This document shows positions 1 to 64,000 of a stretch of DNA of 64,000 bases, piece by piece. Origin of the DNA: Streptomyces sp. NBC_01497 (GTDB lineage: Bacteria > Actinomycetota > Actinomycetes > Streptomycetales > Streptomycetaceae); NCBI RefSeq assembly GCF_036250695.1, contig NZ_CP109427.1:1860001-1924000 (forward strand), in the 5' to 3' direction. Positions within the stretch are counted from its first letter, which is position 1. Each line of letters begins with the position of its first letter. The translations under genes were made by a program, and so were the position numbers. The notes under the pieces were generated by a model. The model was not told the DNA's origin. It did not search any database and saw only the letters and a program-made list of their open reading frames with translations.

Positions 1-1964
1 CCGCAGCGGGGTTCGCCGACGTGCAGAGCAACCTGCACCGCACCGGCGCGAACAACCAGGGCCTGTGCACCTTCTCCACGCCGGCCGGCAGCTGCCCGTG
101 GGGCGCACTCACCGAGCCGCTCGCCAACGTCGCGTTCACGGCGTCCGACCACGTCACGCTGACCGGCAACCGGTTCGTCGACCTCGGCGGTGCGGGGCTG
201 AGCTTCGCCTACGGCGGCTCGTACAACCGCGTCGAGGGCAACGAGTTCACGCAGATCGCGTCGACCGCGATCTTCCTGGGCTGCACCTACGACCCGACAC
301 CCACCACCACGTCCGCGTCGGTGATCAAGGCGGGCTGCACCCCCGATCCGAAGGCGGTCGCCTCGGACCGGGTCGGGAACAACGAGATCCTCGACCACAC
401 CACGGTGGCGGACAACGTGATCCACACGGTGGGCACGGACTACCGCTCGGCCTGTGGCATCACACTGCTGTTCTCCCAGCACACGACGATCACGCACAAC
501 AACCTCTACGACCTGCCGTACACCGGTATCACGGCGGGAGTCATCGAGGGGCACGTCGACGACGCCGACCATCCGCAGAACTCGACCAACATCAACGCCG
601 CCAACACGATCAGCGACAACCTGATCCACGACGTCATGCAGGTGCTCGACGACGGCGGCGCCATCTACATGGAGGGCCACCAGGCCCCGTACGTCCACCA
701 GGCTGACGGAAGCATCGACGCGGCGGCGACCCTCGCGGGCGGCCTGCGGGTCACGGGCAACGTCGTGTACAACGACGGCTCCCGGTTCAACGCCTTCTAT
801 GACGACGCCGGTTCGGAATGGATCAAGATCAGCGGCAACGCCGAGTTCCACCCGCTCGACTCGCTCGGTGCGCAGGGCGGCTGCTCGGCCACCGGCCACT
901 TCTGGGTGAGTGGCAACTACTTCTCCGACGACGCCGGCAGCTACATCTGCAACGCGCCCGTCGACTCGAACGTCAGCGACAACACGAAGGTCCCCGCCTC
1001 CCCCGGCCCCGGGGACATCCCCGACGCGGTGCTGGCCCGGGCCGGCGTCAGGGCCGCCCACCGGTTGCCGGCCAACGGAGCGCTTCCCGAGGCGAGTTAC
1101 ATCTCCGCGCCCACACCGCTCGCCACCGGATCCACGATCGACCAGGTACTGGTCGCCGGGGCGAACCTCTCGGCAAGCACCCCGGTGTACTTCGGCGACC
1201 GGCGCGCGACCCGGCTGCGGCTGCTCTCCTCCGGTTTCCTGACCGCACAGGTCCCGGCCGGCGCCGATGGGACCGATGTCACCGTCGGCACCTACGTGCC
1301 CCGGCCCCTCGTCACCGCTCCCGGCAACGGCGCCACCGGCCTGCCGGACACCTACCCGGTGCGCGGAACCGGGGTGGCCGGTGACACCGTCACGGTCACC
1401 GACGGCACGGGCGGTGCCGGCTGCACGGCGGCCACCGGCAGCGACGGCACCTGGACCTGCACGCTGTCCAGTTCATCCGCCGGCCAGCACACACTGACAG
1501 CCACGCAGTCCGACAGGAGCGGCGCCACCTCGAAGCCGTCGGCAGGCGTCACGGTCTACGTCGGAACACCGCCGGCCACGGCACGCCTCGACGACACCGA
1601 CGCGTCAATCACGTACAGCGGCTGGGACTCCTCGGGAGGCCGTGGTTACGGCGACTACAACGACGACATCCACTACACGCAGAACGACGGCAGCAGCCTG
1701 TCCTGCACCTTCATCGGCACCGGCGTCACGGTGTTCGGCGAGCAGTACACCGACCAGGGCGACATCAGTGTGTCCCTCGACGGCGGAGCTCCCACGGTGG
1801 TCAGCACCGTGCCCGCCGACGGCACCCGGCACACCGACGCCCCCGTCTTCACCGCCCCGCCGCTCACACCGGGAGTCCACACGATCGTGGTGACCAAGGT
1901 GTCGGGCCAGTACGCCACGTTCGACGGCCTCGGGATCGACAACACGGCTCCCCAGCGCTCGTAG
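1..1964 (+). CDS. Secreted right-handed beta-helix protein with C-terminal carbohydrate-binding-like modules (5' partial)
   Basis: The reading frame is already open at base 3, so the N-terminus lies outside the window. The GTG at 21 is internal, not a real start. The first ~330 residues show the irregular Asn/Gly/Asp-rich repeats of parallel beta-helix polysaccharide lyases and hydrolases (short strands such as VTLTGNRF, TISDNLIHDV). A TIG-like segment follows, then a bacterial Ig-like segment around VRGTGVAGDTVTVTDG, and finally a ~120-residue jelly-roll-like module beginning RLDDTDASITYSGW. The protein is probably exported and acts on plant or microbial polysaccharide. Substrate and catalytic residues cannot be assigned from what is visible. 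A hairpin follows the stop. Confidence 0.8.
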   Translation, partial: AAGFADVQSNLHRTGANNQGLCTFSTPAGSCPWGALTEPLANVAFTASDHVTLTGNRFVDLGGAGLSFAYGGSYNRVEGNEFTQIASTAIFLGCTYDPTPTTTSASVIKAGCTPDPKAVASDRVGNNEILDHTTVADNVIHTVGTDYRSACGITLLFSQHTTITHNNLYDLPYTGITAGVIEGHVDDADHPQNSTNINAANTISDNLIHDVMQVLDDGGAIYMEGHQAPYVHQADGSIDAAATLAGGLRVTGNVVYNDGSRFNAFYDDAGSEWIKISGNAEFHPLDSLGAQGGCSATGHFWVSGNYFSDDAGSYICNAPVDSNVSDNTKVPASPGPGDIPDAVLARAGVRAAHRLPANGALPEASYISAPTPLATGSTIDQVLVAGANLSASTPVYFGDRRATRLRLLSSGFLTAQVPAGADGTDVTVGTYVPRPLVTAPGNGATGLPDTYPVRGTGVAGDTVTVTDGTGGAGCTAATGSDGTWTCTLSSSSAGQHTLTATQSDRSGATSKPSAGVTVYVGTPPATARLDDTDASITYSGWDSSGGRGYGDYNDDIHYTQNDGSSLSCTFIGTGVTVFGEQYTDQGDISVSLDGGAPTVVSTVPADGTRHTDAPVFTAPPLTPGVHTIVVTKVSGQYATFDGLGIDNTAPQRS

Positions 1965-1983
1965 GGCCACGCCCCGTCCCGGC

Positions 1984-2024
1984 AGGCGGGGCCCGGACCA
2001 GCACAGCGGTCCGGGCCCCCGCCT
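1984..2024 (+). terminator. Hairpin terminator after the beta-helix gene
   Basis: A 16-bp GC-rich stem (1984-1999 pairing with 2008-2024, one bulged base, 8-nt loop) lies 20 nt after the stop codon. There is no U tract, which is usual for Streptomyces terminators. Confidence 0.65.
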
Positions 2025-2134
2025 GTTCTGCGGACCGGTCCCGGGAGGCCCGCGAAGGGGACATTTTTCTGGACTTGCAGGTCCAAAAACTCCGCCGCAT
2101 GCTGGGCCGCACGTCCAGCTCGGAAGGGTTTCCC

Positions 2135-3244
2135 ATGGCACTCGACCACTACTACCTGCTCGGCCGGTCCGGTCTGCGCGTCAGCCGCCTGGCCCTGGGC
2201 ACGATGAACTTCGGCACCGGAGGATTCCACGCCGGATACGGCAAGACGCAGGACGAGGCCCGCCCCATCTTCCGCCGCTACCTCGACGAGGGCGGCAACT
2301 TCATCGACACCGCCGACTTCTACACCGCGGGCGAGAGCGAGACCATCCTCGGCCGCCTCATCGCCGAGGCGAAGGTGCGGGAGCGGGTGGTGCTCACCAC
2401 GAAATTCACCAACAGTGTCGACCCCGGCGACCCGAACGCGGGGGGCAACGGCCGCAAGCACATGATCAGAGCCCTCGACGCGTCCCTGCGGCGGCTGGGC
2501 ACCGACTACGTCGACCTCTTCCTGCTGCACACGTGGGACCGGCTCACCCCGGTGGAGGAGGTCATGCGAACCTTCGACGACCTCGTCAAGGCGGGCAAGA
2601 TCCGTTACGCGGGCCTCTCCGACGTGCCCAGCTGGTACGCCGCGCAGGCCCAGACCTTCGCGGCGGCCCACGCCCTCGCGCCGGTGATCAACCTGCAGTT
2701 GCCGTACTCCCTCACCGAGCGGGCGATCGAGACCGAGCACGTCCCGATGGCCCAGAACCTGGGCCCCGGCATCACCGCGTGGAGCCCCCTGAACAGCGGG
2801 TTCCTCACCGGGAAGTACCGCCACGACGGGCGGGGCCTGACCGGTACGGGCCGGCTCACCGGCGCGGGGGCGCCCCCGCTGTCCTGGACGGACCGGCAGT
2901 GGCAGGTACTGGGGCCCCTCGAAAAGGCGGCGGGCGAACTGGGCGTGACGATGGCCCAGGTCGCGATCAACTGGGTCGCCACCCGGCCCGGCATCGCCTC
3001 GGCGATCCTCGGCGCGAGCAGTGCCGACCAGCTCGGGGCCGGTATGGCCGCGCTCGATTTCGAACTGCCCCCGGAAGTACGGGCTTCCCTCGACGCGGCG
3101 AGCGAGCTGCCTCCCGAGTCGGTGTACCGGATGTTCACCCCCGCGTACCAGAGCTGGCTCGTCAACACCGGTGCCAAGGTCGGCGACAAACCGGCCGGCT
3201 ACCACCCCGGCGTGCGCAACTGGGTCCCGGAGCCCGCCGAGTAG
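2135..3244 (+). CDS. Aldo/keto reductase
   Basis: A 369-residue NADPH-dependent aldo/keto reductase of the large AKR family. It opens with the typical YYLLGRSGLRVSRLALG strand and shows the catalytic Asp and Tyr in FIDTADFYTAG, the Lys in LTTKFT and the His in LLLHTWD. The C-terminal half carries the NADP-binding GIASAILGASS segment. I start it at ATG 2135, preceded by GGAAGG at 2122-2127, not at the upstream in-frame codon at 2075. It is monocistronic, with a hairpin upstream and a methyltransferase downstream on the same strand. The substrate is unknown. Confidence 0.93.
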   Translation: MALDHYYLLGRSGLRVSRLALGTMNFGTGGFHAGYGKTQDEARPIFRRYLDEGGNFIDTADFYTAGESETILGRLIAEAKVRERVVLTTKFTNSVDPGDPNAGGNGRKHMIRALDASLRRLGTDYVDLFLLHTWDRLTPVEEVMRTFDDLVKAGKIRYAGLSDVPSWYAAQAQTFAAAHALAPVINLQLPYSLTERAIETEHVPMAQNLGPGITAWSPLNSGFLTGKYRHDGRGLTGTGRLTGAGAPPLSWTDRQWQVLGPLEKAAGELGVTMAQVAINWVATRPGIASAILGASSADQLGAGMAALDFELPPEVRASLDAASELPPESVYRMFTPAYQSWLVNTGAKVGDKPAGYHPGVRNWVPEPAE

Positions 3245-3477
3245 CACGGGAACCCGACAGCAGGGCGGCGCGTGGGGTCACCACCGCTTCGGTGAGCGCC
3301 ACTTGGCGCCGTCACGGCCCACCCGAGGGGTGGTACGGCGTTCCCCGCCCGCTCGGGGCGGGGCGAACGGGAGCGGGGCCGGCGGGCCGAGCGGCCCGGT
3401 CGAACAGGAGCCGGGCCGACGGGGCGAGCCCAAAAAAATCCCGGTCCTCGCGACCGTCCCCGGGGTACCCTCCGCCG

Positions 3478-4233
3478 GTGACCGACGACGACGGGTACTT
3501 CGGAGAACGGGTGGCGGGGCGGTACGACGAGTCCTCGGGTGCGGAGTTCCAGCCGGAGGTCATCGAGCGGACGGTGGACGTCCTGGCGGAGTTCGCCGGC
3601 GGCGGGCGGGCGCTGGAGCTGGGGATCGGTACGGGACGCATCGCGCTGCCCCTCGCACGCCGGGGCGTGCCGGTCCACGGCATCGACCTGTCCCGCGCGA
3701 TGGTCGCCCGTATGCGCGCGCACGAGGGGAGTGCGGGGATCGGTGTGTCGATCGGCGACTTCGCGACCACGACGGTGGACACGGAGCGGGAGGGGCCCTT
3801 CTCCGTCGCCTATCTGGTCTTCAACACCATCATGAACCTGACCCGTCAGGAAGCGCAGGTCGCCTGCTTCCGCAACGTCGCCCGGCACCTGGCTCCCGGC
3901 GGCGTCTTCGTCATCGAGGTGATGGTTCCGGAGCTGCGCAGGATTCCGGCCGGGCAGAACATCGTCCCGTTCCTGACGGGTCCGAACGGGTGGGCCTACA
4001 CCGTCTACGACACGGTCACCCAGGACGCGACCTGCCACTACATCGACATCGCACCGGACGGCCGCGGTACGGCGCACGCGACCCCGTTCCGCTACGTCTG
4101 GCCGTCCGAACTCGACCTGATGGCGCAGCTCGCGGGCCTGCGCCTGCGCCATCGCTGGGGCGGCTGGGCGCGCGAGCCGTTCACCCAGGACAGCGTGCGG
4201 CACGTCTCCGTCTGGGAGAAGCCGACCGGCTGA
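3478..4233 (+). CDS. Class I SAM-dependent methyltransferase
   Basis: A 251-residue small-molecule methyltransferase. The SAM-binding motif I is ALELGIGTGRIALPLA, followed by the acidic residue in VHGIDLS, motif II-like VAYLVFNTIMNL, and a post-motif strand GGVFVIEV. I use GTG 3478. There is no Shine-Dalgarno sequence, but a TACCCT box at 3467-3472 sits the right distance upstream for a leaderless transcript. The start codon therefore rests on this promoter geometry and on the length typical of the family. The acceptor substrate is unknown. It is convergent with the F420-reductase-like gene downstream. Confidence 0.9.
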   Translation: MTDDDGYFGERVAGRYDESSGAEFQPEVIERTVDVLAEFAGGGRALELGIGTGRIALPLARRGVPVHGIDLSRAMVARMRAHEGSAGIGVSIGDFATTTVDTEREGPFSVAYLVFNTIMNLTRQEAQVACFRNVARHLAPGGVFVIEVMVPELRRIPAGQNIVPFLTGPNGWAYTVYDTVTQDATCHYIDIAPDGRGTAHATPFRYVWPSELDLMAQLAGLRLRHRWGGWAREPFTQDSVRHVSVWEKPTG

Positions 4234-4285
4234 CGGCACACGGAACGCGGACCGGAGCACCGCAGGGCGGCGGCCCGGCGGCCGG

Positions 4286-4369
4286 AGCCGACTCCCGTAC
4301 GACGCGGCCCAGCGGCCCAAGCCGACTCCCGTACGACGCGGCCCGGCGGCCCAAGCCGTTCTCCCGTAC
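4286..4369. repeat. 34-bp direct repeat between convergent genes
   Basis: Two nearly identical 34-bp units start at 4286 and 4320, with a partial third from 4354. Each begins with AGCCGACTCCCGTACGACGC. They sit in the short gap between two convergent genes and have no coding sense of their own. Confidence 0.7.
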
Positions 4370-4383
4370 CGCGAACGGCCTCT

Positions 4384-5064
4384 TCAGCGGGCTGCGGCGC
4401 GGACCTCGGCGAGACGCAGGCCGGCGGCCGAGGAGGGGAAGCGGTCCAGCATCGCGCGAATCCCGGTGGCGTCGGTGTTGGCGCCGAACAGTTCGGCGCC
4501 GGGCTGCATACGGACGCCCTCGGCGAGCGGTCCTGCGACGACCGGGTCGAAGCCGAGGGCGTCGACGAGGGCCGCGACCGACGCGATGTCGGCCTCGCCG
4601 TCCCCCGCGAGCGCGATCGCCTTGCGCCCGGGGGTGCCTGCCGGGCGGGCCCCCTCCTCCAGGTCGTGGTAACCCATGTGGTTGAACGCCTTGACGACGC
4701 GCGAGCGCGGCAGGGAGGCCCGCACGATCTCGCTGGAGGACGTACGCGGATCGGTGAGGTCGTCCCGGATCCCGTCGACCTCCCACCAGTAGTTCATGGC
4801 GTCGATCACCAGCTTGCCGCCCAGGGCCGCCACGGGCAGGGACCGGTACCTGCCGAGCGGCAGGGCCAGCACGACGACGTCGGCCCGTTCCGCCGCCTCG
4901 GCCGCGGTGACCGCGACGGCCCCGGGCGTCACGACCTCCACGATGAGTTCGATCTTCGAGGGGCTGCCGGAACCGGCGATCAGGACGTCATGGCCCGCCG
5001 CGACGGCGAGCCGGGCGAGTACGGTGCCGACCTTGCCCGCGCCGAGGATGCCGAGGGTGGCCAT
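4384..5064 (-). CDS. NADPH-dependent F420 reductase-like (NAD-binding) protein
   Basis: A 226-residue Rossmann protein with N-terminal dinucleotide motif [17 protein letters not shown] and the following SGSPSK basic/serine segment that favours NADPH. It then has [13 protein letters not shown] and [12 protein letters not shown], which match the F420:NADP oxidoreductase family (Npd/Fno-type). It starts 3 bp after the stop of the upstream flavin-dependent oxidoreductase gene, so the two form an operon. A likely role is supplying or using reduced deazaflavin or a related cofactor for its partner. The MarR gene across the divergent promoter probably controls both. Confidence 0.88.
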
Positions 5065-5067
5065 GGC

Positions 5068-6096
5068 TCAGCCCGCCAGGATGTCGCGGACCATCGGCGC
5101 CACCTTCGCGCCGAACAGCTCGACGGCCCGCATCCGGGCCGACCGCGGCTGGGCTCCGGCGCTGTAGATCATGTCGAAGCGACCGACACCGAGCGTCCTG
5201 ACCGCATCGGCGATCTTGCGGGCGACGGTCTCCGGTGCCCCGATGTACATGGAGCCGCCCTCCACCTCGGTGTCGAACTCCTCGCGGCGCAGGGGCGGCC
5301 AGCCGCGCAGCGCGCCGATCCGGTCCCGCATGACCTTGTAGGGCGCGTAGAACAGTTCCTTGGCCTCCTCGTCGGTGTCCGCGACGAACCCGGGCGAGTG
5401 CATCCCGACGGGGTGCGCGAGCGTGCCGAACTGCTCGGAGGCCCGTCGGTAGAGGTCGATGTACGGCAGGAAGCGCGCGGGAGAGCCGCCGATGATCGCG
5501 AGCATGAGGGGCAGCCCGTGACGTGCGGTGCGCACGACCGACTGCGGGGAGCCGCCGACGCCGACCCAGGTGTCCAGGCGGCCGGACTCGGTCTTCGGGA
5601 ACACGTCGGCGTCCTCCAGCGCGGCGCGGGTGGTGCCGCTCCAGGTGACCGGCTTCTCGTCGAGCAGCCGCACGAAGAGGTCGAGCTTCTCCTCGAACAG
5701 GACGTCGTAGTCGCTCATGTCATAGCCGAACAGCGGGAAGGACTCGGTGAACGAGCCCCGGCCGAGGATCGTCTGGGCGCGGCCGCCGGAGAGCGCGTCC
5801 ACGGTCGCGAACCGCTGGAAGACGCGGACGGGGTCGTCGGAGCTGAGTACGGTGACACCGGATGCGAGCTTGATGCGCGAGGTTTTGGCGGCTATCGCGG
5901 CCAGGACCGTCTCCGGCGCGGAGATCGAGTACTCGGGGCGGTGGTGCTCACCGAGTGCGATGACATCGACACCGAGCTCGTCGGCGAGCACCGCCTCGTC
6001 GACGACCTGCCGGATCGCAGCGGCGTGGGATACGGGGCGCCCGGATTCCTCCGGGACGTCGCCGAAGGTGTCGAGGCCGAGTACGAGGTCGGTCAT
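5068..6096 (-). CDS. LLM-class (luciferase-like) flavin-dependent oxidoreductase
   Basis: A 342-residue TIM-barrel monooxygenase/reductase of the bacterial luciferase family, binding FMN or F420. Typical family features are the N-terminal LGLDTFGDV strand, ADELGVDVIALGEHH, the hydrophobic LASGVTVLSSDDPVRVF segment, GRGSF, and WVGVGGSPQSVVRTA. It is the first gene of a two-gene operon with the NADPH-F420-reductase-like gene and is read divergently from a MarR regulator. The shared promoter region carries two matching palindromes. The substrate is unknown; xenobiotic or small-aromatic oxidation is a typical role for such pairs. Confidence 0.92.
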   Translation of the reverse strand: MTDLVLGLDTFGDVPEESGRPVSHAAAIRQVVDEAVLADELGVDVIALGEHHRPEYSISAPETVLAAIAAKTSRIKLASGVTVLSSDDPVRVFQRFATVDALSGGRAQTILGRGSFTESFPLFGYDMSDYDVLFEEKLDLFVRLLDEKPVTWSGTTRAALEDADVFPKTESGRLDTWVGVGGSPQSVVRTARHGLPLMLAIIGGSPARFLPYIDLYRRASEQFGTLAHPVGMHSPGFVADTDEEAKELFYAPYKVMRDRIGALRGWPPLRREEFDTEVEGGSMYIGAPETVARKIADAVRTLGVGRFDMIYSAGAQPRSARMRAVELFGAKVAPMVRDILAG

Positions 6097-6118
6097 GGGT
6101 ACTGCCCTCCTCCAGTGA

Positions 6119-6158
6119 TTGACGTGTCAAGTATTACTCCATATAATTGAGACGTCAA
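6119..6158 (+). promoter_or_regulatory. Divergent sigma-70-type promoter with two MarR-type operators
   Basis: TTGACG at 6119-6124 and TATAAT at 6142-6147 with a 17-bp spacer form a near-consensus housekeeping promoter toward the MarR gene, rare in GC-rich DNA. Two 12-bp palindromes, TTGACGTGTCAA (6119-6130) and TTGAGACGTCAA (6147-6158), start 28 bp apart. The first covers the -35, the second abuts the -10. Read on the minus strand, TTGACG at 6158-6153 is also a -35 for the oxidoreductase operon, so one repressor could close both promoters. Confidence 0.85.
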
Positions 6159-6176
6159 CCATGGGAGGCGCAGGTC

Positions 6177-6680
6177 ATGACCGGGTCACGGAAACTGCCC
6201 ACGCGCGAGGAACTGCGCATCTGGCGGGACTTCATCGAAACCACCGACGCACTGCGCACCACGCTCACATCCCGGCTGAACGGCGACACCGGCCTCTCCC
6301 AGGGGGACTACGCCGTGCTCCTCGCGCTGAGTGAGGCGCAGGACACGAGGCTCCGCTCCTCCGAGCTGGCGACGGCGATCCGCTGGGAGCGCAGCCGCCT
6401 CTCCCACCACCTCGGCCGCATGGAACGCCGGGGCCTGATCCGCCGCGAGGAATGCGTCACCGACAACAGGGGCGCGCACATCGTCCTGGAGCCCAGCGGC
6501 GCGGAGGCCTTCCGGGCGGCCACCTACCCGCATCTCCGCGCCATCCGCGAGCTCTTCATCGACGCCCTCACCCCGGACCAGCTGACCGCCGCCGGCGACA
6601 TCGCCGCCGCCCTGCGCGACCACCTCGGCCTGCCCCGTCCCGCGGGCCCCGCGAGCGGGTCCGGCGAGGACCGCGACTGA
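6177..6680 (+). CDS. MarR-family transcriptional regulator
   Basis: A 167-residue winged-helix regulator. The core is LSQGDYAVLLALSEA, then the recognition helix region LRSSELATAIRWERSRLSHHLGRMERRGLI and the wing RREECVTDNRGAHIVL, all typical of MarR proteins with a ligand pocket. I choose ATG 6177 because GGGAGG at 6163-6168 is correctly spaced; the upstream in-frame ATG at 6147 overlaps the operator. It is divergent from the LLM oxidoreductase operon and very likely represses it and itself through the two palindromes at 6119-6158. Confidence 0.92.
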   Translation: MTGSRKLPTREELRIWRDFIETTDALRTTLTSRLNGDTGLSQGDYAVLLALSEAQDTRLRSSELATAIRWERSRLSHHLGRMERRGLIRREECVTDNRGAHIVLEPSGAEAFRAATYPHLRAIRELFIDALTPDQLTAAGDIAAALRDHLGLPRPAGPASGSGEDRD

Positions 6681-7232
6681 GGAAGGCCGCGGCCGGACGG
6701 ACGTCCCGGGGCGTAGCTCGGTGTCGTTCCGTGCAGCTCGGTGTCGTTCGGTGTCGTTCGGCACAGCTCCGCGTGGTCCGGTGTCGTTCGGCGTAGGAGG
6801 CATGCGTCGCGGCGTACACGGCGGGCAGCACCCCGCCGGCGCCTCCCCCGGCCCGGTGGCCCGTGACCCGTGGGGCGTACCCGTTCCTGGTACCGGTGGT
6901 CCCAGGACGACGGGGCCACTGGTTGACACCGCAGCTCCCGGCCACCATGGAGGAAACGGCGTGGCGCGACACCCGACGCGCACGAGCGGAACACACACGG
7001 TCCGCGTCGTCGGCGTTCCCGCGGCTCCGCGGCTCCGCACCCGTCGCGCGGCTCGCGAGAGCCCCGCGGCCGGCTGCCCCGGGCGCGCTCGGCTCTGCGA
7101 ACCGGGCCGGGAAGCGACGGAGCGCGGAACACGCGGACACGCCGCGTGCCGGATGGACCAGCGCCGAGCCGTCGTCGCCCCGCTCCCTGGCGGAGCCGGA
7201 CGACCGGCCGGCTGTCGAAAGGAACACACCCC
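6681..7232. other. 552-bp intergenic stretch with short GTGTCGTTCGG repeats
   Basis: No convincing gene is present. From about 6718 to 6795 the motif GTGTCGTTCGG and variants recur about five times in irregular spacing. The remainder is GC-rich without a promoter I can name, although the promoter of the downstream SDR gene must lie in it. Confidence 0.6.
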
Positions 7233-8012
7233 ATGAGCAAGCTCGCACTCGTCACCGGCGCCACCTCGGGAATCGGCAGGGCGTTCGCCGAGCGCCTCGC
7301 GGCCGACGGCTACGACCTGGTGCTCGTCGGCCGCCGGGAGGAGCGGCTGACGGAGTTCGCCGCCGCCCACCCCGGTGTCACAGTCCGCGGCGTCACGGCC
7401 GACCTCGCCACCGACGAGGGCATCGACGCCGTCGCCGGCATCTGCGCGAGTGAGCCGCTGGACCTCCTGGTGAACAACGCCGGTGTCGCCCACTACATGC
7501 CGCTCGACGAACTCCCGGCCGCCAAGGCCCGCGAGCTGGTCACGGTGAAAGTCCTCGCTCCCACCCTGATCACGCGGGCCGCGGTCGCGGGGATGCGGCA
7601 GCGCGAGCGGGGCGCCATCATCAACGTGGCCGGCATGATCGCGTTCAGCGGACCCGCTCCGCACTCCCAGCTGCCCCGCCGCGCCGTCTACGCGGGCAGC
7701 CTGGCCCATCTCGTCGCCATGTCGCAGACCCTCAGCGCCGAACTCGAAGGCACCGGCGTCCAGGTCGAGGTCCTGTGCCCCGGGGTGGTCGCCACCGAGT
7801 TCCACGAGCGCCAGGGCCTCGACATGAGCGTCGTGCCCCGTATGACCGCCGAGGACGTGGTCACCGCCGGTCTGCGGGGACTGGAGCTCGGCGAGGTCGT
7901 CTGCGCCCCGGGGGTGGAGGACGCCGCCCTCCTCGACGCGGTCTTCCGGGCGGACCTCGCGGCGTTCGGCGGCCAGAGCACCGAACTCGCCACCCGCTAC
8001 CAGGCCGGCTGA
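7233..8012 (+). CDS. SDR-family oxidoreductase with altered catalytic motif
   Basis: A 259-residue short-chain dehydrogenase/reductase. The NADP-binding motif TGATSGIGRAFAERLA is intact, as are the LLVNNAGVAHY strand and the VLCPGVVATEF region. The usual YxxxK catalytic pair is not intact: the Tyr lies in AVYAGSLAHL, where the expected Lys is Leu. A few extra residues also separate the serine-containing loop from this Tyr. The protein may be a non-catalytic or unusual SDR. ATG 7233 has GAAAGGA upstream. Tandem repeats follow the stop. Confidence 0.88.
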   Translation: MSKLALVTGATSGIGRAFAERLAADGYDLVLVGRREERLTEFAAAHPGVTVRGVTADLATDEGIDAVAGICASEPLDLLVNNAGVAHYMPLDELPAAKARELVTVKVLAPTLITRAAVAGMRQRERGAIINVAGMIAFSGPAPHSQLPRRAVYAGSLAHLVAMSQTLSAELEGTGVQVEVLCPGVVATEFHERQGLDMSVVPRMTAEDVVTAGLRGLELGEVVCAPGVEDAALLDAVFRADLAAFGGQSTELATRYQAG

Positions 8013-8017
8013 CCCCG

Positions 8018-8220
8018 CTCACCGGGGTCGCGAGGTCCGGGGCTGCGAGGTCCCGGGGTCGCGAGGTCCCGGGGTCGCGAGGTCCCGGAGCTGCGAGGTC
8101 CCGGGGTCGCGAGGTCCCGGGAGCTGCGGAGGCTCGGGGGCTCCGAGGTCCCGGTGATGCGGAGGCTCGGCCCGCACGGAGGGTCGGGGGCCCGGAGAGT
8201 CGGGGGCCCGGAGGGTCGGG
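8018..8220. repeat. Degenerate tandem repeats after the SDR gene
   Basis: Imperfect units of about 17 bp built on GGTCGCGAGGTCCCGG run from 8018 to about 8120. They decay into GGGGGCCCGGAG-type units up to about 8220. They are too irregular and short-period for CRISPR. Confidence 0.65.
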
Positions 8221-8390
8221 TTACCGGGTGGCCCGGAGAGCGCTCCCCTCCCCCGCGCTTGGTGACGGACCATCAAACGCGTTCAGAAGTCGGACAGTTG
8301 GCCCGTCCGGTACGGACATCCCTCGCCATGCCCTCCTCGTTCCGCCCCCCGGCCCGGCCGCTCCCCTGATCGGGCCGCCCGCGTCGGTCG

Positions 8391-8759
8391 TCAGGCGCCC
8401 ATGCCGCGCAGGGTCTGCTGAAGGCCGGAGCCGATACGGTCCATCGTCGCCGTGTAGGCCTCCGGCATGTCGACGTCGAGCCGGTCCGCGAGGACGAAGA
8501 CCCACCACAGACATTCGGCCAGTTTGTGTCGCAGCTCGGCGGCCACGTCACCGTCGATGCCCCAGGTGCGCTCGGCGGCGAGCACCAGGCGCCCGACGTA
8601 GGCGGCATCGTTGGTGAAGCCGAGCGCGAGCTCCGGCAGGGTCCATGTCCTGCCGAGGACGCGCTGTTCGATCTGCTCGTACTGGGCTCGGACCTTCAAC
8701 GCCCTGTCGTCGGCCTCGGCAAGTCCGGCCTTGTCATCGCGGTCCGGTGTCTCGTTCAT
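8391..8759 (-). CDS. MazG-like (all-alpha NTP pyrophosphohydrolase fold) protein
   Basis: A 122-residue helical protein. The segment ELRHKLAECLWWVFVLADRL followed by DVDMPEAYTATMDRI has the helix-pair pattern of MazG-like nucleotide pyrophosphohydrolases. In that family acidic residues on two helices bind Mg2+ and the C-terminal helix follows a short Asp-Met/Leu turn. Not every canonical acidic position is present, so activity is uncertain. It may be a house-cleaning enzyme for aberrant dNTPs. ATG at 8759. It is followed by repeats and precedes the DNA-repair pair on the same strand. Confidence 0.65.
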   Translation of the reverse strand: MNETPDRDDKAGLAEADDRALKVRAQYEQIEQRVLGRTWTLPELALGFTNDAAYVGRLVLAAERTWGIDGDVAAELRHKLAECLWWVFVLADRLDVDMPEAYTATMDRIGSGLQQTLRGMGA

Positions 8760-8947
8760 CTACGTCCTCTCATACGGTCGCGCCGCTCTCCAAGACACTG
8801 GAGGCGTCTGCGGGCTGTCTCGGTCCTGGCCCGGCTCGTGGTGTCGGGAGCGTCGGCCGGCGGCTGATGTTCATCGGGCAGTGTCTTCACCGACCGGGAA
8901 CGGGGGCTCGGCGGTGTGGTGGAGCGCCACGCTTCCCGTGCTCCGCG

Positions 8948-10063
8948 TCAGGGTGTGTCCGGGGCGGCCAGGTCGAAGTCCGCCCGGTCCGATTCCCTCC
9001 CGTTGATCTGCAGGGAGATCGCATGCCGACCGGGGTGGTAGCGGCGTGTCGTGAGCAACCGGAACGAGTGCTCACGCGTCACCTGGATCACTTCGTCCGG
9101 CCCCAGGGTGCGGGTGGTGAGTTTGAAGGTCTTGCCGGTCCGGCCGCCGTTGGCCTTGCGGTGGTGCACGATGTAGTCGATCGCGAGCCGCGCCGGCTGA
9201 TCACCCGTGTTGCGGATCGAGGCGCTGAAGCGGACGCTGCCGCCGATCACGACGGTGTCCCTCTCCAGCCGGGGCCCGTCGACCTCCAGCGCGGCGGGGG
9301 CGAATCCGAGCAGTTCCAGGGCACCGGGGTGGCCGCGCTTGACGAGCGTGCGCAGCCCCTGCCGTACCAGGCGCTCGGTGGTGGCGTCGGGAGTCCCCAG
9401 CCAGCGGCGGGCCGTGCCGATCACGAGGTCCGGTTGGTCGCGGCTGAGGTCGTTGAGGTGGTTGGCGACGGAGCGCCGTACGTACTCGCTCTCGTCCCGG
9501 TAGAGGGCGTCCAGGATGGGGACGGTCCCTTCGGGACGAGCCAGGATGTCCGGCACCCGGACCGCCCACGGAAGGTAGGGGCGGGTGCCTTCGGAGGCGA
9601 GTCTGCGCACATGGGCGTCGGCTGATCCGGTCCAGTCGCCGGCGATGACACCGAGGGCCCGGTCGAGATCGTGCCGCAGCAGCGTCCTGATGGCGAACTC
9701 CGAGGACAGCCGGCCGGTGAGGCTCGCGAGCAGCTTCATCGCGTCGTCGAATGAGGCACCGTCGGCCTCCTGGACGGCCCGGGTGGCCAGGGCGCTGGTC
9801 ACCGGCCAGATGAGCCATCCGGTGAAATCCGGGGCGCCGTCGCGGGCGATGCGTACGGTCCGTGCCAGGGCCGCGTAGTCGCCCGGAAGATCGGCCAGCA
9901 GCGCGTCGCGCAACAGGTCGGCGCGCTCCCGCAGCGACAACGCGTCGAGATGTCCGGGCGCCGCGCGCAGCGCGGTGAGGTCGGCGTCCGGAGCGGCGGA
10001 CCGAATGGCGCGCGTGAGGCTCTGGACGGTGTGCTGACCGATGAGTTCGTCGGCGAACGGCAT
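8948..10063 (-). CDS. DNA alkylation repair (HEAT-repeat) family protein with C-terminal beta-sandwich
   Basis: A 371-residue protein. The first ~250 residues are helical HEAT-like repeats (for example EYVRRSVANHLNDLSRDQP, with the paired helices of the AlkC/AlkD superfamily). The last ~110 residues form a predicted beta-sandwich resembling a CARDB/Ig-type module (SVRFSASIRNTGDQPARLAI). AlkD-type proteins bind alkylated DNA and excise cationic lesions; catalytic residues cannot be confirmed here. ATG 10063 has AGGA upstream, which overlaps the stop of the preceding small gene. The two genes are therefore likely co-translated. Confidence 0.8.
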   Translation of the reverse strand: MPFADELIGQHTVQSLTRAIRSAAPDADLTALRAAPGHLDALSLRERADLLRDALLADLPGDYAALARTVRIARDGAPDFTGWLIWPVTSALATRAVQEADGASFDDAMKLLASLTGRLSSEFAIRTLLRHDLDRALGVIAGDWTGSADAHVRRLASEGTRPYLPWAVRVPDILARPEGTVPILDALYRDESEYVRRSVANHLNDLSRDQPDLVIGTARRWLGTPDATTERLVRQGLRTLVKRGHPGALELLGFAPAALEVDGPRLERDTVVIGGSVRFSASIRNTGDQPARLAIDYIVHHRKANGGRTGKTFKLTTRTLGPDEVIQVTREHSFRLLTTRRYHPGRHAISLQINGRESDRADFDLAAPDTP

Positions 10064-10076
10064 GTTGGGTCCTCCG

Positions 10077-10379
10077 TCACACGAGGTGCTGCAGGGCGGT
10101 GGTGAGCTGCCAGTCCACGCTGTCGTGGTCGATCGTGGCGTGGACGGGCGAGTCCGCCATTTCGCCGGTGATGCCCGCCGCGCCGGCGCGGGCGTGCTGC
10201 GGGCTGTCGTAGGCGACGATGTCCACGACGCGGCCGTCGTCGGTCTCGACGATGCGCCGCCACAGGAACCCTGGCTGCCGCTTGAGGTAGGCGTTGATAT
10301 CGGTGTTCGCCTCGACGAAGTCCTGGGCCGTGCGGCCCGGGGCGGGGCGGAGGGTGGTGATTTCCAGTGTCTCGGCCAT
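10077..10379 (-). CDS. Small ferredoxin-like-fold (ABM/dimeric alpha-beta barrel) protein
   Basis: A 100-residue protein with the strand-helix pattern of antibiotic-biosynthesis-monooxygenase-like dimeric barrels: LEITTLRPAPG, a helix with DFVEANTDINAYLKRQPGF, then RRIVETDDGRVVDIVAYDS. It lacks obvious cofactor residues. The gene lies 13 nt upstream of the DNA-alkylation-repair gene on the same strand. Its specific role is unknown. Confidence 0.7.
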   Translation of the reverse strand: MAETLEITTLRPAPGRTAQDFVEANTDINAYLKRQPGFLWRRIVETDDGRVVDIVAYDSPQHARAGAAGITGEMADSPVHATIDHDSVDWQLTTALQHLV

Positions 10380-10628
10380 GGTGTGTTCCGTTCCTTGAGG
10401 CGTGGTGTGCGTTCACGTCGCCCTGCGCGGGTCCAGCCCCATGCGGGGCCCGGGTGCGAAGGGGCGGGTGCCGGTGGCTTACGGGAGGTGGGACTCCGGG
10501 AGGGGCCGCCGTCCGACGGGCAGGTCCCGGCGGGTACGAGCGACGGTGTGTCCCGCGCTCGTGTCTGCGCGTACGTCCTGCGCGTACGAGCTGCCCCGCC
10601 GGTCGGGAGCGAGGGGGTTCGGTGTGAC

Positions 10629-10786
10629 TCAGCGGACGAAGGCGCTGGCGGCGAGGCCGTTGATGCTGGTGTCACCCTGCTGGAAGCCGATCATGGACTC
10701 GATCATGCTGTGGGGATCGCGCCGAAGGCCAGGAGGCTCAGACGCAGACCGGAACGGCCGAGGGTGCGGTACGAGGTGAGAGACAT
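10629..10786 (-). pseudogene. Aldo/keto reductase remnant
   Basis: An ATG at 10786 with AAGGA upstream opens a typical AKR N-terminus (TSYRTLGRSGLRLSLLAFG) that stops after 27 codons. Beyond a frame change the other frame continues to a stop at 10629 without AKR similarity I can recognise. Most of the gene is deleted. Confidence 0.65.
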
Positions 10787-10866
10787 GAGGTTCCTTCTCG
10801 AAGATGCGCGGGGGTGTGAACACCAGACTCGCTGACGGGGTGCCGAAGAGGGAGGCCGTGTCAGGG

Positions 10867-11038
10867 GTGTGGCGCACCCAGGCAGGCTCCCTCGTACCCG
10901 GCCCGGTGTGCCGCACCCAGGCAGGCGGCCTCGCACCCGGCCCGGTGTGCCGCACCCAGGCAGGCGGCCTCGCACCCGGCCCGGTGTGCCGCACCCAGGC
11001 AGGCGGCCTCGCACCCGGCCCGGTGTGCCGCACCCGGC
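10867..11038. repeat. 39-bp minisatellite, four units plus a partial
   Basis: Units start at 10867, 10906, 10945, 10984 and 11023 (partial). Units 2-4 are identical and begin GTGTGCCGCACCCAGGCAGG. Thirty-nine is a multiple of three, so several frames stay open through it on both strands, but no start, ribosome site or recognisable protein is associated. The surrounding stretch, 10787-11167, holds no gene. Confidence 0.9.
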
Positions 11039-11167
11039 CGGAGGTCCCCACCCCGGCGAGCCCGCCGGCTTTCGGCCGGAACCGCTTCACCTCACCGGAG
11101 CCTTCGCAGCGTGCGAACCGCGGACGGACCCGGACGAACGTCCGGCCTACGGCATCCGGCTGTCCGC

Positions 11168-11488
11168 CTACAGGTCCTTGATCCGCGAGTCGCCGACGGC
11201 GAGGGCCGGTTCGGGTCCGTAGCCGGAGGAGGGCGACTGGAATCCCGCGCTGAAGGAGCCGGCCAGTACGCGGCGCGCGATCTCCACGGACGACAGCTGC
11301 GTGAACCGGTAGCCGGTCGGTGTGTCGATCAGGGCGCGGGCCACACTGCCGTTCCGGCCGGTGACCTCGGCGACCACCTTGCTGCGTCCCACCTCCCGCT
11401 CCCGGGCGGTGGGCTCGTCCGGCAGCGTGGAGAGGTCCAGTCCCCGTAGACCAGTAGACGGGGGGTTGCGGCCATGATGCGCTCCCAT
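11168..11488 (-). pseudogene. C-terminal remnant of a saccharopine-dehydrogenase-like (trans-acting enoyl reductase family) protein
   Basis: The frame ends with a segment typical of the extreme C-terminus of these NAD(P)-binding proteins: VVAEVTGRNGSVARALIDTP followed by TGYRFTQLSSVEIARRVLAG and GFQSPSSGYG. No dinucleotide-binding N-terminus exists upstream. The first ~30 codons look unrelated, so only the tail of a former ~390-residue gene survives. Confidence 0.6.
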
Positions 11489-11615
11489 GAGAAGGCGAGA
11501 ATCGAGGGGGAAGGGCCCGTCCGGAGCGGCGAAACGCCCGGTGGTTCGTGCCTCGTACTGATGCTAGGAGCAGATCCGGACAGCTACGGTCCTGGTCTCT
11601 CACCGCCCGGCGCTG

Positions 11616-12611
11616 TCACCCGTTCGGACGTGACCGCTGCTCGTCGGGGCCCGGTCGAGGTGCCTGGTTGTCGCGGTACAGGGCATCCATACGGGCCAGC
11701 AGCGCCTCGCGGACCGAGTCGGGCGTGAGGACCTCCAGCGGGGTGCGCAGGGTGAGGAGGTAACCGGCGAGCTGGTCGGGGTCGGAGCCACCGATGGTGA
11801 TGATCGTCGCGCTCGGTCCGTCGGATTCGTGTGTGGCGACGATGGGCGCCACCAGCCGCCGGGCGTCGTCGTAGGACAGCGGAAGCCGGACGCGGGCGAA
11901 GAACGGGTACCCGGCACGGGTGATGGTGTCGGACACCATCCGCGCGGCATCCGGGGCATCGGACAGGTCGGCGACTTCCCCGGTCGAGCGGACGTCGAGC
12001 ACCCTGTCAGCACGAAACGTCCGCCAGGCCCGGCGCTCGACGTCACGGGCCACGAAGTACCAGTGGACGCCGGTGTGAACCAGCCGGTGCGGATCGACAC
12101 ACCGAACGGTCGTGACACCGTGCATGTCGCGGTAGGTCAGTGTGGTGCGTTCGGAGGCCCGGCAGACGGAGGCGAGCAGCAACAGCACATCGGCGGACAC
12201 CTGAGGGGTCTCGCAGCGCGGAGTGTGTTCGACGGTGTCGTCCAGGCCCGCCAGGGTCCTCGCCATCCGGGCCGGCAGGATCTGCCGCAGTTTCAACAGG
12301 GCCGACAGCGCCGCCGGGTCCGCGCCGAGCGCCGCGCCGTGTGCGGCCTCCCGCAGCGCCACCGCCACGGCGAACACCTCGTCGTCGTCCAGGTTCAGCG
12401 GCGGCATGCGGTTGCCCGCGCCGAAACGGTAACCGCCGCCCGGTCCCGGTATCGACTCCACGCCGTAACCCAGCTCACGCAGCCGGTCGATGTCCCGGCG
12501 CACCGTGCGCTCGGTGACCTCCAGGTGCCGTGCCAGCTCCGCGTTGGACCAGGTGGGCCGCGACGACAGCAGGGACACCAGCCGCAGGAGCCGGGCGGAT
12601 GTGGCGATCAC
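11616..12611 (-). CDS. HTH and WYL-domain transcriptional regulator
   Basis: A 331-residue YafY/DeoR-type regulator. An N-terminal HTH (LVSLLSSRPTWSNAELARHL then EVTERTVRRDIDRLRELGY) is followed by a glycine-rich linker (GPGGGYRF). The WYL ligand-binding domain contains HWYFVARDVERRAWRTFRADR, and the protein ends in a WCX dimer domain. I start it at GTG 12611, immediately before IATSARLLRLVSLL; the frame is open further upstream but without family similarity. Its likely former target is the aldo/keto reductase remnant downstream. The last ~15 residues (RPGPDEQRSRPNG) are low complexity. Confidence 0.9.
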   Translation of the reverse strand: MIATSARLLRLVSLLSSRPTWSNAELARHLEVTERTVRRDIDRLRELGYGVESIPGPGGGYRFGAGNRMPPLNLDDDEVFAVAVALREAAHGAALGADPAALSALLKLRQILPARMARTLAGLDDTVEHTPRCETPQVSADVLLLLASVCRASERTTLTYRDMHGVTTVRCVDPHRLVHTGVHWYFVARDVERRAWRTFRADRVLDVRSTGEVADLSDAPDAARMVSDTITRAGYPFFARVRLPLSYDDARRLVAPIVATHESDGPSATIITIGGSDPDQLAGYLLTLRTPLEVLTPDSVREALLARMDALYRDNQAPRPGPDEQRSRPNG

Positions 12612-12879
12612 GAAGCGGACCCGGCCGGGCGGCACCGGCGGCGGCGTCCCGCCGGGATCCCGGCCGCCGCACCACCGTGGCATCTCGCCGTCACCGCTTC
12701 CGTGGACGTCGAGACATGAGCGCGCTCCGCTCGGCCTTCCATGTCCGCTTGCCTCCCCTTCCCCTGCCCCCGCGCGTCCTGCGAAGGCCGGGAGCTCTCG
12801 CACGAGGCCGTTGATTCCCGGGAAGCCGGGAGGCCGGCCCGCCGTGTGTTCGCGGCGCGGACGCCGAGGCGCGCACCGT

Positions 12880-13159
12880 TGCCGATCAGCCGTCTCCCGA
12901 GGCCGTGGAGGACGGTGGGATCTCCCTTGGTCCGGGCGTCGTCCACCGTAACCCACTGCATGAGCCGAGTGTTGCCCTGCCGCACGAGGCAGACCGTGTA
13001 CCGGTTCGTCATGACGACATGGCGCGCGTGGTCGTGCCGGCCCGCGGCGATCGCTTCCAGGTGCGCCTCGTCACCGTCGAGGCGCAGGCGCGGGTGGCTC
13101 ACGGAAGGGGCCGTGTCCCGTCGGCTGAGTGAGTCCGACAAGGCCCCGACGATCGTCAT
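12880..13159 (-). pseudogene. SnoaL-like (NTF2-fold) remnant
   Basis: Within an open minus frame a stretch resembles the C-terminal half of SnoaL-like proteins: HPRLRLDGDEAHLEAIAAGR, then NRYTVCLVRQGNTRLMQWV and GDPTVLHGLG. The N-terminal half of the fold is missing, so I treat this as a decayed gene. Confidence 0.45.
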
Positions 13160-13200
13160 CCGGTCCGAGCAGCCCGCCGTACGCCCGGGGCCACGAACCC

Positions 13201-13225
13201 GCAACGTTGCGCGATGATGCGCAAC
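13201..13225. promoter_or_regulatory. Overlapping palindromes upstream of the GH114 gene
   Basis: A perfect 10-bp palindrome GCAACGTTGC (13201-13210) overlaps a perfect inverted repeat GTTGCGC-N6-GCGCAAC (13206-13225). They lie 30 bp upstream of the TTGACA box at 13255 and are likely an operator. Confidence 0.6.
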
Positions 13226-13254
13226 TTGGCCTGTTATCAAGCAACTCCGCGCTC

Positions 13255-13283
13255 TTGACATGGCCGTACGTGCTCGATTTACT
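13255..13283 (+). promoter_or_regulatory. Putative promoter of the GH114 gene
   Basis: TTGACA at 13255-13260 and TTTACT at 13278-13283 are separated by 17 bp. The -35 is perfect and the -10 is weaker. It would give a leader of about 135 nt. Confidence 0.5.
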
Positions 13284-13424
13284 CCAGTCACGTCGCCGAA
13301 CACCGGACGACGCAGAGGTACGCCTAGCCGGTACAAGGCCCTGTGCCTGAGCCCGGACTGAGTCGCCAGGATCACTGTCGGTGTCCGAGGCGGGGCCGTA
13401 CCCCCCACCATGTGGAGCTCGTTG

Positions 13425-14246
13425 ATGAGACTGAACTCCGTTCGTCACCGTGCAACTCTGGGCCTTGCCGCGGTCGGCGCGGCCGCCCTCGCGGCTTCCC
13501 TCCTCACACCGGGTGTCGCCCTGGCAGCATCGAGCGGCGTTACCCTTCCCCCCGTCCACGCCGGGTTCGACTACCAGATCGGCGGGGCGTACACACCGCC
13601 GGCCGGGGTCGACGTGGTCAGCCGTGACCACACCGACGCGCCGGCGGCCGGCAAGTACACCATCTGTTACGTGAACGCCTTCCAGGCCCAGCCGGGATCC
13701 GAGGACGACTGGGGCTCGGACCTGCTGCTGCACGACGCGCAGGGCGATGTCGTCTACGACGACAGCTGGGGCGAGGCACTCCTCGACGTGAGCACCGCCG
13801 CCAAGCAGAAGGCCGTGGCGGCGAAGGTCGACGCCTGGATCGACGACTGCGCGAGCAAAGGTTTCAACGCCGTCGAGCCCGACAACTTCGACAGCTACAC
13901 CCGCTCGGGCAAGCTGCTGACGAAGGGCGAGGCGCAGGCCTACATCAAGCTGCTCTCGGCGCACGCCCACGAGAAGGGCCTGGCCATCGCGCAGAAGAAC
14001 ACCTCGGCGCTCTCCGTCAACCGAGCGGCCAACGGCCTCGACTTCGCCATCGCCGAGGAATGCGGGACCTACGACGAGTGCAACGACTACACCGACTACT
14101 TCGGTGACAACGTCATCGTGATCGAGTACACCGCCAAGGGTCTGAAGAAGGCCTGTTCCGGCTGGGGCGACGAGCTGAGCGTCGTACGCCGCGACCTGGA
14201 CGTCTCTCCCATCGGCAGCAAGGGCTACGTCCGCCAGACCTGCTGA
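13425..14246 (+). CDS. Secreted GH114-type (endo-alpha-1,4-polygalactosaminidase-like) protein
   Basis: A 273-residue exported protein. A Sec signal peptide (basic N-terminus, then LGLAAVGAAALAASLLTPG, cleavage near ALAASS) precedes a TIM-barrel-like domain. That domain has GFDYQIGGAYTPPAGVDVVSRD, CYVNAFQAQPGSEDDW, GFNAVEPDNFDSY and VIVIEYT, matching the GH114 family that cleaves alpha-1,4-linked galactosamine polymers of fungal or bacterial matrices. The Asp of FDYQ and the Glu-Pro-Asp of AVEPDN are the likely active-site acids. ATG 13425 has GGAG 8 nt upstream; ATG 13410 is the alternative. Confidence 0.88.
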   Translation: MRLNSVRHRATLGLAAVGAAALAASLLTPGVALAASSGVTLPPVHAGFDYQIGGAYTPPAGVDVVSRDHTDAPAAGKYTICYVNAFQAQPGSEDDWGSDLLLHDAQGDVVYDDSWGEALLDVSTAAKQKAVAAKVDAWIDDCASKGFNAVEPDNFDSYTRSGKLLTKGEAQAYIKLLSAHAHEKGLAIAQKNTSALSVNRAANGLDFAIAEECGTYDECNDYTDYFGDNVIVIEYTAKGLKKACSGWGDELSVVRRDLDVSPIGSKGYVRQTC

Positions 14247-14252
14247 GCGGGT

Positions 14253-14288
14253 ACCGGGTCCGGGCGCCCGCGCGGCCCCGGACCCGGT
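14253..14288 (+). terminator. Hairpin terminator after the GH114 gene
   Basis: A perfect 12-bp stem ACCGGGTCCGGG / CCCGGACCCGGT with a 12-nt loop starts 7 nt after the stop codon. Confidence 0.8.
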
Positions 14289-15006
14289 GAGGCGCCGTTG
14301 CCGCGGCGCGCAGGGCCTCCGTCGCTGTCACCGGTACGGCGACGAAGGCCGCGGCCTGGCCCAGTGCCGGAGCCCGGACCATCCACGGAGCCCGGACCAT
14401 CGACGGAGCCACGCGTCCTGGTGGTCGCGTGAGGATTCGCCGAGCCGGTCGTCACCCGCGCGCTCACGCGGGGAGGCCGGCCCTGTCGCGTCCCTCCCGG
14501 CAATCGTCGCCAACGGCAGGACGAGGCAGGAGCGGTGGAGGCCTCGCCGTGGACCGTGTGTGCCGCGTACCTCGCCGCGCGCCTCGCCGGCCCGCGCACC
14601 TGCCGATGTACGCCCCGCGAGCCGCCCGCGGGATCGCCGGGGGACGAAGACGTTCGGTCCGGTGATCAGTCACCGTCGGCCCGGACCCACGTGCCCCAGG
14701 GACCACAGCACACATTCCGCCGCGGCGACCACCGTCCGCACGCACTCGCCGCCCTCCCCCGGCCGCGTCGCAGCGGCCGTCCTCACCCGGAACGCCTCGT
14801 CGCCCGGAGGCGCCATGAGCGCGACGATGCAGGTCTATCGCGGCGAAGGACTCACACCGCCCCATACACGCAGAAGTTGACGAAGACGCCGTCGATCCGG
14901 CTGATCACCGCTCGACCGGTGTTCACGCGCCGTTGGTGTCCACTCGCTTCGATGAGCGGGCTGCACCACCCGTCCCCGCCTGCGTATGTCCCTGTGAGGA
15001 GCTTCC
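14289..15006. other. Gene-free stretch before the phospholipase gene
   Basis: About 700 bp with no protein or RNA gene that I can recognise; open frames here have no family features. It must contain the phospholipase promoter, but no consensus boxes stand out. Confidence 0.5.
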
Positions 15007-17100
15007 ATGGCCCCCGATCCGATCACCCCGGCGCCCGAGTCCGAGCCCGGCGACAGACCCGAGACGACGAGCGGCACCACCCGCCGCCGGTTCATCCAGG
15101 GCACGGGGGCCGCCGCCGGAACGCTGGCGCTCGGCGCGACCGCCGCCACAACCGCAGGTGCGGGCAGCGCGTACGCCGCTTCGAGGCCGCGCTACGCCCT
15201 GCCGAAGGGCTTCAAGGGCAACATCTCCGACCTGAAGCACGTCGTGATCCTCATGCAGGAGAACCGTTCCCTCGACCACTACTTCGGTACGTTCCCCGGT
15301 GTGCGCGGCTTCGATGACAAGCAGGCGCTGCGGTTCCAGGACGGCACCACCGTCTTCCAGCAGAAGGACAGCGACGGGAACCTCGTCACCCCGCAGGTCG
15401 ATGACGGCGCCTGGGGCAACGACCACGGGGCCTGGGGCGACGTCGAGCACCGCACGTGGGACCAGTGGGTCCAGCACAACGGCGCCAGCTGCATGAACCA
15501 CCACAGCGACGCCTACATGGGCTTCTACCACTCGGTCGCCGCGCAGTACACCGTCGCCGACCAGAACTTCTGCTCGGAGTTCGGGCCGACGGACCCGAAC
15601 CGCAAGTACCTGTGGAGCGGTACGGCCAACACCGAGACGGGCAACACGGACGAGTCCAACTACTCCCGTCCCTGGATCACGGTGGCCGAGCAGCTCCAGC
15701 AGGCCGGCATCGACTGGCGGCTCTACTCCGACAACAGCGGCAACGGGCGCCAGGGGTACGTCAGCAGCTGGATCGGCGACTACGGCGACAACGAACTCAA
15801 GTACTTCAAGGGCTTCGAGCCCGAGGGGCTGGGCGCCGACGACCCGAAGCTGCGGCCCGGCACCGGGCTGATCTGGCGTGGCAACGCCGCGTACTACTCC
15901 GGCACGACCACGCCCAACAACGACTCCGACGCGAACCTCGACGCGGTCCTCAAGAACTTCCACGACTCCTGCCAGCCCGGCGCGGAGCACCCGCTGCCGC
16001 CGGTCTCCTGGATCGTCGCGCCGTACGGCTGGTCCGAACACCCCAGCGCGGACACCCTGCACGGCGAGCGCTACGTCAAGAAGGTGCTCGACAGCCTGCA
16101 GAGCAACCCCGACATCTGGAACCACACCCTGTTCATCCTCAACTACGACGAGAACGACGGAAAGTTCGACCACGTGCTGCCGCCGTGGCCCGAGCAGGGC
16201 ACCGCGCGCGAGTACCTCGGCGACTACCCGCTCGGCTTCGGCCCGCGGGTACCGATGCTGCTGGTCTCGCCGTGGACCCGCGGTGGCTACGTCGCCTCGG
16301 AGGTCTTCGACCACACCTCGACGATCACGTTCCTCGAGAACTGGGCGGCCCACCTCGGCAAGCCGTTCCACTGCCCCAACATCAGCGAGTGGCGGCGCTC
16401 GATCGCCGGCGACCTGACCAGCGCGCTCGACTTCAGCCGCCCGCAGACGGGGCCGGCCACCTTCCCGGACCCGGCCGCCGAGCAGCCGGTGTCGATCTCC
16501 GCCGGCCACATGAAGCCGCGTCCGCTGAGCTTCCACCCGCACGCGACGATCTCGGAGGACCGCGCGTCAGGGAAGGTCACCGCCCGGATGACCCTGGCCG
16601 GCGGCCCGAAGGACAAGGCCCTGTGCTTCCAGGTCTTCCCCGACGCGCACCAGCCGTTCTCCAGCACGCCGTTCACCGTCACCGCCCACAAGGCGCGCGA
16701 GTACACCTGGGACACCAGGACCACTGACGGCGCGTACGCGTTCTCGATCTACTCCAACGACGGCTTCGTCCGCTCCTTCGCGGGCCGGATCACGCCCTCC
16801 GGGAAGAAGGATGGCGGCCTCCCGCGCGTGACGGTCGACCTGCTCAAGGACAAGGGCAGCCGGCACGAGGCCGAGGTGAAGCTCACCCTGCACAACAACG
16901 GCACGAAGCCGGTGCACTACACGCTCACCGCCCACGACTACCTCGGCCGCACCCAGAAGGTCACGGTCGCCCACGGCAAGTCGAAGGTCGTCACCTGGCC
17001 GACCCAGGACGGCTACTACGACATCGTCGTCACCGCCGACACCGACACCACCTGGACGCAGCGCTACGCAGGCCGGATCGCCGGCACCGAGAAGGACTGA
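15007..17100 (+). CDS. Tat-exported phosphocholine-specific phospholipase C
   Basis: A 697-residue secreted phosphoesterase. A twin-arginine signal (TTRRRFIQGTGAAAGTLALG) is cleaved near SAYAA. The catalytic domain begins LKHVVILMQENRSLDHYFG, the metal/nucleophile signature of the PlcC/acid-phosphatase superfamily. It continues with the conserved EFGPTDPNRKYLWSGT and NYDENDGKFDHVLPP, where the metal ligands lie. The last ~220 residues form the tandem beta-sandwich domain of this family (RPLSFHPHATISEDRASGKV and HNNGTKPVHYTLTAHDY). The enzyme hydrolyses phosphatidylcholine and sphingomyelin and probably recovers phosphate. GAGGAGC precedes ATG 15007. Confidence 0.95.
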   Translation: MAPDPITPAPESEPGDRPETTSGTTRRRFIQGTGAAAGTLALGATAATTAGAGSAYAASRPRYALPKGFKGNISDLKHVVILMQENRSLDHYFGTFPGVRGFDDKQALRFQDGTTVFQQKDSDGNLVTPQVDDGAWGNDHGAWGDVEHRTWDQWVQHNGASCMNHHSDAYMGFYHSVAAQYTVADQNFCSEFGPTDPNRKYLWSGTANTETGNTDESNYSRPWITVAEQLQQAGIDWRLYSDNSGNGRQGYVSSWIGDYGDNELKYFKGFEPEGLGADDPKLRPGTGLIWRGNAAYYSGTTTPNNDSDANLDAVLKNFHDSCQPGAEHPLPPVSWIVAPYGWSEHPSADTLHGERYVKKVLDSLQSNPDIWNHTLFILNYDENDGKFDHVLPPWPEQGTAREYLGDYPLGFGPRVPMLLVSPWTRGGYVASEVFDHTSTITFLENWAAHLGKPFHCPNISEWRRSIAGDLTSALDFSRPQTGPATFPDPAAEQPVSISAGHMKPRPLSFHPHATISEDRASGKVTARMTLAGGPKDKALCFQVFPDAHQPFSSTPFTVTAHKAREYTWDTRTTDGAYAFSIYSNDGFVRSFAGRITPSGKKDGGLPRVTVDLLKDKGSRHEAEVKLTLHNNGTKPVHYTLTAHDYLGRTQKVTVAHGKSKVVTWPTQDGYYDIVVTADTDTTWTQRYAGRIAGTEKD

Positions 17101-17120
17101 CCGGCCGGGACATCCCTGAC

Positions 17121-17144
17121 GGTGGCGGCCGGCGGGCCGCCACC
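17121..17144 (+). terminator. Hairpin terminator after phospholipase C
   Basis: A perfect 10-bp stem GGTGGCGGCC / GGCCGCCACC with a 4-nt loop starts 20 nt after the stop. Confidence 0.85.
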
Positions 17145-17305
17145 GGCAGGGGGTCCGCTACCTCGACACCGAGAGCCCCTGGATCACCTCGCCGATCCGG
17201 GGGCTGCCGTCGCTCTCAACGCCGTAGGTGCGAGGCGCACGATCCAAGACGAGTACCGTCGGCGACCGATCGGGCACCGTCGCCGGTGGGCGCGCGAGGC
17301 CCCCG

Positions 17306-17533
17306 ACCGACCTGCTGCCATCCGTCGACAACCCGCCGGAACTCCACCAAATCCTGACGCGCACGCTCCAGGACGCATCCACCCTGGACCGTCGCCAGGA
17401 TCAGCGACGCCATGAGCCCGGAATCCGTCGCGGGCCGCAGCTCGCGCGCGCACGCCCAGAGCCGGTTCCGCGGCCAAGCACTCACGGAGCCAGTGAAGTG
17501 GTCCGACATGGACCCACACAGGGCGCCGCCGGC
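17306..17533 (-). pseudogene. Possible TetR-family C-terminal remnant
   Basis: A minus frame contains a stretch like the effector-domain end of TetR regulators: ARELRPATDSGLMASLILAT, VQGGCVLERARQ and DLVEFRRVVDG. No DNA-binding domain is present upstream. The rest of the 17145-18125 gap holds only short direct repeats (CCAGGACCTCCTCCG and GGGCATGCTCC at 17640-17710). Confidence 0.4.
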
Positions 17534-18125
17534 GACGACCTCGTAATCCTGCGATCTCCCCCCGGCGGCAGCCCGCAGCCGCGAGCGAGCGCGCTCCCGT
17601 TCGGGACCGGCGCAGACGCGCGCGAGTGGAGCCATCCCCCGCCAGGACCTCCTCCGCCAGGACCTCCTCCGTCCGGGCATGCTCCACCGGGCATGCTCCG
17701 TCCGGGCGCGGAGCTGGTCACCCAGGTACGTCATGCCCGCGACGGCCGGCTCCGCCGTGCCGGAGAAGTACGGCGGCCCCGGCAGCCCGGGCCGTGGCCG
17801 GCGCTGTCCGAAGCGACGGACCAGCGCCCTCTGCCCGACGGCACCCGGGGACCGGCTCGACAGGACGTGACAGGTGTCACGCCACACCGCGGGCGCGACA
17901 CGCCACCCGAATGGCCGAGGAAGTGTGCGCCGGGAAGTTAGTGTGGCGCAGCCATACGCGGGCGAGCGGACCACCGCCGCCCCGGACGGTGTGCTCCGTT
18001 GCCGCAGGCCGGGGTGCGTCCGTTCGTCCCGCGAATCCGGTCCTTCCGGACGCGCGCGCACCGGCACCGATCCCGGCCGCACGGAAGGTCCTTCCTGGCG
18101 GCCCCCTGACGGCACGAGGCTTCAC

Positions 18126-19718
18126 GTGAAGATAGGCAACTGGCGGGCGGCAGCGTCCGCCGCGGCGGCGATGACAGCCATGCTCATGGCCGCGGGCTGC
18201 GGCGCCGAGAGCGGCTCCTCCGGCACGGGCGATCACACGATCGTCATCGGCATGTCGGACGACGTTCTCGCGACCGACCCCGCCTCCGGGTACGACCCCG
18301 GCTCCTGGATGCTGTTCAACAACGTCTTCCAGTCGCTCATGAGCTTCCCCAAGGGCGGCGCGACCCCCACCCCCGAGGCCGCGAAGACCTGCGGGTTCCA
18401 GGGCGGGAGCACCACGTACAAGTGCACACTGCGCGACGGGCTGAAATTCAGCAACGGGGACGCGCTGACCTCGGCGGACGTGAAGTTCTCCTTCGACCGT
18501 GCGATCCGCATCGACGATGCGGCAGGGCCCAGCCCCCTGCTGTCCACCATCGAGAACATCGACACGCCGGACGCGCGGACCGTGGTCTTCCACCTCAAGG
18601 TGTCGGATGCCACGTTCCCCAGCAAGATCGCCTCCGGCGCGGGCTCGATCGTGGATCACCGGGTCTATCCGGCCGACAAGCTGCTCACCACGGGCAAGGC
18701 AGTGGGCTCGGGGCCGTACGCGCTCTCCTCATTCGACGCGAAGACGCAGGCCGTCTTCGCGGTCAACAAGGCGTACCGCGGCACGGCCCAGGTGAAGAAC
18801 GCGGGCGTCACCCTCCGCTTCTTCAAGGGGGATCAGAAGGCACTCGGCTCGGCACTGCAGAAAGGTTCCGTCGACGTGGCGTACCGGGGTCTGACGGCCG
18901 GCGCCATCGCCGGACTGCAGAACTCGGACATGGCCGACGACGAAGGCGTCAACGTGGTCGAGGGCACCAGCGCCGAGGTGCAGCACCTCGTCTTCAACAT
19001 GGACGACCCGGTGGTGGGCAAGCTCGCCGTCCGCCAGGCCATCGCCTACCTGGTGGACCGCGACGCCCTGGTCAGCAAGGTCTACCAGTCCACCGCGACA
19101 CCGCTGTACTCGATCATCCCGGCGGGCATCACCGGCCACAACACCGCCTTCTTCGACATGTACGGCGGCAGGCCCTCGCTGGACAAGGCCCGCCACGCCC
19201 TGCGCTCCGCGGGCATCACCGGCAAGGTGCCCCTGACCCTGTGGTCCACACCGGTGCGCTACGGTCCGGCCACCGACGCGGAGTTCAACGCCATCGCCCA
19301 ACAGCTCAACGCCGGCGGACTGTTCGACGCGACCGTCAAATCCGCGCCGTTCGACCAGTACGAGAAGGGCATCGCGGCGGGGAAGTACCCCGTCTACGTC
19401 AAGGGCTGGGTGCCGGACTACCCGGACCCCGACAACTTCACCCAGCCCTTCTTCGGCAAAGGCAACGTCCTGGGCAACGGTTACCGGAACAACGACATCA
19501 CCGGCCGCATCCTCCCCGCCACCGAGGCGCAGACGAACCGCGAGCTGACCGACAAGGACTTCGGCGAGCTCCAGGACGAAGTGGCCCAGCAACTGCCGAT
19601 CCTGCCCCTGTGGCAGGGCAAGCAGTACGCGATCGCCTACCAGAACGTGCGGGGCCTGGAGTGGACGCTCGACCCGTCGACCGTCTTCCGGTTCTGGGAG
19701 ATCAGCAAGGGCGCCTGA
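18126..19718 (+). CDS. Peptide-type ABC transporter substrate-binding lipoprotein (family 5), orphan
   Basis: A 530-residue extracytoplasmic solute-binding protein. A short signal peptide ends in the lipobox MAAGC (Cys25), so it is membrane-anchored. The mature part has the SBP_bac_5 pattern: NVFQSLMSF, CTLRDGLKFSNGDALTSADV, the hinge-region AVGSGPYALSS, and VRQAIAYLVDRDALVSKVY. The family binds oligopeptides, nickel complexes or sugars. GTG 18126 begins the signal peptide; the frame is open upstream but without sense. No permease or ATPase genes are adjacent, so it would work with a transporter encoded elsewhere or as a sensor. Confidence 0.92.
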   Translation: MKIGNWRAAASAAAAMTAMLMAAGCGAESGSSGTGDHTIVIGMSDDVLATDPASGYDPGSWMLFNNVFQSLMSFPKGGATPTPEAAKTCGFQGGSTTYKCTLRDGLKFSNGDALTSADVKFSFDRAIRIDDAAGPSPLLSTIENIDTPDARTVVFHLKVSDATFPSKIASGAGSIVDHRVYPADKLLTTGKAVGSGPYALSSFDAKTQAVFAVNKAYRGTAQVKNAGVTLRFFKGDQKALGSALQKGSVDVAYRGLTAGAIAGLQNSDMADDEGVNVVEGTSAEVQHLVFNMDDPVVGKLAVRQAIAYLVDRDALVSKVYQSTATPLYSIIPAGITGHNTAFFDMYGGRPSLDKARHALRSAGITGKVPLTLWSTPVRYGPATDAEFNAIAQQLNAGGLFDATVKSAPFDQYEKGIAAGKYPVYVKGWVPDYPDPDNFTQPFFGKGNVLGNGYRNNDITGRILPATEAQTNRELTDKDFGELQDEVAQQLPILPLWQGKQYAIAYQNVRGLEWTLDPSTVFRFWEISKGA

Positions 19719-20202
19719 CACCGCGTTCCCGTCGCCGCCCCGCCAGGCCCCCGCAGTAACCCGTCGGCGCAAGCGCCCCGGGCCCGGAAGGATCACGCGT
19801 CCTGGCCGGATGACACTGCCCGGGGCGGCCTGGTGAAGACACACTTCCGTATCGAGGTGAACGGGGATCGGCCACCCGCCTCGGCGAGAGAGCAGAGCTC
19901 TCCCACCGAGGCGACAGCACACCGTTCGGGTCGACGGCACTCCCCTGTTCCTCCGTGGCGTGTGTTCTTCCGTGGCGTGGAGCGGGGAGATCCCACGTGA
20001 TGAGGATCGGCACGGGATCCCCCCGTGATGAGGGTCGGTGTGGTGACCGGTGCAGGGCGCCCGCGGCGGACGCCCGCGGTGGGCGCGTCACGAGGAGGGG
20101 CGCTCCACCCGTGTCGATGTCGCGGCTTGCTTCCCCGTCTCCGGCCACGACGACGGCCGGACCCGCGCCGGTCGGCCGGCAACCGGCGTCCTGACGCAGA
20201 GG
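19719..20202. other. Convergent intergenic stretch with an inverted repeat
   Basis: No gene is recognised. An inverted repeat CGCCCCGGGC (19774-19783) / GCCCGGGGCG (19818-19827) with a 34-nt loop may terminate the binding-protein transcript. Two short direct repeats containing GTGATGAGG-TCGG lie near 20000-20040. Confidence 0.5.
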
Positions 20203-21084
20203 TCAGGCCTGGATGCTCTCCAGGTCCTCAAGGAGACTCGGGTGCTTCGGCTCCCATCCGAGCGCCTGCCGGGTGTGCACGCTGGACGAGGGCTGGTCGG
20301 TCTCGAAGATCGGGCCGAGAGGGCCGTAGGTCTCCGACGGCACCGGCTGGACGGGCACGCCCAACCGCCGGCCGATGACCTCGGCGATGGCACGCACCGT
20401 GTCCCCCTCGTCGGCCACGGCGTGCCAGGAACTGCCGGCCGGGGCCTGCTCCAGGGCGAGCCGGATGAGGACGGCCGCGTCGCGTGCGTGGACGGCCGGC
20501 CACCGCTGGGTGCCATCGCCCGGGTAGCCGGACACTCCGCTCCGGCGTGCGATGTCGGTCAGCAGGCCGGCGAATCCGCCCGTGCCCTCGTTGTGGACCG
20601 TACGCGGCAGGCGTACGGCCGTGCTGCGGACCCCGCGCGAGGCCAGCTCCAGGACCGCGGTGACGGCGCGGCCTCGGCCCCCCACCGGCCCCTCGGTCCA
20701 CACCGGATCGGCCTCGGTGGAGGCGCGGCCCGGCGCGTTCGGCGTACCCGAGACGGTGACGAAGGGGCGGTCACTGCCGACGAGTTCCTCACCGAGGGCG
20801 GCGAGGGCGGCGGTCTCCTCGGCGACCGCCCGCGCGAGGGCTTCGGGGCTGCTGAAGTCGTTGGCGAAGGCCAGGTGGATCACACCGTCGCTCTGAGCGG
20901 CGCCTGCGCGAAGGACATCCAGGTCGGCGAGGCCTCCCCGGAGCGGCTCGGCGCCGGCCGCCTCAGCGACCCGTGCGGACGCCTCGGAGCGGGCGAGCGC
21001 GAGGACGGTGTGGCCGCTGCCGAGCAGTTCGGCGACGACGGCGGACCCGATCAGACCGGTCCCGCCGGTGACGAAAACGCGCAT
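20203..21084 (-). CDS. NAD(P)-dependent epimerase/dehydratase-type (atypical SDR) oxidoreductase
   Basis: A 293-residue extended/atypical SDR. The dinucleotide motif is VFVTGGTGLIGSAVVAELLG, followed by DGVIHLAFANDFSS and the VSGTPNAPG strand. The usual active-site YxxxK is not obvious, as in many atypical SDRs of this group. ATG 21084 is preceded by AGGAG. The gene is divergent from a TetR regulator and both promoters overlap two matching operators, so induction by a ligand of that TetR is likely. The substrate is unknown. Confidence 0.88.
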   Translation of the reverse strand: MRVFVTGGTGLIGSAVVAELLGSGHTVLALARSEASARVAEAAGAEPLRGGLADLDVLRAGAAQSDGVIHLAFANDFSSPEALARAVAEETAALAALGEELVGSDRPFVTVSGTPNAPGRASTEADPVWTEGPVGGRGRAVTAVLELASRGVRSTAVRLPRTVHNEGTGGFAGLLTDIARRSGVSGYPGDGTQRWPAVHARDAAVLIRLALEQAPAGSSWHAVADEGDTVRAIAEVIGRRLGVPVQPVPSETYGPLGPIFETDQPSSSVHTRQALGWEPKHPSLLEDLESIQA

Positions 21085-21098
21085 GGAACTCTCCTGTA

Positions 21099-21155
21099 AG
21101 TGATGAGACTCTTGTCCCATCACTCTAGCAGGCGACGGGACAAGAGTCCCATCAC
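21099..21155. promoter_or_regulatory. Paired TetR-type operators between oxidoreductase and TetR genes
   Basis: GAGAC-TCTT-GTCCC (21105-21118, inside a 26-bp imperfect palindrome 21099-21124) and GGGAC-AAGA-GTCCC (21137-21150) have centres 32 bp apart, about three helical turns. Both flank the divergent start sites. Confidence 0.8.
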
Positions 21156-21168
21156 GTAGGATGAGCCC

Positions 21169-21747
21169 ATGAGCCGGTGGGAACCAGGGGCGCGCGAACG
21201 CCTTGTCGTGGCTGCCGTCGACCTGTTCACCGAGCAGGGGTACGACGCCACCACGGTCACGCAGATCGCCGAACGCGCCGGCGTCACCAAAAGCACGTTC
21301 TTCCGGCACTTCCCCGACAAGCGCGAACTGCTCGTCGCCGGACAGGAGACGCTGAGCCGGCTGCTGGCCGAGGGGATCGCCGAGGCGCCCGACGACGTCA
21401 GCCCGCTCGAAGCGGTCGCCGCCGGACTTGAGCGCGCCGCGAGCGCGATGGGCACCATGAACCGCGACCTCGCCCCTCGCCTGAAGGCGGCCGTCGCCGC
21501 CAGTGGCGAACTGCAAGCGCGCGACGCGCTCAAGACCGTCAGCCTCGCGGCGGCGATGACCACCGCACTCGTCGCCCGTGGCATCCCCGATCCGACCGCG
21601 GCCCTCGCCGGCGAACTGGGCGTCCTCGCCTTCAAACGGGGCTTCGCCCAATGGTCCGAGGCGGACGAGGACGCCAGGAACGAGCCCGCCCGGTATTTCC
21701 TGACGGCTCTGGACGAGTTGCGTACGGCGAGCGCGACGCTGGGCTGA
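21169..21747 (+). CDS. TetR-family transcriptional regulator
   Basis: A 192-residue regulator. The N-terminal HTH is complete: ERLVVAAVDLFTEQGYDATT, VTQIAERAGVTKSTFFRHFP and DKRELLVAG. The helical effector domain has no recognisable ligand signature. It is divergent from the atypical SDR gene, with two GGGAC-N4-GTCCC operators between them, and therefore probably represses that gene and itself. Confidence 0.92.
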   Translation: MSRWEPGARERLVVAAVDLFTEQGYDATTVTQIAERAGVTKSTFFRHFPDKRELLVAGQETLSRLLAEGIAEAPDDVSPLEAVAAGLERAASAMGTMNRDLAPRLKAAVAASGELQARDALKTVSLAAAMTTALVARGIPDPTAALAGELGVLAFKRGFAQWSEADEDARNEPARYFLTALDELRTASATLG

Positions 21748-22012
21748 CCGGACACGCCCCACGCGCTCATCGGCTGCCTGCCGCCAGGCCGGCTCCCATC
21801 CGGGCTGCCGATCCCTGGATGCCCGGACTCGGTCTCACGTAGGGCGCCGGAGGCACACCACTGCGCCCCGGTCCCGCGCTCCTCGCTCATCGGGTGCGGC
21901 GGGAGGGACCCGTCCTATCGTCGGGCGCGCGTAAAGCGGGCCTTCGTCTTTGATCGAGCGTCGCGGATCGAGCGTCTTTGATCGAGCCCCCTGCCGACAG
22001 CGCTCCTGATCG

Positions 22013-22600
22013 CTACGCCCGGGAGGCGGCCGAGGGCGTGCCGTCGCCGACGGCGAGTCCGTCGAGGAGCAGGGTGATCAGACGCGAAGCGAGGTCACGG
22101 TCATGCTCGTGGCCGCTGATCAGAGTGATCCCGCCGAGCGCCATGAGGACGTCGTTCACCGACGCGTCCTTGCGCAGCCGCCCGGCGGCGATACCCGCCT
22201 GGAGCAGGGTCGTGACCGCCTGGGCCAGGGCGTCACGGCTGTGCAGGCGAAGCCCTTCGCGGGTGGCCAGGATGGCGGGCAGCGCGTCCGCCATGCCCTG
22301 CTTGGTGAGCATGTAGTCGACGAACGCCTCCATCCACTCGCGCAGCGCGGCCGTCGGGGCCAGGTCCTGGAGCAGCCGCCGCGCCGACGCGCACAGACGG
22401 TCGGTCTCGTTGCGGTAGGTGGCCTCGATGAGGTCCTCGCGGGTCGGAAAGCGGCGGTAGAGGGTGGCGATGCCCACCCCCGCCTCGGCGGCGATCGCCT
22501 TCAGCGTGGTGTCGGCTCCTTCCGTCGCGAAGACACGCGCGGCGACTTCGAGCAGCCGTTCATGGTTCGCCTTCGCGTCGGCACGCAGCGAGCGCGGCAT
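22013..22600 (-). CDS. TetR-family transcriptional regulator
   Basis: A 195-residue regulator. HTH: HERLLEVAARVFATEGADTT, LKAIAAEAGVGIATLYRRFP, TREDLIEATYR. The C-terminal effector domain is of the AcrR/TetR_C type common in SDR-linked regulators. ATG 22600 has AGGAGG upstream; the ORF extends four codons further but without a ribosome site. It is divergent from the SDR gene at 22738, with two palindromes in the shared promoter. A 265-bp gap to the previous TetR gene contains nothing notable. Confidence 0.93.
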   Translation of the reverse strand: MPRSLRADAKANHERLLEVAARVFATEGADTTLKAIAAEAGVGIATLYRRFPTREDLIEATYRNETDRLCASARRLLQDLAPTAALREWMEAFVDYMLTKQGMADALPAILATREGLRLHSRDALAQAVTTLLQAGIAAGRLRKDASVNDVLMALGGITLISGHEHDRDLASRLITLLLDGLAVGDGTPSAASRA

Positions 22601-22613
22601 CGCCCCTCCTTGC

Positions 22614-22668
22614 AAACGGATTCGGCTCCGTTTATAGTCCGAGGTAAGCGGACCCGACTCCGCTTACC
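22614..22668. promoter_or_regulatory. Paired palindromic operators and divergent -10 boxes
   Basis: AAACGGA-N6-TCCGTTT (22614-22633) and GGTAAGCGGA-N6-TCCGCTTACC (22643-22668) share the core CGGA-N6-TCCG, with centres 32 bp apart. Between them TATAGT (22633-22638, plus strand) and TATAAA on the minus strand can serve as divergent -10 boxes. This is a clear TetR-type control region. Confidence 0.85.
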
Positions 22669-22737
22669 GTATGCAGTGTAGTCGAACGCTTCGTGAAGTC
22701 CCCTCCGGGCAGCGGAGCCGGCAGCGAGGAGAAGATC

Positions 22738-23679
22738 ATGGGCGAGCGTGTCACCACACCGTTCGGGGCCGAGTCGACCGCCACGGAGGTCGCGGCGGGC
22801 ATCGACCTCACCGGCCGTCGCGCGATCGTGACCGGCGGCGCGGGAGGACTCGGGCGGGAGACCGCGCGGGTACTCGCCTCGGCGGGAGCCGAGGTGACCA
22901 TCGCGGCCCGCACACCGGCGGCGGGAAACGCGGCGGCCCGGGAGATCGCCGAGGAAACCGGCCGTACCCGTGTCTACGCCGGACAGCTGGACCTCGCGGA
23001 CCCGTCGTCCGTCGCCTCGTTCGTGGCGGGGTGGTCGGGGCCGCTGGACATCCTCGTCGACAACGCGGGGATCATGGCCACGCCCGAACGGCACACTCCG
23101 TCAGGCCGGGAGCTGCAGTTCGCGACGAACCACCTCGGCCACTTCGCGCTCACCGCGGGCCTCCACGGCGCGCTGACCGCCGCCGGAAGCGCCCGGGTGG
23201 TGGTCGTCAGCTCGGTCGGGCACGTCAACGGCCCGGTCCGCTTCGAGGATCCCGACTTCGCCAAGGACCCCTACGACCCGTGGCTGGCATACGCACAGTC
23301 CAAGACGGCCAACATCCTGTTCGCCGTGGAGGCGGCCAAGCGGTGGGCAGCCGACGGCATCGCCGTGAACGCGCTGAACCCCGGCCGCATCTGGGGAACC
23401 GGCCTCGGCCGCCACATGGACGCGCCGCCCGCCTCGTTCGACCCGTCGGGCACGTCCGGTGTGTCGGAGAAGACCGTCGCCCAGGGCGCGGCGACCTCCG
23501 TCCTCCTCGCGGCGTCGCCGCTGGTCGAGGGCGTCACCGGCACCTACTTCGAGGACTGCCAGGAAGCGGCCGCCTTCACGCCGGGAGTGCGCCGCGGGGT
23601 CGCCGACTACGCCGTCGACCCCGACAACGCCCGCCGGCTGTGGGATCTGTCGGTCGAGCTGACCGGTGTGGGCCGCTGA
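22738..23679 (+). CDS. SDR-family oxidoreductase (retinol-dehydrogenase-like)
   Basis: A 313-residue classical SDR with a full set of motifs: TGGAGGLGRETARVLA for the cofactor, DILVDNAGIM, the catalytic serine in VVVVSSVGH, YAQSK with the catalytic Tyr and Lys, and NALNPGRI. The wide spacing between Ser and Tyr is typical of WWOX/retinol-dehydrogenase-like SDRs. GAGGAGAAG precedes ATG 22738. It is divergent from and presumably repressed by the TetR gene at 22013. The physiological substrate is unknown. Confidence 0.92.
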   Translation: MGERVTTPFGAESTATEVAAGIDLTGRRAIVTGGAGGLGRETARVLASAGAEVTIAARTPAAGNAAAREIAEETGRTRVYAGQLDLADPSSVASFVAGWSGPLDILVDNAGIMATPERHTPSGRELQFATNHLGHFALTAGLHGALTAAGSARVVVVSSVGHVNGPVRFEDPDFAKDPYDPWLAYAQSKTANILFAVEAAKRWAADGIAVNALNPGRIWGTGLGRHMDAPPASFDPSGTSGVSEKTVAQGAATSVLLAASPLVEGVTGTYFEDCQEAAAFTPGVRRGVADYAVDPDNARRLWDLSVELTGVGR

Positions 23680-23990
23680 CCGCGCGCGTCGCCGCACACG
23701 CCCCGTACAGACGAGGTACGGATCCCTGCAGGGAGAGAGGACATGACCAGGGACAGCGCCCCGGAATTCGCGGGCGCTGCGATCCTTCGTCCCCGACCGC
23801 CCGCAAGGCCGAGCACCCCCTCGGCCGCATCGCACAGGCGATGTCGGATCCGGGTCGGATCCGACATCGCCAGTGAGATTCGCGGCTCGCCATGGGGCTC
23901 CTTGTGTGTTGCACACCTGCCGGGCGGCCCCGGCAAAGTCGCTGCAAGTAATTCGACTTGCCGGGCCGTGTGACTGGTCCGGAAGCGGCT
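23680..23990. other. Intergenic stretch between convergent oxidoreductase genes
   Basis: No gene is recognised. Its main content is the 16-bp perfect inverted repeat at 23837-23871, listed separately. Small open frames here have no family features. Confidence 0.55.
23837..23871. repeat. Perfect 16-bp inverted repeat with 3-nt loop
   Basis: GGCGATGTCGGATCCG (23837-23852), GGT, CGGATCCGACATCGCC (23856-23871). The arms match at all 16 positions. It sits between two convergent genes, 158 bp after one stop and 120 bp before the other, so it may be a bidirectional terminator, but the arms are unusually perfect and only moderately GC-rich. Confidence 0.85.
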
Positions 23991-24884
23991 TTAGATGACC
24001 AGAACTCGGCGCCCGCGCGTGTGACCGGTGCGGCTGTCGATGTGGGCCGCCGCGGCTTCGGCGAGCGTGTACGACTTCTCGATCGGGATGTGGAACTTGC
24101 CCTGCGAGATGAGGTCGGCGGCTTCAGCGAGCGCGGCCGGCATGCTCCCGGCCGCACCGGAGAATCGGACACCGAGCTCCTGCGCAGCGAGATCGGCGAT
24201 GGAGATCACCTTCTGTGGGTCCCCGGTCAGCTCGATGAGCTCGCGGATTACGCCCGAGCCGGCCAGGTCGAGGGCCGCGTCGACACGGCCGAGCTGCCGC
24301 ACCCGCTCGACCCAGCCCTTGTCGTACGTCGTGGCGAGGGCCCCCAGGCTGCGCAGGTAGTCCTGGTTCGCGGCCCCGGCCGTACCGATGACCGTGATGC
24401 CGCGGTCGCGGGCGATCTGCAGCACCGCCGATCCGACTCCGCCGGCCGCGCCGCTTACCAGGAGCGTCTGCCCAGGCCGCACCCCGACCTCGCGGAGGAT
24501 GCGCAGCGCGGTCTCGACCACGGAGGGGTAGCCGGCTGCCTCTTCAAACGAAAGCCCCTCGGGCATGTGGGCCCAGGCCGACAGCACGGCGAACTCGGCA
24601 TATGTACTTGCCCCTTCGCCGAAGACGTGGTCGCCGACCGCGATCCCTTCGACGTCCTCGCCGACCTCGTCCACCACCCCGGCGGCGTCCAGTCCGACCC
24701 CGGAGGGCAGCTCGATCGGATGAGCCCCCAGGACCTGGCCTTCGCGGACCCTCCAGTCAACGGGGTTCACGCCCGCCGCCCGCACGGCGATCCGTATCTG
24801 GCCGAGGCCCGCGTGGGGCTCCTCGGCATCGATGAGTTGCAGAACGTCCGGACCGCCGAACTCGGCGAAGCTCACTTTCTTCAT
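23991..24884 (-). CDS. Zinc-independent MDR-family NADP-dependent oxidoreductase (quinone reductase-like)
   Basis: A 297-residue medium-chain reductase. The GroES-like N-terminal domain has KVSFAEFGGPDVLQL and VRAAGVNPVDWRVREG. The Rossmann part has LLVSGAAGGVGSAVLQIARD (AxxGxxG motif) and VIGTAGAANQDYLRSLGA. The zinc-binding cysteines of alcohol dehydrogenases are absent, as in quinone oxidoreductases. The C-terminus ends GHTRGRRVLVI. The start is ambiguous between ATG 24884 (chosen) and ATG 24896, four codons upstream. It is divergent from a TetR regulator over a CTAACAGTTAG palindrome. Confidence 0.92.
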   Translation of the reverse strand: MKKVSFAEFGGPDVLQLIDAEEPHAGLGQIRIAVRAAGVNPVDWRVREGQVLGAHPIELPSGVGLDAAGVVDEVGEDVEGIAVGDHVFGEGASTYAEFAVLSAWAHMPEGLSFEEAAGYPSVVETALRILREVGVRPGQTLLVSGAAGGVGSAVLQIARDRGITVIGTAGAANQDYLRSLGALATTYDKGWVERVRQLGRVDAALDLAGSGVIRELIELTGDPQKVISIADLAAQELGVRFSGAAGSMPAALAEAADLISQGKFHIPIEKSYTLAEAAAAHIDSRTGHTRGRRVLVI

Positions 24885-24900
24885 GCGGCCGACCATAACA

Positions 24901-24948
24901 CTAACAGTTAGCGTTTAGTAACGGTTCCTATTTTAGATCTGGTAGTGT
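24901..24948. promoter_or_regulatory. TetR operator and leaderless promoter
   Basis: CTAAC-A-GTTAG (24901-24911) lies in the divergent promoter. TAGTGT at 24943-24948 ends 6 nt before the ATG of the TetR gene, so that transcript is probably leaderless. Confidence 0.6.
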
Positions 24949-24954
24949 AACGGT

Positions 24955-25578
24955 ATGACCGTGCCGACGACCGGACGCCGTGAGCGCAAGAAGGCCGCGA
25001 CCCGCCAGAAAATCGCTGACACCGCCCTGCGGCTCTTCCTGGAACGTGGGTACGACGCGGTGGGTATCCGGGACGTGGCCTCCGAGGCCGACGTGGCCGT
25101 CACCACGCTCTTCTCCCACTTCGCCTCGAAAGAGGCCCTGGTGTTCGAGCGGGACGACGATTTCGAGCAGCGCGTCACGCAGGCAGTCACCGATCGGGCA
25201 CAGCACGAGTCGCTCATCCCTGCATTGCGCCGCGAGATCCATGCCCTGGTGCGCCATTGCACGGCCAACGGCGCCGCCCCGATCTGGCGCCTGATCGACG
25301 AGTCGCCCGCCCTGCGGGAGTACGAGGAATCGATGCGGCTGCGCCACGCGGAGTCGTTGGCAACGGCGCTCGTCGCCGCCCCCGGCGTGCAGCAGAGCAC
25401 GACGGCCTGCCGCACGATCGCGAGGTTCGTGATCGATGCCTATTCAGTGGCGCGTGAAGCGGTCGACCCACAGGCCGCGGTGGACGAGATCTTCCACATG
25501 ATCGAGGCAGCCTGGAAGGTCACCTGCCCGTCCGCGAGCGGTCGCCAGGGACCCGACGGGTCGCGGCTGCGGGCCTGA
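24955..25578 (+). CDS. TetR-family transcriptional regulator
   Basis: A 207-residue regulator. After a basic N-terminus the HTH reads KIADTALRLFLERGYDAVGI, RDVASEADVAVTTLFSHF, ASKEALVFER, followed by a helical effector domain (TetR_C_7-like in layout). No ribosome-binding site precedes ATG 24955; a -10 box just upstream supports leaderless translation. It is divergent from the quinone-reductase-like gene, its likely target. A long hairpin follows the stop. Confidence 0.92.
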   Translation: MTVPTTGRRERKKAATRQKIADTALRLFLERGYDAVGIRDVASEADVAVTTLFSHFASKEALVFERDDDFEQRVTQAVTDRAQHESLIPALRREIHALVRHCTANGAAPIWRLIDESPALREYEESMRLRHAESLATALVAAPGVQQSTTACRTIARFVIDAYSVAREAVDPQAAVDEIFHMIEAAWKVTCPSASGRQGPDGSRLRA

Positions 25579-25584
25579 GAAGGC

Positions 25585-25633
25585 GTCGCTTACCGCGGCG
25601 ACGCACGAGGTTGGCGTCGCCACGGTAAGCGAC
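25585..25633. terminator. 20-bp inverted repeat after the TetR gene
   Basis: The arms at 25585-25604 and 25614-25633 match at 19 of 20 positions around a 9-nt loop, starting 6 nt after the TetR stop. A terminator is the simplest reading, though the length and perfection would also fit a mobile-element end. Confidence 0.7.
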
Positions 25634-25829
25634 GATGATCTGCTCGAACTCGTTGTTGGCCTATGGCGCTGTGGTGACTGCAAGGACCGCCGAAGAAACG
25701 ACACGAAGTTGAGACTCCGACGTCCGACACCACGTGAGATCACGGAAGAAGCTGCAGGCTACGAGGGCGCTCTCCGGCACCGGTCGCGGAACCCTACAAT
25801 CTCGTCGACCTGGGGGCAACGCACTTAGC

Positions 25830-26024
25830 TCACTTCAGGGAGTCGAGGATCTCCGCGTCGCTGTCCAAAAGCTCGGCCAGGACGTCATCGACCTTCAGCT
25901 CGGCACGGTTCTGGGCGTCGCGGATTGCCTCGATGGCGAGCTCCTGCTTGCTGCGGTGCTCGCGACGAGCACGCTCGGTGAGCTTGGCGTCAAGGTCGTC
26001 AGGGAGTCGGAGTGTCATCGCCAT
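25830..26024 (-). CDS. Ribbon-helix-helix (CopG/Arc-type) antitoxin-like protein, orphan
   Basis: A 64-residue protein. MTLRLPDDLDAKLTERARRE is the DNA-binding beta-strand and helix A of the RHH fold, then RSKQELAIEAIRDA is helix B. The acidic C-terminus VDDVLAELLDSDAEILDSLK is the toxin-neutralising type of tail. Such antitoxins usually precede a Doc/Fic or PIN toxin. Downstream on the same strand (25579-25829) I find no intact toxin frame. A GATACC-N5-GGTATC palindrome just upstream is a likely autoregulatory site. Confidence 0.8.
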   Translation of the reverse strand: MAMTLRLPDDLDAKLTERARREHRSKQELAIEAIRDAQNRAELKVDDVLAELLDSDAEILDSLK

Positions 26025-26032
26025 GCATTGAC

Positions 26033-26068
26033 GATACCGAACTGGTATCCAGGTCGCGTGGTGATACC
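26033..26068 (-). promoter_or_regulatory. Antitoxin operator
   Basis: GATACC-GAACT-GGTATC (26033-26049) plus a third GATACC at 26063-26068, directly upstream of the RHH gene. Repeated half-sites are typical of cooperative RHH autoregulation. Confidence 0.65.
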
Positions 26069-26534
26069 CACGACCCAGGGCCCGGCTACGATTCCGCCCC
26101 CGCCTCGTCGTCTCCGTGGCAGAACCACACCACTCGGCGCCGTTCATCGACTGGGAGACGCCAAGCTGAGGCCCAAGGCCTTCGGCCGCCGGAACCCCAT
26201 GCCCTGCGGCAATGTCCCGCACGATCAAGCCCGAGCGGTTCTTCGCAGCGAGGCCCAGCCGAAGAGAGGTGCCTCGGGACCGTCCGGGCTCCCAAGCCCC
26301 GAAGTGCGTCACGCGACTCGGCCTGGGACGCTCGCGTGCCGCGCGTCCACACCACGCGTGACGGCCCGCGGTTGCCGGACCGACGTCCGCACCGCCGCCA
26401 GACCACCGCAGCTGCCGCTCCGACAGCGACGGTGCCGGCGACTCGGCTCGCCCCGTCGGCCGGCTCATCGCCGCGCCGCCAGGACGTCTCCCTCCTCCAC
26501 CTGAACCCGCCGACCACCTGCGGGAGGGTCTGCG
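26069..26534. other. Gene-free stretch upstream of the RHH gene
   Basis: About 470 bp. Several frames are open but none shows a recognisable domain or a good ribosome site. It may contain decayed sequence. Confidence 0.4.
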
Positions 26535-26768
26535 TCACCCCTCGCCTTTCTTCACTTTGTACAGTTCGAGATCATTGTTCACGAACAGCTGCACATAGCC
26601 GCAGTTCCAACAGATCAGCCCGGTCGCGGACTCGTTCGCCCAGCTGAAGTTCATGAGCTCCATGCCGCTGCTGTTGAGTTTCACCTCACGGTCCCGGAAC
26701 AGATCGCCCTGACAGAAAGTGCACTTGACCCATATTTTCCCCACAGCCGCACGTACAGGCTTCGCCAC
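26535..26768 (-). CDS. Small zinc-ribbon protein
   Basis: A 77-residue protein with two CxxC pairs, CTFCQGD and CWNCGY, about 33 residues apart, forming a zinc ribbon. Between them lies REVKLNSSGMELMNFSWANE, and after them the hydrophobic VQLFVNNDLELYKV. This pattern occurs in short uncharacterised actinobacterial proteins. I choose GTG 26768 because of a purine-rich GGGAAGGG upstream; the frame is open for another 16 codons. Function unknown. Confidence 0.7.
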   Translation of the reverse strand: MAKPVRAAVGKIWVKCTFCQGDLFRDREVKLNSSGMELMNFSWANESATGLICWNCGYVQLFVNNDLELYKVKKGEG

Positions 26769-27150
26769 GCCCTCACCCTTCCCAGCAGCAACCGGAGTTG
26801 CGCAACCGACTCGCACACACCGCGCTGTATCAGCCTAGTCAGGCCCCTGAACCGGGCACGGGAGGGGCCACGGACCGCCCCTACTACCGCGTCATCCCAC
26901 CGACCACCGGGCGGTCGGCGTCGCCGAGGACACCCACCCAGCACGCAGCGCGTCGGTCACCGGGGCAACGATACGAACCCCTCCACGACTTGCCCGCTGG
27001 AGAGGCCCGCCCACTCTCGCTCCCCCTGTACTCGATGGCGCCCGGTGGACGCCCTCCTCGGGGCGGCGCCCACACCGGTTCCCGTGCGGGGCTTCGGCGT
27101 TCAGGGGTCCGGCCCGGCTTGAGGTGGCCCGTGCGGTGGGGAGGCGGAGG
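26769..27150. other. Gene-free stretch between zinc-ribbon and serine hydrolase genes
   Basis: About 380 bp with no supported gene. It must carry the promoter of the zinc-ribbon gene, but no clear boxes are visible. Confidence 0.4.
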
Positions 27151-28335
27151 TCAGGAGCTCTTCGCATCGCTGCGGCACAACTCCTGGTCCACAAGCCGGA
27201 TCATGGCCTGTTGAGTGTCCCCGTCACCGTCACCGGTGACGAGCAGCACGACGGACCGGCTCGCGTCCGGGGTGACACCGACCCACGTTTGATAGCCGGA
27301 CAGTCCACCCGGATGAGTGAAGTAGCTGCCGCCGCAGGACAGCGGGAACTTACCCAGCCCGAGTCCGTAGTCCGCGCCCAGCTCCGGCGCGGGCACCGTG
27401 GTCGTCATCTCGTCGAATTGCGCCGGAGCCAGCAGACGGCCGCCGATCAGTGCGGTGTAGAACCGGTTCATGTCGTGTGCGGTGCTGATGATCGATCCTG
27501 AGGCGTCGGCCGCACTCGGGTTGAACTCCGTGACGTCGATGGTGGCGTCCGTGTCGAACGCGGTGTAGCCGTGGGCGTGCGGACCCGGGATGAACGGGAA
27601 ACTGCTGGGCGTCATGGTGTCCGCGAGATCCAGCGGGCGAATGATCCGGGTCCTCACCTCCTGTGCCCAACTCCGGCCGGTCGCCTTCTTGATGAGCATC
27701 CCGAGGAGGATGTAGTTCGTGTCGGAGTACGAGAAGGTACCTGGGGCGGCGGGGGCGGGGTGCCGCATCGCCAGCCCCACCAATTCCTCCGGCGTGTAGG
27801 TGCGCAACCGCTCGGCGCGGTAGCCGGCGGCAGTGTGCAACGCGGGGATGTCACCCTCGACCTCAGGGATACCGCCGGTGTGCTGCAGCAACTGACGGAC
27901 GGTGATCGCCCTGCCGTCGTGGCCGTCACCCCGCACCACTCCGGGCAGCCAGTGCTCCACGGTGTCGTCGAGGGATATCCGTCCCTCACCCACGAGTTGC
28001 AGCACGACCGTGGCGGTGAAGGTCTTGGTGGCGCTGCCGATCCGGAACCTGCCGTCCCACGGTACGGGCTTCCCGGTGCCCAGTTCGGCCGTCCCTGCGC
28101 GCGCGTCGTGACGTGCGTGCGGTGTCCCCACTTCAGCGAGCACCCCGACCGTCCCGGTGTCATGAATCGCGTTCACTTCCCGCTGGAGAGGGTCGACCAG
28201 TCGCGGTCCCGCCGTCGCGGACCTTCCTGAAGCCTCGGTGTCGGGCGTTGCTGTCGCCGTCCCAGCCAGTGCGGCTGTGACAAGCGCGGCCAACACGGTG
28301 GGAGCGAACAGACCACGTCGAAGCCTTCCAGACAT
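27151..28335 (-). CDS. Secreted serine beta-lactamase-fold hydrolase (D-alanyl-D-alanine carboxypeptidase type)
   Basis: A 394-residue exported hydrolase. The signal peptide starts MSGRLRRGLFAPTVLAALV and is cleaved near TATA. The active-site set is complete: SxxK in GSATKTF, YxN in YSDTN, and HPGG in place of KTG, a common variant. The overall layout matches class C-like penicillin-recognising enzymes and esterases. I choose ATG 28335, which begins the signal peptide; ATG 28359 and 28386 are in-frame alternatives. It lies just outside the leftmost attachment-like repeat. Confidence 0.9.
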   Translation of the reverse strand: MSGRLRRGLFAPTVLAALVTAALAGTATATPDTEASGRSATAGPRLVDPLQREVNAIHDTGTVGVLAEVGTPHARHDARAGTAELGTGKPVPWDGRFRIGSATKTFTATVVLQLVGEGRISLDDTVEHWLPGVVRGDGHDGRAITVRQLLQHTGGIPEVEGDIPALHTAAGYRAERLRTYTPEELVGLAMRHPAPAAPGTFSYSDTNYILLGMLIKKATGRSWAQEVRTRIIRPLDLADTMTPSSFPFIPGPHAHGYTAFDTDATIDVTEFNPSAADASGSIISTAHDMNRFYTALIGGRLLAPAQFDEMTTTVPAPELGADYGLGLGKFPLSCGGSYFTHPGGLSGYQTWVGVTPDASRSVVLLVTGDGDGDTQQAMIRLVDQELCRSDAKSS

Positions 28336-28849
28336 GTCCACGAATATTCCCCGATCCATGTGCCTCGGTTGAGCGTTCAGGACCATGGCGGGGCGGCGGA
28401 CGAGGGGCTTTCGGCAGCCAGGAGCGATGGTCGGCGTCCATCACATCACCGGAAGAGAGGGCAGCCCATCCGGCTTTCCCCCCGGACGAACCGATGGCCA
28501 CCCTCACGGCGGCACCTGTGGCCAACACCCCCACGTGCACTCGGGTTTTATCGGCTGGCCCAGGGCCCGAAGCAAGCGTCTTCCGAGCGTCAAGAACTCC
28601 GGACGAGTCCTGGGAAGCATTACCGGTGTGAGCGCCTCCCTCACGATGTCCTGGGCCTGGCAGCCTTCACGAGCCGATCCGGGGCTCGACCCGCTCCACG
28701 GAACGAGACAGGTCGACAAACCCACTCGGAACCAAGAATTCGCAGGTCACGCACCCTTCTCAGTAGGCACCAGAATCGCCACGCATTCCACGTGCGAAGT
28801 CATCAGGAAGGGGTCGAGAAACCCGCAGCATCACAACACCCGCTTGGTC
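28336..28849. other. Left boundary of the composite island
   Basis: There is no gene. It contains the decamer CGAGCGTCAA (28584-28593) and the most diverged copy of the methyltransferase 3' end (28743-28806). Confidence 0.6.
28743..28806 (-). repeat. Attachment-site-like copy C of the RNA methyltransferase 3' end
   Basis: This aligns without gaps to 40468-40531, the real gene end, and matches at about two thirds of 64 positions. On the minus strand it reads in frame LMTSHVECVAILVPTEKGA then stop, against PMTHHVECVAILEPVAKGR in the intact gene. Preservation of the protein end and stop rather than of the DNA suggests a displaced chromosomal gene end. Confidence 0.8.
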
Positions 28850-29326
28850 TCACGCTCCGTTCCGGGCCCCCAGCGGCAGAAGGAACCGGCTGGGCTCCCC
28901 GTTCCACAAGATGGTGAGCGCGTCCCTTGCCCTCGTCGCAGCGACGAACAGCAGTGAGCGCGCCCGTTGCAGTTCACGCCTGTGGCGCAGTTTGTCGGTG
29001 CGTTCCCAGGTATCCACGGCCGAGCGGGGAACCAGGCCCTCGGAGACGCTCGCGATGATCATGCGGTGATACTCCAGGCCCTTGAAGCGGTACATGGTGC
29101 CGATTGCGACGAACGACCCGTACACCGCCTTGAGGCTGTCCACTTCGAGCAGGAAGCGGGCCCTGCTGTCCTCGTCCAGCACCGACGGCTTGATCACCTT
29201 CACCGCGACGAGCTGCCCTGCCGGTGACTCTCCGAGGTAGACCTGCCCCATGCCCCCCGCACCGAGTCGGCACACGAGCGTGTAGACGCCGATGCTGACC
29301 GGATCGTCGTCCCTCAATGGCTCCAC
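28850..29326 (-). CDS. Chimeric ORF: Ser/Thr kinase N-lobe fused in frame to UvrD-helicase C-terminus
   Basis: A 158-residue ORF from GTG 29326. Residues 1-73 are the start of an actinobacterial serine/threonine protein kinase: the G-loop LGAGGMGQVYLG (21-32), the ATP-binding Lys in VAVKVIK, and the alphaC region ARFLLEVDSLKAVYG. From about residue 74 (near base 29107) it switches to the end of a UvrD-like SF1 helicase. There motif V is GTMYRFKGLEYHRMI and motif VI is RARSLLFVAATRARDAL. The kinase lacks its catalytic loop and C-lobe; the helicase lacks ATP-binding motifs. It is probably a deletion fusion of two cassette genes, though the frame and start are intact. Its stop lies 43 bp from copy C. 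Confidence 0.75.
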   Translation of the reverse strand: MEPLRDDDPVSIGVYTLVCRLGAGGMGQVYLGESPAGQLVAVKVIKPSVLDEDSRARFLLEVDSLKAVYGSFVAIGTMYRFKGLEYHRMIIASVSEGLVPRSAVDTWERTDKLRHRRELQRARSLLFVAATRARDALTILWNGEPSRFLLPLGARNGA

Positions 29327-29450
29327 GGCTTGCGGGCCCCCTGTGCGGCAATGATCTCTCGGTAACTCGCGCCTCGGCCCCCACCGGGGGCCTTCCCGCC
29401 CGGCACACGCACCGCGAGTGTACCGAGGCCGAGAACCACGGGCGCTCCGG

Positions 29451-32042
29451 TCAGACCGTCTCCCTCGCATCCCAGCGAGCCTTGAACCACTGCAGTGTCT
29501 CCAGCAGGGCCACCCGGTTCTGTTCGTCCTCCAGCACGGAGAGCCGGAATCCGGGCCGCAGTTCGAGTTTCCCCTGCGGCAGGGACACTCCTTCCAACTC
29601 GTTCATTCTGTCAAGTAGTTCAGCCCGCAAGCGACGCTCCACGAAGGGCTCACGCTTCGCGAGGTGCTGGAAGACGACCTCCCCCGTGCCACCGCGTCCG
29701 CTGCCCGGGTAGAGCACGATGGGCCAGATACCGGACCCCGGGCCGCCCGTGTTCCCGAGCATCAGGAAGACGCTGGTCATGACGCTGCCTGCGCCATGGC
29801 CGACCCAGCCCCCGAGTTCCTCCCAGCCGGAGAGCGTCTCACGGACGGCCTTCACGGTCGCAGGTGTGTCGTCCGCCGCGAGCTGACGGAGGAACCTCTC
29901 GGCGCGCGTCTCCAGGTCCGGTCGTTCCGTGTTCTCCCAAGCGGACTGCTCCGTGGCGCGCTCACCGTCCTGCTGATCCTCGGCATCCGCCATGAGCAGC
30001 GCCAGGTCGCCGCTGGTGAGTCGCTGGTCCGGGTCCGCCGCGCCGGTGGCGATGAAGCGGATACCATCGGCGGCCAGCCGGGCGCGTACCTCACCGCGAT
30101 CCTCGCCGGTCCATCGGAATCCGTCGGCCACCCTCCCATCGGCGTTCAGAACCCTGTAGGCATTGGCCACTCCGTCGGTCTTCGCCAGGTGTGTGCCCAC
30201 GGCCTGAGGTCCGGAACCGACGAAGGACGCCATTTCTCCGTACGACGTCCAGGTGCCGTGGGGCAGTGCGGCGAGCACCTGATGGGCTCGACTCCAGTCG
30301 CGGCTGCGCTCGGCACGTCCCGCACCACCGACGGGGGCCGGCCAGAGCCGGATGGCGCGATCCGCGAGATCGTCGGCCCGAGCGAGGATCTCCGGGCGCC
30401 CCCAGCGTTCCGTCTGGGCGATGCGTCGGTTCATCTCCAGGTGGCTGCCCTGGAGCAGCCCCTGCTTCCGCTCGAAGGGATGGTTGGACAACTCAGCGTT
30501 CACGCTCGTCAGGGTCAGGTTGCCGAGTGTGTGCTTAAGGCCGGAGTGCAGGTCCTCCGCAGTTTCCCCCGCAGCCACGTCACCTTCCAGCATCGCCCTC
30601 CACTCGTCACCGGGCGACTGCGGCATCACATGCTCGATCGTCAACTGCGCCGTGCCGAAGTCCACCGGCTCCGGATGCTCATAACTCTCCTCCAGACGCT
30701 GAAGAATGAGTCTGCGCTGGTTCGGCCGACCGCACTGGTAGAACGGCGCGGCGCGGACCTGCTCACGCAGCTCCTCGTCACCAGGCCAGTGCCGGTTGTC
30801 GGCGGACAACAGTTGTCGCAGACCGTCAGCAGCCGGCACATCGTGTGGAAGCTGGGCCGGCACGGCTTGGAAGATCCGGTTGAGGTTGTTCGTCGCCACC
30901 CGGCAGAGCATCCTGCGCACCAGGAAGCTCTCGATGTACGACAAGGCGCACGCGGTCTCCTCATCGTCCAGTTCGCCCCTCGCCCGCCGGTCGAGCAACA
31001 GCATCACCGCCGGATACGTCACCACGGCCTGCCAGTCGTGCAGCCGGCGCAGATGGCCACGTACGGCGGGAACGCTCTCCTCGTCAGGGTGGATCACCTT
31101 GCGGAAGTACGTGCTGCGCCGGTGCAGTTCCTTGACGTAGTCCTCGATGTCCGCCTCGGTCGGCGCCCCGCCGGATGCACCGCCCTCGAAATGTCTCTGC
31201 TGGGCGGTGTACAAGTCCTGCCTGCGGACCCGATCGTCTCCGTCGAGCACCAACTGCAGCCACATCAGTTGTTCGAGCTCGTCGTTGGCCAGGCTGTCCT
31301 GCAAGGGGAGCCAGTACGTCTCGTAGACCCGCTCACCGCGCGTCGGCAGGCGCATGAACAGGTAATTGCGCAGTAGATCCGCCTGGCTGAGTTTGAGCCC
31401 GGTGTTGTTGAGGGATTCGAAGATGCGATGCACGTTGTCACCGCGCTCGGCGGTCACCACGACCAAGGTGAGCCGCGAGGTGATCGCCTGCTCGATGCGC
31501 AGAACGTCCGGCGCGCTCGCCGATCCTCCCGCCTCGACCAGTTTGCGATTGAAGAAACTGTATGCCGAGGCGACCCTGTCCCCCGCCGCTTGGTCGGGTA
31601 CGACGCAGCGGATTCGGGCGGCGAACTGTCCCCTGTCAGCCTGGGTCGGCAGCAGCCGGAGGTAATCTCCGCCGTTCTTGCGCTTGTTGATGAGGTACTC
31701 CTCACCGATACGCTCGGCCTCGTCCGGCATGTCTTCAGCGATGTGGTCTCGAATGGCCGCCAGCGCGAGAGACAGGGTGGTCAGCCGCTGCTGCCCGTCG
31801 ACCACGAGCCAGCGGGGAAACGTCGCCTCGTTCTGCGGCGAAGGTGCGAGCACGACCGAACCCAGGAAGTGCGTGCTCGCCGACGCATCGGAATCCAGCA
31901 GATCAGCCTGTTCCAGGATATCGTCCCACAGTTGGGCCAACTGCCGGTCCGTCCAGGAGTACGTCCGCTGATAGAGCGGGATCTGGAACTGCTGGGTCCG
32001 GCCCTGCATCAGATCGGCGAACACGGTCTCTTTGGCCTGCAC
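29451..32042 (-). CDS. DUF262-DUF1524-alkyltransferase-like fusion, putative modification-dependent nuclease
   Basis: An 863-residue multidomain protein. DUF262 (about 1-240) has IPLYQRTYSW (21-30) and the nucleotide-binding VDGQQRLTTL (81-90). DUF1524, the His-Me-finger nuclease part, has TIEHVMPQ (468-475) and HTLGNLTL (504-511). This pair defines GmrSD-type type IV restriction enzymes and SspE. Residues ~585-645 match the DNA-binding domain of alkyltransferase-like proteins (LPHGTWTSYGEMASFVGSG, QAVGTHLA, YRVLNADGRVADGFRW). The PCHR active site is NAYR, so there is no acceptor cysteine. Residues ~700-863 are an unassigned domain. GTG 32042 has GGGGGAG six nt upstream. It may recognise modified bases and cut phage DNA. 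Confidence 0.88.
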   Translation of the reverse strand: MQAKETVFADLMQGRTQQFQIPLYQRTYSWTDRQLAQLWDDILEQADLLDSDASASTHFLGSVVLAPSPQNEATFPRWLVVDGQQRLTTLSLALAAIRDHIAEDMPDEAERIGEEYLINKRKNGGDYLRLLPTQADRGQFAARIRCVVPDQAAGDRVASAYSFFNRKLVEAGGSASAPDVLRIEQAITSRLTLVVVTAERGDNVHRIFESLNNTGLKLSQADLLRNYLFMRLPTRGERVYETYWLPLQDSLANDELEQLMWLQLVLDGDDRVRRQDLYTAQQRHFEGGASGGAPTEADIEDYVKELHRRSTYFRKVIHPDEESVPAVRGHLRRLHDWQAVVTYPAVMLLLDRRARGELDDEETACALSYIESFLVRRMLCRVATNNLNRIFQAVPAQLPHDVPAADGLRQLLSADNRHWPGDEELREQVRAAPFYQCGRPNQRRLILQRLEESYEHPEPVDFGTAQLTIEHVMPQSPGDEWRAMLEGDVAAGETAEDLHSGLKHTLGNLTLTSVNAELSNHPFERKQGLLQGSHLEMNRRIAQTERWGRPEILARADDLADRAIRLWPAPVGGAGRAERSRDWSRAHQVLAALPHGTWTSYGEMASFVGSGPQAVGTHLAKTDGVANAYRVLNADGRVADGFRWTGEDRGEVRARLAADGIRFIATGAADPDQRLTSGDLALLMADAEDQQDGERATEQSAWENTERPDLETRAERFLRQLAADDTPATVKAVRETLSGWEELGGWVGHGAGSVMTSVFLMLGNTGGPGSGIWPIVLYPGSGRGGTGEVVFQHLAKREPFVERRLRAELLDRMNELEGVSLPQGKLELRPGFRLSVLEDEQNRVALLETLQWFKARWDARETV

Positions 32043-32469
32043 TAATACTCCCCCCGCGGAAGCCCTCCGGGCCCGGAACGGCCCTTGCGCGACTGATCAC
32101 GATAGGGCCTCCCCCAGGCTGCCGCCCACCCTTCAGTCGCACCCGAAGTGCCAGAAGAAAATAAGCCGTCCTCGCACGCCTTCCGACACCGGATCTTTCG
32201 GTAGCTACCTGATCCTCATTCGAATACCCATGCAAGAGGCGTTACTTGCCATCGACGGCCACGCTGCCGACCGAGTCGGTCCACTCAGCAGGATCCGTCC
32301 CAGTTTTCTACGCCCAGAAGGCGTACAGGATGCCCCCATGTTGAACCCGGCCGCAGCCGGACTCGGCAACACCCCCCACCCACGCCGAACGGGAGGTCTC
32401 GCGGGGCGGTATCGAAGCGCCCATGCGCACTTGCATGCGCCCGCACCCGCGTTCGTACCGTACCGAGCT
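32043..32469. promoter_or_regulatory. Divergent promoter region of the putative defence pair
   Basis: 427 bp between the two divergent genes. TTGCAT (32431-32436) and TACCGT (32456-32461) with a 19-bp spacer lie 8 nt before the ATG at 32470, which fits a leaderless transcript. Nothing else stands out. Confidence 0.45.
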
Positions 32470-33843
32470 ATGTCAGCATCTGCGGAAGAGGTACTCGACC
32501 GGCTCAGCAGCAAGGTCCCCGTCCACGTCAACTCCACCGCCACCCTGGTCTCGGACATGGCCAAGGCGGCCACGGCCAGCGATCGACGGCGCGCTCGGAA
32601 ACAGACCGACAGAGAGCCGAGTCCCCGCAAGCGCGGACTCGGCCCCTTCGAGAGCGACGACCGGCGGGACCTCGTCGCCGCCCCCTGGGATCTGCTGGGC
32701 GTCTTCGCTCGGGCGACCACCCTCGCCCGTCAGGGACGCGGCCGAGGATTGGCGGAACACTGGCAGGGACTGAAGTACTGCCAGGCCCTGGGCACCAGTG
32801 CGAGCGGCCACCTGGCCCTCACCGACGAAGGCCAGAGTCCGGAACTCTCCTACCGAGCCATGCAGGCACGGGAATTGGGACGGGCATTCGGACTCGCCGT
32901 CGCGGAACGTACCGTGCGCAACCGCTACCCCACTCACATGGTCTCCGTCCTGGACGCGGAGGCGTTACTCCTGGCCGGCTTCGCCCGCTCCGGCCCACGG
33001 CCGTCCCTGGGCGCTCGACCACGACCCGACTTCTTCATCGAGGCCTGGCGGCCGGGTGAGCCGTCCCACGTCTTCGTGGTGACCGTCAACGGCAACCACC
33101 AGATCGCCAAGCAGCGCACCGCAAAGGCCGACCGCTCGTCGTTCAAACAGCTCGCCAGAGGCAGCGAACGTGCCGAGGCCTTCCACCTCGTGGACTGGAA
33201 CACCACGCCCAGCCTCCTGATGGCGACCGAGCTGCTCGCGGGGGACGGCATCACCGTCCACGCCCTGCAGGGGCCGGGTGACGGGCTGATACCCACACGC
33301 TCGGCCGAAGGCCGCGGCAGCGCCGACGCCGTACTGTCCGAGCGGAACCTCACGTACGCCGGGGCGGTGGCGGTACCCGCCTCCGAAGGCCGGAGGGAAC
33401 GGATCCAGGACGGGTTCCTCATCCCACGCAAAGACCTGGGCTGGTACGGCCGGCTCCTCGTCCGCACGGGAGCAGCTGGCCAGCTCGCGTTCGCCGGAGC
33501 GGGCACCGAGATCGCCCAGTACCTGACCGACAAACAGGGCCACAAGCATTACCAGCAGCAGATGTTCGCCGGCTCCTCCACGGTCCGGGACGCCTCACAC
33601 AAGATCGGTTCGACGACGTACGTCGGCACCGATCAGGTGTTCCGCCTCAACCGGACGCGTGTCGAGGCGTTCTCCGGAATCACCGAGGACCTGTACGAAC
33701 TCCTGGTCAGGGGGCGGGTCGAGGAGTGCCGCGTCCGGATGTACGACCAGCGCGACAGCTACTCGTCCAGCACCACCGCTCCCCGGTGGGGCCCGGTGTC
33801 CTTCCGCGACGACGGCTCCGTGATGGCACTGCGCGTCCTGTAG
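32470..33843 (+). CDS. Protein of unknown family, divergent partner of the DUF262 fusion
   Basis: A 457-residue cytosolic protein without signal or membrane segments. I do not recognise a family. Residues 1-70 are basic (SDRRRARKQTDREPSPRKRG). A conserved-looking block follows (LVAAPWDLLGVFARATTLAR, LAEHWQGLKYCQALG). Residues 185-210 (RPDFFIEAWRP, then VFVVTVNGNHQ) recall the strand pair of PD-(D/E)xK nucleases, but the Glu-x-Lys is not there. Codon 166 (32965-32967) is TTA, so translation needs the bldA leucyl-tRNA. ATG 32470 may be leaderless; ATG 32338 would add 44 residues. It lies inside the island and shares a promoter region with the DUF262 fusion. Confidence 0.8.
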   Translation: MSASAEEVLDRLSSKVPVHVNSTATLVSDMAKAATASDRRRARKQTDREPSPRKRGLGPFESDDRRDLVAAPWDLLGVFARATTLARQGRGRGLAEHWQGLKYCQALGTSASGHLALTDEGQSPELSYRAMQARELGRAFGLAVAERTVRNRYPTHMVSVLDAEALLLAGFARSGPRPSLGARPRPDFFIEAWRPGEPSHVFVVTVNGNHQIAKQRTAKADRSSFKQLARGSERAEAFHLVDWNTTPSLLMATELLAGDGITVHALQGPGDGLIPTRSAEGRGSADAVLSERNLTYAGAVAVPASEGRRERIQDGFLIPRKDLGWYGRLLVRTGAAGQLAFAGAGTEIAQYLTDKQGHKHYQQQMFAGSSTVRDASHKIGSTTYVGTDQVFRLNRTRVEAFSGITEDLYELLVRGRVEECRVRMYDQRDSYSSSTTAPRWGPVSFRDDGSVMALRVL

Positions 33844-33860
33844 GAGAAGGACTCACAGAT

Positions 33861-33878
33861 GCCTCCCGCCGGGGAGGC
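33861..33878 (+). terminator. Hairpin after the unknown island gene
   Basis: GCCTCCC / GGGAGGC, a 7-bp stem with a 4-nt loop, 17 nt after the stop codon. Confidence 0.55.
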
Positions 33879-34676
33879 TCGACGAGCAGTCACCTCGAAA
33901 CGGGTGCGCCTTGCCCTCAAGCTCACCTGGCACCCCAGCAGAACGAACGCCAAGCGAGCGTCAAGACCCCTCAGACAGCGTCATTTCGACATTGAGATGC
34001 CGCCGCGCCGTCTGCAACGTGCGGTCTGCACACCGGAAAACATCAGGTCAGCGACCCTTTGCGGCAGGCTCAAGGATCGCCACGCACTCCACGTGGTGCG
34101 TCATCGGAAAGATGTCAGCCTGGACGAGTCACGAAAAAGAACAGGTCAGAGGCGGTTTATCCGCCCGTTGTCGCGAGTGCGGGAGCTCCGAGCGTCAAAC
34201 GAGTGTCACGACCAACAATCCATCCTTGCGCTTCGCGGCAGATGAGGCCCGGCCGCCGCGTCCAACCCGTCTGCACGAGCTCGCTGCCGAGCATTCCGGA
34301 CGCAGCCTCATGCCCCGCGCCACTGCTGCGATGGACACAATAGGGCATGCCAGCCAGCCCATGGCACCCTCCACGCAGAGCTGACTGTCGGGCGAGGTCG
34401 CTGTCGACCTCGCGCTGTACCGGAAGAAGTTCCGGCGTCTGCTGGAATCGCTGAAGCGGGCACCGGGGCCACCCACGGCGGTCCGTCCTCGCGGACGGCC
34501 GGCGAGGACGTCGCTCGTGGGCGTGCGCGGCGGAGGCGCGGGCGTGCCGGAAGGCGAGGACGGTCCGGATCGCGGTCACGGAGAACGGGGCCCGGCGAGG
34601 CGGGGCCCGTCCCGCGACCGCGTCACGGACCGGCCTGTGCGGCGGATCGCGTCGAGACGGGTACGCCGCGGGGTTC
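33879..34676. other. Internal junction of the composite island
   Basis: It holds copy B of the methyltransferase end (34044-34107), two CGAGCGTCAA decamers (33955 and 34189) and a small hairpin GGCGG-TTTAT-CCGCC (34151-34165). Beyond 34380 a short plus frame (ALYRKKFRRLLESLKRAP) has coding flavour but neither start nor family. No gene is called. Confidence 0.55.
34044..34107 (-). repeat. Attachment-site-like copy B of the RNA methyltransferase 3' end
   Basis: Ungapped to 40468-40531 with 59 of 64 identical bases. The minus strand reads DIFPMTHHVECVAILEPAAK, then GR and stop, in the same frame as the intact gene. Upstream codons (LVQA) still resemble the gene for a few residues before similarity ends. 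Confidence 0.9.
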
Positions 34677-35396
34677 CTACGAGAAGCTGACGTGGTCGAG
34701 GTCGACGGAGACGAGAAGCGGTTCCTCGTTGACACTGCCATCGGGGTTGGCGGAGTGGACCCGGCGCCGCGTCGGAACCATGATGCCGTCGAACTCCCGG
34801 TACTCGGAGGGGTAGTGGGCGGCTGGCCCGCCCTTGATGATCTCGGCTTCGTAGTCGTGCCGGCGCAGCAGCCCGTCGTCCCCGATGTAGAGGACCTGCT
34901 CGGCGTTGTGCGTGTGGATCGACTCGGGGAAGGTCACCTTGAGCCGCTCCCAGGTCTCGCCGTTCTCCTTCCAGGGACCCAGCTCCTCGGTGGTGAAGCC
35001 CTCGGTGGTGAAGGAGAAGGGTGCGGTGAGGTACGTCCACATGGCGTAGCCGGCGAAATACGCCAGCTGAAGACGGTCCCAGTGGGTTTCCAGTGTGTGT
35101 GCGGAGAACGAGTCACGCGGGTGGTGCCGTTCCTCGATGACGTTGCCCTCCGCGTCGGTGATGGCGATGTGGTCGCCGCTGAAGTCTGAACGGGTACCCG
35201 GTGTGCCGACCGGGGAGTGGCTCGTGTGCTGCCGATGCAGGTCGACGGTCACGGTCACGTCGCTGAGGGTGTCGGGCTGACCCTTGAGGGCCCAGGTGAT
35301 TCCCCCGTTGAGCAGGTGCGCTCGCACGGTGGAGAGTTCGTTCCACCGCGCCAGTCCGCCGTGTGCCGCGACCGTCCGGTCGATAAGGGACGTCAT
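34677..35396 (-). CDS. Uncharacterised protein, possibly LolA-like fold
   Basis: A 239-residue protein starting MTSLIDRTVAAHGGLARWNE. It is rich in beta strands with conserved-looking DVTVTVDLHRQHTSH, GWTYL-like aromatic patches (AMWTYLTAPFSFTTEGF), VLYIGDDGLLRRHDYEAEII and PTRRRVH. The alternating strands and the DGLLRRHDY turn resemble outer-membrane-lipoprotein-sorting-type beta folds, but I cannot name a family. There is no signal peptide. It precedes nothing on its strand except the island junction and lies downstream of the alpha/beta hydrolase gene, possibly in one transcript with a 282-bp gap. Confidence 0.7.
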   Translation of the reverse strand: MTSLIDRTVAAHGGLARWNELSTVRAHLLNGGITWALKGQPDTLSDVTVTVDLHRQHTSHSPVGTPGTRSDFSGDHIAITDAEGNVIEERHHPRDSFSAHTLETHWDRLQLAYFAGYAMWTYLTAPFSFTTEGFTTEELGPWKENGETWERLKVTFPESIHTHNAEQVLYIGDDGLLRRHDYEAEIIKGGPAAHYPSEYREFDGIMVPTRRRVHSANPDGSVNEEPLLVSVDLDHVSFS

Positions 35397-35678
35397 GATG
35401 TGTTTCCTCGGTTCTTGTGATGTCGCACGTGTGCGGAGGTGGAGGGCGCCCGGCCGGGCGCCGTTGCGAAGCGGGGCGCGGCGTGAGCATCGGCAAACCA
35501 GGGGCGTCCTGTTCCTGCCGATCCGCTACCGGGGCCACCGTCCGCCGGAGAGCAAACCGGACGCCGACTGCCGGATGCCGATCGGCGACCGCCTGACGAT
35601 GAACGCCGGCCCCGGGCAGCGGTGGAGATGACCGGCCGGTCCGCCGCGTACACCGGGCGGCCGGGGCGGCCCCGCATG

Positions 35679-36512
35679 TCAGCCGCGGAGGAAGTCGAGT
35701 GCTTGCTGAACGAAGAGGCCGTGGTACTGGAAGATGCCGCCGTGGCCGGAGTTCGGGTAGACGGAAAGCCGGGCGTTGGGCAGCAGCCGAGCGAGGTGCA
35801 GGGTGCCGGTGGTCGGCCACATCGTGTCGTGGTCACCGTTGACCACGAGGACGGGCTGTTCCACGGTCGCCAGCGCGGACGGCGACGTTCCCTGTTCCCA
35901 CGTGGTGAGCGCGGTCAGCTGGGCACCGACGGCCTCGTCGGAGATCGGCGCGTCGCGGTCCTCCGTGCGCGCCTCCAGGCGCGCGAGGAAGGCGTCCGCG
36001 GCTTCCTGGCCGGCGGGGGTCGGTTCGAAGAACAGGAAATGCTTGGGGTGCATGCCCTCGGCCGTCGCCTTCTGTATCGCGGCCTGGAGCACCGCGCCGG
36101 TGGCGGCGGGCCCCTGGTCGCCGGCGGGTGTGGTCGCGGCCAGGATCATGCGCCGGACCAGGCCCGGATGCTGCTGGGCGATCACCTGGGCCACGATTCC
36201 TCCCAGGGAGTAACCGAGCAGGTCGACGGTGTCGAGGCGCAGGGCTGCGAGAAACGCCACGGCATCCTCGGCCATGGCTTCGAAGTTGTCGGGCGCGGTG
36301 CCGCCGGAACCCCCGATGCCGCGCAGATCGACCAGGATGACGCGCCGCTCGGCCGCCAGCCCGTCGACGACGGCGGGGTCCCAGTCGTCCAGGACCGCGG
36401 TGACGTGGTGCAGGAGTACCAGGGGGACACCCCCGGGCGTGCCCACTTCCCGGTAGGCGAACGGCACCCCTGAGACGTCCACGGTCTTGGTGACGGCGCT
36501 TGTTGCAGACAT
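35679..36512 (-). CDS. Alpha/beta hydrolase
   Basis: A 277-residue hydrolase. The oxyanion region is VLLHHVTAVLDDWDP, the nucleophile elbow is LGYSLGGIVAQ, the acid is probably in VVNGDHDTMWPT, and the histidine in YPNSGHGGIFQ. The HHV sequence after the first strand replaces the usual HG and recalls haloperoxidase/esterase variants. ATG 36512 follows a GAGAAGAG; the frame extends 17 codons upstream. It is divergent from a TetR regulator, with palindromes ATAAC-N4-GTTAT and CGTTA-N2-TAACG between them. Confidence 0.92.
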   Translation of the reverse strand: MSATSAVTKTVDVSGVPFAYREVGTPGGVPLVLLHHVTAVLDDWDPAVVDGLAAERRVILVDLRGIGGSGGTAPDNFEAMAEDAVAFLAALRLDTVDLLGYSLGGIVAQVIAQQHPGLVRRMILAATTPAGDQGPAATGAVLQAAIQKATAEGMHPKHFLFFEPTPAGQEAADAFLARLEARTEDRDAPISDEAVGAQLTALTTWEQGTSPSALATVEQPVLVVNGDHDTMWPTTGTLHLARLLPNARLSVYPNSGHGGIFQYHGLFVQQALDFLRG

Positions 36513-36566
36513 GGTTTGACTCTTCTCTCGCGCTTCTCGCCTGTGGCGATGTCCGACGCTCATAGA

Positions 36567-36586
36567 ATAACAGTCGTTATGTAACG
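36567..36586. promoter_or_regulatory. TetR operator between hydrolase and TetR genes
   Basis: ATAAC-AGTC-GTTAT (36567-36580) overlaps CGTTA-TG-TAACG (36575-36586). This is an AT-rich island in otherwise GC-rich DNA, in the divergent promoter. Confidence 0.65.
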
Positions 36587-36641
36587 AGCGCTACTCTATA
36601 AGGTGGGGAAGGAACGGGAAGCGCCGACGAAGGGATCTGGG

Positions 36642-37223
36642 ATGCGGTACTCCAAGGGGCACAAGGAGAAGGCCAAGGCCGCGATCCTGACGGAGGCCTC
36701 TCGCTCACTGAAGGAGAACGGCTTCCACGGCGTCGGGGTCGACGCGCTGGCCTCCGCCGCCAAGGTCACCTCGGGGGCCCTCTACTCGAACTTCGCCAAC
36801 AAGGAGGCACTGTTCGAAGAGGTCGTCTCCACGCAGCTCGGTCTCGAGTTCGCCGGTCTCGCTGACACCGAGCCGACGGAGCGCCGGCGCCTGCTCGGCG
36901 AGATACTCCGTCTTTACCTCAGCGACCTGCACCGCAAGGACCCTGCCAACGGATGCGTGATGCCCTCGCTCAGCTCCGACGTGGCGCGGTCGGGCGACTC
37001 GGTCCGTGACGCGTACCGGCGCCAGGTGTCGGATCTGGTCGCGGTCCTGGCCCCGGCGTTGCCGGGCGCGCCGCACGAGCAGGAGGCCGCGGCCTGGTCC
37101 CTGGTCGCCTCGATCGTGGGTGCGATCACCGTCGCGCGCGCACTGCCGGCGGGCGCTCCCGCACAGGCGGTTCTCGACGCCACGCTGGAGACGGCCATGC
37201 GGACGATCGCGGAGGAGCGCTGA
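36642..37223 (+). CDS. TetR-family transcriptional regulator
   Basis: A 193-residue regulator. HTH: KAAILTEASRSLKENGFHGV, GVDALASAAKVTSGALYSNF, ANKEALFEE. The effector domain contains GCVMPSLSSDVARSGDSVR, the TetR_C pattern of regulators linked to detoxifying hydrolases. ATG 36642 has AAGGGA upstream; GTG 36603 is an in-frame alternative. It is divergent from the alpha/beta hydrolase and is its likely repressor. Confidence 0.92.
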   Translation: MRYSKGHKEKAKAAILTEASRSLKENGFHGVGVDALASAAKVTSGALYSNFANKEALFEEVVSTQLGLEFAGLADTEPTERRRLLGEILRLYLSDLHRKDPANGCVMPSLSSDVARSGDSVRDAYRRQVSDLVAVLAPALPGAPHEQEAAAWSLVASIVGAITVARALPAGAPAQAVLDATLETAMRTIAEER

Positions 37224-37781
37224 TACCTCCCTCGAACCGGCGTCGGTGCCGGGGTCCGGCGCAGGCTGGGAGCGGCGCCGCGGCGGCCCCCCGGACGCGG
37301 AAGGGTGCTCCCCCGCCTGTCGGATGCGTCCGATTCCGCCGTCCTCGTGAGTCCGCGGTCCGCGGCCCTGCGGAAGGGCCCCTGGCCGGCCCGGCGGGAA
37401 TCACCTCGGCGCGTGAACGCCCGCCACGGGTACGGCCCGTCGGCCGCCGACGCCGCTCTGCCGTAGGTCGATCCGTCTGTTGACATGCCGCCGTTTCCGC
37501 CGTCCCACGAGAATCGAGGCCCGACCGCGCCGTCGCCGGAAGAGTCCGCAGAGCGGGACGCTGTGCGCTGACTCTGTTTCCTGCGGTGGCGTGCGCGGTA
37601 TCGATTGACTTTTCTAAGTCGACCGGTCATATTGAACCGGGAAAAGACGCGGTACGCAAGCGAGTTGACCAGCGGAGCGCCTGTCACGCTCCTGTGCTGG
37701 GGTCCGGCCCTGCGAACCCGCCCCGGGCGGGCCGCCGATCGGTTCGCCGGCGCGGCCGTGTCGTCCGGACGAGAGCAATGG
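37224..37781 (+). promoter_or_regulatory. Promoter region of the glycosyltransferase gene
   Basis: A 558-bp gene-free stretch. TTGACT (37605-37610) and CATATT (37628-37633) are separated by 17 bp. A GACTT-TTCT-AAGTC palindrome (37607-37620) covers the -35 and could be an operator. The leader would be about 140 nt. Confidence 0.55.
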
Positions 37782-39107
37782 ATGGAAATGACAAGGATCT
37801 TGATCGCGGCCACCCCGCTACGGGGACACGCCATGCCGCTGCTGCGGATAGCGGCGGATCTCGGCAGCAGGGGTCACGACGTCGTCGTGGTCACCGGGTC
37901 GCTGTTCCGCGAGAGCGTTGAGAACTCGGGACTCCGGTTCGTCGGCCTCCCCGGCATCGCGAACTACGACGTGGAGCGGCAGCAGCAGGTCATGGAGGGG
38001 CGAGCCCACATCGCGCCGGGGCCCGCACAGCTCGACTACGACTTCACGCACGCCTTCTACGAGCCGATTCCCGAACAGCACGCGACACTGCAGAGCGTCC
38101 TGGCGGAAGCGCCCGACGAACCGACGACGGTGATCACCGATCAGTCGTTCATGGGGCAGTGGCCCGTGCTGCTCGGCGCCGCGGGAATCGTGCCCGCGGC
38201 GACCATCGTGATCGGTGTGGTGCCGCTGCCGATGAACAGCGTCGACACGGCCCCCTTCGGTCTGGGGCTGCCGCCCGACGCGACAGAGGAGGGCCGCGCA
38301 CGCAACAAGGCGCAGAACGCCATGGTCGAGGAGATGTTCTCCGGCTCGACGGGCTTCCTGCGCGCGACGCTGGAGGGCCTGGGGGCCACGGAGTCCATCG
38401 GGTTCCCGATGGACGGGATCGTGAAGCTGCCCGATCGCTACCTGCAGTTGTCGGTCGGCGGCGTCGAATACCCCAGGAGTGACGCTCCCGGGGGGCTCAG
38501 GTTCGTCGGCTCGCTGCCCGCGGAGACGGCGGGGAGCCGCTCCCTGCCGGACTGGTGGGACGAGGTACTGACCGCTGACCGGGTCGTCGTCGTCACCCAG
38601 GGGACCCTCGCCAACCGGGACCTGAGCCTCCTGATCGAACCCGCGCTGCGCGCCCTGGCGGACCTCGACGCCCTCGTCGTCGTCACGACCGGGCGCGACG
38701 ACGACGAGGGCGTACCGAGGGATGTTCCCGCGAACGCCCGCATCGCGTCGTTCATCCCCTACGACGCCTTGCTCCCGCACGCGGACGTGCTGGTCACCAA
38801 CGGCGGGTACGGCGGCTCGCTCCAGGCCCTCGGCCACGGTGTGCCGCTGGTCATCGCCGGGGCCACCGAGGACAAGGTCGAGGTGGCGGCGCGTCTGGCC
38901 TGGACGGGCGCCGCCGTCAACCTCGCCACCGAAACCCCGGGGCAGGGGGAGATCGCGGCGGCTGTGCTGAAGGTGCTGGACGACGTGGCCTTCCGCGAGC
39001 ACGCGGGCAGGTTGCGGGAGGAGAGCCTGCGCCACGACGCGTTCGAGGAAGTGGCACGAACGGTCGAGGAACTCAACGCGTCCCGTCGGGGCGACCGCGC
39101 CCGGTAG
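37782..39107 (+). CDS. MGT-type (GT1) glycosyltransferase
   Basis: A 441-residue GT-B fold macrolide/UDP-glycosyltransferase-like enzyme. The N-terminal acceptor domain starts ILIAATPLRGHAMPLLRIAA. The C-terminal donor domain has VVVTQGTLANRDL and IASFIPYDALLPHADVLVTN, and then the GGYGGSLQALGHGVPLVIAG signature of the nucleotide-sugar site. It could glycosylate and inactivate macrolides or other aglycones. ATG 37782 versus 37788 is undecided. No biosynthetic genes are adjacent, so detoxification or resistance is more likely than natural-product assembly. Confidence 0.9.
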   Translation: MEMTRILIAATPLRGHAMPLLRIAADLGSRGHDVVVVTGSLFRESVENSGLRFVGLPGIANYDVERQQQVMEGRAHIAPGPAQLDYDFTHAFYEPIPEQHATLQSVLAEAPDEPTTVITDQSFMGQWPVLLGAAGIVPAATIVIGVVPLPMNSVDTAPFGLGLPPDATEEGRARNKAQNAMVEEMFSGSTGFLRATLEGLGATESIGFPMDGIVKLPDRYLQLSVGGVEYPRSDAPGGLRFVGSLPAETAGSRSLPDWWDEVLTADRVVVVTQGTLANRDLSLLIEPALRALADLDALVVVTTGRDDDEGVPRDVPANARIASFIPYDALLPHADVLVTNGGYGGSLQALGHGVPLVIAGATEDKVEVAARLAWTGAAVNLATETPGQGEIAAAVLKVLDDVAFREHAGRLREESLRHDAFEEVARTVEELNASRRGDRAR

Positions 39108-39365
39108 TCCGGGACGCCTCACGTGGGGGGCGAAGGGGCGCCGCGGTCGACTTCTCGACGAAGCGGCGCTGGTTGCCCGAGTCGTCCCGGGCGAGTTGTG
39201 GCCGGCGGGTACGGGACACGCGGCACCGGCCTGCCAGCCTGCCCGGCCTGCGCCGGACAGCCGTGCCGCACGAGGGCACCGGGCGGCCCGCCGCACCGGC
39301 GGGAGCAGGCCCCGTTCCTGCCCGCGCCTTGCCGCCCACGGCCCTCGCGCGGGGCCGGAGCGCCG

Positions 39366-39818
39366 GTGGGCACCGGCCGGATGCTGCTCCACGGCTTCTC
39401 CGGCGGCGGCCAGTTCGTACACCGCTTCGCCTACCTCCACCCGGACCGCCTCGCCGCCGTCTCCATAGGCGCCCCCGGCCGGGTCACCCGGATCAGCGAC
39501 GACATCCCCTGGTGGCTCGGCACCGCCGACCTCGTCGAGCGCTTCGGCACCCCGCTCGACCTGCCCGAACTCCGGGACACCCAGGTACTGATGGTGGTCG
39601 GCGCCAACGATGTGGAGACCTGGGAGATCGCCGAGCCCGGCCTCGACGCCGGCGGCGAGACCCGGGTGGACCGCCTCACCGCGCTGCACGACAACTTCAC
39701 CCGGCACGGTATCGGCGCCCGCCTGGAAATCGTGCCCGGCGTCGCCCACAACGGGATCGCTGTGATGCCCGTCGTCCAGCGATTCTTCTCCGACGTCCTG
39801 CACGGCACCCGCACCTGA
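39366..39818 (+). pseudogene. 5'-truncated alpha/beta hydrolase
   Basis: A 150-codon frame that begins inside a hydrolase: GRMLLHGFSGGGQFVHRFAY carries the nucleophile elbow, GANDVETWEI the acid region and VPGVAHNGIAV the histidine. The N-terminal half of the fold is missing. The upstream frame (39123-39365) is open but of low complexity. It is probably a remnant in the outer island. Confidence 0.65.
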
Positions 39819-40467
39819 CGGCGACCCCCGCACCCCGGTCCGGGCGCGCCTCGGCCGCCGACGGCGCCCGGTCCGGTCGCACCCGGGGTGCGCGGTGTCC
39901 AGTCAGGGCGTCGCGGCGCCTGACGTACCGGATGACGCCGACTTCCGCGGGCCCCGGGCCCGCGGTTGTCCGCTGCACGAACTTCCCGGATCGGGCGGGC
40001 CCGTGCGAGAGCGAGGCATCACGTGCACGAACTGCTCCCGACCTGCGCCTCGGCCTCTTTCAGCCTCCGCCGGACAGCGGGGTGAGAGGTGATTGTGTCG
40101 GAGGCCGGCCACTGATGGCGAGCCCGAGGCCGGCCTTCAGCAAGCCGAGACCCTCGGCAACCTACAGGTCACGAAGAGTGCGCCCCGCCGACGGGGCGCG
40201 CCCGAAACACACGTGTCACCAGCAGAGAAGAACCTGCTTGCACCCCGCTCGTGCGCCTCAGCAAGGCGGCCTGGTGAGGCAGAATTTCAAGCGATCTTGC
40301 GCCGCAGACCATGACGTCACATATCTCGACCAGCACTCCAATGTTGCCTGACGCCCCATCAGAACGAGCGTCAAATGAAGGTCACGATGCCTCGGAGAGC
40401 GTCATTCCAGCGTCAAGATATCGCCTGTAACGCGCATGGCGCACACCACGCGCACCCGCTAAAGCCA
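39819..40467. other. Right end of the composite island
   Basis: No gene is seen. It contains three GCGTCA motifs (40368, 40399, 40410), the first within CGAGCGTCAA (40365-40374), just outside the methyltransferase stop. Base composition is lower in GC than the flanking core. Confidence 0.5.
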
Positions 40468-40531
40468 CAGGTCAGCGGCCCTTTGCGACAGGTTCAAGGA
40501 TCGCGACGCACTCCACATGGTGCGTCATCGG
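40468..40531 (-). other. Intact attachment core, copy A, within the RNA methyltransferase 3' end
   Basis: The functional gene end, covering the last 19 sense codons and stop, which is repeated at 34044 and 28743. Elements entering here would restore the gene end, as elements do in tRNA genes. Confidence 0.75.
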
Positions 40532-41803
40532 GAACAGGTCGAAGACCCGGAGCATGCGGGGCTTGTAGCCGCCCTCCTTGAAGTACGCCAGGTCGCGGGC
40601 GAGGGCCGCCGGGTCGCAGGCGACGTACGCGATGCGGCGTGCGCCGAGTGTGACGAGGTGGGCCACCGTCTTGCGGCCGGCGCCCGCGCGGGGCGGGTCG
40701 AGGACGATCAGGTTCGTCTCCGTGATGCGCGTGCGCGGGAGGACCTGGTCGACCTTGCCGTGTTCGATGCGCACGCGCGGCATCTCGCGCAGGTTGTGCA
40801 CCGCGTCCTCGGCCGCGCGCTTGCCCGACTCGATGCCGAGGACGGCGCCGGTGTCGCCGACTCGTTCGGCGATGGCGCCCGCGAAGAGGCCGACACCGCA
40901 GTAGAGGTCGAGCGCCGTGTCGCCCTTGCGGGGCAGCAGGCCCTGCATCACCGCGTCCACCAGCATCTGCGGGGCCTCCGGGTGGACCTGCCAGAAGCCG
41001 CCCGCGCCGACCCGGTAGGTACGGCCGTCGGCCCGCTCGCGGACGAAGTCGCGGCCGTGCACCCGGTGCACTCCCCCGTCGTGCTCCTCGACGCGCAGCA
41101 CCGAGACGGGCTTGTCCAGTTCGACGAGCGGGAGCCTCCCGCCGGGGCGGGGGGTCAGGACGACCTGGCGGTCGGCGGAGCCCGTCGCGGCGATCGCCTC
41201 GACGGTCGCGATACCGGGCCATTCACGGCGTTCCACGCCGAGTTCGTCGACGCCCGGCGCGGCGATCATGCAGTGGTCCACGGGTTCGACGTCGTGGGAC
41301 CTGTGCTTGCGCAGGCCCGCGCGGCCGTCGTCGTCGATCGCGTACTGCAGGCGGGTGCGCCAGGCGGGCACCTCGCCCTGGGGCAGTTTGTCGCCGGGGG
41401 CGGGCATGACGGTGCCGTCCCAGCCCGCCTGTTCCGGTGTGAGACCGGCGAGGCGCTGCAGCTGCTCCGTGACGACCTCGCCCTTGAAGCGGCGCTGGGC
41501 GCCGGGCTTCGCGTGCTGCCAGTCGCAGCCGCCGCACCGGCCGGGCCCCGCGTAGGGGCACGGCGCCTCGACGCGGTCCTTGGACGCCTGAAGGATCTTC
41601 ACGGCGTCGGCACGCAGGAAGCGTGCGTCCGCGTCGCCCTCGGTGATCCGCGCGACGATCCGCTCGCCGGGCAGCGCGTGCCGTACGAACAGCACCCTGC
41701 CTTCCTCGGTCCTGGCGACGCAGTGGCCGCCGTGTGCCACCGGGCCCACCTCGACCTCGTACTCGTCCCCGACGGGTGAGGAGGCGTTCGTCTCGGTTGG
41801 CAT
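40472..41803 (-). CDS. RNA (uracil-5-)methyltransferase, RlmD/TrmA class
   Basis: A 443-residue class I SAM-dependent RNA methyltransferase. A TRAM domain (~10-65, VEVGPVAHGGHCVARTEEGR) is followed by an iron-sulfur cysteine motif CPYAGPGRCGGCDWQH. The SAM-binding core has DLYCGVGLFAGAIAE, VLDPPRAGAG, the nucleophile loop YVACDPAALARDL, and the C-terminal catalytic Glu in HHVEC. It forms 5-methyluridine in rRNA or tRNA. ATG 41803 has GGAG about 10 nt upstream. Its 3' end is the repeated island junction. Confidence 0.93.
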   Translation of the reverse strand: MPTETNASSPVGDEYEVEVGPVAHGGHCVARTEEGRVLFVRHALPGERIVARITEGDADARFLRADAVKILQASKDRVEAPCPYAGPGRCGGCDWQHAKPGAQRRFKGEVVTEQLQRLAGLTPEQAGWDGTVMPAPGDKLPQGEVPAWRTRLQYAIDDDGRAGLRKHRSHDVEPVDHCMIAAPGVDELGVERREWPGIATVEAIAATGSADRQVVLTPRPGGRLPLVELDKPVSVLRVEEHDGGVHRVHGRDFVRERADGRTYRVGAGGFWQVHPEAPQMLVDAVMQGLLPRKGDTALDLYCGVGLFAGAIAERVGDTGAVLGIESGKRAAEDAVHNLREMPRVRIEHGKVDQVLPRTRITETNLIVLDPPRAGAGRKTVAHLVTLGARRIAYVACDPAALARDLAYFKEGGYKPRMLRVFDLFPMTHHVECVAILEPVAKGR

Positions 41804-42009
41804 GAGGGGGTGACTCCAGGGGGTCGGGGAGGGGTGCGGGGCCGGGAGACATACGCGGCAGCGGTCCAGCTTACGTCCCACCGCACCCGGTCCTGTCCCA
41901 CCCTTCACGCCCACCGCCCGCTGGTCGGATCCCAGCGCCCCCTGGCCGGTCGGATCCCACCGCTCATGTCCCCGCGCCCTTGAGGTCGGGTGCTACCCGC
42001 CGTCCTCCG

Positions 42010-42113
42010 ATCGGTCCCGACGTTCGGTCGCGACGTTCGGTCCCGACGTTCGGTCCCGACGTTCGGTCCCGACGTTCGGTCCCGACGTTCGGTCCCGACG
42101 TTCGGTCGCGACG
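42010..42113. repeat. 13-bp tandem repeat, about eight units
   Basis: Units of TTCGGTCCCGACG, with GTCGCGAC variants as the second and last units, in head-to-tail array. Function unknown. Confidence 0.9.
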
Positions 42114-42539
42114 ATTCAGGGGTCCGGGACGGGGTCACGCGACCGGGACGGGGCCACGCGGCTGTGGGGACACACGACTGTGGAACACGGGGTCCGGGGA
42201 GGCGGGGTTATGCGTTCCGTCGGCATTTCTGATTCCCATGTGGTGCGTTTTCGCGATTCTCGCGATTCCGGCGATGCCGTTTCGAGGAGCCCGGGGTTTC
42301 CCGTCCGCCCAGGGGGTTTCCGCATTCCGGATTCGGCATTCCCGGCGGCTCGGGGAGCCGTGGCGGCATTGCGGGGCAGAGGTTACGCCGGGCGCTTACG
42401 GCCGCTCGCGCACGTGTAGCCTGGGTCCCGGCCCGGCCTGGGGCCAGACCGCCGATGACGTGCATCAGCCGTCCGACCAGGCACGATCTCCGAGGCTTCG
42501 GTCCTGCCACCCCGGCGATCGGGGCCCCCTGCCTCTGGT

Positions 42540-42554
42540 AAGGTAGACTACCTT
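42540..42554 (+). promoter_or_regulatory. Palindrome and -10 box upstream of rpmB
   Basis: AAGGTAG-A-CTACCTT is a perfect 7-bp inverted repeat containing TAGACT (42544-42549), a good -10 box. No matching -35 is seen. Overlap of palindrome and -10 suggests a repressor site. Confidence 0.55.
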
Positions 42555-42624
42555 GGCAAAACTTTTGGTGCCTGGCTCGTAATCGGCTGTTCGCACCCCC
42601 TACCAACACGTGGAGAAAATTCCC

Positions 42625-42849
42625 ATGTCTCAGCGTTGCGACTTTTGCGACAAGGCGCCCATCTTCGGCAGGGCCGTTTCGCGTCTCGGTCGCCAGGCCA
42701 TCAAGCGCCGCGTGAAGGGCCGCAGCCCCCGTCGCTTCAACCCGAACATCCAGTCGGTGCGCACGGTGATCAACGGCACCCCGAAGAAGCTCAACGTCTG
42801 CACCTCCTGCCTGAAGGCCGGCAAGGCCACGCGCGCCGTGAGTGCCTGA
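42625..42849 (+). CDS. rpmB: 50S ribosomal protein L28, four-cysteine form
   Basis: A 74-residue L28. The zinc-binding pairs CDFC (5-8) and CTSC near the C-terminus are both intact, followed by LKAGKATR. FNPNIQSVRTVINGTPKK is the L28 core. The N-terminal loop (AVSRLGRQAIKRRVKGRSP) is longer than in the ~61-residue main actinobacterial L28, so this may be a paralogue. ATG 42625 has GGAGAA upstream. It is transcribed alone and convergent with the potassium permease gene, with a strong shared terminator. Confidence 0.85.
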   Translation: MSQRCDFCDKAPIFGRAVSRLGRQAIKRRVKGRSPRRFNPNIQSVRTVINGTPKKLNVCTSCLKAGKATRAVSA

Positions 42850-43292
42850 CGACTTGACGCGCCGGATGGTCCGCGAGGTCGGTTCGAGCGTTCACCGCAG
42901 ATTTTCACCCGGCACCACCGCGCTTGCTCCCCCTGGGAATTGACCGAGGGGGAGTTTCGCTTTTCCGGCACCGGTGTTCGCAGTGTTCGCGTCTGCTCTG
43001 TTCGCGTTCTGGCGCACGCGGTGTTCGCGTCCGCGCCGTTCGCGTCCCGGCCCACGCTTTTCGGCACCTGCTCCGGTGAGTTGCCCGCGTTCGCGGCGCC
43101 GCTCGATGACGGTCCGGGCACCGCTGCCGGGGCATCCCCCGGGGCAACGGGATGAGGGGCGGTGGTGGGGAACGGGACGATTCCCGTTCCCCACCACCGC
43201 CCCTCTCGCGTGCACGGCTCCACGGCGTCCGTCCCCGGAACCGGAACCCGAACCGGAACCTCGATCCGGGACGGCCGGGGCGGCCGGGGCGC
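42850..43292. other. Convergent intergenic region with TTCGCG-rich short repeats
   Basis: Between 42970 and 43100 the motif GTGTTCGCG or GTTCGCG recurs several times. The 24-bp terminator hairpin follows. No gene. Confidence 0.5.
43154..43205. terminator. Perfect 24-bp bidirectional terminator
   Basis: Arms at 43154-43177 and 43182-43205 pair at all 24 positions around the loop CGAT. It lies between convergent rpmB and the permease gene. Confidence 0.9.
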
Positions 43293-45380
43293 TCAGCCCT
43301 TGGTGCTGGTGGTGTTCGTGCTGTTCGAGTTGCCGCTGCCGGTCGTGTCCTTGCGGCGTACGTCGACGGGCCCCCGGCGCACCGAGCCTGGCGCACTCCA
43401 CTCCGCGCGCTTGCGCGCCCGGCGCTTGGCCAGCTCGGACGATTCCAGCTGGTAGGGCACGGACGTGACCATCACGCCCGGCATGTACAGCAGCCGGCCC
43501 TTGAGGCGCAGCGCGCTCTGGTTGTGCAGCAGGTGCTCGTACCAGTGGCCCACGACGTACTCGGGGATGAAGATGCTGATCACGTCGCGCGGGCTCTCCG
43601 TGCGCAGCGACCGCACGTACTCGATGATCGGCCGGGTGATCTCGCGGTACGGGGAGTCGAGGATCTTCAGCGGCACGTTGATGTTGCGCCGCTCCCACTC
43701 CTCGCGGAGTGCCTTCGTCTCGGCCGCGTCGACGCTGATGCTGAGCGCCTCCAGCGTGCCGGTGCGCATCAGCTTCGCGTAGCCGAGGGCCCGCAGGGTG
43801 GGCCGGTGCACCTTGGAGACGAGCACGATGGAGTGCACGCGCGACGGCTTCACCGTGTCGTCGGACGGGCCGTCCGGCGCGGACAGCTCCTCGGCGATGC
43901 GGTCGTAGTGCTTCCTGATCGCCGTCATCGTGCCGTAGAAGATGACCATGCCGAGGACCGCGACCCAGGCACCGTGGGTGAACTTGGTGGCGAGGACGAC
44001 GATCAGGACGACGCCCGTCAGGAACGCGCCGAAGGCGTTGATGGCGCGTGAGCGCATCATGCGGCGCCGCTTGGCGAGGTCGCGCTCCGTGCGCAGGTGG
44101 CGGTTCCAGTGCCGGACCATGCCGGTCTGGCTGAGCGTGAAGGACACGAACACACCGACGATGTACAGCTGGATCAGGCGCGTCGAGTCCGCTCCGTAGA
44201 TCACCACGAGCAGGGCGGCGGCCCCGGCCAGCAGGACGATGCCGTTGGAGAAGGCGAGACGGTCACCGCGGGTGTGCAGCTGGCGGGGCAGGTAGCGGTC
44301 CTGCGCCAGGATCGAGCCGAGCAGCGGGAAGCCGTTGTACGCGGTGTTCGCCGCGAGGAACAGCACCAGCGCGGTCGCCGCGGCCAGCACCACGAAGAGG
44401 AAGGTGCCCTCGCCGAAGACGGCCGAGGCGACCTGTGTGATGACGGGGTCGACGACGAAGCTGCCGCCGACCGGATGGCCGTTGGGGCGCAGCAGGTCGA
44501 CCGCCGGGTTGTCCGCCATGCGCACCTTGGTGGTCACGGCGAGGGCCATGATCCCGCAGAACATGACGACGGCCAGGCCGCCCATGAGGGCCAGCGTGCT
44601 GGCGGCGTTCTTGCTCTTGGGCTTGCGGAACGCGGGGACGCCGTTGCTGATCGCCTCGACGCCGGTGAGCGCGGCGCAGCCGGAGGAGAACGCCCGCAGC
44701 AGCAGGAACAGCAGCGCGAACCCGGCGAGCCCCGCGTGCTCCGGCTTGATGTGCAGGTCGGAGGTCGGCGCGTGCATGGTGTCGCCGAGGGCGAGTCCCT
44801 TGAAGGCGCCCCAGGCGATCATGATGAAGACGCCGCCGACGAAGACATACGTGGGGATCGCGAAGAGTTTTCCGGACTCACGTACTCCGCGCAGGTTCAT
44901 CAGGGTCAGGACGACTATGACGGCGACCGCGCAGATCACCTTGTGCTGCACGACGAACGGGATCGCGGATCCCAGGTTCTCGACGCCGGAGGAGATGGAG
45001 ACCGCGACGGTCATCACGTAGTCGACCAGCAGGGCGCTGGCGACGGTGAGACCGGCCTTCGGGCCCAGGTTGGTGGTGGCGACCTCGTAGTCGCCGCCGC
45101 CGCTCGGGTACGCGTGCACGTTCTGCCGGTACGAGGCGACGACGGTGAACATGAGGACCGCGACGGCGATCGTGATCCAGATGGAGAAGTGGTACGCCGA
45201 CACACCCGCCACCGAGAGCACGATCAGTACCTCGCCAGGCGCGTACGCCACGGAGGACAGCGGGTCGGAGGCGAACACGGGCAGCGCGATGCGCTTGGGG
45301 AGCAGGGTCTCCCCGAGCTTGTCGCTGCGGAGCGCCTGCCCGATCAAGATCCGTTTGGGCACGTCGGTCAGTTTGGACAC
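43293..45380 (-). CDS. APC-superfamily permease, KimA-like candidate potassium importer
   Basis: A 695-residue membrane protein with about 12 transmembrane segments, then a ~200-residue cytosolic C-terminal domain (HSIVLVSKVHRPTLRALGYA, SIFIPEYVVGHWYEHLLHNQ). The N-terminal half reads PVFASDPLSSVAYAPGEVL and NVHAYPSGGGDYEVA, like the KimA/YdaO group, which imports K+ with H+ and is regulated by c-di-AMP in Bacillus. The soluble tail, the size and the neighbouring TrkA and Kdp genes favour K+ over amino acids. GTG 45380 lies 7 nt after TACCAT, fitting a leaderless message; upstream in-frame codons lack support. Confidence 0.85.
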   Translation of the reverse strand: MSKLTDVPKRILIGQALRSDKLGETLLPKRIALPVFASDPLSSVAYAPGEVLIVLSVAGVSAYHFSIWITIAVAVLMFTVVASYRQNVHAYPSGGGDYEVATTNLGPKAGLTVASALLVDYVMTVAVSISSGVENLGSAIPFVVQHKVICAVAVIVVLTLMNLRGVRESGKLFAIPTYVFVGGVFIMIAWGAFKGLALGDTMHAPTSDLHIKPEHAGLAGFALLFLLLRAFSSGCAALTGVEAISNGVPAFRKPKSKNAASTLALMGGLAVVMFCGIMALAVTTKVRMADNPAVDLLRPNGHPVGGSFVVDPVITQVASAVFGEGTFLFVVLAAATALVLFLAANTAYNGFPLLGSILAQDRYLPRQLHTRGDRLAFSNGIVLLAGAAALLVVIYGADSTRLIQLYIVGVFVSFTLSQTGMVRHWNRHLRTERDLAKRRRMMRSRAINAFGAFLTGVVLIVVLATKFTHGAWVAVLGMVIFYGTMTAIRKHYDRIAEELSAPDGPSDDTVKPSRVHSIVLVSKVHRPTLRALGYAKLMRTGTLEALSISVDAAETKALREEWERRNINVPLKILDSPYREITRPIIEYVRSLRTESPRDVISIFIPEYVVGHWYEHLLHNQSALRLKGRLLYMPGVMVTSVPYQLESSELAKRRARKRAEWSAPGSVRRGPVDVRRKDTTGSGNSNSTNTTSTKG

Positions 45381-45822
45381 GGGGAGGATGGTATGCGTTC
45401 GAACAGCTGAGTGTGCAGCCAGCACCCAAAATCTTCAGTTTCCCTGCTCACACCGCCTGCGAGGGGGACTCCTCACGGTCCCTGTACGCCCTCTTGTCGC
45501 ACTTTTGTCGCGTCCTCGACGCCGCGTTCGCCGCAGCCGCCCTCGTCCCGGTGTCCCGGGGGCCCAGTCGCACCACCACCACCCCGCAGGGGGACCGCGA
45601 ACGCTTCCGCCCGATCGAAGGGGCGGCCCTCGCGCGGCAGGCGGACGAACGTCCCACGGTACGGGGATGGCGGCAGCGCGGGGGATGCCGCATAAGCTCG
45701 TGCCGCTGGGTCGCCACGCACGGCGGCCCCTAGGTGCCCGGCACGTCGACAAGGATGAGTGAACAGGTGTTTTCGCGGATCGATGCGATCGGTGCGGCAA
45801 CCAGGAGCGCGGGGTACCTCAC
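45381..45822. promoter_or_regulatory. Divergent promoter region of permease and TrkA genes
   Basis: 442 bp without a gene. The permease has TACCAT (45393-45388, minus strand) near its start. The TrkA start at 45823 has only a distant AGGAG (45803-45807). I see no recognisable c-di-AMP riboswitch. Confidence 0.45.
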
Positions 45823-46491
45823 GTGCACATCGTGATCATGGGATGCGGGCGGGTGGGCGCCGCGCTCGCGCAGACCCTGGAGGAGCAGGGCCACTCGGTC
45901 GCCGTCGTCGACCAGGACCCGACCGCGTTCCGCAGGCTCGGTGCCGGGTTCGGGGGACGCCGGGTCAACGGCGTCGGCTTCGACCAGGACACGCTGCGCG
46001 AGGCGGGTATCGAGGAGGCCGGGGCGTTCGCCGCGGTCAGCAGTGGGGACAACTCCAACATCATCGCGGCCCGGGTGGCGCGTGAGAACTTCGGCATCGA
46101 GAACGTCGCGGCCCGCATCTACGACCCGCGCCGCGCCGAGGTCTACCAGCGCCTCGGCATCCCCACGGTGGCGACGGTCCGCTGGACGGCGGACCAGATG
46201 CTCCGGCGGCTGCTGCCCTCGGGCGCGGAACCGCTGTGGCGGGACCCGAGCGGCGGCGTGCAGCTCGCCGAGGTGCATACGCCGGAGACCTGGATCGGTC
46301 AGCGGGTCAGCAGGATGCAGGAGGAGACCGGTGTACGGGTCGCCTTCCTGACGCGCCTCGGTGAGGCGATGCTGCCCTCGGCGGACACGGTCCTGCAGGA
46401 GGGCGACCTCGTCCACGTGATGATGCGTACGGACGAGGTGGAGCAGGTCGAGACGGCGTTCGCCGCGGGCCCGGACGGAGGGCATAACTGA
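45823..46491 (+). CDS. trkA: TrkA-type potassium uptake regulatory subunit (first)
   Basis: A 222-residue RCK protein. The RCK_N Rossmann domain begins HIVIMGCGRVGAALAQTLEE with VAVVDQDPTAFRRL. The NAD-binding part continues GAFAAVSSGDNSNIIAARVA, and a RCK_C domain ends the protein. Such peripheral subunits gate Trk/Ktr channels or, in actinobacteria (CeoB/CeoC), work as a pair. GTG 45823 is used. Its stop TGA overlaps the ATG of the next gene by one base, so the two are translationally coupled. It is divergent from the permease, which may be its membrane partner. Confidence 0.92.
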   Translation: MHIVIMGCGRVGAALAQTLEEQGHSVAVVDQDPTAFRRLGAGFGGRRVNGVGFDQDTLREAGIEEAGAFAAVSSGDNSNIIAARVARENFGIENVAARIYDPRRAEVYQRLGIPTVATVRWTADQMLRRLLPSGAEPLWRDPSGGVQLAEVHTPETWIGQRVSRMQEETGVRVAFLTRLGEAMLPSADTVLQEGDLVHVMMRTDEVEQVETAFAAGPDGGHN

Positions 46492-47159
46492 TGCGCGTCG
46501 CGATTGCCGGAGCGGGCGCGGTGGGGCGGTCCATCGCGGGCGAGCTGCTGGAGAACGGCCACGAGGTCCTCCTCGTCGACAAGGCGCCGACCGCGATCTC
46601 GGTCGAGCGGGTGCCGATGGCGGAGTGGCTCCTCGCCGACGCGTGCGAGATCACGTCGCTGGACGAGGCCGCGTTGCAGCGGTGCAACGTGGTCATCGCC
46701 GCGACGGGTGACGACAAGGTCAACCTCGTGGTGTCGCTGCTCGCGAAGACGGAGTACGGCGTGCCGCGCGTGGTGGCCCGGGTGAACAACCCGAAGAACG
46801 AGTGGCTGTTCAGCGAGGCGTGGGGGGTGGATGTGGCGGTCTCCACGCCGCGTCTGATGTCCGCGCTGGTGGAGGAGGCGGTGAGCGTGGGCGACCTGGT
46901 GCGCCTGCTGCGCTTCAGCCACGGCGATGCCAACCTGGTGGAGCTGACGCTCCCGCCCGAGTCGGCCATCTCGGGAACGCAGGTGGGCGATGTGACCTGG
47001 CCCGAGGACACGTCGCTGGTCACGATCATCCGGGGGACGCGTGTGCTCACGCCGAGCCCGGAGGAGACGCTGGAGGCCGGGGACGAGCTGCTGTTCGTCG
47101 CGGCACAGGCGCGTGAGGAACAGCTGGAGGAGCTGCTCTCGGTCGAACGGCCGTCCTGA
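46491..47159 (+). CDS. trkA: TrkA-type potassium uptake regulatory subunit (second)
   Basis: A 222-residue RCK protein, the same length as its upstream neighbour but clearly diverged. RCK_N: VAIAGAGAVGRSIAGELLEN, VLLVDKAPTAI, VVIAATGDDKVNLVVSLLAK. RCK_C: VELTLPPESAISGTQVGDV and LEAGDELLFVAA. The tandem coupled pair matches CeoB-CeoC and probably forms a heteromeric ring. A long hairpin follows about 250 nt downstream. Confidence 0.92.
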   Translation: MRVAIAGAGAVGRSIAGELLENGHEVLLVDKAPTAISVERVPMAEWLLADACEITSLDEAALQRCNVVIAATGDDKVNLVVSLLAKTEYGVPRVVARVNNPKNEWLFSEAWGVDVAVSTPRLMSALVEEAVSVGDLVRLLRFSHGDANLVELTLPPESAISGTQVGDVTWPEDTSLVTIIRGTRVLTPSPEETLEAGDELLFVAAQAREEQLEELLSVERPS

Positions 47160-47413
47160 GCGGTCCCATCCGGTCCGAGGCGCCACCGCTCGGCCTCGGC
47201 CCGCCGCCGGTCGGGCCCGCGTCACCACCGCTCGGCCTCGGCCGTCACCGGTCGGCGTGAGCCGTCACCGGCCCCGTGTCGGCACCGGTCCCGCAACGTC
47301 ACGGGACCGCGTCGTCACGGGACCGCGTCGTCACGGGACCGTGGGTGCGGGCTCACCGGGCGGCGTGAGCGATCACCGCGCGCGGGGGGGACTCCCGACA
47401 CCGGCAGCACCTT

Positions 47414-47456
47414 CCGGCCCCGGCCGGCCCGCACCGCGCGGGCCGGCCGGGGCCGG
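47414..47456 (+). terminator. Perfect 19-bp hairpin after the TrkA pair
   Basis: Arms 47414-47432 and 47438-47456, all G and C, with loop ACCGC. Confidence 0.75.
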
Positions 47457-47802
47457 CCCGTTTCATCCGCCCCGGTCCCGGGCGGGGCCGTCGCACCCTC
47501 CCACGTCCGGGAACGGACCCGCGGGCACCCGTGCGAGGTCGGTGCGCGCAGCGGGCGGCATCGGGGGCGCCACGGCCGGTCATACCGGGGGCGCGCGACC
47601 GGACCCGCCGTTCCGGAGCCCGTGACGCCCCTCACGACCCCTGCCGGCCGCGGAACGCCCCGGCCCGGACGTACACACCCACCGGGGGTGCCACAAGGCT
47701 GCCTGGCCGACCCGATCCGTCGCCCTCGGGGCGCCCGTCGGTCTTCCGCGTAGATCGCCCGCCCCGCCCCGGGGGGCCTGGTGCGGAGCACCCGGAAACG
47801 GC

Positions 47803-47836
47803 GGAACGCCCCCGCCGTTACGGGCGGGGGCGTTCC
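47803..47836 (-). terminator. Hairpin downstream of the DUF3159 gene
   Basis: GGAACGCCCCCGCC / GGCGGGGGCGTTCC, a 14-bp stem with a 6-nt loop, about 75 nt after the DUF3159 stop. Confidence 0.75.
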
Positions 47837-47911
47837 TGAGCTCTCCTGGCCGCCGGCTGCTCCCTGGGGCCCGTCGGGCCGTACGGGGCGGGGCCGTGGA
47901 GGCGGCGGGGC

Positions 47912-48769
47912 CTACGCGCCTCTGCGGTGGCGCGCTGAGCCGCCCTTGGGGGCCGCCGCGGACCCGGTGGCCTCCGCTGTCCTCGCCGCGTCGGGCGACC
48001 GGTCCGCCGGCGACGTGGCCGCCACCGGTGTCGCGGAGCCGGACGTCCCCTCCTGGCGTGCCTTCTCGGCGGCCTCGGCCGCCTCCATCTCGGCGACCAC
48101 GTCGATCGGCGCGGGCGCCTTCGCGAGGAAGACCCACGTCAGCCAGACCGCGAGCAGGAACGGCGGGATCTTCAGCGCCACCAGGACCCAGCCGAGCTGC
48201 GTCGCGTCCCCCCACACGTAGAGCGGGAAGAGGATCGCGCACTTGGCGAGGAGGATGAGGCCCCAGGCCCAGCTGGACTTGGTGTAGGCCTTCTTGCGGC
48301 CCGGGTTCCTCGTCCGCCAGGAGAGGTTCTCCTTGAAGATCGGCCCGAGGATGACGCCGATCAGCGGGACGCGTGCGAGCGTCGTGATGATGTAGGCGAG
48401 TGCGAGGCCGAGCGTGTAGAGCAGGCCCGGCAGGTAGAAGCCCTTGGCGTTGCCGGTGAACATCGCGAAGGCCACACCGAAGGCCACGCCGAAGACCCCG
48501 CTGAAGGCGTGCTTCATCGTGTCGCGGCGCACCAGGCGCACGGCGAGGAGCAGCAGCGACACCGCGAGCGCGGCGATCGCGGACGTCTTCAGGCTCTGGT
48601 TGATGGTGTAGATCGTGACGAACAGCAGGCCCGGCAGGACGGTCTCGACCATCCCCCGTACCCCGCCGAACGCCTCGAAGAGCGCGGCTTCGGTGACCGC
48701 CCTCGCGTCGTCGGAGGAACCACTCGCAGAGGGCTCTGCCGACTCCGCGGGCTTGTCCAGTGACGTCAC
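47912..48769 (-). CDS. DUF3159 family membrane protein
   Basis: A 285-residue integral membrane protein. A disordered N-terminus (~25 residues) precedes ALFEAFGGVRGMVETVLPGL and several hydrophobic helices (AALAVSLLLLAVRLV, HAFSGVFGVAFGVAFAMFTG, LGLALAYIITTLA, WAWGLILLAKCAILFPLYV). It has a ~70-residue Ala/Ser/Glu-rich tail. This is the DUF3159 family, conserved in actinobacteria, with unknown function. GTG 48769 follows AGGAG, which overlaps the stop of the OB-fold gene (3-bp gap), so the two genes are coupled. Confidence 0.88.
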   Translation of the reverse strand: MTSLDKPAESAEPSASGSSDDARAVTEAALFEAFGGVRGMVETVLPGLLFVTIYTINQSLKTSAIAALAVSLLLLAVRLVRRDTMKHAFSGVFGVAFGVAFAMFTGNAKGFYLPGLLYTLGLALAYIITTLARVPLIGVILGPIFKENLSWRTRNPGRKKAYTKSSWAWGLILLAKCAILFPLYVWGDATQLGWVLVALKIPPFLLAVWLTWVFLAKAPAPIDVVAEMEAAEAAEKARQEGTSGSATPVAATSPADRSPDAARTAEATGSAAAPKGGSARHRRGA

Positions 48770-48772
48770 GGA

Positions 48773-49159
48773 CTACTCCTGTCCGAGCGGTCGCAGCTCG
48801 TATCGGGGATTGAACAGGACCCGGCGGCCGTGGCTCATCGAGATCCGGCCGTACGCGGTCATCCTGCGTCCGGGCTCGATGCCCACGATGGAGCGCCGGC
48901 CGAGCCACACCACGTCCAGCAGGGCGGTGCCGTCGAACAGCTCCGCCTCCAGGGCGGGTACGCCGGCCCGGGGCCGCAGGGTGACCGTCCGCAAGGTACC
49001 AGTGACGCGCGCCATCTGGCGGTCGTCACATTCGGCGATGCGGGTGCAGCCGGACGCCTGTGCGTCCTCCCGCAGCTCCTCGGACTCCAGATCCTCCTGG
49101 GAGCTGGAGAGCCGGTCGAGCATCCGGCGGAAACGGCCGGTGGCCTTCTCAGCACTCAT
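48773..49159 (-). CDS. OB-fold nucleic-acid-binding protein
   Basis: A 128-residue protein. After a helical start (FRRMLDRLSSSQEDLESEEL), the OB-fold strands are ARVTGTLRTVTLRPR, ALEAELFDGTALLDVVWLGR and MTAYGRISMSHGRRVLFNPR. This is the tRNA_anti-like arrangement found in actinobacterial OB-fold proteins. It is co-transcribed with DUF3159. The partner nucleic acid is unknown. Confidence 0.88.
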   Translation of the reverse strand: MSAEKATGRFRRMLDRLSSSQEDLESEELREDAQASGCTRIAECDDRQMARVTGTLRTVTLRPRAGVPALEAELFDGTALLDVVWLGRRSIVGIEPGRRMTAYGRISMSHGRRVLFNPRYELRPLGQE

Positions 49160-49225
49160 ACGTAGAGCGTACCGGGGCCCACCCGCCGCCGTTTCCGTCC
49201 GGATCCCGGCCGGCTCCCTTCCGGA

Positions 49226-49948
49226 TCACCGTTCGAAGCGGTAGCCCATGCCGGGTTCGGTGACGAAGTGCCGGGGGTGCGAGGGGTTCTGCTCCAGCTT
49301 GCGCCGCAGCTGTGCCATGTAGACGCGGAGGTAGTTCGTCTCCGTGCCGTACGACGGGCCCCAGACCTCCTGGAGCAGCTGCTTCTGGCTGACCAGGCGG
49401 CCCGTGTTGCGGACGAGGACCTCCAGCAGGTGCCACTCGGTCGGCGTGAGCCGCACGTCGCGCCCGTCCCGGTTGACCTTCTTCGCCGCCAGGTCGACGG
49501 TGAAGCCCTCGGTCTCGACGACCGCGACCCCGTCGTCGCCCTCCGCGCCGACCGGTTCTGCGCGCCGCACCGCGGCGCGCAGCCTGGCCAGCAGCTCGTC
49601 CATGCCGAACGGCTTGGTGACGTAGTCGTCGGCGCCCGCGTCCAGCGCCTCGACCTTCTCGTCGGAGGTGTGGCGGGCGGACAGCACCAGGATCGGTACG
49701 CGGGTCCAGCCGCGCAGCCCCTTGATCACCTCGACGCCGTCCATGTCCGGCAGGCCGAGGTCGAGGACCACCACGTCGGGGTGGCGGGCCGCGGCCAGCT
49801 CCAGCGCGGACGCGCCGTCGGCCGCCGCCTCCACCTCGTACTTGCGGGCTCTCAGATTGATCACCAGGGCCCGGACGATCTGCGGCTCGTCGTCCACCAC
49901 GAGCACCCTCACGGGGGTGCGGGGGTCCCCCCCGGTCGGATGCTGCAT
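49226..49948 (-). CDS. kdpE: Response regulator KdpE
   Basis: A 240-residue OmpR-type regulator. The receiver has VRVLVVDDEPQIVRAL with phospho-acceptor Asp63 in VVVLDLGLPDMDG, then the conserved Thr/Ser in LVLSARHTSDEKVEAL and Lys in DYVTKPFG. The winged-helix effector ends GTETNYLRVYMAQLRRKLE, characteristic of KdpE. ATG 49948 lies 26 nt after the kdpD stop. It should activate the kdpFABC operon in response to low K+ or osmotic stress. Confidence 0.95.
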   Translation of the reverse strand: MQHPTGGDPRTPVRVLVVDDEPQIVRALVINLRARKYEVEAAADGASALELAAARHPDVVVLDLGLPDMDGVEVIKGLRGWTRVPILVLSARHTSDEKVEALDAGADDYVTKPFGMDELLARLRAAVRRAEPVGAEGDDGVAVVETEGFTVDLAAKKVNRDGRDVRLTPTEWHLLEVLVRNTGRLVSQKQLLQEVWGPSYGTETNYLRVYMAQLRRKLEQNPSHPRHFVTEPGMGYRFER

Positions 49949-49974
49949 GCCTGCCTGCCTTTCCTGTTGCCGGA

Positions 49975-52518
49975 TCACGAGATGATCTCGGCGGGAAGTT
50001 CGGGGCGCACCGGCGTGACGCCGGCCGCCGCCTTGAGGGTGAGCACCATGGTCATGCCACCGCCGGGGGTGTCCTCGGCGGCGAGCGTGCCGCCCATGGC
50101 CTCGACGAAGCCGCGGGCCACGGCGAGGCCGAGGCCGACGCCCGCGCCGCGCGGGGCGTCGCCGTGGCGCTGGAAGGGCTCGAAGATCCGCTCCTTGGCG
50201 TCGTCGGGCACGCCGGGGCCGCGGTCCGCGACCCGTACCTCCACGCGGTCGCCGATGGCGCTCGCGTGGACGGCGACGGGCCGGTCGTCGGGGCTGTACT
50301 TGACGGCGTTCTCGACGATGTTGGCGACGGCGCGTTCCAGCAGGCCCGCGTCGACGGCGACCATCGGCAGCGTCTCGGGGATGTCGAGGTCGACGCTCTC
50401 CTCGGGCACCCCGACGAGCGAGATGGGGACGACCTCGTCGAGGTCGATCACCCGGATCATCGGGGTGACCGTGCCGGTCTGGAGGCGGGTGATGTCGAGC
50501 AGGTTGCCCACGAGGTGGTCGAGCCGGTCGGCTCCGTCCTCGATGCCTTCCAGCAGCGCGGCCTCGTCCTCCTCGGACCACTCGACGTCCTGCGAGCGCA
50601 GCGAGGTGACGGCGGCCTTGATGCCGGCGAGCGGGGTGCGCAGGTCATGGCTGACGGCCGCGAGCAGCGCGGTGCGGATCCGGTTGCCCTCGGCCAGCTC
50701 CCGGGCCTGGGAGGCCTCGCCGATCAGGCGCTGCCGGTCCAGGACGACGGCGGCCTGGGCGGCGAACGCGGCGAGGACACGGCGGTCCTCGGCGGGCAGG
50801 ACCCGGCCGGAGAGGGCGAGCGCCATGTGGTCGCCGACGGGCATGTCGACGTCGGCGTCCTCGGGGCGCAGACACGGCTCGGGGCCCACGCTGCCGGCAC
50901 AGGTCCACGGGTCGACGTCGCTCTTGCGTTCCAGCAGGGCGACCGACTCCATCGCGAACGTCTCGCGTACGCGTTCCAGCAGGGCGTCCAGGGTCGTCTC
51001 GCCGCGCAGGACGCTGCCCGCGAGGAACGAGAGGATCTCGGACTCGGCCCGGAGTCTCGCGGCCTGGTGAGTGCGGCGCGCGGCCTGGTCGACCACCGAT
51101 GCGACGCTCACCGCGACCGCGAAGAAGACCACGAGCGCGACGACGTTCTTCGGCTCGGCGATGTCGAGCGTGTGCGTCGGGGGCGTGTAGTAGAAGTTCA
51201 GCAGCAGAGAGCTGAGGGCCGCCGAGGCGAGCGCGGGCAGCAGGCCGCCGAACAGCGCCGCGAGCACCGTCAGGAAGAGGAACAGCAGGACGTCGTTGGA
51301 CAGGCCCAGCGGGTCGGACAGCGACGACAGCAGCAGCGTCAGCAGGACCGGCGCGACGACGGCGAGCAGCCAGCCCCAGATGATCCGCGAGCGGCCGAGC
51401 CGGGCACCGCGCGCCACGGGCAGCCCGCGGCCCTTGGCGACGCGGTCGTGGGTGACGATGTGCACGTCGAGGTCGGGCCCCGACTCGCGGGCGACGGTCG
51501 CGCCGACGCCCGGGCCGAAGACGTACTGCCAGGTCTTGCGGCGGCTGGAGCCGAGCACCACCTGGGTGGCGTTGACGCCGCGGGCGAATTCCAGCAGTGC
51601 CGAGGGGATGTCGTCGCCTATGACGTGGTGGAACGTGCCGCCGAGGTCTTCCAGCAGGGTCCGCTGGACCGCGAGTTCCTTGGGTGAGGGGGCGGTGAGG
51701 CCGTCGCTGCGCGCGATGTAGACGCCGAGGATCTCGCTGCCCGAGCCCTTGGCCGCCATCCGGGCCGCGCGGCGGATGAGCGTACGTCCCTCGGGGCCGC
51801 CGGTCAGGCCGACGACGATGCGCTCCCTGGCCTGCCAGGTGGAGCGGATGTTGTGCTCGCCGCGGTACTGCTGGAGGTACTCGTCGACCCGGTCGGCCAC
51901 CCACAGCAGCGCGAGTTCGCGCAGCGCGGTCAGGTTGCCGGGCCGGAAGTAGTTCGAGAGCGCGGCATCCATCTTGTCGGGCTTGTAGATATTGCCGTGC
52001 GCCATGCGGCGCCGCAGCGCCTGGGGCGACATGTCGACGAGCTCGATCTGGTCGGCCCGTCTGACGACCTCGTCGGGCACGGTCTCGCGCTGGCGCACGC
52101 CGGTGATGGTCTCCACGACGTCGCCGAGGGACTCCAGGTGCTGGATGTTGACCGTGGAGACGACGTTGATGCCGGCCTGGAGCAGTTCCTCGACGTCCTG
52201 CCAGCGCTTGGTGTTGCGCGAGCCCGGCACATTGGTGTGCGGCAGTTCGTCCACCAGGGCGACGGTGGGGTTGCGCTGCAGTACGGCGTCGACGTCCATC
52301 TCGGTGAAGACGGTCCCGCGGTACTCGATCTCTTTGCGGCGGACCTCCTCCAGGCCGCGCAGCATGACCTCCGTACGGGGCCTGTCGTGGTGTTCCACGA
52401 AGGCCACCACGACGTCGGTGCCACGCTCCACCCGACGGTGGGCCTCGGAGAGCATGGCGTACGTCTTGCCGACGCCCGGAGCCGATCCGAGGTAGATCCG
52501 AAGCTTTCCGCGTCCCAT
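49975..52518 (-). CDS. kdpD: Sensor histidine kinase KdpD
   Basis: An 847-residue full-length KdpD. The N-terminal KdpD domain carries a Walker A GSAPGVGKT (11-19) and DELPHTNVPGSRN. A Usp-like domain (IVVGLTGGPEGRTLIRRAAR, VVLGSSRRKTWQYVFG) follows. Four transmembrane helices include WGWLLAVVAPVLLTLLLSSL and the NFYYTPPTHTL hallmark, then a GAF-like region. The kinase core has His624 in SHDLRTPLAG and ATP lid GVGLGLAVARGFVEAMGG. ATG 52518 gives the standard start GRGKLRIYLG. It is followed by kdpE. Confidence 0.96.
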   Translation of the reverse strand: MGRGKLRIYLGSAPGVGKTYAMLSEAHRRVERGTDVVVAFVEHHDRPRTEVMLRGLEEVRRKEIEYRGTVFTEMDVDAVLQRNPTVALVDELPHTNVPGSRNTKRWQDVEELLQAGINVVSTVNIQHLESLGDVVETITGVRQRETVPDEVVRRADQIELVDMSPQALRRRMAHGNIYKPDKMDAALSNYFRPGNLTALRELALLWVADRVDEYLQQYRGEHNIRSTWQARERIVVGLTGGPEGRTLIRRAARMAAKGSGSEILGVYIARSDGLTAPSPKELAVQRTLLEDLGGTFHHVIGDDIPSALLEFARGVNATQVVLGSSRRKTWQYVFGPGVGATVARESGPDLDVHIVTHDRVAKGRGLPVARGARLGRSRIIWGWLLAVVAPVLLTLLLSSLSDPLGLSNDVLLFLFLTVLAALFGGLLPALASAALSSLLLNFYYTPPTHTLDIAEPKNVVALVVFFAVAVSVASVVDQAARRTHQAARLRAESEILSFLAGSVLRGETTLDALLERVRETFAMESVALLERKSDVDPWTCAGSVGPEPCLRPEDADVDMPVGDHMALALSGRVLPAEDRRVLAAFAAQAAVVLDRQRLIGEASQARELAEGNRIRTALLAAVSHDLRTPLAGIKAAVTSLRSQDVEWSEEDEAALLEGIEDGADRLDHLVGNLLDITRLQTGTVTPMIRVIDLDEVVPISLVGVPEESVDLDIPETLPMVAVDAGLLERAVANIVENAVKYSPDDRPVAVHASAIGDRVEVRVADRGPGVPDDAKERIFEPFQRHGDAPRGAGVGLGLAVARGFVEAMGGTLAAEDTPGGGMTMVLTLKAAAGVTPVRPELPAEIIS

Positions 52519-52660
52519 GGCTCCATTGTCTTCCCGCGAATGTGCCGCTGCGTCCGACACGTCGGCTGTGTCGACGCTACAGCGCCTGACCATGACAAAA
52601 GGGGCCCGAAGGGGAGGCGCGCAGGCGTCTTGACGCGATTCTGACGGCGGGGCCACACGG

Positions 52661-53401
52661 TCAGCGCACCGCCGTGACCTGCCCGTCGTCGAGTTCGAGC
52701 ACGCGGTCGGCCAGGCCGAGGAGCTGAGCGTCATGGGTGGCGACGAGCGCGGTGACGCCTTCGGCCACGACCACGGCACGCAGTAGCTCCATGACGGCGA
52801 GACCGGTCTCCGCGTCGAGCTGGCCCGTGGGCTCGTCGGCAATCAGCAGGGCCGGCCGGTTGGCCAGGGCGCGGGCGATGGAGACCCGCTGCTGCTGGCC
52901 GCCGGAGAGCTCGCCGGGACGCTGCGCCGCGTGCTCGGCGAGGCCCACCAGGTCCAGCAGGAGCCGTACCCGCTCCTCACGCTCGCGGGAGTCGGTCCTG
53001 CGCAGCCGCATCGGGACGCCCACGTTCTCGGCGGCGCTGAGGATGGGGATCAGGCCGAAGGCCTGGAAGACGAAGCCGATCCGGTCCCGGCGCAGCGCGA
53101 GCAGACCGTCGTCACCGAGCGTGGACAGGTCGGTGCCGTCGACGGTGACGGTGCCCCGGTCGGGGGTGTCGAGGCCGGCGACGAGGTTGAGCAGGGTGGT
53201 CTTGCCGGAGCCCGAGCGGCCCTTGAGTGCGACGAGCTCGCCGCGCGGGACGCTCAGGGAGACGCCGCGCAGGGCGTGCACGGCCGCGGCGCCGGTCCCG
53301 TAGGAGCGGTGCAGGCCCTCGACCCGCACCATGGGCTCGCCCGCCGGGCGACGCGCGGTGGTGGTGGCCGGCGCGGTGCCGGTGGTCTCGTTCTCGTCCA
53401 T
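52661..53401 (-). CDS. ABC transporter ATP-binding protein (LolD/MacB type), without permease
   Basis: A 246-residue ATPase. Walker A is [15 protein letters not shown], the Q-loop [14 protein letters not shown], the signature [15 protein letters not shown], Walker [11 protein letters not shown] and the H-loop ATHD. The sequence belongs to the LolD/MacB/FtsE-like class that pairs with FtsX-type permeases. No such permease is adjacent: upstream is kdpC across a terminator, downstream is kdpD. ATG 53401 has GGGGGA upstream. It may be an insertion into an ancestral kdpFABC-kdpDE operon. Confidence 0.9.
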
Positions 53402-53741
53402 GGGTCCCCCGTGTCCGGTCCGCGGGGCCGGCGGTGCCGTACCCCGACCGCCTGCCGCGCCACGCCGTGCGGTGCCGTTCACCGTCCGTGAGCGGGCGGG
53501 CCGGGTGCGATACGCCCGTACCCCCGTCGTGCCGTATGGATGACGGCGAGCGGTACGTACCGCGCGGTCCGTTACCTGCGGCGCGCGGCTCTCCCGTACC
53601 GTGTCCCGGCCTCCCCCGCACGCCACCGCGGTGGCGGCGAAGGCGTCAGCATGGCGGACGACCGGCCGCACGGACACAGCCGCGGTGGCCCCGTTCCCTG
53701 TGCGGGACGGGACCACCGCGGCGCGTGGTGCTTTCGGGACC
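53402..53741. other. Gap between kdpC and the ABC ATPase gene
   Basis: 340 bp with the kdp terminator at 53681-53720 and presumably the ATPase promoter. No gene. Confidence 0.5.
53681..53720 (-). terminator. Terminator of kdpFABC
   Basis: CGCGGTGG...CGTTCCC pairs with GGGACG...CCACCGCG (17-bp stem with one mismatch and one bulge, 5-nt loop), 21 nt after the kdpC stop. Confidence 0.7.
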
Positions 53742-54443
53742 TCAGCCCTTGTGCGTGGCGACGAGGTCCTTCACGGCGATGTTGAGCTGCAGGACGTTGA
53801 CCCTCGGGTCGCCCACGAAGCCGAGGATGCGGCCCTTGGAGTGGTCGTCCACGATCTTCTGGACCTGCGCGACCGTCAGGTTGTTGATCTTCGCGACCCG
53901 GTGGACCTGGAGGTTCGCGTAGGCCGGCGAGATGTCCGGGTCGAGGCCCGAGCCCGAGGACGTGACCGCGTCGGCGGGCACCTGGGAGGGCCTGACGGTG
54001 TACCCGGGCACGGTGTTGTCCTTGACCACGGCGGCCTTGCGGTCCTTCACCGCCGAGATCAGGTCCTTGTTGTTGCCCGCCAGGTTGGAGGCGCCGGAGA
54101 CCAGCAGGTTGTACTGCGGGTTGAACCCGTTGGCCCGGTTGGAGCCGAGTCCCGCGGAGGGACGCGGCTGGAAGAAGTGCAGGTCCGGATCCGGGGTCTC
54201 CTGCCCCTTCTTCAGAGGCAGGTTGTAGCTCTGCCCGATGGAGGTGGAGCCCACGACCTTGCCGTGATCCTTGATCTCGGAGCCGTTGGCCTTGCCCGGG
54301 AACGCGGCCTGCGCGACCCCGGTGACGACCAGTGGGTAGATCACTCCGGTGACGATGCTCAGGACGAGCAGGGCGCGGAGCCCTGCCCAGAGCAACCGGA
54401 GGGTGGTGCCTGCGGAGGTATTGGTGTGAGGCATGGGGATCAC
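53742..54443 (-). CDS. kdpC: Potassium-transporting ATPase subunit KdpC
   Basis: A 233-residue KdpC. A single N-terminal transmembrane helix ([20 protein letters not shown]) is followed by the periplasmic domain with [38 protein letters not shown] and the C-terminal [13 protein letters not shown]. KdpC stabilises the KdpFABC complex and affects ATP and K+ affinity. GTG 54443 overlaps the kdpB stop as GTGA. ATG 54434, three codons later, is possible. Confidence 0.95.
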
Positions 54444-56551
54444 CGGACGCCGGGGATAGTGGAGAGGATCAGGTCGATGATCTTGATGCCGATGAACGGC
54501 GAGATCAGTCCGCCGAGACCGTAGATCAGCAGGTTCCTGCGGAGCATCTTGTCGGCGCTCTGCGGCCGGTAGCGCACACCCTTCAGGGAGAGCGGCACCA
54601 GCGCGATGATGATCAGCGCGTTGAAGATGACGGCGGACATGATCGCGGACTGCGGCGAGTCGAGCCGCATGATGTTGAGCTTGTCGAGGCCCGGGTAGGC
54701 CACGGCGAACATCGCGGGCAGGATCGCGAAGTACTTCGCGACGTCGTTGGCGATCGAGAAGGTCGTCAGGGCGCCGCGGGTGATGAGCAGCTGCTTGCCG
54801 ATCTCGACGATCTCGATGAGCTTCGTCGGGTTGGAGTCCAGGTCCACCATGTTCCCGGCCTCTTTGGCGGCCGAGGTACCGGTGTTCATGGCCACGCCGA
54901 CGTCCGCCTGGGCGAGGGCCGGCGCGTCGTTCGTGCCGTCGCCCGTCATGGCGACGAGCTTTCCGCCGCTCTGCTCGCGCCTGATCAGCGCCATCTTGTC
55001 CTCAGGCGTCGCCTCGGCGAGGAAGTCGTCCACGCCGGACTCGTCCGCGATCGCCTTGGCGGTCAGCGGGTTGTCGCCCGTGATCATGACGGTCTTGATG
55101 CCCATGCGCCGCAGTTCGTCGAACCGCTCGCGCATGCCCTCCTTCACCACGTCCTTGAGGTGGATGACGCCGAGCACCCGTGCTCCGTGCGCGTCCGCCT
55201 CGGCGACCAGCAGCGGAGTGCCGCCGGCCTCGGAGATACGGTCCGTGACGACCTGGGCGTCCTCGGCGACGGAGCCGCCGTTGTCGCGGACCCACGCGAG
55301 GACCGAACCCGTGGCGCCCTTGCGGACCTTGCGGACGGCGCCGTCCTCCGTGATGTCGACACCGGACATACGGGTCTGCGCGGTGAACTCGATCCACTCC
55401 GCGCCCGTCAGCTCGCCCTGGGTGCGCTCGCGCAGCCCGTACCGCTCCTTGGCGAGGACGACGACGGAGCGCCCCTCGGGGGTCTCGTCGGCGAGCGAGG
55501 ACAGCTGCGCCGCGTTGGCCAGCGCTTCCTCGCCCACGCCCTGTACGGGCACCAGCTCGGACGCCTGGCGGTTGCCGAGCGTGATGGTGCCGGTCTTGTC
55601 GAGCAGCAGGGTCGAGACGTCGCCGGCGGCCTCGACGGCACGTCCGGACATCGCGAGGACGTTGCGCTGCACGAGCCGGTCCATGCCGGCGATGCCGATC
55701 GCGGAGAGCAGCGCACCGATGGTGGTCGGGATCAGACAGACCAGGAGCGCGATCAGCACGATGCTGGTCTGCGAGTCGCCCGCGAAGGACGCGAACGGCT
55801 GGAGGGTGACGACCGCGATCAGGAAGACGATCGTGAGGGACGCGAGAAGGATGTTCAGCGCGATCTCGTTGGGTGTCTTCTGGCGTGCGGCACCCTCGAC
55901 CAGCTTGATCATCCGATCGATGAAGGTCTCGCCCGGCATCGTGGTGATCTTGATGACGACACGGTCGGAGAGGACCTTCGTACCGCCGGTGACCGCGCTG
56001 CGGTCGCCGCCGGACTCGCGGATCACGGGGGCGGACTCGCCGGTGATGGCCGACTCGTCGACGGACGCCACACCCTCGACGACGTCGCCGTCGCCGGGGA
56101 TGACATCTCCCGCTTCGCAGACCACCAGGTCCCCGATGCGCAGGTCGGTGCCGGGGACGTGTTCCTCCGTGGTGCCGGTCAGCCGGCGCGCGACGGTGTC
56201 GGTCTTGGCCTTGCGCAGGGTGTCGGCCTGCGCCTTGCCGCGCCCCTCGGCGACGGCCTCGGCCAGGTTGGCGAAGATCGTCGTCAGCCACAGCCAGGCC
56301 GCGACCGCCCAGCCGAACCAGTCGCCGGGCGTCTTGAAGGCGTAGATCGTGGTCAGCAGGGACCCGATCTCCACCACGAACATGACGGGCGACTTGATCA
56401 TCAGCCGCGGGTCGAGCTTCCTGCACGCCTCGGGGAATGACTTCAGGAGTGCGGAGGGGTCGAAGAGCCCCGTTCCCACCCGCCCGCTGTCCGGGCCGTG
56501 CCCCGAGGGCACGTCCGAGTGCGGGGCACGGGTCGGAGTCGATGTGGACAT
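54440..56551 (-). CDS. kdpB: Potassium-transporting P-type ATPase subunit KdpB
   Basis: A 703-residue P-type ATPase. The actuator motif is TGES (170-173), the phosphorylation motif DKTGT (318-322), and the hinge [20 protein letters not shown]. Transmembrane segments include the [18 protein letters not shown] helix typical of KdpB. It hydrolyses ATP to drive K+ through KdpA. I start it at ATG 56551 because GAGGA lies five bases upstream. ATG 56584, which overlaps the kdpA stop as ATGA, and ATG 56569 are alternatives. Confidence 0.96.
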
Positions 56552-56580
56552 GGAGTCCTCTTGCTTCATACGTGAAGGGG

Positions 56581-58269
56581 TCATGACGAGAGCCCCTCGG
56601 CGATGGGACCGAGCGCCAGCGCCGGGAAGTACGTCAGACCGGTGACGAGTATGGTCGTGCCGACCAGGAGGGTCGCGAACAGCGGCTTGTGGGTACGCAG
56701 GGTCCCCACCGTCTCCGGGACGGGTTTCTGCTCGGCGAGCGATCCGGCGAGCGCGAGGACGAACACCATGGGCACGAAGCGCCCGAGGATCACCGCGAGG
56801 CCGATCGTCGTGTTGTACCAGTCGGTGTTCGCGTTGAGGCCCGCGAAGGCGGAGCCGTTGTTGTTGGCGCCCGAGGTGAAGGCGTACAGGATCTCCGAGA
56901 ACCCGTGTGCGTGGGAGCCCGAGACCGCCGTGGACGCCGTGTTGAGGATCGAGTTCGGTGGGGTCGCGAGCGCCACGGACAGGGCCGTGAAGATCAGCAC
57001 CAGCGTCGGCGTGATCAGGATGTAGATCGCCGCGAACTTCATCTCGCGGGAACCGATCTTCTTGCCCAGGTACTCGGGCGTGCGTCCGACCATCAGTCCG
57101 GCCACGAAGACGGCGATGATCGCGAGGACCAGCATGCCGTAGAGGCCGGATCCGACGCCGCCCGGCGCGACTTCGCCGAGCATCATCCCCAGCATGGTCA
57201 GGCCGCCGCCGAAGCCGGTGAGCGACGAGTGGAACGCGTCGACCGCACCGGTCGAGGTGAGCGTCGTGGTCGTCGCGAACAGCGAGGACCCGCCGACGCC
57301 GAACCGCGTCTCCTTGCCCTCCAGCGCGCCGCCTGCGATGTTGAACGCCGGGCCGCCGTGGTGGAACTCCGTCCACATCATCAGGGCGGTGAAGCCGATC
57401 CAGATGGTGGCCATCGCGGCGAGGATCGCGTACCCCTGCTTGACCGATCCGACCATCGTTCCGAAGGTGCGGGTCAGGGCGAAGGGGATGATCAGAATCA
57501 GGAAGATCTCCAGCAGGTTCGAGAGCCCGTTGGGGTTCTCGAAGGGGTGCGCGGAGTTGGCGTTGAAGTAGCCGCCGCCATTGGTGCCGAGTTCCTTGAT
57601 GGCCTCCTGGGAGGCGACGGCGCCGCCGTTCCACTGCTGCGATCCGCCCATGAGCTGGCCGACCTCGTGGATGCCGGCGAAGTTCTGGATGACGCCCAGG
57701 GCGACCAGCAGGATCGCGCCGATGACGGCGATGGGCAGCAGGATGCGGATCGTGCCGCGCACCAGGTCGGACCAGAAGTTGCCCAATTCACCGCTGCGCG
57801 AGCGGGCGAAGCCCCGGACCAGCGCGATGGCCACGGCCATGCCGACCGCGGCCGAGACGAAGTTCTGGACCGCGAGGCCGCCCGTCTGGACGACGTGACC
57901 CATGGTCTGCTCGCCGGAGTAGGACTGCCAGTTGGTGTTGGTGACGAACGACGCGGCGGTGTTGAAGGACTGGGCGGGGCTGACGGCCGCGAAGTTCAGG
58001 GAGCCCGGAAGGACTCCCTGCATGCGCTGCATCAGGTACAGGAACAACACGCTGACCAGTGAGAAGGCCAGCACTGCGCGCAGGTACGCGGGCCAGCGCA
58101 TCTCGGTGTCGGGATTGGCGCCGACACACTTGTAGAGCCACTTCTCGACTCTCAGGTGCTTCTTCGACGTGTAGACGCGTGCCATGTAGTCGCCGAGCGG
58201 CCGGTAGACCAGCGCGAGCACCACGATCATGGCGAGCAGCTGGAGCACGGCGGAGGGTACGGGGCCCAT
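56581..58269 (-). CDS. kdpA: Potassium-transporting ATPase subunit KdpA
   Basis: A 562-residue channel-like subunit with four repeated pore motifs, most clearly [35 protein letters not shown] and [20 protein letters not shown]. These conserved Gly/Asn residues form the K+ selectivity filter. ATG 58269 starts two bases after the kdpF stop. Confidence 0.97.
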
Positions 58270-58271
58270 GC

Positions 58272-58361
58272 TCAGAACCTCTCCGGGAAGACGAGCGCTG
58301 CTACCAGGTAGACCAGCAGGACGACGGCTACGACGAGCCCGATGATGTTCTCGACGCTCAC
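58272..58361 (-). CDS. kdpF: KdpF subunit
   Basis: A 29-residue single-span membrane peptide, [20 protein letters not shown], ending FPERF as in KdpF, which stabilises the complex. GTG 58361 overlaps the stop of the small ORF upstream (GTGA), and the stop is two bases from kdpA. Confidence 0.93.
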
Positions 58362-58441
58362 AGCTTCGTCACCGCCTTCGCGATGAGGGCCACCAGCGCG
58401 AAGGTCGCGAGCGTGGTGAGAACGAAGGCCACGTCGGCCAT
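58358..58441 (-). CDS. 27-residue membrane protein upstream of kdpF
   Basis: ATG 58441 with GGAG seven bases upstream opens a 27-codon ORF. It encodes one hydrophobic span ([19 protein letters not shown]) with a short basic end AVTKL. Its TGA overlaps the kdpF GTG by the GTGA arrangement, so it is the first gene of the kdp operon and translationally coupled. It resembles KdpF in size and topology but not in sequence. It may be an extra accessory subunit. Confidence 0.8.
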
Positions 58442-58706
58442 CGTGTGCTCCTAGATGAGAGGTGGGGGTGGAAAATTCTGACTTACTGAGGAAACCCCCT
58501 GATTTGGCAACCTCGACGCACGTTGACGGGTCCCTTACGGCCGGTGCGGCGCCCTTTACGGAGTCCATATGCCCACAGCCGTGACCAGCGCAAATAGCGG
58601 CGGGCCGCACTCCTTCCAATGGAGTACGGCCCGCCGCCAGACGATGCTTCAATATGTGATTGTCATTCCGCGCTCAGCGCGCGAACGATGCTGTATCAGG
58701 GCGTGT
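58442..58706. other. kdp operon leader and promoter region
   Basis: 265 bp between the DUF3710 stop and the kdp operon. A weak TTGCCA box on the minus strand (near 58511-58506) with an AT-rich stretch 17-18 bp downstream may be the kdp promoter. A KdpE site cannot be assigned by eye. Confidence 0.35.
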
Positions 58707-59501
58707 TCAGCGCACCTCGGTGATCTCGGGACCACGCTGGAGCTGTCCCATGCCGCCGGAGAAACGAGAGCCTTCCTGCTCCTCCTGCTGCACACCCTCG
58801 GGAACCATCTGCGCGTCGTTCGGCAGCTTCAGCACGATCGGGTCGCGCGGTGCCATCGGCCCCTCGCCCCGCACGATCACGGTGTCCCTGAAGACCTGCT
58901 CCAAGAGGCCCGCCGTCTCCGGCTGGACCGCGCCCTGCCCGGAGATCACACCGCGCAGGAACCAGCGCGGCCCGTCGACACCCACGAAGCGCACCAGCTG
59001 GACCCCGCCCGTACCGTCCGGGAGCTGTACCGGCACCTGGGCCCGCAGCTCCCAGCCCAGGGGACCCTCGACCTCGTCGATGATGCCGCCCTGCTGGGTG
59101 ATCCCGGTGGCGATCTCCTCGCGGACCTCGCCCCAGATGCCCTCCTTCTTCGGAGCGGCGAACGCCTGGAGCTGTACGGCGCTGTCGCGCAGCACGACGG
59201 TCGCGGCGACGATCGCGTCCCCCGCCACCTCGACCCGCAGCTCCATGCCCTCCACGCCGGGGACGAACATCCCGCCGAGATCGACCCTGCCGTCGTCCGG
59301 CTTGGAGAGCTCGGTACTGTCCCAGGGTCCGTCCGGCCGGGGCGCCGGAGGAAGATTCACCCTGCGGGCACCGCCCGCCGCGTCCGCCTCGTCCGCCGTC
59401 CCGTCTTCGTCGGCGTCAGTGCCGTCGAGGAGCGTCTCGTCCTCGCCCGCTGCGTCCGTCGCGTCCTCTGCGGAACCATTCTTCTTGCGACGTCCGAACA
59501 C
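58707..59501 (-). CDS. DUF3710 family protein
   Basis: A 264-residue actinobacterial protein. An acidic low-complexity N-terminus (FGRRKKNGSAEDATDAAGED) is followed by the DUF3710 core: GPWDSTELSKPDDGRVDLGG, QLQAFAAPKKEGIWGEVREE, RFVGVDGPRWFLRGVISG and EQVFRDTVIVRGEGPMAPRD. Function unknown; the family is usually next to dut, as here. GTG 59501 has GGAAGG upstream and follows the dut stop by one base, so the pair is coupled. Confidence 0.92.
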   Translation of the reverse strand: MFGRRKKNGSAEDATDAAGEDETLLDGTDADEDGTADEADAAGGARRVNLPPAPRPDGPWDSTELSKPDDGRVDLGGMFVPGVEGMELRVEVAGDAIVAATVVLRDSAVQLQAFAAPKKEGIWGEVREEIATGITQQGGIIDEVEGPLGWELRAQVPVQLPDGTGGVQLVRFVGVDGPRWFLRGVISGQGAVQPETAGLLEQVFRDTVIVRGEGPMAPRDPIVLKLPNDAQMVPEGVQQEEQEGSRFSGGMGQLQRGPEITEVR

Positions 59502-59502
59502 G

Positions 59503-60030
59503 TCACTGTCCTTCCCGGTCGGATACGACCGAAGCGTATCGATTCCCACCCTGTGCACCGTCCGTGGCGGCATGACCACCGGTGGACCCGAAGCCCCCCT
59601 CGGCCCGCGCTGATCCGGGAAGCTCCGCCACCTCGTGGAAGCGGACCTTCTCGACCTGCTGGACAACCAGTTGGGCAATCCGGTCGAACCGCTCGAACCG
59701 CACGCTCTCGCGCGGGTCCAGATTGACCACGATCACCTTGATCTCTCCACGGTACCCGGCATCCACCGTGCCGGGGGCATTCACGAGAGCCACTCCGCAC
59801 CGCGCTGCCAGGCCGGAACGGGGGTGCACGAAGGCCGCGTACCCGTCCGGCAGGGCGATCGACACCCCGCTCGGCAGCACCGCGCGCTCACCGGGCGCCA
59901 GCTCGGCGGCCACGGTGGTCACCAGGTCCGCGCCCGCGTCGCCGGGGTGCCCGTACGCCGGGATCGGCACCTCGGGATCGACACGGCGGATGAGGACGTC
60001 GACGGGGGGTCTCAGTGGGGTGTGGCTCAC
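59503..60030 (-). CDS. dut: dUTP diphosphatase
   Basis: A 175-residue trimeric dUTPase. The five motifs are visible: AGADLVTTV, HPRSGLAAR, the beta-hairpin with VNAPGTVDAGYRGEI, FDRIAQLVVQQV, and the C-terminal Gly-rich RAEGGFGSTG that closes over the substrate. The last ~25 residues (HAATDGAQGGNRYASVVSD) are an actinobacterial extension. GTG 60030 lies 8 nt after TAAGGT with no ribosome site, so the message may be leaderless. It removes dUTP and supplies dUMP. Confidence 0.96.
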   Translation of the reverse strand: MSHTPLRPPVDVLIRRVDPEVPIPAYGHPGDAGADLVTTVAAELAPGERAVLPSGVSIALPDGYAAFVHPRSGLAARCGVALVNAPGTVDAGYRGEIKVIVVNLDPRESVRFERFDRIAQLVVQQVEKVRFHEVAELPGSARAEGGFGSTGGHAATDGAQGGNRYASVVSDREGQ

Positions 60031-60088
60031 ATGCGCAGACCTTACCCGCGCGGCAGCGCCCATAGGTCCCCATGTCAAGCTAGCCCCC

Positions 60089-60547
60089 ATGGAGCCCTCC
60101 GCCCTGCGCTACGAAGAACGTCTCACCGCCCCCAAGTCGTGGTGGCTCATCGCCGCCATGTTCGGTGTCTGCGGGGCACTGATCCTGCTGCCGCTCGGCC
60201 CGATCCCCATGCTCGTGGGCCTCGTGGGCGCCGGAGCGATCGCGATGGGCGTCGTCAGTTCGTACGGCTCCGTGCGCATCCGCGTCGTGGGCGACTCGCT
60301 GGTGGCGGGCGACGCCAAGATCCCGCTGGCGGCCCTCGGGCAGCCCGAGGTGCTCGACCCGGAGGAGACCCGGGCCTGGCGGCTGCACAAGGCGGACCCG
60401 CGGGCGTTCATGCTGCTGCGCAGCTACGTGCTCACGGCGGTACGGGTGGAGATCACCGATCCCACCGACCCGACGCCCTACGCCTATCTCTCCACGCGCG
60501 ACCCGCACGCCCTGGCCGAGGCACTGCAGGGCGCCCGCGCTCTCTGA
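60089..60547 (+). CDS. DUF3093 family membrane protein
   Basis: A 152-residue protein with two close transmembrane helices (WWLIAAMFGVCGALILLPLG, PMLVGLVGAGAIAMGVVSSY) and a C-terminal soluble part: VRIRVVGDSLVAGDAKIPLA, DPRAFMLLRSYVLTAVRVEI, YLSTRDPHALAEAL. This is the DUF3093 pattern, common next to dut in actinobacteria; function unknown. ATG 60089 lacks a ribosome site and may be leaderless. It is divergent from dut. Confidence 0.92.
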   Translation: MEPSALRYEERLTAPKSWWLIAAMFGVCGALILLPLGPIPMLVGLVGAGAIAMGVVSSYGSVRIRVVGDSLVAGDAKIPLAALGQPEVLDPEETRAWRLHKADPRAFMLLRSYVLTAVRVEITDPTDPTPYAYLSTRDPHALAEALQGARAL

Positions 60548-60626
60548 GCCGGGCGGCCGCGGTCCGGCGGAAGCCGACTGACCGCACCGTGCCCGGGGCA
60601 CGACGGGCAGCGACGCGCGCGGACCG

Positions 60627-61556
60627 TCAGTGACCCAGTTCCTTGGGCAGCTCGGGCGGCAGCTCCCCGGGGCGCTCGATCGGCGGGAGCGCCGGCAGGT
60701 CCTCCCAGGCGACCTGCATCCTGCGCAGGTCCTTGCGGACGTGCGCCGCGACGTGCTTGGTGTCCCGGCGGTTCATCATGGCGCCGACGGCGGCGCCGAT
60801 CATGAACGGGACGAGGTTCGGCAGGCTCCGCACCGTGCGCTTCATGATCTGCTGGCGCAGTTCGCGCTTCATGGTGCTGCTGAGGGCGCCGTTGAACGAC
60901 GCCGGCTTCGTGACGTCCACCCCGCGCTCCTCGGTCCAGGAGCCCACGTAGGCGAGTCCGCGCTCCCGCAGACCGCCGGGCGGGCGGCATCCGTAGACCT
61001 CGTGCAGCTCGGCGATGAGCTTGATCTCGATGGCGGCCACGGCGGTGATCTCGGCGGCCAGCTCGGCCGGGAGGGCCGGCGGGACCGGCAGCATCGCGGC
61101 GGCCCCCACGCCGGCGCCGACGGTCGCACTGGTCGCAGCGGCCCCCGCCACCAGCTTGTCGGCGAGTTCCTCGGGACCGAGCCCGGGGAACTGCGCGCGC
61201 AGCGTCGCGAGGTCCCGGACGGGGATACGCGGCGCGATGTCGATGATGCGGTCGGCGACGAAGCCGAGGCCGGCCTTCGCGCCCGCCCCGCCCTTGCGTA
61301 CCCCTCTCTTGACGGCGTCGAAGCGGCCCCTGGTCGGGGGAGGCTGCTCCGCTGCGTCCGGCGCGGCCGGGAGCGAGGCCGTGAGGCCTCGCCCGTCCTC
61401 GTGTGCGCCGCCCGGGGTCAAGGAGGCGGCGGGACCCTCACCGGAGCCCCTCGGGGCGTCCTGAGCCGGATCTGTGCCGCCCTGGCGGGCCGCCGGTGAA
61501 GCCGTGTCGGGCCTCGGCCGGAAGCGCCGTTTCCAGGAGGGAGAGTCGCCTGCCAC
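60627..61556 (-). CDS. Uncharacterised actinobacterial protein, EcsC-like in layout
   Basis: A 309-residue protein. The first ~85 residues are low-complexity and proline-rich. The core has helical and Ala/Gly-rich hydrophobic stretches (AATSATVGAGVGAAAMLPVP, LAAEITAVAAIEIKLIAELH). Later come LPNLVPFMIGAAVGAMMNRR and DTKHVAAHVRKDLRR, a pattern resembling EcsC-family peripheral membrane proteins. I cannot assign a function. GTG 61556 is used. The gene lies 9 bp downstream of DUF4193, probably in one operon. Confidence 0.75.
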   Translation of the reverse strand: MAGDSPSWKRRFRPRPDTASPAARQGGTDPAQDAPRGSGEGPAASLTPGGAHEDGRGLTASLPAAPDAAEQPPPTRGRFDAVKRGVRKGGAGAKAGLGFVADRIIDIAPRIPVRDLATLRAQFPGLGPEELADKLVAGAAATSATVGAGVGAAAMLPVPPALPAELAAEITAVAAIEIKLIAELHEVYGCRPPGGLRERGLAYVGSWTEERGVDVTKPASFNGALSSTMKRELRQQIMKRTVRSLPNLVPFMIGAAVGAMMNRRDTKHVAAHVRKDLRRMQVAWEDLPALPPIERPGELPPELPKELGH

Positions 61557-61565
61557 AGCTGGACC

Positions 61566-61862
61566 TCAGTCGCAGTCGCGGCAGATCGGCTGACCGTTCT
61601 TCTCCCTGGCCAGCTGTGAGCGGTGGTGCACGAGGAAGCAGCTCATGCAGGTGAACTCGTCGGCCTGACGAGGCAGGACGCGGACCGAGAGCTCCTCGTT
61701 GGAGAGGTCGGCTCCGGGCAGCTCCAGCCCTTCCGCCTGCTCGAACTCGTCCACGTCGACCGCGGAGGTCGACTTGTCGTTACGACGCGCCTTGAGTTCT
61801 TCCAGGCTGTCCTGGTCGACGTCGTCGTCTGTCTTGCGTGGGGTGTCGTAGTCGGTAGCCAT
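61566..61862 (-). CDS. DUF4193 zinc-ribbon protein
   Basis: A 98-residue acidic protein. MATDYDTPRKTDDDVDQDSL is the family start, ELPGADLSNEELSVRVLPRQ the middle, and the C-terminal zinc ribbon has CMSCFLVHHRSQLA and CRDCD. DUF4193 proteins are small, universal in actinobacteria and of unknown function; the start resembles RbpA-like RNA polymerase partners only superficially. ATG 61862 has GGGGAGAG upstream. Confidence 0.92.
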   Translation of the reverse strand: MATDYDTPRKTDDDVDQDSLEELKARRNDKSTSAVDVDEFEQAEGLELPGADLSNEELSVRVLPRQADEFTCMSCFLVHHRSQLAREKNGQPICRDCD

Positions 61863-62268
61863 CTCGTTGCTCTCCCCCTGTGGGTGTCTGTGGTGTCTTC
61901 AGCGCACGTAACGCATGAGAGGCCGGTCTTGTGCCCGACCTGAGGCGGAGATTTTGCCTCACATCAAGGTCTGTTACTCAATCGACACCCAACTGCACTG
62001 CTCACGAATGATCGGCTTCGGGTGGCGAGGGGGACCGTACACGGTCCTGAGGTAGTGCGACGCAGGCACCACCCCGTGTACTTCCCGTGATCACACCCCC
62101 CGGAAACCCGGACGTTACCGGCCTTCTGGCAGGCGTTCGCTCACAGAACGTAGGTGAACGCGAAAACATTCCTGTGATCGGTCGCACATACGACCGATCA
62201 TGCGTCATGCCCAAAATTCCGCGCAAAGCGAACAAACTCGGGACCCCTGCGACGACAGGGACACGGGC
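61863..62268. other. Intergenic region between cutS and the DUF4193 gene
   Basis: 406 bp, no gene. It holds a 10-bp inverted repeat at 62175-62200. An AT-rich CAAAAT on the minus strand (near 61957-61952) may be the DUF4193 -10 box. Confidence 0.45.
62175..62200. promoter_or_regulatory. Perfect inverted repeat downstream of cutS
   Basis: TGATCGGTCG-CACATA-CGACCGATCA, 10-bp arms, about 70 nt after the cutS stop. It is less GC-rich than the terminators nearby, so it may be an operator for the DUF4193 operon instead of a terminator. Confidence 0.6.
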
Positions 62269-63504
62269 TCACATGGGGAACGTGACACGCATCACGAGAC
62301 CGCCCCCCTCGCGCGGTTCGGCCGCGATACGCCCGCCGTGCGCCCTTGCGACCGAGCGCGCGATGGAAAGTCCCAGCCCCACGCCCTTGTCGCTGCCCGT
62401 GCGCTCGGTCCGCAACCGACGGAATGGTTCGAACAAATTATCGATTTCGTACGCGGGCACGACCGGCCCGGTGTTGGCGACCTCAAGGACCGCCTGATCC
62501 TGCTGGACATCCGTACGAACCTCGACCCAGCCGTCGTGCGCGACGTTGTAGCGGACGGCGTTCTGTACGAGGTTCAGCGCGATCCGCTCCAGCAGCACAC
62601 CATTGCCCTGAACGACGGCGGAAACACCCTGTGTGCGCACCTCCACGCCCTTCTGCTCCGCCTCGGCGGCCGACTGGTCGACGGCGCGCGCGGCGACCTC
62701 GGCCAGATCGACCGGTTTTCGCTCCACGAGCTGGTTCTCACTGCGGGCGAGCAACAGCAGGCCCTCCACCAGCTGCTCGCTGCGCTCGTTGGTGGACAGC
62801 AGCGTCCTGCCGAGCTGCTGCAGCTCCATCGGCGCCCCCGGGTCGGAGAGGTGCACCTCCAGCAGCGTCCTGTTGATCGCCAGCGGCGTGCGCAGTTCGT
62901 GCGACGCGTTGGCCACGAACCGCTGCTGCGAGGAGAACGCGCGCTCCAGGCGCTCCAGCATCTCGTCGAAGGTGTCGGCCAGCTCCTTGAACTCGTCGTC
63001 CGGGCCGTCCAGCTCGATCCGGCGCGAGAGGTCCGTACCGACGACCCGGCGCGCGGTCCTCGTGATGCGGCCGAGCGGCGACAGCACCCGGCCGGCCATC
63101 GCGTAACCGAAGGCGAACGCGATGATCGTCAGACCGACCAGCGCGAACAGCGAGCGGGTCAGCAGGTCGTCGAGCGCCTGGGCGCGCTCGTGGTTCACGC
63201 ACTGGTTCATCGCGCTGTTGAACTGGTCCGCGGTCGTCTTCCCGCTGAAGTCGCACACGGTGCTGGAGATCGAGCCATAGACGATCTTGAACGGCAGCTC
63301 GCTGCCCACGTGCAGGGCCTGCGCCGCGAGCAGATAGATGATCGACAGCAGCAGGATGCCCGCGATCAGGAACATCCCGCCGTACAGCAGCGTCAGACGT
63401 ATCCGGATCGTGGGGCGCAGCCAGGGCACGACCTGTTCCGCGGGCCACCGCGGGTCCCAGGTGGGCTTCGGCGGCGCCTCGGGGGGCGTCGGGTGGGAGG
63501 CCAC
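62269..63504 (-). CDS. cutS: Sensor histidine kinase CutS
   Basis: A 411-residue kinase. TM1 (TLLYGGMFLIAGILLLSIIY) and TM2 (SLFALVGLTIIAFAFGYAM) flank a ~55-residue extracytoplasmic loop with two cysteines, Cys84 and Cys102, that could form a disulfide switch. Then come a HAMP linker, His202 in NASHELRTPLA, the N box LNLVQNAVRYN and the G boxes GVGLGLSIARSVARAHGG. Layout and the adjacent OmpR-type regulator match CutS of Streptomyces, linked to secretion stress and antibiotic control. It starts 4 bp after the regulator stop. Confidence 0.88.
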   Translation of the reverse strand: MASHPTPPEAPPKPTWDPRWPAEQVVPWLRPTIRIRLTLLYGGMFLIAGILLLSIIYLLAAQALHVGSELPFKIVYGSISSTVCDFSGKTTADQFNSAMNQCVNHERAQALDDLLTRSLFALVGLTIIAFAFGYAMAGRVLSPLGRITRTARRVVGTDLSRRIELDGPDDEFKELADTFDEMLERLERAFSSQQRFVANASHELRTPLAINRTLLEVHLSDPGAPMELQQLGRTLLSTNERSEQLVEGLLLLARSENQLVERKPVDLAEVAARAVDQSAAEAEQKGVEVRTQGVSAVVQGNGVLLERIALNLVQNAVRYNVAHDGWVEVRTDVQQDQAVLEVANTGPVVPAYEIDNLFEPFRRLRTERTGSDKGVGLGLSIARSVARAHGGRIAAEPREGGGLVMRVTFPM

Positions 63505-63508
63505 GGCG

Positions 63509-64000
63509 TCAGATCCGGTAGCCGGAGCCGGGCACGGTGACGATCACCGGGGGCTCACCGAGCTTGCGGCGCAGTGTCATCACCGTGACCCTCACCACGT
63601 TGGTGAACGGATCGGTGTTCTCGTCCCACGCCTTCTCCAGGAGCTGCTCGGCGGAGACCACGGCGCCCTCGCTGCGCATCAGCACTTCGAGGACGGCGAA
63701 CTCCTTCGGCGCGAGCTGGATCTCGTTGCCGTCGCGGAAGACCTCGCGCCGGTTGGGGTCGAGCTTGATCCCCGAGCGCTCCAGGACCGGCGGCAGCGGC
63801 ACCGTCGTACGGCGGCCGAGCGCGCGGACCCTGGCGGTCAGCTCAGTGAAGGCGAACGGCTTCGGCAGGTAGTCGTCGGCGCCCAGTTCGAGCCCCTCGA
63901 CGCGGTCGCTGACGTCACCGGCCGCCGTGAGCATCAGCACCCTGGTCGGCATGCCGAGCTCCACGATCCTGCGGCAGACGTCGTCACCGTGCACCAGGGG
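63509..64000 (-). CDS. cutR: Response regulator CutR (5' part outside window)
   Basis: The C-terminal ~163 residues of an OmpR-type regulator; the start and phospho-acceptor Asp lie beyond the window. Visible are the receiver end (PTRVLMLTAAGDVSDRVEGL, GADDYLPKPFAFTEL with the conserved Lys) and the winged helix (LAPKEFAVLEVLMRSEGAVV, NVVRVTVMTLRRKLG, ending VPGSGYRI). It is in an operon with cutS. Confidence 0.9.
   Translation of the reverse strand, partial: PLVHGDDVCRRIVELGMPTRVLMLTAAGDVSDRVEGLELGADDYLPKPFAFTELTARVRALGRRTTVPLPPVLERSGIKLDPNRREVFRDGNEIQLAPKEFAVLEVLMRSEGAVVSAEQLLEKAWDENTDPFTNVVRVTVMTLRRKLGEPPVIVTVPGSGYRI

Follow-up and report, generated by a model that had tools for sequence, protein, structure and literature searches.

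Accretion of integrative islands at a gene end, including CIME-like units, is a mechanism of known kind, and we compare the locus below with described systems on the basis of excerpts from their published accounts. The 674-kb conjugative virulence island PAISt of Streptomyces turgidiscabies integrates at the 3′ end of bacA by means of a tyrosine recombinase (PMC4057263). In Dehalococcoides, islands are arranged in tandem behind the single gene ssrA, an integration module being present in 16 of them and absent from 15 (PMC3146451), and Streptococcus CIMEs have kept their att sites, lost their recombination and transfer genes and undergo tandem accretion (PMC7563491). Streptococcal ICEs that target rumA use serine integrases, and their integration alters the frame of the rumA end (PMC4701971). 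Among the AICEs of Streptomyces, one resides in rlmN, decay leaves direct repeats and cargo, and accretion also occurs (PMC9513070). An earlier note on the DNA analysed here had treated a protein-coding target as unusual, which is contradicted by bacA, rumA and rlmN as documented targets.

The locus, in a 64-kb stretch of Streptomyces DNA (the window), lies at the end of rlmD. We consider it highly probable that a genus-wide family of small islands uses the rlmD 3′ end as its attB site and that two of them lie in tandem in the window. According to the excerpts, this architecture has already been shown by PAISt and by the Dehalococcoides ssrA islands. PAISt resembles the window in its Streptomyces host, tyrosine recombinase, protein-gene 3′ end and three gene-end copies that split a modular island, but differs in its 8-bp palindromic core and in an integrase that is present yet not recognised by Pfam; the rlmD islands are small and use another gene and another integrase family. 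The ssrA islands are likewise tandem and bounded by displaced gene ends, but have serine recombinases, an RNA gene as target and a host of another phylum. The rumA ICEs target the same enzyme family but, as excerpted, do not restore the gene end, unlike the islands here, while the AICEs share a 23S rRNA methyltransferase gene as target (rlmN) but carry traB and rep and use another gene and site. Pfam domains of traB and rep were not found among the selected window open reading frames (ORFs) scanned, and we found no description of rlmD as an integration target in Streptomyces, of its island family or of the integrase in the open-access literature.

The target gene, on the minus strand at 40472..41803, encodes the 23S rRNA m5U methyltransferase RlmD (RumA), with TRAM and tRNA_U5-meth_tr domains. 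Its product scored 207.8 bits against the NCBIfam model TIGR00479 (cut-off, 183.55), so that of the RlmD/TrmA class proposed in the earlier note RlmD stands and TrmA does not. RumA and SP_1029 are among its solved relatives, and its segment DLFPMTHHVE aligns with DLFPQTHHVE of SP_1029; we take the Glu of the HVE motif to be catalytic. Immediately upstream of rlmD, at 41995-42137, lies a 13-bp tandem repeat (CGTTCGGTCCCGA) in about eight copies.

The islands lie 3′ of rlmD. Repeat alignment, together with a survey of arm repeats, places the predicted att core on the gene side of the first island at the present gene end (copy A, 40468..40531), which recurs as the displaced end B (34044..34107) and as the most diverged displaced end, C (28743..28806), all on the minus strand. 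Identities were 59/64 nt between A and B, 43/64 (67%) between A and C and 48/64 between B and C, and a repeat search grouped the three as a single family of 89 nt. The minus-strand translations THHVECVAILEPVAKGR, THHVECVAILEPAAKGR and TSHVECVAILVPTEKGA, for A, B and C respectively, each run into a stop, and frame, HVEC and stop are kept throughout; the positions, the 59/64 identity of A and B, the roughly two-thirds identity of A and C and these features all reproduce what had been noticed from the letters alone. No tRNA gene was found in the 64-kb window, and a tRNA or tmRNA as target was rejected, none having been found.

Copies that are short and in frame might have been left by ordinary rlmD duplication or recombination, with no mobility involved. 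Upstream of the last codons, however, the displaced copies share element ends and not rlmD sequence, and this reading is further opposed by arms at fixed distances, linked integrases and cross-species element ends at the tail, all described below, which leave it extremely improbable.

A six-frame search with RlmD across 61 genomes returned the gene together with many short matches confined to its final 20-25 residues; some of these were not linked to the gene or lay on separate contigs, often of draft genomes. Run on 150 genomes of the genus, a degenerate 32-nt tail pattern (up to two mismatches) gave at least one match in 134 genomes and at least two in 75, the latter being an upper estimate for the pattern since some two-mismatch matches may not be att sites; the reversed pattern gave no match in any of the 150. 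Among the matches listed, 35 contigs carried two or more tails, with a single strand in 32 (hand count); the mixed-strand contigs (G161, G073 and G134) each had at least one two-mismatch match. Displaced tails therefore occur in many Streptomyces genomes.

The loci examined contain 100 distinct tails, of which 67 are displaced and 33 belong to intact genes. The displaced tails are open through codon 12 in all 67 cases, with HxE in 65, HVEC in 58 and the stop in place in 61. Departures from the majority at codon positions 1, 2 and 3 numbered 35, 18 and 220 in the 67 displaced tails versus 7, 4 and 129 in 35 genes. Displaced ends thus appear to be near functional gene ends, as would be expected if they were recent or reused after excision, while the greater share of changes at positions 1 and 2 suggests some relaxation. 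The predicted att site overlaps the conserved HVE codons and every element must therefore bring a working enzyme end, which would explain the in-frame displaced copies.

Alignment of the copies revealed two recurrent borders, a left end with GCGTTACRGGCGATATCTTGACGC right behind the stop codon in many genes and copies, and a right end with CTCGTTTGACGCTC that precedes many displaced copies. Among 112 genomes from the family's other genera, 13 also have the left-end motif (up to three mismatches). In the 300-nt flanks of the 100 tails, the 8-mer WTGACGCT was found upstream of 41 of the 67 displaced tails, nearly always at 90-109 nt, and upstream of 0 of the 33 intact genes; downstream, 47 of the 99 sites whose flanks were complete had it, in phased positions. 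Arms are located at about −92 and −103 upstream and, downstream, at about +113, +124 and +144 or at about +212 and +223. The background rate is 0.02 per 300 nt, and there was one reverse-strand match over all flanks. An exact upstream arm is missing from 26 of the 67 displaced tails; at least one of the 67, the armless second match in locus L066, is taken as spurious. In the window, seven of the nine WTGACGCT 8-mers are no more than 300 nt from one of the three copies, and all seven are on the strand of the gene: A is followed by three, B by two and C by one, while B is preceded by one and C by none. These repeats are probably arm-type integrase binding sites.

Tail-to-tail intervals were taken from stretches of up to about 20 kb, with loci fetched by integrase biased towards that gene. 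There were 17 complete intervals, 13 of them without an integrase (one of these, in L066, spurious), and ten had arms at both ends, including six without an integrase; no ratio of integrase-bearing to integrase-less units is claimed from these counts, given the fetch bias and the long intervals missed. Besides the A-B interval, the two-armed units without an integrase include one of 2.0 kb in G005 and, next to an integrase-bearing unit, one of 5.4 kb in S. griseofuscus. The smallest tail-to-tail interval observed was the G005 unit (L062, 1364-3331; 2.0 kb, both ends).

In relatives, a family of tyrosine integrases is encoded near displaced tails. Seven members were aligned, the other six being 69-92% identical to the first, and R187, H301, R304, H327 and Y336, presumably the catalytic residues, are invariant in all seven. 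A pattern-based scan of 84,980 species genomes yielded 54 integrase loci (64-94% identity), all titled Streptomyces bar one titled Actinobacteria bacterium. The examined DNA of 37 of the 54 loci contained an rlmD tail, always on the integrase strand, and that of 17 contained none. An xis-like HTH_17 gene was matched in 49 of the 54 loci and a second, short recombinase-like ORF in 24 (for example, L075, 8876-9505); the ten matches listed for each lay just upstream of the integrase. The type of arm tends to vary with the integrase group: by hand count, among the 24 main-group loci (at least 84% identity) the nearest tail downstream of the integrase carries TGACGCT in 23 and TGACGCA in none, while in the divergent group (69-75%) TGACGCA occurs in 5 of 8 and TGACGCT in 5 of 8, three of the latter without TGACGCA. 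A right end preceding an integrase in L071 has TGACGCA too. Together, tails in many genomes, phased arms and a linked integrase family uphold the rlmD end as an attachment site, as first suggested for the window. In S. ipomoeae, an integrase-bearing island carries a 1,403-aa TmtA-type defence gene (PADLOC) as cargo (L075, 13246-17457).

No integrase gene was found in the A-C interval, in agreement with the earlier note; a 92-aa antisense match there (28% identity, E = 0.004) is probably due to chance. Nor was a cognate integrase found in the window's own genome at E ≤ 1e-80, the best match to one member being 27% identical. At the same threshold, 19 of 150 genus genomes have the integrase, all of them also represented in the tail-pattern survey and 17 of them among its 75 multi-tail genomes (hand join), and 58 multi-tail genomes are without a detected cognate integrase. 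A large serine recombinase was rejected as agent, the own genome having no PF07508 match at E ≤ 0.001, as was a plasmid origin, with a top plasmid match of 42% identity and 1 of 313 matching records in the 60-80% band.

The integrase matches phrog_1, a large phage-type tyrosine family, which would fit islands that were phage satellites or prophage remnants. This origin is nevertheless quite improbable: all 1,555 matching phage records are below 60% identity (34% for the top match), IMG/VR gave two relatives at 36% and 24%, and the PHROGs matched by eight cargo proteins of the window were all non-structural or of unknown function, with no packaging or phage-interference genes among them. Capsid, portal and terminase domains were likewise absent from the selected genes of four integrase-bearing elements that were searched with Pfam.

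The first island of the window, element 1 (A-B, 34108..40467, 6.4 kb), has no integrase and both ends conserved. Its left end (40366..40467, minus strand) comprises GCGTTACAGGCGATATCTT at 40415-40433 and three arm repeats starting at 40367, 40398 and 40409 and, with the tail, shares 84-86% identity over 185-204 nt with the left ends present in integrase loci L085, L101 and L088. The right end (about 360-390 nt) is 67-69% identical to right ends of the integrase-bearing L052, L033 and L075 and 74% identical to one in L081, and contains an exact match to the right-end arm repeat CTCGTTTGACGCTC (34190..34203, minus strand) 92 nt before the B core. Gene-end direct repeats thus occupy both borders of A-B, with arm repeats on the element side, at fixed distance from the core.

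Between these ends, cargo comprises a 150-aa ORF (39366..39818, plus strand; a possible esterase fragment, named from reading the ORF, with no family match), an EryCIII-like or macrolide-family glycosyltransferase (37833..39107, plus; family matches under the NCBIfam cut-offs), a TetR regulator (36642..37223, plus), an alpha/beta hydrolase (35679..36482, minus) and a 239-aa protein of no recognised family, without a match in family searches (34677..35396, minus). The hydrolase, regulator, glycosyltransferase and proteins of no known family make this a metabolic or resistance-type cargo. DNA relatives of the hydrolase gene (78-83%) occur in G069 (two places) and G164, where the pattern found no tail in 20-kb stretches. 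The second contig of the own genome carries a 71% DNA relative of the glycosyltransferase gene (C2:97221-98266). Near the right end, a broken reading frame (34349..34483, plus; 52% over 46 aligned residues, stop inside) is a relic of a gene whose neighbour, in the right end of some related elements, is an AbiEii-type toxin gene.

This relic and the homology of both ends to integrase-bearing elements suggest that element 1 descends from an integrase-bearing ancestor whose interior was replaced. That ancestor may have been an ICE or IME, as the definition of a CIME would require. Like a CIME, A-B has att sites and no recombination or transfer genes; in its integrase-bearing relatives no conjugation gene was seen, with FtsK/TraB positions compared in two of six loci (L088 and L100). 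G+C is 66.7% in C-B, 70.0% in B-A and about 70% in the flanks, and since the B-A value is so near that of the flanks, composition alone would miss A-B.

One could also suppose that a single composite island entered as a unit, with B an internal att site of an older accretion and A-C moving together, much as an internal third bacA 3′ end in PAISt, in the excerpted account, defines modules that excise jointly or separately (PMC4057263). B, however, has arms of both kinds around it, a right-end arm before and left-end arms after, so that A-B is bounded by itself, and A-B was found whole in none of 294 other genus genomes and in pieces in six (E ≤ 1e-60, two best stretches scored per genome). We therefore regard joint entry as unlikely and two separate islands as the better account. 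One of the matches in the A-B search (L137, genome G304) is to the right end alone. There, outside the loci fetched by rlmD, a right end, a tail and a left end occur in one stretch (9780-10050); the tail, which the pattern missed because of a 1-nt deletion, matches B at 47 of 54 positions and has right and left arms on its two sides. By its layout, this is another att-like junction.

Element 2 (B-C, 28807..34043, 5.3 kb) also has no integrase and is an older, decayed unit. It has one recognisable end, the diverged left one, with two arm repeats (33957..33984, minus strand); its right end has decayed, the arm beside C being absent. The cargo consists of a 457-aa protein of no recognised family (32470..33843, plus; family searches without a match) and a GmrSD-like restriction enzyme with an MGMT-like DNA-binding domain (29451..32042, minus), identified by domain matches and probably a defence gene; in L058, a 44% relative that shares this fusion is found about 2.6 kb beyond a displaced tail. 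Beside C, a fusion relic combines a kinase-like start with a UvrD C-terminus (28850..29326, minus).

While B holds as a displaced end, C need not be the original chromosomal end, as the earlier note had taken it to be, because the flank that follows it carries an arm repeat (28586..28593, minus; arm survey). The C tail and flank are 72% identical over 232 nt to the rlmD end of G014, a match that reaches an arm repeat, and the flank resembles both the left ends of elements in G005, G014 and G029 and the flanks of single-tail rlmD genes. Flanks of this type also occur behind the single-tail rlmD of G020, G026 and G034, some of them without exact arms. An RHH antitoxin-like gene (25830..26024, minus) has a relative in G014, where it lies about 265 nt past the rlmD stop and inside an element bounded by another tail; the distance from the shared C/G014 stretch to the gene is 2.5 kb in the window and 92 nt in G014. 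C may accordingly be read as the native chromosomal end or as the border of a third, older unit, and the island array may continue to its left.

The clean junction left of 28743 that the earlier note called for was not found: neither a left-flank DNA search, which gave mostly scattered paralogues, nor an all-against-all comparison of flanks produced a base-exact empty site for the window. Elsewhere in the genus, DNA past the distal tail in G007 matches DNA behind the single rlmD tail of G026 (87.6% over 7,850 bp), and that of G032 matches G026 in three blocks (82-91%), so that the islands sit between rlmD and this block. The correspondence is not base-exact: 9.7 kb separate the rlmD tail from the block in G026, against gaps of 2.3 kb after the distal tail in G007 and 3.2 kb in G032.

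An element common to S. iakyrus, S. diastatochromogenes, S. cyaneus and Streptomyces sp. B93 is 96.6-98.9% identical over 7.5-16.9 kb, and its match stops 41-68 nt downstream of the point where the tail pattern begins, which bounds the crossover without fixing it because tails are conserved in any case. In rlmD itself, B93 and G033 (whose contig is that of the S. diastatochromogenes locus) are only 85.8% identical, so that the element, with its far closer match, has probably moved between species. The earlier note's proposal that the gene end is remade by each insertion is supported.

In the account we favour, a minority of the islands encode, beside an HTH xis-like gene, a tyrosine integrase that would recombine a core within the HVEC-coding stretch, with WTGACGCT on both sides of the core as its probable arm-type sites. 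Each insertion would supply rlmD with a new functional last part and push the old gene end and the older islands outwards. A-B and B-C, which have no integrase or xis, would be cis- or trans-mobilizable derivatives and would therefore need an incoming integrase-bearing relative. Tail copies far from rlmD, at 7.319 Mb in the own genome and in G012, G013 and G015, are not accounted for by this explanation. The own-genome copy (C1:7319058; L031 and L138) is a further rlmD tail that has both a left end and arms; no right-end arm was present within about 20 kb downstream, and no origin was found for it.

The interest of the system lies in the breadth of the site across the genus and in the intact arm sites of units without an integrase. 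The tail of about 32 nt with its phased arms offers a marker for Streptomyces islands overlooked by integrase-led tools, the integrase, putative xis and att sites form a new set for genome engineering, and the family provides a testable example of integrase-less islands maintained in mobilizable form. In S. koyangensis SCSIO 5802, the abyssomicin cluster lies directly behind genes for TrkA, an amino acid permease and RlmD, there named abmN (PMC5819245). TrkA and the amino acid permease are the upstream neighbours of RlmD in the window as well, and by analogy the cluster may be another rlmD-docked island. More tentatively, and with the balance somewhat against it, rlmD could be a cargo dock shared across the genus, where most docked islands would have lost the integrase but not their intact arm sites and would form a pool of trans-mobilizable cassettes. 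If so, a minority of integrase-bearing members would shuffle defence, toxin-antitoxin and resistance-type genes, and perhaps whole biosynthetic clusters, and each insertion would rewrite the last codons of an rRNA-modifying enzyme.
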